Assembly (NCBI GenBank): GCA_020355945.1
Contig: CP070627.1
Location: 8,599,907-8,615,805, forward strand
From: Candidatus Aminicenantota bacterium
Lineage (GTDB): Bacteria; Acidobacteriota; Aminicenantia; UBA2199
DNA length: 15,899 nt
Direction: 5' to 3'
The position numbers were made by a program, and so were the translations under genes. Below are positions 1 through 15,899 of the stretch, one piece after another (the stretch's first letter is position 1; each line of letters opens with the position of its first letter). A model generated the notes under the pieces. That model did no database searches and was not told where the DNA came from. It saw only the letters and a list, made by a program, of their open reading frames with translations.

Positions 1-9
1 TTGTCAATT

Positions 10-22
10 ATCAATTGTCAAT
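10..22. repeat. Short direct repeat, copy 1
   Basis: ATCAATTGTCAAT occurs here and again at 818-830, on either side of the membrane-protein gene. The neighbouring TTGTCAATTAT at 1-11 also matches 823-833. AT-rich words of this kind are common in intergenic repeats. No mobile function can be shown. Confidence 0.5.
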
Positions 23-40
23 GAAACCAGCTTAACTGTT

Positions 41-769
41 TCAATCTCCTGTACGTTTTGTACGTATCACCATCAGGGTAATGCCAGATAATATGATAAT
101 TTCTCCTAATATGAAAAGAGGCCAGGCAAAATATTCCGGCTTATATTGTGCCATGATCTGGTTAAAACGGGGGTTATTCAAAAGGTTAAAATATTCTCCC
201 AGGAGTCCTTCCCGGATGATGATCCGGGAATGATCCCAGATAAATGCGATAAAAATAATCACTGCCCCGCCAATGATCAAGCCCCACTCAGAGAATTTGA
301 TGCGCACGTGAAATCCTTTTTCTTGAAATATCACGATACATGCTGCCAGCAGTATCATGGTTAACGAACAGATCACCGGTGCCAGGACCGGGCCCACCCA
401 GGCCACAGGTATCATGAACAGGAGGTCCCATGTCAGCAGCGAAGAGGGCCAGTTTAAAAATAATTTTAAGCCCACATAATAAAAAATATCCCATACGGCA
501 AAACAGTAAATAAACCAGGCAAATTTTTGCAGCTTGTTTTTCCCGGCAATCAAAGCAATGGTCACTAATATCACCATAGTACAGATTTCCCTGGACAGTT
601 CCACGGTCAATATGTCAGCAGGCACGACCTGTAAAGGAAAATCAAAACCATTGGGATAATAAAGTTCTCTTAAATAAACCACTATACTGGCTTCCAGGAA
701 ACCCATGGCAATAGCAAACAGCCCGGCCATGATGAACATGCGGTATATAAGTGTTCTTTTATCCGCCAT
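41..769 (-). CDS. Multi-pass membrane protein of unknown function
   Basis: I do not recognise a characterised family. The 242-residue product is an integral membrane protein with about six or seven hydrophobic segments: roughly residues 10-33, 62-75, 82-100, 114-124, 128-148, 162-178 and 214-234. Short charged loops separate them, and a positively charged tail (MVIRTKRTGD) ends the protein. The N-terminal stretch GLFAIAMGFLEASIVVYLRELYYP is distinctive: a conserved-looking Glu inside the first helix, followed by an aromatic loop (quoted here only as a landmark around residues 16-39). The ATG at 769 is preceded by AAAGGT five bases upstream, and a good promoter (TTGATG-17-TATAAT) lies just beyond. 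It is transcribed away from the DinB-like gene, so it is probably monocistronic. No catalytic motif is visible, and transport, sensing or structural roles are all possible. Confidence 0.75.
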   Translation of the reverse strand: MADKRTLIYRMFIMAGLFAIAMGFLEASIVVYLRELYYPNGFDFPLQVVPADILTVELSREICTMVILVTIALIAGKNKLQKFAWFIYCFAVWDIFYYVGLKLFLNWPSSLLTWDLLFMIPVAWVGPVLAPVICSLTMILLAACIVIFQEKGFHVRIKFSEWGLIIGGAVIIFIAFIWDHSRIIIREGLLGEYFNLLNNPRFNQIMAQYKPEYFAWPLFILGEIIILSGITLMVIRTKRTGD

Positions 770-786
770 ATTTAACCTTTACCAGG

Positions 787-815
787 ATTATAATCTTTCT
801 TTCATTTTTCATCAA
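787..815 (-). promoter_or_regulatory. Sigma70-like promoter for the membrane-protein gene
   Basis: On the minus strand TTGATG (815-810) and TATAAT (792-787) are separated by 17 bases, about 18 bases before the start codon at 769. The -35 box runs into the repeated AT-rich segment, so the repeat may have supplied part of the promoter. Confidence 0.6.
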
Positions 816-817
816 TA

Positions 818-830
818 ATCAATTGTCAAT
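818..830. repeat. Short direct repeat, copy 2
   Basis: Second copy of ATCAATTGTCAAT (see 10-22). It lies between the divergent promoters of the membrane-protein and DinB-like genes. Confidence 0.5.
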
Positions 831-848
831 TATTTGTAAAAAATTTTA

Positions 849-877
849 TTGACATTGTTTTCTATTTTTGCTAAATT
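849..877 (+). promoter_or_regulatory. Sigma70-like promoter for the DinB-like gene
   Basis: TTGACA at 849-854 and TAAATT at 872-877 are 17 bases apart, 42 bases before the start codon at 920. With the minus-strand promoter at 787-815 this makes a compact divergent promoter region. Confidence 0.55.
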
Positions 878-919
878 GAAACATCAAATATTAAATTTTA
901 TGAGTAATAGGAGGAAAGT

Positions 920-1489
920 ATGAAGAGTTCAAAAAGAAATTATTGGCTTTACTCAAGCGTTATGATGATTATCCTGGTGACAATCATGCTGGTAGGCAGT
1001 TTTGAACTTTATGCAGGGACGCCTGGAAAAGGCGGCGCATTTGGCAAGGAGGTTATCCCCCTCTGGCAGAGAGCCAAAGACTACTCTGTTAAATTTGCCG
1101 AAGCCATGCCTGAAGAACACTACAAATTCAAACCCACCCCGGAAATAATGTCTTTTGGTGAACAAGTGGTGCATACCGGCGGAGCTTCGTTTTGGTTCGC
1201 CTCGAAGATCACAGGAGAACCTAATCCAGGTAAAGATTTTAAAGCTGAAGGAAAAAGCAAAGCCGAGATTATCGAATACTTGAAAAAGTCCTTTGATTAT
1301 GTGGAAAAAACACTTACTCATTTAAGTGATGAAGAGGCTGCAAAAAAAATACATCTTTTTGGGCAATTGCATCTAACAAAAGCTCAAACATTCATGACTA
1401 TACGAGACCATACCACCCATCACCGGGGGCAAATGGTGATTTACCTTCGGCTGAAAGGTATCAAACCGCCGGAGTATGTTGGCTGGTAA
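920..1489 (+). CDS. Exported DinB-family (YfiT/DinB fold) protein
   Basis: A 189-residue protein of the DinB superfamily: four-helix bundles that often bind a metal through three histidines and act in thiol-transferase or stress roles. The metal-site pattern is visible: His85 in VVHTGG, then DHTTHHRGQ at 163-171, giving His164 and His168. HHRGQ is the family hallmark. Unlike most DinB proteins it begins with a basic stretch and a hydrophobic segment (about residues 9-30, ending near LYAG), which looks like a signal peptide or membrane anchor, so it probably acts outside the cytoplasm. AGGAGG lies five bases before the ATG, and a promoter sits at 849-877. The gene stands alone. The substrate and true enzyme activity cannot be told from sequence; DinB itself is DNA-damage induced in Bacillus, but that says little here. 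Confidence 0.85.
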   Translation: MKSSKRNYWLYSSVMMIILVTIMLVGSFELYAGTPGKGGAFGKEVIPLWQRAKDYSVKFAEAMPEEHYKFKPTPEIMSFGEQVVHTGGASFWFASKITGEPNPGKDFKAEGKSKAEIIEYLKKSFDYVEKTLTHLSDEEAAKKIHLFGQLHLTKAQTFMTIRDHTTHHRGQMVIYLRLKGIKPPEYVGW

Positions 1490-1533
1490 TCGTTAAAAGC
1501 ATTTTTTAAATTTTTTCACATACTAGCGATTTG

Positions 1534-1595
1534 CACGGATTATCATAAGATTTTCCCGGTTCAAATTCTCGGGCACCAATCTGAGTTAATCCGTG
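1534..1595. repeat. Intergenic inverted repeat
   Basis: CACGGATTA (1534-1542) and its reverse complement TAATCCGTG (1587-1595) flank 44 bases in the 203-base gap between the DinB-like gene and kynU. The wording (CACGGATTA / TTAATCCGTGTTT) resembles degenerate interspersed intergenic repeats seen in many environmental genomes. The wide loop makes it a poor terminator. Confidence 0.35.
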
Positions 1596-1692
1596 TTTCT
1601 CCATGTTCGTCATCACGATGTGGGTGAAATTGGAATCGCTGAAAAACAACAAAAATAATTGCTTTTTTCTAAAAAATAAGATATAAAGAAAG

Positions 1693-2994
1693 ATGAACGA
1701 GGCAAAAATTAAATTTCAACCGGGTGAAGCTTTTGCATTGAAGATGGATGCAGCAGACCCGTTGGCAAGATTCCGAGACCGGTTTTATATCCCCCTAAAA
1801 ACCATTTACCTGGATGGAAATTCCCTGGGATTAATGCCGAAAAGTGCGGAAGAGCCCTTGAACCGCGTGTTGGAAGAATGGAAAAATAAAGCAATTGGCG
1901 GATGGCTGGACGGTGAATCACCCTGGTTTTATTTTGCGGAAAAACTGGGCGCTATGTGTGCGGAACTGGTGGGCGCCGAGTCCGATGAAGTGGTGTGCAC
2001 CGGTACCACTACGATCAATATCCATTCCCTGGTTAGCACCTTTTACCAACCCAAAGGAAAACGAACAAAAATCCTTGCCGATGAACTCAACTTTCCTACT
2101 GATATCTATGCTTTAAAAGGCCAGATCAAGTTAAGAAACCTGGACCCTAAAAAACACCTGGTCCTGGTCCCCAGCCAGGACGGCCGCATACTGGACGAAA
2201 ATACCATCATTAAATCAATGACCGATGAAATCGCAGTCGCGCTTCTTCCATCGGTGTTATATCGCAGCGGTCAATTACTGGACATCCCGCTGCTTACTAA
2301 GAAAGCCCATGAGCGTGGTATTTTTATCGGGTTTGATTGTTCCCACTCGGTTGGCGCTGTGCCCCATCAACTTTCTCAATGGGAAGTAGATTTCGCCCTA
2401 TGGTGCAGTTATAAATACATGAACGGTGGACCCGGCAGCCCGGCTTTTTTGTACCTGAATCGCAAACATTTTAAGCGGGAACCCCTGCTGGCCGGCTGGT
2501 TCGGCTACATCAAAGAGAAGCAATTCGATATGCTTCTGGAATTCCAACACGCTGCCAGCGCCGGGGGGTGGCAAATTTCTTCACCAGGTATACTGGGCGC
2601 CGCATCACTGGAAGGATGCCTGAAAATATTCCAGGAAGCAGGTATCGAACGAATCAGGGAAAAATCCATCCGCATGACCTCCTATTTGATGCACCTGGTA
2701 GACCATATCCTGCCTGAAAACCAATATCATTTAAAAATCGGTACCCCCAGGGACCCGGATCGCAGGAGCGGACACGTGGCATTAGAAGGAGATGAAGACT
2801 TATGGCGTATCCACCAGGCATTAAAGGCAAGGGGTGTCATTCCTGATTTCCGTCCCCCGGGCCTCATCCGCTTCGCCCCTATCGCCCTATATAATACCTA
2901 TCACGAAGTCTGGCAAACCATCCACCACCTAAAAGAGATTATCGATACCAAAGAATACCAATCCTTCAGCTCAACAAAAACAGCAATTACCTGA
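1693..2994 (+). CDS. kynU: Kynureninase (L-kynurenine hydrolase)
   Basis: A fold-type I PLP enzyme that cleaves L-kynurenine to anthranilate plus alanine, or 3-hydroxykynurenine to 3-hydroxyanthranilate. It acts in cytoplasmic tryptophan catabolism or NAD synthesis. The 433-residue length fits the family. Recognisable landmarks are DGNSLGL (41-47), GTTTINIH (104-111), GFDCSHSVGAVPH (213-225) with Asp215 placed to contact the cofactor pyridine nitrogen, and WCSYKYMNGGPG (237-248) with Lys241 as the expected Schiff-base lysine. The late EGDED and PDFRPPGLIRFAP segments are also typical. The start at 1693 has only a weak site (AAAGAAAG), but no better start precedes the conserved N-terminus. No tryptophan dioxygenase, formamidase or hydroxylase gene is nearby, so the source of kynurenine is not shown. 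The aminotransferase gene follows after 81 bases. Confidence 0.93.
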   Translation: MNEAKIKFQPGEAFALKMDAADPLARFRDRFYIPLKTIYLDGNSLGLMPKSAEEPLNRVLEEWKNKAIGGWLDGESPWFYFAEKLGAMCAELVGAESDEVVCTGTTTINIHSLVSTFYQPKGKRTKILADELNFPTDIYALKGQIKLRNLDPKKHLVLVPSQDGRILDENTIIKSMTDEIAVALLPSVLYRSGQLLDIPLLTKKAHERGIFIGFDCSHSVGAVPHQLSQWEVDFALWCSYKYMNGGPGSPAFLYLNRKHFKREPLLAGWFGYIKEKQFDMLLEFQHAASAGGWQISSPGILGAASLEGCLKIFQEAGIERIREKSIRMTSYLMHLVDHILPENQYHLKIGTPRDPDRRSGHVALEGDEDLWRIHQALKARGVIPDFRPPGLIRFAPIALYNTYHEVWQTIHHLKEIIDTKEYQSFSSTKTAIT

Positions 2995-2998
2995 AGGG

Positions 2999-3026
2999 TT
3001 GACGAAAGTTTTTAAATTGATAAAAT
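2999..3026 (+). promoter_or_regulatory. Possible promoter upstream of ornithine aminotransferase gene
   Basis: TTGACG (2999-3004) and TAAAAT (3021-3026), 16 bases apart, start five bases after the kynU stop codon. This suggests rocD and the next gene can be transcribed separately from kynU. Confidence 0.4.
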
Positions 3027-3075
3027 ATCAGGTTGAATATTTGAAAAAAATTGAATAGAAAAAGAGAGGTGTTAT

Positions 3076-4281
3076 ATGACGAGTTATAGTTCCCAGCAGT
3101 TAATGGAAATGGAGCATACCTATGGCGCTCATAACTACCATCCATTGGAAGTCGTGATATCCAAAGCAGAAGGTATCTGGGTTGAAGACCCGGAAGGAAA
3201 ACGTTATATTGATATGTTATCCGCTTATTCCGCGGTGAACCAGGGTCATAGGCATCCGGCCATTATCAAAGCCTTGAAAGACCAGGCTGATATGTTGACC
3301 CTGACCTCGCGCGCATTTTTTAATGATAAATGGCCTGTATTCGCGAAAAAGCTTTGCCAGGTGACAGGAAAAGACATGGTCCTCCCGATGAACACCGGCG
3401 CAGAGGCAGTAGAGACCGCTATAAAAGCCATACGAAAATGGGGTTACCAGGTAAAAGGCATAGAACCGGGAAAAGCTGAGATCATTGTCTTTGAAAACAA
3501 CTTCCACGGCCGCACCACCACTATTGTGTCTTTTTCCACAGACCCCATTGCCCATGACCACTATGGACCTTACACACCGGGATTTCAAATCCTCCCTTAC
3601 AACAACCTGGAAGCAGTTAAAAATGCCATTAATAAAAATACAGCGGGAATCCTGGTGGAACCCATCCAGGGCGAAGCCGGTGTGATTGTCCCGGACGATG
3701 GTTATGTGAAAGGGCTGCGAGAGATCGCTGACCAACATAATATTTTACTGGCCGTGGATGAAATTCAAACCGGTTTTTGCCGAACCGGTAAACTGTTCTG
3801 TTTTATGCACGATGGGATTGAACCGGATATCATTATCATGGGTAAAGCCCTGGGTGGTGGTGTGTTTCCTGTAAGCGCTGTCGCCGCTAACAAAGATATC
3901 CTGGGTGTATTTGAACCGGGCAGCCATGGGTCCACCTTTGGAGGCAATCCCCTGGGATGCGCTGTGGCTGCGGCTGCCATCGATGTGCTGCTGGATGAGA
4001 ACCTGGCCCCTAGATCCGCTGAATTGGGAGCATATTTTATGAACCGACTGAAAAATATGAAGTCAGATATAATCGAATTGATCCGGGGAAAAGGACTTTT
4101 CATCGGGGTAGTTCTCAAAAAATCCGCCGGCAAAGCCAGACAATATACCACAAAACTAAAGGAGAAAGGACTTCTCTGCAAAGAAACCCACGACTGGATC
4201 ATTCGTTTTGCACCTCCACTGGTGATTAAAAAAGAAGAGATCGATTACGCTGTGGAGAAAATAAGAGAAGTCCTCGGTTGA
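3076..4281 (+). CDS. rocD: Ornithine aminotransferase
   Basis: A class III PLP aminotransferase, very likely ornithine--oxo-acid transaminase, which transfers the delta-amino group of ornithine to 2-oxoglutarate to give glutamate semialdehyde (arginine/ornithine and proline metabolism, cytoplasm). The 401-residue length is typical. Landmarks are YSAVNQGHRHP (51-61), PMNTGAEAVETAIK (104-117), which marks the ornithine group within class III, NNFHGRT (141-147), VEPIQGEAG (194-202), LAVDEIQTG (225-233) with Asp228, IIMGKALGGG (253-262) with Lys257 as the PLP lysine, and HGSTFGGNPLG (284-294). An AGAGAGGTG site precedes the ATG. Its stop codon overlaps the next start (TGATG), so the PseG-like protein is translationally coupled. 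Acetylornithine aminotransferase is the main alternative, but the NTGAEAVETA segment favours rocD. Confidence 0.92.
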   Translation: MTSYSSQQLMEMEHTYGAHNYHPLEVVISKAEGIWVEDPEGKRYIDMLSAYSAVNQGHRHPAIIKALKDQADMLTLTSRAFFNDKWPVFAKKLCQVTGKDMVLPMNTGAEAVETAIKAIRKWGYQVKGIEPGKAEIIVFENNFHGRTTTIVSFSTDPIAHDHYGPYTPGFQILPYNNLEAVKNAINKNTAGILVEPIQGEAGVIVPDDGYVKGLREIADQHNILLAVDEIQTGFCRTGKLFCFMHDGIEPDIIIMGKALGGGVFPVSAVAANKDILGVFEPGSHGSTFGGNPLGCAVAAAAIDVLLDENLAPRSAELGAYFMNRLKNMKSDIIELIRGKGLFIGVVLKKSAGKARQYTTKLKEKGLLCKETHDWIIRFAPPLVIKKEEIDYAVEKIREVLG

Positions 4282-5258
4282 TGATTATTTTCAGGACAGA
4301 AGCATCCCTAAAAAACGGGTTTGGTCACTTAAACCGGAGTGCTTACCTGGCCTCGTTATTAAAAAGTAAAAGGGAAATCTTGTTCTGTATCGACACTAAA
4401 AACGATAAAACCGTCACCCGGTATTTACAAGAGAAAAAGTGGTCCTATTGTTCGTTAAAGCAGTTGAAACACCTGGAAGACCCTCCTGTTAAAAGTATTA
4501 TTTTTGATCTGAGACACTTTAAAGATGAAGATATCCAATTGATTCACCGGGCCAAAACCAGCAATTGGACCACTATCCAGGTAACAGACCTGGGACTAAG
4601 CCAACAAGAGGTGGACTATACCATTGATGCCTCTATTGATCAACTGTTCCCTTATAGTGAAGATAAAAAAGTGCTGAGTGGACCGGATTATGCAGTCCTT
4701 CACCACAAATTCAGGCATTTCCATCAAGCCAAACGAAAATACAGGAAAAAAATCAAAAAAGTATTTATTTGTTTGGGTGGAGGGGTTGGATATAGAAATC
4801 TGCGGAAAGTGATTGATATGTTGAGCCGTCATCAACCGGATATTAAGATTGCCCCGGGTTTTTATTTAAAAAAGTCCAGCCAAAAAATCTTAAGACGTAT
4901 TTATCCCGGGATACATTTTGTGGGAAAGACGGAAAGCCTGGCCAGGTCTTTTTTTGAAGCGGATGTGGCACTGGTCACCCCTGGTATTGCTGCTTATGAA
5001 GCAGCAGCCACCGGGACACCCGCCCTTTATTTTTATTCTCACAACGAGCAAAAATTCACTGCCGCATCCTTTGAAAAAAAAGGCGTGGGTTTGGAAATTT
5101 CAAATATTAACGATGTATCACCCGTCAATGTGATAGAAAAAATGAAACAACTTACCCTGGAAAAACGAATGAACATGGGCAGCAAAGGGAAACAACTGGT
5201 GGATGCCAAAGGTGTGTACCGAATGATTGATTTTTTTGAAGGTCACAAAATTATCTAA
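4281..5258 (+). CDS. PseG-like UDP-sugar hydrolase / GT28-fold sugar-nucleotide protein
   Basis: The 325-residue product has the two-domain GT-B fold signature of PseG, the UDP-2,4-diacetamido-2,4,6-trideoxy-altropyranose hydrolase of pseudaminic acid synthesis, and of related spore-coat or flagellin sugar proteins. Visible motifs are GFGHLNRS (13-20), the GxGHxxR loop with its catalytic-type His16; FDLRHF (75-80); GPDYAVLHHKFR (134-145), equivalent to the YALLRPEF region; CLGGG (164-168), opening the C-terminal domain; and TPGIAAYEAAATGTPAL (233-249), the nucleotide-sugar binding Glu region, followed by NEQ (255-257). It is about 50 residues longer than the Campylobacter enzyme. No other pseudaminic acid gene is present, so the substrate is unknown. 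The ATG at 4281 shares a base with the rocD stop; an in-frame TTG three bases earlier is less likely. Confidence 0.75.
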   Translation: MIIFRTEASLKNGFGHLNRSAYLASLLKSKREILFCIDTKNDKTVTRYLQEKKWSYCSLKQLKHLEDPPVKSIIFDLRHFKDEDIQLIHRAKTSNWTTIQVTDLGLSQQEVDYTIDASIDQLFPYSEDKKVLSGPDYAVLHHKFRHFHQAKRKYRKKIKKVFICLGGGVGYRNLRKVIDMLSRHQPDIKIAPGFYLKKSSQKILRRIYPGIHFVGKTESLARSFFEADVALVTPGIAAYEAAATGTPALYFYSHNEQKFTAASFEKKGVGLEISNINDVSPVNVIEKMKQLTLEKRMNMGSKGKQLVDAKGVYRMIDFFEGHKII

Positions 5259-5314
5259 GCCAGGGATATACCGCATGAAACCAGTTCCCTCAAATGCCCG
5301 GGAATGATGGTCTT

Positions 5315-5333
5315 TTCAGCAATTCTCATTTTG
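5315..5333 (-). repeat. 19-bp dispersed repeat, copy 1
   Basis: TTCAGCAATTCTCATTTTG is found here and, identically, at 15832-15850. On the minus strand it reads CAAAATGAGAATTGCTGAA (ATG AGA ATT GCT GAA). From this copy that ATG opens a 24-codon frame ending at 5255-5257, with no ribosome binding site. Confidence 0.7.
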
Positions 5334-5355
5334 AATTTTTTTGGTTTTTTTCTTT

Positions 5356-5676
5356 TTACCTGGTATCCTGTATGCCGAATTCTTTCCAGAGTTCCTGCTC
5401 AATATCCAATTTCACTAGCTTTTTACATTCACTTAAACGGTTTGACAATTCATCAAATTCCTGGTTCAATACATCTGTTTTCTTTTTGAGCTGCGCTTTC
5501 AAGCTTTCTTGTTCATTGTTTAGCTCACGAAGGTTGTCTTTAAGTTTTTTGAAATTTTCAACAAAGGCCTCATCAATCCCGCGGCGGGTTAACTTATCAA
5601 GGTATTTACTAATTCCTGCTTCCATAACATCCGCTGCATTTAAAATCTCTGCAAATGATCTTTTTGTCTTAGTCAT
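5356..5676 (-). CDS. Small coiled-coil protein of unknown function
   Basis: I do not recognise the family. The 106-residue product is almost all helix. A short N-terminal segment (MTKTKRSFAEILNAADVMEA) is followed by a strongly charged heptad-rich stretch at about 38-95 (FKKLKDNL, NNEQESLKAQLKKK, FDELSNRLSECKKL), which should form a coiled coil or helical bundle. There is no signal peptide, membrane segment or catalytic motif, so it is probably a cytoplasmic structural or adaptor protein. The start is well supported: AAGGAG lies 9 bases before the ATG on the minus strand. Its 5' flank begins a run of A/T and then, 73 bases upstream, the 21-bp palindromic array, which would lie in its promoter or leader. 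It is convergent with the PseG-like gene. Confidence 0.75.
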   Translation of the reverse strand: MTKTKRSFAEILNAADVMEAGISKYLDKLTRRGIDEAFVENFKKLKDNLRELNNEQESLKAQLKKKTDVLNQEFDELSNRLSECKKLVKLDIEQELWKEFGIQDTR

Positions 5677-5749
5677 TTCTTAATTCTCCTTATATTTTTT
5701 TGTTTTTTTTAATGCTTAAGAAACATATTTTGAAGATGCCTTCTTCTAT

Positions 5750-6001
5750 CGGAAAGTTCCCGCAAGTTGGCGGAAAGGTTCCGCTAGTTAGCGGGAAGGT
5801 TCCGCTAGTTAGCGGGAAGGTTCCGCTAGTTAGCGGGAAGGTTCCGCTAGTTTGCGGAAAGGTTCCGCTAGTTTGCGGGAAGGTTCCGCTAGCTTGCGGG
5901 AAGGTTCCGCTAGTTTGCGGGAAGGTTCCGCAAGTTTGCGGAAAGGTCCCGCTAGCTTGCGGGAAAGTTCCGCCAGTTTGCGGAAAGGTCCCGGCAGTTG
6001 G
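5750..6001. repeat. Tandem array of twelve 21-bp palindromic units
   Basis: Twelve direct 21-bp units fill this segment without spacers. The typical unit is CGGGAAGGTTCCGC followed by TAGTTAG. The central units are nearly identical and the two end units are the most divergent (for example CAAGTTGG first, CGGCAGTTGG last), as in a growing and decaying satellite. Each junction gives two palindromes: GCGGAA-AGG-TTCCGC (exact at 5770-5784; a G-T pair replaces A-T in GCGGGAA units) and GCTA-GT-TAGC (5783-5792 and others). Because 21 is divisible by three, one frame stays open on each strand, encoding GKVPLVS (plus) or GTFPQTS-like (minus) heptapeptides. Neither has a ribosome binding site or a plausible start, so I treat the array as non-coding. 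Confidence 0.92.
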
Positions 6002-6285
6002 AAAAGGTGGCTGAAGGTATTTGGTTGAACAGTTTGTCAATAAGCACAACAAGAAAAAATTATAAATAATATCGGAATTTGATTTTGATTTTAATTCAAA
6101 AAAAATGGAATTGCCCTGGATATATTTGGTTAAAAAGGGACGTTTCCTCTTTTTTTTATCAAAAAAAATTGAGAAAAAATGTTCGCCGGATTTTACGGTT
6201 TTTATGACTCCGAGGTATATAATCATTAATGTTTTTGGCTCGAAAAATTGCGGTTTTTGACAGTGCTGCCAAAAGGAAAAGCCTA
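6002..6285. other. AT-rich spacer between repeat array and permease promoter
   Basis: About 280 bases with many A and T runs and no credible gene. The frames open on the minus strand translate to low-complexity, Lys/Phe-rich sequence and run through the repeat array, with no ribosome binding site. I see no convincing hairpin terminator. A TTGACA on the minus strand near 6030-6035 has no good -10 partner; a distal start for the coiled-coil gene is possible but unproven. Confidence 0.5.
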
Positions 6286-6314
6286 TTGACAAAAACAGCG
6301 GCTTATAGTAATAT
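6286..6314 (+). promoter_or_regulatory. Sigma70-like promoter for the permease/exported-protein pair
   Basis: TTGACA (6286-6291) and TAATAT (6309-6314) are 17 bases apart. A transcript from here would have a leader of about 300 bases before the permease start at 6621. An AAGGAGG at 6323-6329 lies just downstream. Confidence 0.55.
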
Positions 6315-6342
6315 GGAATACTAAGGAGGCAAGGCAAAGCAC

Positions 6343-6614
6343 ATGACTTTCCAGGACGGGCTTGAACGGTATTGGCAGTTTCCGGGGTGCTTAACAACGA
6401 ACCGGAAGCACCGGGAACCGGACACATTAAACCATAAAAATTACTTTTTGCAATCATGCACCAATTATATAAAGGAATTATTGAAGTGTCAACCCAAAAA
6501 TAAGATATTATTGATAAAAATGCAAAATAATACGATATTTCTTATGTTTTGGGCCGAGATGAGCCGTTACAACTTAATCGATATCGATAAGCAAAATCAA
6601 GAGAAACAGGGAGG
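6343..6614 (+). other. Long leader with an AAGGAGG site, a doubtful small ORF and a hairpin
   Basis: Between the promoter and the permease start lies a frame of 93 codons (ATG 6343, stop 6622-6624) with AAGGAGG 13 bases upstream, which is too far for efficient initiation. The predicted peptide is rich in Asn, Gln, Lys and Cys with no recognisable motif, and it overlaps the permease start. The segment also holds a hairpin: CCGGGGTGCTT (6382-6392) can pair with AAGCACCGG (6406-6414) with one bulged G. I regard the segment as a 5' leader, possibly regulatory. A short leader peptide cannot be excluded. Confidence 0.35.
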
Positions 6615-6620
6615 ATGTCC

Positions 6621-8639
6621 ATGAAACAATTTTTTAAATGCTTTAATTTTGAATTTAAAAGAAGCCTGAGGGCAAGAAACATCATGTGGGCTGTTCTTTT
6701 CGCCCTATTGGCATTGTACTTCGTGAACAAGGGCGCAAACTTCTTCAACAACATCATCAACACTAAAGAAAATTTTAAGCAAATCGAAAAAAAGAAAATG
6801 GAAAAATGCCAAAACTACAAACAAATGGGGGAAGGTGGATTTCGAGTTATATATATTCCCCCCCCAGTGATGATTTTTTTCCATAATTCCGGTAGATTTT
6901 CAGCAATAAATGCTGTCATTGATATCGGAGAACGTCTGTACATGGATACTTCTGTTAAAGGAAAAGACATGTTTACGGGAAAGCAGGGAAAGTATCGGGA
7001 TTTTGCCGGGGTATTTTTTTTATTCGGCATTCTTATGGTTCTATTTTTTGGGTTTGAATCTTTCCAGTCCGTCGATTACTTAAAACACCTAACCGCGGAG
7101 ATTGGGTTTAACCGGGTATTTTTCCCGGTGCTGTTTGCCCGTTTTGCCGTCATAGGAGTTTTCTTTATCCTGGTTATGGGCCTGGGTATCCTGGTGGTAT
7201 TTATAAAAGGCATTGCCCTATCCGGCAGCGATTATCTTTGCCTGGCCGCTTTCCTGGCCCTGTGGCTGCTGCTGACCCTGGTTTTATTGGCGGCAGGCCT
7301 CATGGTTTCCAGGATAAAAGATCAAAAATTCGCTGTTGGTATAATTTTCCTGGTCTGGATTTGCCTGGTATTTATACTGCCCATGGCAACGGACCAGGCC
7401 GCGGAAGATAAGGCAAAATCATTACCCTCCAATTTCCAACTGGAACTGGATAAATGGAATGAATTGATGGGTTTTGAAGAACGTGCAAAGAAGGAACTTG
7501 ATAAATACTCTGATGAGAATGAAAAAAATAAAGAGAAATTAAATCTTGTAGAAGGTTTCTTTAAAAGAGAATTAATGAAAATACTGGCTATTGAAAAGGA
7601 ATTGGAAAAAAGTATAAGGAAGATTATCGCATTCTATCAAAAAAGTTCCGTTATCTTTCCCACCACATTTTATGAATCCGTCTCCCATGAAATGAGCGGC
7701 ATGGGTTATGGAAACAGCGCCGGGTTTTTTTTGTACCTGGTTAATCTAAAATACAAATTTTGCGTATTTATCAAGGAAAAGAGATTCTATTCCGATGATG
7801 ACAGGGTAGAGCCTTTTATCAAGGACGGGGAGGAGAATGTTTATTACGCTTCCGCCCAAATCCCGGGTAATTACCCCCTGGGAATGATCGTGTTGGTTGT
7901 TTATGCTGCTGCAATGATTACAGGCGCCTATTTCCTGTTCAGGTTTGCCGTATTAAACATGAGAACAGCAGACACCAGGGCAATAAAAATTAAGGGAAAA
8001 AAGCTCGTTTTTAAAAAGGGAGAACACGTGGCTGTTAATGCCAGTGACAGTTCCATCAAAGACCTGTTATACTGCCTGCTTGCCGGTAATTACCAATCAA
8101 TCAGGAAAAAAGGGTTTAAAGAGAGTATCATTGTAAACGGTAACGATATTTTATCCGGGCAAAAACCCGGCCGGTTCACTTACATTTGCGACCCCCGGTC
8201 CCTGCCCCAGGACAGCAGGGTTGATGATTTTTTCACTTTTGCGGCAAGAACATTTAAAATCTCTAAAGAACAAAAAGAGAAAATCATGGAAATCCACGGG
8301 TTAACAGGATTGAACAAGAAATTAATCAGCCAGGTTGAAGACCATGAAAGGGCAGATATGACATTGGCGCTGACCGGGATGATCAGGGATAAAAAAGGTA
8401 AAATTTACCTGTTTTATAATACCGCCAAAGGATTGACAGGTAAGTTTTCCGGGAGATTTAAAGACTTTATCATTGAACTAAAAAAAGACAATACACTGGT
8501 CATTTATCTTTCCACCAATTTAGAGGTAAAATACACACCAACCAGTGGGCGGAGCTTATTTCGCTTTGATTTGTGGGACACGTGGGTGGATGATGCTAGT
8601 GAATTTAATAAAAACTTTGAAAAGGAGGAAAAACAATGA
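6621..8639 (+). CDS. ABC-2 type permease fused to a degenerate ABC ATPase domain
   Basis: 672 residues. The first 445 look like an ABC-2 exporter permease: membrane segments at about 21-36, 129-148, 166-195, 205-230, 238-256 and 420-442, with extracytoplasmic domains at about 37-128 and a helical one at 257-419. The last 220 residues follow the order of an ABC nucleotide-binding domain but with its key residues replaced. The P-loop position reads ASDSSIKDLLYCLLAG (474-489; Lys480 kept, glycines lost), then VNGNDI (505-510), a Q-loop region YICDPRSLPQ (521-530), QVEDHERADM (571-580) where LSGGQ should be, IYLFYNTAKGLTG (595-607) where LLLDEPTAGLDP should be (Asp-Glu to Tyr-Asn), and YLSTN (629-633), with Asn in place of the switch His. 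It therefore probably cannot hydrolyse ATP. Start 6621 is chosen because GGAGG lies six bases upstream; ATG 6615 would have none. It overlaps the next gene (ATGA). Confidence 0.8.
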   Translation: MKQFFKCFNFEFKRSLRARNIMWAVLFALLALYFVNKGANFFNNIINTKENFKQIEKKKMEKCQNYKQMGEGGFRVIYIPPPVMIFFHNSGRFSAINAVIDIGERLYMDTSVKGKDMFTGKQGKYRDFAGVFFLFGILMVLFFGFESFQSVDYLKHLTAEIGFNRVFFPVLFARFAVIGVFFILVMGLGILVVFIKGIALSGSDYLCLAAFLALWLLLTLVLLAAGLMVSRIKDQKFAVGIIFLVWICLVFILPMATDQAAEDKAKSLPSNFQLELDKWNELMGFEERAKKELDKYSDENEKNKEKLNLVEGFFKRELMKILAIEKELEKSIRKIIAFYQKSSVIFPTTFYESVSHEMSGMGYGNSAGFFLYLVNLKYKFCVFIKEKRFYSDDDRVEPFIKDGEENVYYASAQIPGNYPLGMIVLVVYAAAMITGAYFLFRFAVLNMRTADTRAIKIKGKKLVFKKGEHVAVNASDSSIKDLLYCLLAGNYQSIRKKGFKESIIVNGNDILSGQKPGRFTYICDPRSLPQDSRVDDFFTFAARTFKISKEQKEKIMEIHGLTGLNKKLISQVEDHERADMTLALTGMIRDKKGKIYLFYNTAKGLTGKFSGRFKDFIIELKKDNTLVIYLSTNLEVKYTPTSGRSLFRFDLWDTWVDDASEFNKNFEKEEKQ

Positions 8640-9289
8640 ATGATACAAAGAACGTTTCAATCTTAAAAATTTTTATGGTCATAACCGCGGTAATGCTGTT
8701 TAGTATCAATTCATTCTCATTGTGGTATGCAAATGGGTCGGGCGGTGCTTATGAAGGCGGCGGCGACAATGAAACCACATCCATAGATCAATTTATCGTG
8801 GAGGGCGCGGGTTATTTCCTTGATTCCTATGCTTATACCCTGCGGTTTATGAGGGAAGTGGAATTGTCAGCCAACCGGGAATTGAATTACCCGGAGTTGA
8901 GACAACTGCTTAATTCGGCATTGTTCAATATGGAACAGGCCAGGTCTACCTATATGCTCTTAAAAGAAACCGCTGATAATACCCCTTACAACCCGGTGGT
9001 GATCGAAGCATTAAAAAATTTCAACTATGACCTGTTCCGGGAATCCAACGGGTTAAACCATGAAATTTTCACTGACGTTAAAAGCTATTTGATCAAAGGC
9101 CAGGTCAGGGAAATTTACGGGAAACTCCTGTCAGATATGGAAAACATGATTAATTTGCTGCAGACGGTTAAGAAAAAAATCGATAAAAACCTGTTTCCAC
9201 CGGTCAATACCGTAAGGCAATTAAATCAAACCTATTCCGTTTCACTCCTCTTCGGTCAATACACGTCCGGTGTTTTTGATTCCCTTTAG
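8636..9289 (+). CDS. Exported alpha-helical protein coupled to the pseudo-ATPase permease
   Basis: I do not recognise the family. The 217-residue product has a short basic start and a hydrophobic segment (about 9-28), then SLWYANGSGG, consistent with a signal peptide cleaved near residues 28-33. The mature part is a Gly-rich linker (GSGGAYEGGGDN) followed by amphipathic helices (about 48-200), including ELNYPELRQLLNSALFNMEQA and KLLSDMENMINLLQTVKKK segments, with no cysteine and no catalytic motif. The ATG lies inside the stop codon of the permease gene (ATGA) and carries its own AGGAGG seven bases upstream, so the two proteins are almost certainly made together. The mature domain is likely to work in the periplasm, perhaps binding the permease's large extracytoplasmic domains; that role is inferred from context only. 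Confidence 0.75.
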   Translation: MNDTKNVSILKIFMVITAVMLFSINSFSLWYANGSGGAYEGGGDNETTSIDQFIVEGAGYFLDSYAYTLRFMREVELSANRELNYPELRQLLNSALFNMEQARSTYMLLKETADNTPYNPVVIEALKNFNYDLFRESNGLNHEIFTDVKSYLIKGQVREIYGKLLSDMENMINLLQTVKKKIDKNLFPPVNTVRQLNQTYSVSLLFGQYTSGVFDSL

Positions 9290-9311
9290 GTGTATGCCTC
9301 CGGCGGCCAGA

Positions 9312-9331
9312 AACCTTTTTGAAAAAAGGTT
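9312..9331 (+). terminator. Hairpin downstream of the exported-protein gene
   Basis: AACCTTTTT (9312-9320) pairs with AAAAAGGTT (9323-9331), extended imperfectly by CCAGA/CCCGG, 22 bases after the stop codon. It has no T-run after it, so it may act poorly as a terminator. The wording CCTCCGGCGGCCAGAAACC matches a type of dispersed intergenic element I associate with several anaerobic bacterial genomes (recollection, not checked). Confidence 0.4.
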
Positions 9332-9410
9332 CCCGGACTTCCAAAAACTTCTCACTAAAGGGGCCTTTTATCATGTTCATCATGTGCATCAGGGTTCATC
9401 AGCGGTCTTT

Positions 9411-9440
9411 CTTTGTGCTCCTTTGTGTATCTTTGTGGCT
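9411..9440. repeat. Three 10-bp CTTTGTG units before the regulator gene
   Basis: CTTTGTGCTC, CTTTGTGTAT and CTTTGTGGCT follow each other directly, ending 17 bases before the XRE start codon. Comparable phrases are common dispersed intergenic words, so this is probably repeat debris and not an operator. Confidence 0.4.
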
Positions 9441-9457
9441 AAAAATAGGATTGTGAA

Positions 9458-9898
9458 ATGGCAAAGACAAAAAAAGAAAATAACCTGGAAGCTGCAAAAG
9501 CCTTTGGCCAACGACTTCGAGCTGTTCGTAAACATTTAAAACTGAGACAAGAAGATTTTGTCAAGGGTGTAAAAATCTCCACGACCCATTTATCAGACAT
9601 TGAAAAAGGCAAAACCAAACCCTGCCATGATTTTTTTTATAATATCGTCAAAAGTTACAATGTGAATCTTTACTATCTATTGTTTGGAGAAGGAGATATG
9701 TTTGTGGGCAGCCTGGATGAGATAGTGACCGATGGTAAGAGAATAAAGACGGGAAATAAGAATATCGATGAATTTTTGTATCATTTTTTCAATTCCCGTA
9801 TGGTACAAAGTTATGTACTGTTTCATTTCTGGAAGTTATATGAAGATGAGCAATTAGCCATGAAAAAGTACCGTGGGAGTTCGGAAGATGAGGAATAA
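9458..9898 (+). CDS. XRE-family helix-turn-helix regulator
   Basis: A 146-residue cytoplasmic DNA-binding protein. Residues about 17-76 form a Cro/CI-type five-helix domain: FGQRLRAVRKHLKLRQEDFVKG, then the recognition-helix region ISTTHLSDIEKGKTKP, then FFYNIVKSYNVNLYYLLFGEGD. The C-terminal 65 residues hold an amphipathic helical region (IDEFLYHFFNSRMVQSYVLFHFWKLYEDEQLAMKKY) that may mediate dimerisation or ligand contact, and an acidic tail. There is no integrase, toxin or phage gene beside it, so its target is unknown; the coupled permease pair upstream (168 bases) and the convergent SPASM gene are the nearest candidates. AGGA seven bases before the ATG supports this start. Confidence 0.9.
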   Translation: MAKTKKENNLEAAKAFGQRLRAVRKHLKLRQEDFVKGVKISTTHLSDIEKGKTKPCHDFFYNIVKSYNVNLYYLLFGEGDMFVGSLDEIVTDGKRIKTGNKNIDEFLYHFFNSRMVQSYVLFHFWKLYEDEQLAMKKYRGSSEDEE

Positions 9899-10007
9899 TT
9901 ACCTGACCCTATATTTTTACTATCAATACCATCATTACCACAATTACCACAATTCGCGGATAATCGATTTGATTGGTAGAATAGTGATAGGCCAATGATT
10001 CGTGCTA

Positions 10008-10736
10008 TCACTCAATAGGCGACCAATTTCCAGTATAGGGATCATACTGGCAATAGGGGTTGGTGGAGTATATTTCTCCACCTTCCCGCATCGCGATTTC
10101 CCTGCAATCAAAACATACATATCTCAATTCGCAATCTTTGCATTTATAAACTTTATCTTTTGTTATTTTCCAATACTCTCTGGCATTATCTACGATTATG
10201 TTCAATTGGTCTGTGAAAATATGGCCCAGTATAATCTGGCTGTGAAGACATAACCTTGCTGTGCCGTCTTTCAACACGGCAATTTTTTTACCCCAGCAGC
10301 TATTATAATATCGATTGAAATGATAAAAGGCTTCATCGACTTTTCTAAAATTGCCGTCGCATATAACCAAATCCAGGCAGCGGTTAAAATTCTTCTCCTC
10401 AGGGGTGGCTGCGGATATCGATATATCATAGTCAGAAAATTTTTGGCGAATCGTCTTAGCATCAATTTCTTCTTCGATTTGAACGTGAAAGTAGTCGTCT
10501 TTTATTTCATCAAAGGTGATATAGGGAATCCAATCACCAGGATGGACATTGAAGCATAACTCTTCTTCTTCGAGCATTCGGATGAAATCCGGGATTTCAC
10601 AGTATTTTCCTTCGAGGAATTTTTCTACAAACTCGTTACCCATCTGGTAAATGTGACCTTTTAAAAAATCAACAATCGCAGTATTTATAGGACCTTTCTC
10701 CAGGAGGACAAATTGATGAAATTTTTTGACTTTCAT
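10008..10736 (-). CDS. SPASM-domain peptide-maturase-like protein (grasp-with-spasm type), internally short
   Basis: 242 residues. The C-terminal part is a SPASM domain, the auxiliary iron-sulfur module of peptide-modifying radical SAM enzymes: Cys147, Cys163 (fifteen residues apart), then CKDCELRYVCFDC (199-211) in the CX2CX5CX2C pattern, and Cys229 in PYCQYDPYTGNW. The YWKITKD segment and the YDPYTG-W ending resemble the maturase of grasp-with-spasm peptide systems. Residues 1-80 resemble that family's N-terminal domain. No CX3CX2C for a radical SAM cluster is present, and the spacing between N-terminal and SPASM parts is only about 65 residues, where family members as I remember them have roughly 100 more. 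No ATP-grasp gene or obvious precursor peptide is nearby. The start is four bases after the upstream propeller stop, on the same strand, so both belonged to one operon. It may be decaying. Confidence 0.75.
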   Translation of the reverse strand: MKVKKFHQFVLLEKGPINTAIVDFLKGHIYQMGNEFVEKFLEGKYCEIPDFIRMLEEEELCFNVHPGDWIPYITFDEIKDDYFHVQIEEEIDAKTIRQKFSDYDISISAATPEEKNFNRCLDLVICDGNFRKVDEAFYHFNRYYNSCWGKKIAVLKDGTARLCLHSQIILGHIFTDQLNIIVDNAREYWKITKDKVYKCKDCELRYVCFDCREIAMREGGEIYSTNPYCQYDPYTGNWSPIE

Positions 10737-10740
10737 TAGT

Positions 10741-11178
10741 CTATTTAGACTCCGCTTTAACGTTGACGGTTTTTATTTTAAACCGGGTGATTTGTACTGA
10801 GCCTTCCGTTAAATCGACGGACAGATCTGGCCATATGTACAATCCACGGTCAACGTTGATGTAGGTTTGTAAATAACCCAGGTTCTGACTGGAGGTGCGT
10901 CTTAAAAAACCTTCTCCCCAAGGCAATCTAATACTGAATTGGTATTGACCGGTCCGATTGTCGAAGATATCCAGGCGAAATGTTAAGGCGTTCATGTCAA
11001 TATCCGCAGCGATTCCAATCTTTTGTTTCCCCACATCATATAATCCCTGGTGATAAGTAGCTTCTGTTGCAGGTACAACAACCGTTTCCAATCCTTTAAT
11101 CCTTCGATCCATATTTTTATAATTTGCTGCCTTTTCGGATTCTTCTTGCGAATATTTTTTGGCTTTTAAATAGGCCAT
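10741..11178 (-). pseudogene. Beta-propeller-like gene, downstream (3') piece
   Basis: The frame continues upstream of its first ATG as far as the A8 run, reading KKESFEMAYLKAKKY, and it joins the 11166-11789 frame there. As an independent unit it would encode 145 residues: a charged N-terminal helix (KAKKYSQEESEKAANYKNMDRR), then beta-rich sequence (YHQGLYDVGKQKIGIAADIDMNALTFRLDIFD, FSIRLPWGEGF, GLYIWPDLSVDLTEGSVQITRFKIK), read here as the last blades of a propeller. The ATG at 11178 has no ribosome binding site of its own. The best explanation is a single gene split by a one-base change, or programmed frameshifting. Its stop lies four bases before the SPASM start. Confidence 0.6.
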
Positions 11179-11951
11179 TTCAAAGGACTCTTTTTTTTCG
11201 ATGCAAGGCTGTAACGGTAATACTTGTTTTCCCTGTTGTCCCCATAAAAAATGTTACCATCTTTTTCAAACCCCCAATTTGAAGAACGGAAAAAAATGAT
11301 ATGGTAATATTTATCTCTGTTTTTAGGATAAGGCGATTCGTGGTAGGTTTCATACAAATCATCGACAAGGTTGGGTTTTTTGCCCTCCGGTAATCGGTAC
11401 AACTGGATATTGTATCGATAATTTTCCCCAAGATTCCTTGATTTCCCAAACATATAATAAATATCATTGTCATAAGTGTAAAAATCGACAAAAATCCTGA
11501 GGTTATAATGCATACTGGTATAGAGATAATTGAAATTGGTGTCGTATACGACGATTTTATATATATGGTCGAAAACATAATACTTTTTGTCGAGGTATTC
11601 TATATAAGATGGACTGGCAAAATGTGTAGGAGATTGGGGGTCTCCAAGGAAAAAGCCAATGCTTTTTTTTTCTTCCCCGGTCATGGGATCTATGATCATG
11701 GTAATACATTTATTATCAACCGGTAGGATAGAATTGACATATACCTCATTTCTCTCCCAACTCACTCCTATTAAATAACCTTCAATCATTTTCCTGTCAA
11801 TGATATCGATAAATGTTTCTTTGACTGACGCATTGACGATGTGAATGCCGGTAACATTATGTTTTTGCTCTTTGTATACCAGGGGACGGTGCGTTGAAAT
11901 GTTTAAATGTTTTGGTATGATTAGCAGATAAAAAAGGGAAAAAGGGGACGC
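11166..11951 (-). pseudogene. Six-bladed beta-propeller-like gene, upstream piece lacking a start
   Basis: From the first ATG (11789) the frame gives 207 residues rich in Tyr/Asp/Asn beta-hairpins (YYVFDHIYKIVVYDTNFNYL, YTYDNDIYYMFG, GFEKDGNIFYGDNRENKYYRY), resembling the six-bladed propeller lipoproteins often found near peptide-maturation genes. The same frame stays open 54 codons further upstream to a TGA at 11954-11952, and reads like coding sequence (RPLVYKEQKHNVTGIHIVNASVKETFIDIIDRK in residue order just before Met). It contains no ATG, GTG or TTG and no signal peptide. So the 5' end, with its export signal, appears to be lost. The frame ends (TAA at 11168-11166) 22 bases after an A-AAA-AAG slippery sequence. 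Confidence 0.6.
11190..11196 (-). other. A-AAA-AAG slippery heptamer joining the two propeller frames
   Basis: On the minus strand the codons read TCG AAA AAA AAG AGT, which places the heptamer A-AAA-AAG exactly in the frame needed for a -1 ribosomal slip. After the slip the next codons are GAG TCC TTT GAA ATG GCC, the downstream propeller frame. Without it, translation stops at 11168-11166. I see only a weak four-base stem downstream and no upstream Shine-Dalgarno-like stimulator. The same A8 run is also a natural site for indel mutation or sequencing error. Confidence 0.6.
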
Positions 11952-11991
11952 TCATTAGGATTTTGGAGATCAAACAGACCGGGTGATAGAG

Positions 11992-12117
11992 ATGATTGAT
12001 AAAATGAATAGCTCCCCTTTTTTATTGATTACCATGATGGCCCTATATATAAAGTCTTCTATAGAAGATGAAAAAGTGATCAAGCAGGACCTGGCCCAAA
12101 ACAAACCGAAAGAATAG
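11992..12117 (+). CDS. Possible 41-residue membrane microprotein
   Basis: ATG 11992 to TAG 12115-12117 encodes a short hydrophobic segment (SPFLLITMMALYIKSS) followed by a charged tail (IEDEKVIKQDLAQNKPKE), the look of a single-pass small protein or a leader peptide. A GTG nine bases earlier is in frame. The ribosome binding site is weak (GGAG is about 21 bases upstream). It sits among gene remnants, so it may be a fragment of something larger. No family is recognised. Confidence 0.25.
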   Translation: MIDKMNSSPFLLITMMALYIKSSIEDEKVIKQDLAQNKPKE

Positions 12118-12134
12118 GGCGCAAAGTGCTGTAG

Positions 12135-12215
12135 CCAGATAAATTATTCTTCACCGGCAGCACCAATGATTATGATTTCCAGGAATTGAATCAGTACCTT
12201 CCCTTTGAAAATTGA
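12135..12215 (+). pseudogene. Short coding-like remnant (C-terminal fragment)
   Basis: The frame reads PDKLFFTGSTNDYDFQELNQ (then YLPFEN) and stops at TGA 12213-12215. It looks like the end of a protein and is closed upstream by an in-frame TAG at 12132-12134. It has no start or ribosome binding site. I cannot name the parent gene. It supports reading 11790-12260 as a zone of decayed genes. Confidence 0.3.
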
Positions 12216-12262
12216 CGTTTGCTAAGGTCAAAATAAGAATTTCCGGGTCTTTTTCAACATTG

Positions 12263-12292
12263 TTGACATTCAAATAACAAATGATTTAAAAT
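12263..12292 (+). promoter_or_regulatory. Sigma70-like promoter for the di-heme cytochrome gene
   Basis: TTGACA (12263-12268) and TAAAAT (12287-12292) are 18 bases apart, about 46 bases before the start codon. The -10 box matches the consensus at five of six positions. Confidence 0.6.
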
Positions 12293-12338
12293 ATCTATCT
12301 TGATATTAAAATGATTCATTTTAAAAAGGTGGTCTATG

Positions 12339-13565
12339 ATGAAACATGTTAAATTGATTCTTTGCTTCGTTGTGATTTTGGGGGCAGGTATTTTTTCCCT
12401 GGCAGGGGAGAAAACAAAACTGAGTCCCAAAGAAGAACTGGGTAAGAAATTGTTTTTTGACACCAATCTTTCCGAACCGGTGGGCCAATCGTGTGCGGTT
12501 TGCCACTTACCAAAAGCCGGGTGGTCAGGTCCTGATTCAAAGATAAACAACGGAGGTTCGGTTTACCCGGGAGCGCTTGAGTTGAGGTTTGGGAACCGCA
12601 AACCACCTTCTGCCGCTTATGCCGGGATGAACCCCAAACTCCATCGAGACGAAGAGGGAACTTTTCTAGGTGGTATGTTCTGGGACGGCCGGGCTGCCGG
12701 ATGGGACTTGAATGATCCCCTGGCCGAACAAGCGATGGGACCTTTCCTGAACCCGTTAGAACAGAATATCCCGGACAAAAAAACCATTATAAAAAAAGTC
12801 ATGGCCTCAGATTATGTGGACCTGTTCAAAAAAGTATGGGGACCTGATTCCCTGTCGTTGATAGATGCGGATAGAACCTACGAGCGTATTGCCCGGTCCA
12901 TTGCCGCCTATGAACGCTCTACCGAAGTCAATCCCTTTAGCTCTAAGTTCGACGACTTCTGGCGAAAAGCCGGTTCTTCCGGTTTAAAGGTGGAATCCAT
13001 TAATGCTTCCAATATGGATCGTTTTAAAGGAATGGGCCTGGATGATGAAGAACTGGAAGGACTGATGCTTTTTAATACCAAAGGAAAATGTGCGGAGTGC
13101 CATGTGCTAACATCGGGAAATGGAATGCCCCCTTTGTTTACCGATTTCACCTATGATAATTTGGGTGTTCCTAAGAACCCTAAAAACCCCTTCTATACCA
13201 TGGACAAAAAATGGAACCCGGAAGGAAAAAAATGGGTGGATCAAGGATTAGGAGGATTCCTGGAAAAAGTAGATAAATATAAAAAATATGCGGCGGAAAA
13301 TTATGGCAAACACAAAGTCCCCACACTCCGCAATATAGACAGCAGGCCTGGACAAGGTTTTGTTAAAGCTTATATGCACAATGGATTCTTCAAAACCCTT
13401 AAAGATGTGGTGAATTTTTATAACACCAGGGATAAGGCGGGCGCCCAATGGCCGCCCCCTGAAATCACAGCCAATGTGAACAAAGAGGAACTGGGAAACC
13501 TGGGTTTAACCCCCAAAGAAGAAGACGCTGTTGTTACCTTCATGAAAACCCTTTCCGATAGATAA
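12339..13565 (+). CDS. Exported di-heme cytochrome c peroxidase / MauG-family protein
   Basis: The precursor starts KHVKLILCFVVILGAGIFSLAG, a signal peptide, so the 408-residue protein is periplasmic. Two c-type haem sites are visible: CAVCH (52-56) and CAECH (251-255). FWDGRAAGWDLNDPLAEQAMGPFLNP (in order from about 114) is the linker region typical of CcpA/MauG proteins, and KVPTLRNID and YMHNGFFKTLKDVVNFYNTRD near the end are also family hallmarks. Members reduce hydrogen peroxide with electrons from small cytochromes or quinols (CcpA), or oxidise protein substrates (MauG). Which applies cannot be read from sequence, and no methylamine dehydrogenase genes are present. AGGTGG is six bases before ATG 12339 and three before ATG 12336, so I prefer the former. 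It has its own promoter and stands alone. Confidence 0.9.
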   Translation: MKHVKLILCFVVILGAGIFSLAGEKTKLSPKEELGKKLFFDTNLSEPVGQSCAVCHLPKAGWSGPDSKINNGGSVYPGALELRFGNRKPPSAAYAGMNPKLHRDEEGTFLGGMFWDGRAAGWDLNDPLAEQAMGPFLNPLEQNIPDKKTIIKKVMASDYVDLFKKVWGPDSLSLIDADRTYERIARSIAAYERSTEVNPFSSKFDDFWRKAGSSGLKVESINASNMDRFKGMGLDDEELEGLMLFNTKGKCAECHVLTSGNGMPPLFTDFTYDNLGVPKNPKNPFYTMDKKWNPEGKKWVDQGLGGFLEKVDKYKKYAAENYGKHKVPTLRNIDSRPGQGFVKAYMHNGFFKTLKDVVNFYNTRDKAGAQWPPPEITANVNKEELGNLGLTPKEEDAVVTFMKTLSDR

Positions 13566-13682
13566 TAATCAATGTAACAGTTAAACTGCACGGGTTCACG
13601 GGTTAAACAGCTAACATTCTTGCTTGTCCTCTTTTTCACGATTTCACGATTCTTTTGGATTTTAAATTTTTATGGAGTTGCT

Positions 13683-13946
13683 ATGAAAGAAATAATCGGT
13701 GTCATATTCGGATTAGGCTTGATGGTCAATGCGGCGCTTTTCGTGCCCCAGGCCATTAAAATCCTCAGGGCCAAAAGTGCCAGAGGTGTTTCCATCTTAA
13801 CTTTTGCCGGGTTTAATTTACTCCAGGTAACCGGTATTTTGCACGGTATTTTCCAGGAAGATATTTACTTATTATCCGGCATGATAGCCAGTTTCCTGGC
13901 CTGCGGCAGCGTAACGGTTTTATCCGTCATCTATCGAAACCAATAG
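13683..13946 (+). CDS. SemiSWEET-like PQ-loop sugar transporter
   Basis: An 87-residue, three-helix membrane protein of the MtN3/SemiSWEET family, which works as a dimer and moves small sugars across the inner membrane. The helices are at about 4-23, 38-58 and 62-83. The PQ motif is Pro22-Gln23 in LFVPQAIKILRAKSARGVS, with the family's conserved K-S-x-x-GVS loop following and a conserved-type Asn (N45) in the second helix. The start at 13683 follows GGAG by seven bases; an in-frame upstream ATG would add 21 residues but lacks any site. It ends 17 bases from the convergent MscS-type gene. The sugar transported is unknown. Confidence 0.85.
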   Translation: MKEIIGVIFGLGLMVNAALFVPQAIKILRAKSARGVSILTFAGFNLLQVTGILHGIFQEDIYLLSGMIASFLACGSVTVLSVIYRNQ

Positions 13947-13963
13947 AGCAAGAAAAAAACGGT

Positions 13964-15727
13964 TTATCCCGGATTTGGTTCTTTTGCTTCCGCGCGCTCA
14001 ATTACATTTACGATGTTATAGGGAATTTCAATGCCCTCCCGGTCAAAGGCTTTTTTGATACGGATATGTAATTCCCGTTCCACGGCCCACTGTTGTCCCG
14101 GGGGTGTTTTGGCCAACACCCTGAAATTAACGGAAGAATCACCAAAAGAGAGAATCCCCTGGGGAGTGGGCTCTTCGATAAGGGATTCTTTCCATCCCGG
14201 GTCTGAAAATATTTCTTGACACACGGTTTTCAATATGGAGAGTACTTTGTTAGGGTCGTCATCATAGGAGACCCCTACTTTTACTATGGCCCGTGACCAC
14301 TGGTGGGTTTGATTGGAAACCATTGAAATAGTGCCGTTGGGTACGGTATGCAGGGTGCCGTCCAGTGAACGGAATTTGATGGTACGCAGGGAAATTTTTT
14401 CCACGGTCCCGGATACACCACCGATTTCCACGAAGTCTCCCAGGGCGAATTGCTCTTCCATTAAAATGAAAAAACCACTGACCATGTCTTTAACCAGGGA
14501 TTGGGCACCAAAACCAATGGCCAATGAAATACCACCGGCAGCCACCAGGAACGGGGCATAATCAATATCCAGTTCCCCCAGCACCCACAGTACACCCAAT
14601 ATCCATACCAATATTTTGATAAAAGAGAGGATAACAGACGATAGGGTTTGATACCTTTGTTTGCGATGGGTATCTATTTTTTCACTCTCTTCCATTTTAG
14701 CGATGGCTTTTTTACTTATTTTTTTGGAGATTCCCACCAGCAGAAAAATCATAAAAAGAGCGATGGCAATCACCACGACACTTTTTACCAGTTTATTGAT
14801 TAACTCTTTTTTCCGCTGGGCTTTCAACGATTCAATGTCTTTATTGGTATTTTCGATCTGCTCTTTTAGAGTGTTAACCGTGGTTTGGGATAGATATATA
14901 AAGGTTTTTACTGTGTTCAGCCGGGGGATTTCCAGGCGGTTGAGCCGAATTTCCCTTACCTGGGCAAAGGTGCGATAAATCAAACGTTCGATTCGATCGG
15001 TGGCAGCAGTTGTTTTTTGCTTTAAATCAGCGACTTCCTGGCGTTTTTCCTGGATTTTTCCTGTCCGCTCCTTTTCTTTTTCCTTTAGCTCTGCTAATTT
15101 TTTTTCTTCTTCTTCAAGTTTTACTTTATAGTACTTCCGGTTTTCTTTCAATTGGAGAATCGCTGAGGAGATGTCCATATCCTGTTTCTTAAGGTCAGTT
15201 TTTTGTTTGGTTTCTTCTGCCAGTTCTTTTTCCCTGGCAGTGGTTTGCAGTCGTTCAATTCGTTTTTCCAACCGTTCCATCTGGAGAGCCACCGTGTTGA
15301 TTTTATCCTGCACACCGATAATGCTTTTTTCCCTTTCACCGGTATATTCAATTAAGAAGGTGTATAATTGGCTCTTTAATCCCGGTTGTTCCCGGGAAAG
15401 TTTCAAAACCAACGGGAAAAGTTTGTCTTCTAAAAGATTGTATTGCTGGATTAAAAGGTCAAATTTCCTCTGGTTGAAATCCAGCATTTCCACCAGTTGG
15501 TTGATTTTTTCCAGTTCTTGGAAATCAGGGAATTTATCCGGGGCATACGTGTCCAATGTGGACGACTGGGCGCTGAGTTCCAGGAATTTTACCTCCATTT
15601 TTTTTAGTTCCGGCGGTTTCCAGTCTTGACCCTGACTTACAGCCTGGTCTTGCGGATAGGTGTTTGAAACCATTAAAAAAAATCCTATCGTCAAAATAAT
15701 TAACATTGAAGCTCGATGTCTTTTCAT
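13964..15727 (-). CDS. MscS-family mechanosensitive channel with N-terminal coiled-coil domain
   Basis: 587 residues. A signal peptide (residues 1-25, ending TYPQ) is followed by a long extracytoplasmic helical region (about 40-305) with strong heptads (KLEEEEKKLAELKEKEKERTG in order from about 203). Then come three membrane segments: about 312-332, 363-385 and 390-422. The last is the Gly/Ala-rich pore helix (FLVAAGGISLAIGFGAQSLVKD, 393-414). The MscS beta-domain follows (EEQFALGDFVEIGGVSGTVEKISLRTIKFRSLDG; HTVPNGTISMVSNQ at 460-473) and a cytoplasmic alpha-beta cage to the end. The family opens under membrane tension to release osmolytes. The large N-terminal part resembles MscK/MscM-type proteins but is much shorter than theirs. 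Its start has AAAGGAGA upstream, with a promoter at 15790-15818. Confidence 0.92.
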   Translation of the reverse strand: MKRHRASMLIILTIGFFLMVSNTYPQDQAVSQGQDWKPPELKKMEVKFLELSAQSSTLDTYAPDKFPDFQELEKINQLVEMLDFNQRKFDLLIQQYNLLEDKLFPLVLKLSREQPGLKSQLYTFLIEYTGEREKSIIGVQDKINTVALQMERLEKRIERLQTTAREKELAEETKQKTDLKKQDMDISSAILQLKENRKYYKVKLEEEEKKLAELKEKEKERTGKIQEKRQEVADLKQKTTAATDRIERLIYRTFAQVREIRLNRLEIPRLNTVKTFIYLSQTTVNTLKEQIENTNKDIESLKAQRKKELINKLVKSVVVIAIALFMIFLLVGISKKISKKAIAKMEESEKIDTHRKQRYQTLSSVILSFIKILVWILGVLWVLGELDIDYAPFLVAAGGISLAIGFGAQSLVKDMVSGFFILMEEQFALGDFVEIGGVSGTVEKISLRTIKFRSLDGTLHTVPNGTISMVSNQTHQWSRAIVKVGVSYDDDPNKVLSILKTVCQEIFSDPGWKESLIEEPTPQGILSFGDSSVNFRVLAKTPPGQQWAVERELHIRIKKAFDREGIEIPYNIVNVIERAEAKEPNPG

Positions 15728-15789
15728 TTTTAAATATCTCCTTTTATTCGCTTTTATAATATTTCTTTAATTATCCGTATTACTTTTAA

Positions 15790-15818
15790 ATTATATTATT
15801 TTTTCTTAAAAAAGACAA
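15790..15818 (-). promoter_or_regulatory. Sigma70-like promoter for the MscS-family gene
   Basis: On the minus strand TTGTCT (15818-15813) and TATAAT (15795-15790) are 17 bases apart, about 62 bases before the start codon at 15727. Confidence 0.6.
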
Positions 15819-15831
15819 CCGGAGAACTTTC

Positions 15832-15850
15832 TTCAGCAATTCTCATTTTG
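15832..15850 (-). repeat. 19-bp dispersed repeat, copy 2
   Basis: Identical to 5315-5333. On the minus strand its ATG AGA ATT GCT GAA opens a 16-codon frame (MRIAEESSPVVFFKKK) that ends at 15800-15802, overlapping the MscS promoter. No ribosome binding site precedes it. Confidence 0.7.
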
Positions 15851-15875
15851 GCATTAAGAGAAAGAAATTTTAAAA

Positions 15876-15897
15876 GGGCGGGCACAGAGACCCGCCC
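15876..15897 (-). terminator. GC-rich hairpin, probable terminator of a gene beyond the window
   Basis: GGGCGGG (15876-15882) pairs with CCCGCCC (15891-15897) around an eight-base loop. On the minus strand it is followed by TTTTAAAATTTCTTT, so it would stop leftward transcription coming from beyond the right edge, upstream of the MscS promoter. Any T-run on the plus side would lie outside the window. Confidence 0.6.
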
Positions 15898-15899
15898 CT

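What the first reader, a model, noticed from the sequence alone, without database searches (positions are those of the whole stretch)
6621..9289. ABC-2 permease carrying a catalytically dead ABC ATPase, coupled to an exported helical protein
Seen: a six-helix ABC-2-like membrane part, then about 200 residues that keep the order of ABC ATPase motifs (VNGNDI, a Q-loop-like YICDPRSLPQ, TAKGLTG after the Walker B strand, a strand-plus-STN at the H-loop) while losing P-loop glycines, LSGGQ, the Walker B Asp-Glu and the switch His. The next gene overlaps its stop and encodes a signal-peptide protein. Known: ABC-2 exporters normally use a separate, active ATPase chain. Inferred: the fused pseudo-domain could pair with an ATPase encoded elsewhere, or the protein could be a signalling or mechanical complex with no transport cycle. 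The two large extracytoplasmic domains and the coupled periplasmic protein point to work on the outer face.
Basis: partly seen in the sequence, partly recalled or inferred. Interest (0 to 1): 0.7.

Follow-up and report, generated by a model that had tools for sequence, protein, structure and literature searches.

The report
Conserved dead ABC transporter with partner
A family of bacterial membrane proteins built like ATP-driven transporters has lost the parts needed to use ATP, yet is kept and copied together with an exported partner protein, so it probably does a job other than ATP-driven transport.

Summary
The window gene (6621-8639) is a NosY-like ABC-2 permease fused to an ABC-ATPase-fold domain without P-loop glycines, signature, catalytic Glu or switch His. 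It is not one decayed copy. I aligned 57 fused dead domains (the window's included) and 20 separate-gene ones; 0 of 77 have a complete P-loop. A sister system in other genomes of the same class (Candidatus Aminicenantes relatives) has intact ATPases (18 of 18 aligned). The dead domain is under purifying selection (omega 0.14-0.20 in four close pairs). The dead-type permeases also lack the sister group's coupling-helix motif (0 of 83 against 21 of 23). A gene for an exported four-helix protein lies on the same strand beside 81 of 87 permease ORFs and has no hit in 19 sister loci. One 10.4 Mb genome has up to 27 permease places, often near an XRE regulator. Most likely reading: an ATP-independent complex derived from an ABC-2 transporter, perhaps a sensor or signal relay. 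Pairing with an ATPase elsewhere is disfavoured. Function is inferred, not shown.

The parts
6621..8639 (+). Fused ABC-2 permease with dead ABC ATPase domain, 672 aa
6621..7958 (+). NosY-like ABC-2 membrane part (residues 1-446), six helices, two extracytoplasmic regions (about 39-127 and 266-417)
7068..7109 (+). Coupling-helix region SVDYLKHLTAEIGF; the sister group's E[KR]ExG[ST] motif is absent
   Evidence: 21 of 23 sister, 0 of 83 dead-type; coordinates
7959..8636 (+). Dead ABC ATPase domain (residues 447-672)
   Evidence: fold; sequence intermediates; motif table:
8019..8087 (+). Degenerate Walker A stretch GEHVAVNASDSSIKDLLYCLLAG
8328..8441 (+). Degenerate signature helix and Walker B / D-loop stretch
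8499..8519 (+). Degenerate switch (H-loop) strand VIYLSTN
8636..9289 (+). Partner protein, 217 aa: hydrophobic N-terminus (signal peptide or anchor, not tested) and a four-helix bundle
   Evidence: ORF; AF2 mean pLDDT 88.8; family alignment A3; adjacency
9458..9898 (+). XRE-type helix-turn-helix regulator, 146 aa; accessory, common near family members in large genomes
   Evidence: HTH_19 E 3.6e-12; in G001 16 of 36 listed relatives lie within 3 kb of a permease, about 0.7 expected

Best explanation
This is an ATP-independent membrane complex descended from a NosFY-like ABC-2 transporter. Shown by sequence and predicted fold: a NosY-like membrane part; a conserved ABC ATPase domain without a complete ATP site; a changed coupling helix; a gene-linked helical protein with an export-type N-terminus. 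Inferred: two permease chains dimerise as in ABC-2 transporters; the dead domains act as a dimer clamp and cytoplasmic docking face; the helical protein sits on the extracytoplasmic regions and responds to a ligand or envelope condition; the change passes across the membrane to a cytoplasmic partner. In large genomes that partner may be the neighbouring XRE regulator, held or released as MalK holds MalT. The complex would be a sensor or signal relay rather than a pump.
For: No complete P-loop in 77 dead domains against 18 of 18 sister ATPases. Purifying selection on dead domain and membrane part alike in four close pairs (omega dead/membrane 0.14/0.14, 0.14/0.15, 0.19/0.16, 0.20/0.19). Conservation moved: in 12 split dead domains the P-loop block has entropy 1.09 bits against 0.15 in 18 intact ones, while the last four blocks have 0.21-0.57 against 0.40-0.86. 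Coupling motif 0 of 83. Partner gene at 81 of 87 permease ORFs, no hit in 19 sister loci. XRE enrichment in G001: 16 of 36 listed within 3 kb, about 0.7 expected. Sister and dead-type permeases lie on two sides of a branch with SH-aLRT 100. Precedent for docking: MalK-MalT, passages of PMC10427625.
Against: No interaction, ligand or transcriptional effect is shown. None of 22 split-type permease ORFs has an XRE hit within 3 kb in the stretch fetched, some of which are short, so XRE cannot be essential. Only 24 of 57 fused permeases have a same-strand XRE within 1.5 kb. XRE distances follow the dead domain hardly better than the membrane part (Pearson 0.56 against 0.52). Some closely related pairs show weaker constraint (omega 0.37-0.47 on one or both parts, e.g. 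L190/L192, L189/L190). Part of the ATP-site residues survive in some copies: Walker B Asp column D in 21 of 57 fused, catalytic Glu column E in 5 of 57, signature Ser S in 13 of 57, Walker A Lys column K in 17 of 57, though none has both D and E or both S and G. The partner's best structural matches are generic helical bundles. A pure scaffold would leave the same traces.
Confidence: 0.45

Rival explanations
1. Static scaffold: the complex anchors or assembles the exported helical protein in the envelope; the dead domain only holds the dimer together.
For: Linked partner, loss of ATP site and coupling motif, constraint on fold and C-terminal surface.
Against: Many divergent paralogues and linked regulators in large genomes are more than a scaffold seems to need (inference). 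A six-helix ABC-2 membrane part is an elaborate anchor.
Confidence: 0.25
2. Transport driven by an ion gradient: the ABC-2 membrane part became a secondary transporter, as SbmA did from an ABC exporter-type membrane part.
For: Precedent: SbmA is proton-driven and related to the membrane part of ABC transporters (abstract of PMC13316013). The membrane part is conserved.
Against: SbmA-type proteins work without an ATPase domain, whereas here a dead one is kept under constraint. No ion-relay pattern was tested.
Confidence: 0.12
3. Pump that borrows an active ATPase: the dead domain pairs with, or is displaced by, a shared ATPase from elsewhere.
For: Five carrier genomes each have 39-53 ABC-ATPase matches, the dead gene itself among them. 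Active ATPase genes or pieces lie in the fetched stretch of three loci: L057, L141, L145.
Against: Walker A and signature are both lost, so neither composite site of a heterodimer would be canonical (inference). Coupling motif absent in 83 of 83. Sister-type permeases (E 1e-40) occur in 36 of 142 genomes, none of them among the 26 with the partner gene. The best ATPase matches in the five carrier genomes have E 2e-47 to 8e-43, while sister-type ATPases score 1e-132 or better with the same alignment (a much smaller search space).
Confidence: 0.1
4. Ordinary decay: the window holds a single degenerate transporter on the way to becoming a pseudogene.
For: Motifs are lost and the fold is hard to see from the window's own sequence.
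Against: 16 relatives at 58-68 percent identity over 95-100 percent of the length carry the domain too; 77 dead domains in 24 genomes plus the window; omega 0.14-0.20 in four pairs.
Confidence: 0.03

Closest known systems
NosDFY (NosF ATPase, NosY permease, NosD periplasmic partner)
   Different: NosF is an active ATPase and a separate chain (recalled); NosD is a beta-helix (recalled), here the partner is a helical bundle; here there is no complete ATP site
Sister system of the same class: permease of about 470-500 aa plus ATPase of about 240 aa (L146-L164)
   Same: Close relatives of both chains; the C-terminal stretch of the ATPase (DIFRAKEIADRVGF) resembles the dead form (DIFYASEIADRVGF)
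   Different: Intact Walker A, signature, Walker B and His; coupling motif present in 21 of 23; no partner gene detected
FtsEX-EnvC and other type VII mechanotransmission systems
   Same: ABC complex that acts on an extracytoplasmic partner instead of transporting (abstracts in the listing)
   Different: Uses ATP; FtsX has a different membrane fold (recalled)
SbmA / SLiPT peptide transporters
   Same: Membrane part of ABC origin working without ATP (abstract)
   Different: Exporter-type fold and no ATPase domain; no partner protein known to me (recalled)
Heterodimeric ABC transporters with one degenerate site (CydDC, TM287/288, BmrCD)
   Same: Degenerate ATP-site residues in conserved families (recalled; these chains are among the Foldseek rows)
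   Different: They keep one consensus site (recalled); here no chain has either half complete
MalK-MalT docking
   Same: An ATPase subunit of a transporter holds a transcription factor at the membrane (passages)
   Different: MalK is active (recalled); the XRE link here is genomic only

Membership tests
ABC-2 permease (NosY / PF12679 type) | Six-helix ABC-2 membrane fold | tested here: met
ABC-2 permease (NosY / PF12679 type) | Pfam PF12679 above its gathering score | tested here: inconclusive
   22.5 bits against 27.2, but the protein database's precomputed domains list PF12679 for the window's protein
ABC-2 permease (NosY / PF12679 type) | Coupling-helix motif E[KR]ExG[ST] as in the sister group | tested here: not met
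   0 of 83 dead-type, 21 of 23 sister permeases
ABC ATPase | ABC nucleotide-binding-domain fold | tested here: met
ABC ATPase | Walker A GxxxxGK[ST] | tested here: not met
   0 of 77 dead domains, window included
ABC ATPase | Walker B Asp with catalytic Glu | tested here: not met
   Window Tyr-Asn; Glu column E in 5 of 57 fused and 0 of 20 split; no fused one has both D and E
ABC ATPase | Switch His | tested here: not met
   0 of 57 fused, 0 of 20 split (one split row has a gap there)
Functional ABC transporter | ATP hydrolysis coupled to transport | not testable with these tools
   Needs biochemistry
Type VII mechanotransmission systems (FtsEX, MacB) | Active ATPase | tested here: not met
   No complete ATP site
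Type VII mechanotransmission systems (FtsEX, MacB) | Type VII membrane fold | tested here: inconclusive
   Rows for the membrane part are NosY and other ABC-2 type chains; absence of other families from that list does not exclude them
SLiPT (SbmA-like) | ABC membrane part without an ATPase domain | tested here: not met
   The window model has the domain at 448-657
Known anti-phage defence proteins (PADLOC) | Match of permease or partner to a defence model | tested here: not met
   0 families at E 0.01 for permease and partner; only generic HTH-type models for the XRE protein

The most novel reading that the evidence does not exclude
A family of transmembrane signal receptors was made from an ABC-2 transporter: the ATPase pair became an ATP-free cytoplasmic docking module, the partner protein became the sensor head, and the modules are shuffled and multiplied to some two dozen copies per genome, many with an XRE regulator alongside. 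It would be a receptor system unlike two-component systems or known transporter-based sensors.
Probability: 0.3. Interest if true: 0.88.

Novelty: new variant of a known kind. Interest (0 to 1): 0.68.

Why it matters
ABC ATPases are defined by ATP use. Here is a conserved, multi-copy family that lacks a complete P-loop and the switch His in every copy examined (77 of 77), while an intact sister system lives on in other genomes of the same class. It is a natural experiment on what an ABC fold can do without ATP, it makes testable whether ABC-2 permeases can work as sensors or scaffolds, and it warns against annotating such genes as transporters: some relatives are named ABC-type multi-copper maturation or sugar permease subunits.

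Tried and rejected
Direct profile comparison of the window's own subfamily (17 rows) with intact ATPases was not significant: E 0.15, against one reversed and nine column-shuffled controls at 0.063-0.63. I do not claim homology from the window's sequence alone; intermediates and fold carry it.

Rejected: a decayed single copy. Judged unlikely: a borrowed ATPase.

XRE co-variation with the dead domain looked striking in one pair (L179/L181: permease 82, partner 92, dead domain 54, XRE 38 percent) but the overall correlations do not separate it from the membrane part.

Literature: (nine searches). Searches returned 0 papers; in the listings of the others I saw no paper on this family. Most subscription papers are not held, and the NosDFY structure papers did not come up. 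Of papers I saw listings and abstract starts, plus passages of PMC10427625 and the abstract and outline of PMC13316013.

Limits: the tree is the quick method with SH-aLRT only and a midpoint root. Its 83 dead-type rows include P0020, whose ATPase gene was not seen. The 18 sister ATPases were picked by similarity to an intact-ATPase profile, but no ATPase-like hit without a P-loop turned up in the 19 sister loci. 17 of those 19 loci showed an ATPase in the stretch fetched; L150 and L160 did not. The 12 split domains and 18 intact ones compared for entropy differ in overall divergence. Copy numbers are capped: at most 8 to 50 candidates per genome were scored, by search. GK[ST] tripeptides in 16 fused and 1 split sequence are not P-loops.

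Full report
WHAT IS THERE. The window carries three genes in a row on the + strand: a permease of 672 aa (6621-8639), a 217-aa protein with a hydrophobic N-terminus (8636-9289, overlapping by 4 nt) and an XRE-type regulator (9458-9898). The database record of this protein lies on a contig of 9,131,798 bases. No genome is held for the window. The only relative in the genome-contig scan is a Candidatus Aminicenantes MAG (L001); that the window belongs to this group, and that the class searched below is Aminicenantia, is inferred from that title.

HOMOLOGY. The window subfamily alone does not reach intact ATPases by sequence (E 0.15, within controls; intact-only profile no hit). Intermediates close the gap. 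The intact-only profile hits 19 of 20 split dead domains and 4 of 56 fused ones at E 1e-3. A profile of all 20 split domains hits the window at 7.1e-8, 51 of 56 other fused ones and 18 of 18 intact ATPases. A profile of four split domains hits the window at 4.7e-15 and 18 of 18 intact ATPases. One split dead domain matches PDB ABC ATPases directly (best E 5.9e-6). The five-row alignment A4, which includes the window, gives E 2.4e-18 against five intact ATPases and 4.8e-12 against PDB.

A FAMILY, NOT ONE DECAYED COPY. The protein search gave 24 proteins including the window's own: P0002-P0017 are 58-68 percent identical over 95-100 percent of the query, P0018 and P0019 are partial, P0020 lacks the C-terminal domain, and P0021-P0024 are 27-30 percent identical with the domain. 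One genome, G001 (10.4 Mb), gave 35 match rows, which I group into 27 places, several of them partial or at contig edges (list used). In a sample of 297 genomes of the phylum 13 matched. Four (G001, G035, G084, G289) have the full permease; seven matched only in the C-terminal part, in frames of 215-451 aa, and two only in part of the membrane domain. Of those seven I opened three (L040-L042), and each has an ATPase with a P-loop there.

DISTRIBUTION. The partner protein was found in 5 of those 297 genomes and in 26 of 142 genomes of the class. In the 26, genomes of 2.0-3.1 Mb have one or two match rows and seven genomes of 4.7-10.4 Mb have 5 to 20 (at most 20 candidates scored); but G300, G301 and G305 (4.4-5.0 Mb) have none, so size alone does not decide. 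The large protein database gave 244 relatives, 120 listed; the few organism names there are Aminicenantes, Acidobacteria, Chrysiogenia and Binatia MAGs, so restriction to the class is a finding for the sampled genomes only.

TWO ARCHITECTURES. In the small genomes the usual order is partner, permease of about 446 aa, then a separate dead ATPase gene overlapping or adjoining it; in the seven large genomes most are fused, with split cases at L043 (G001), L142 (G385) and L201 (G384). On a quick tree of 106 membrane parts the 23 sister permeases lie on one side of a branch with SH-aLRT 100 and the 83 dead-type ones on the other. The fused label needs 4 changes, at least 2 forced by well-supported branches.

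LOSS OF THE ATP SITE. Columns, intact / split / fused. Complete Walker A: 18 of 18 / 0 of 20 / 0 of 57. Catalytic Glu: 18 / 0 / 5. Switch His: 18 / 0 / 0. Signature Gly: 18 / 0 / 1. Walker B Asp: 18 / 0 / 21. Signature Ser: 18 / 0 / 13. Walker A Lys column: 18 / 0 / 17, the window among the 17 but without the glycines. The window reads Y-N at Walker B and T at the His column. No fused domain has both Walker B Asp and Glu, or both signature Ser and Gly. I infer that no heterodimer could form a canonical site, because each site needs Walker A of one chain and the signature of the other. The permease changed too: E[KR]ExG[ST] at the coupling helix in 21 of 23 sister and 0 of 83 dead-type permeases; in the latter the aligned columns mostly read Y (63), L (64), K or R (66), F (59).

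SELECTION. Nei-Gojobori omega, membrane part / dead domain, for the four closest pairs, all between G386 and G387: 0.14/0.14, 0.15/0.14, 0.16/0.19, 0.19/0.20. Other pairs have saturated dS or higher values, up to 0.45 for the membrane part and 0.47 for the dead domain. In 12 split dead domains the P-loop block has entropy 1.09 bits against 0.15 in 18 intact ones, while the last four blocks (191-229) have 0.21-0.57 against 0.40-0.86. The domain seems kept for something other than ATP.

REPLACEMENT. Sister permeases at E 1e-40 or better occur in 36 of 142 class genomes and the partner protein in 26; no genome has both, about 6.6 expected if independent, though shared ancestry can explain this. 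Five carrier genomes have 39-53 ABC-ATPase matches each, best E 2e-47 to 8e-43 in open frames of 306 aa; sister-type ATPases score 1e-132 or better with the same alignment in a smaller search. An active ATPase gene or piece lies in the fetched stretch at L057, L141 and L145, and at no other dead-type locus at E 1e-10.

REGULATOR. In G001, 16 of 36 listed relatives of the window's XRE lie within 3 kb of a permease, about 0.7 expected, and 13 of 27 permease places have one (list, which reports 48 matches, 12 of them not listed). Of 57 fused permeases 24 have one on the same strand within 1.5 kb. None of 22 split-type permease ORFs has one within 3 kb in the stretch fetched. XRE is thus an accessory of the expanded genomes.

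MOSAIC. Some close pairs have unlike parts: L189/L192 membrane part 85 percent with dS 0.19, dead domain 40 percent with dS 2.55; L056/L057 membrane part 39, dead domain 68 percent. Unequal dS points to recombination or gene conversion between paralogues, so the dead domain may be an exchangeable module.

MECHANISM. Shown by sequence and prediction: fold, loss of catalytic motifs, constraint, partner linkage. Inferred: the dimer, the partner as sensing head, docking of a cytoplasmic protein on the dead domain. Precedents: MalK anchors MalT at the membrane (passages of PMC10427625); FtsEX acts as a signal transmitter on periplasmic partners (abstracts); SbmA is an ABC-type membrane part that runs on the proton gradient (abstract of PMC13316013). 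My probabilities: no ATP use by this protein about 0.9; sensor or relay 0.45; scaffold 0.25; ion-driven transport 0.12; borrowed ATPase 0.1.

NOVELTY. No described family of this composition turned up in Pfam, NCBIfam, PADLOC or PHROGs or in the paper searches. I file it as a new variant of a known kind: an ABC-2 pseudo-transporter.

Noticed in passing
window 5751-5993: A 21-base tandem repeat, 11.5 copies, with ORFs through it on both strands, upstream of the permease.
   Followed up: no
window 10008-10736 (-): A short SPASM-type protein resembling the grasp-with-spasm peptide maturase: 80.3 bits against a cut-off of 175, only model positions 192-333 of 342. It may be a remnant.
   Followed up: partly
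L189/L190/L192, L179/L181, L056/L057: Membrane part and dead domain of paralogues have unlike divergence and unequal dS: module swapping or gene conversion.
   Followed up: partly
L046 3724-5094; L048 5247-6626; L051 2493-3680; L184 3845-6489: Two or three copies of the partner gene in a row beside a permease.
   Followed up: no
L001 13347-13979 (-): Protein with a dense cysteine-rich C-terminus near the permease genes, possibly a secreted or modified peptide.
   Followed up: no
window 12336-13565 (+): Di-haem enzyme resembling MbnH and MauG, below the curated cut-off (78.8 against 362.85 bits).
   Followed up: no
window 4278-5258 (+): PseG-like protein, 77.9 bits against a cut-off of 153.55, overlapping the end of an ornithine aminotransferase gene.
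   Followed up: no
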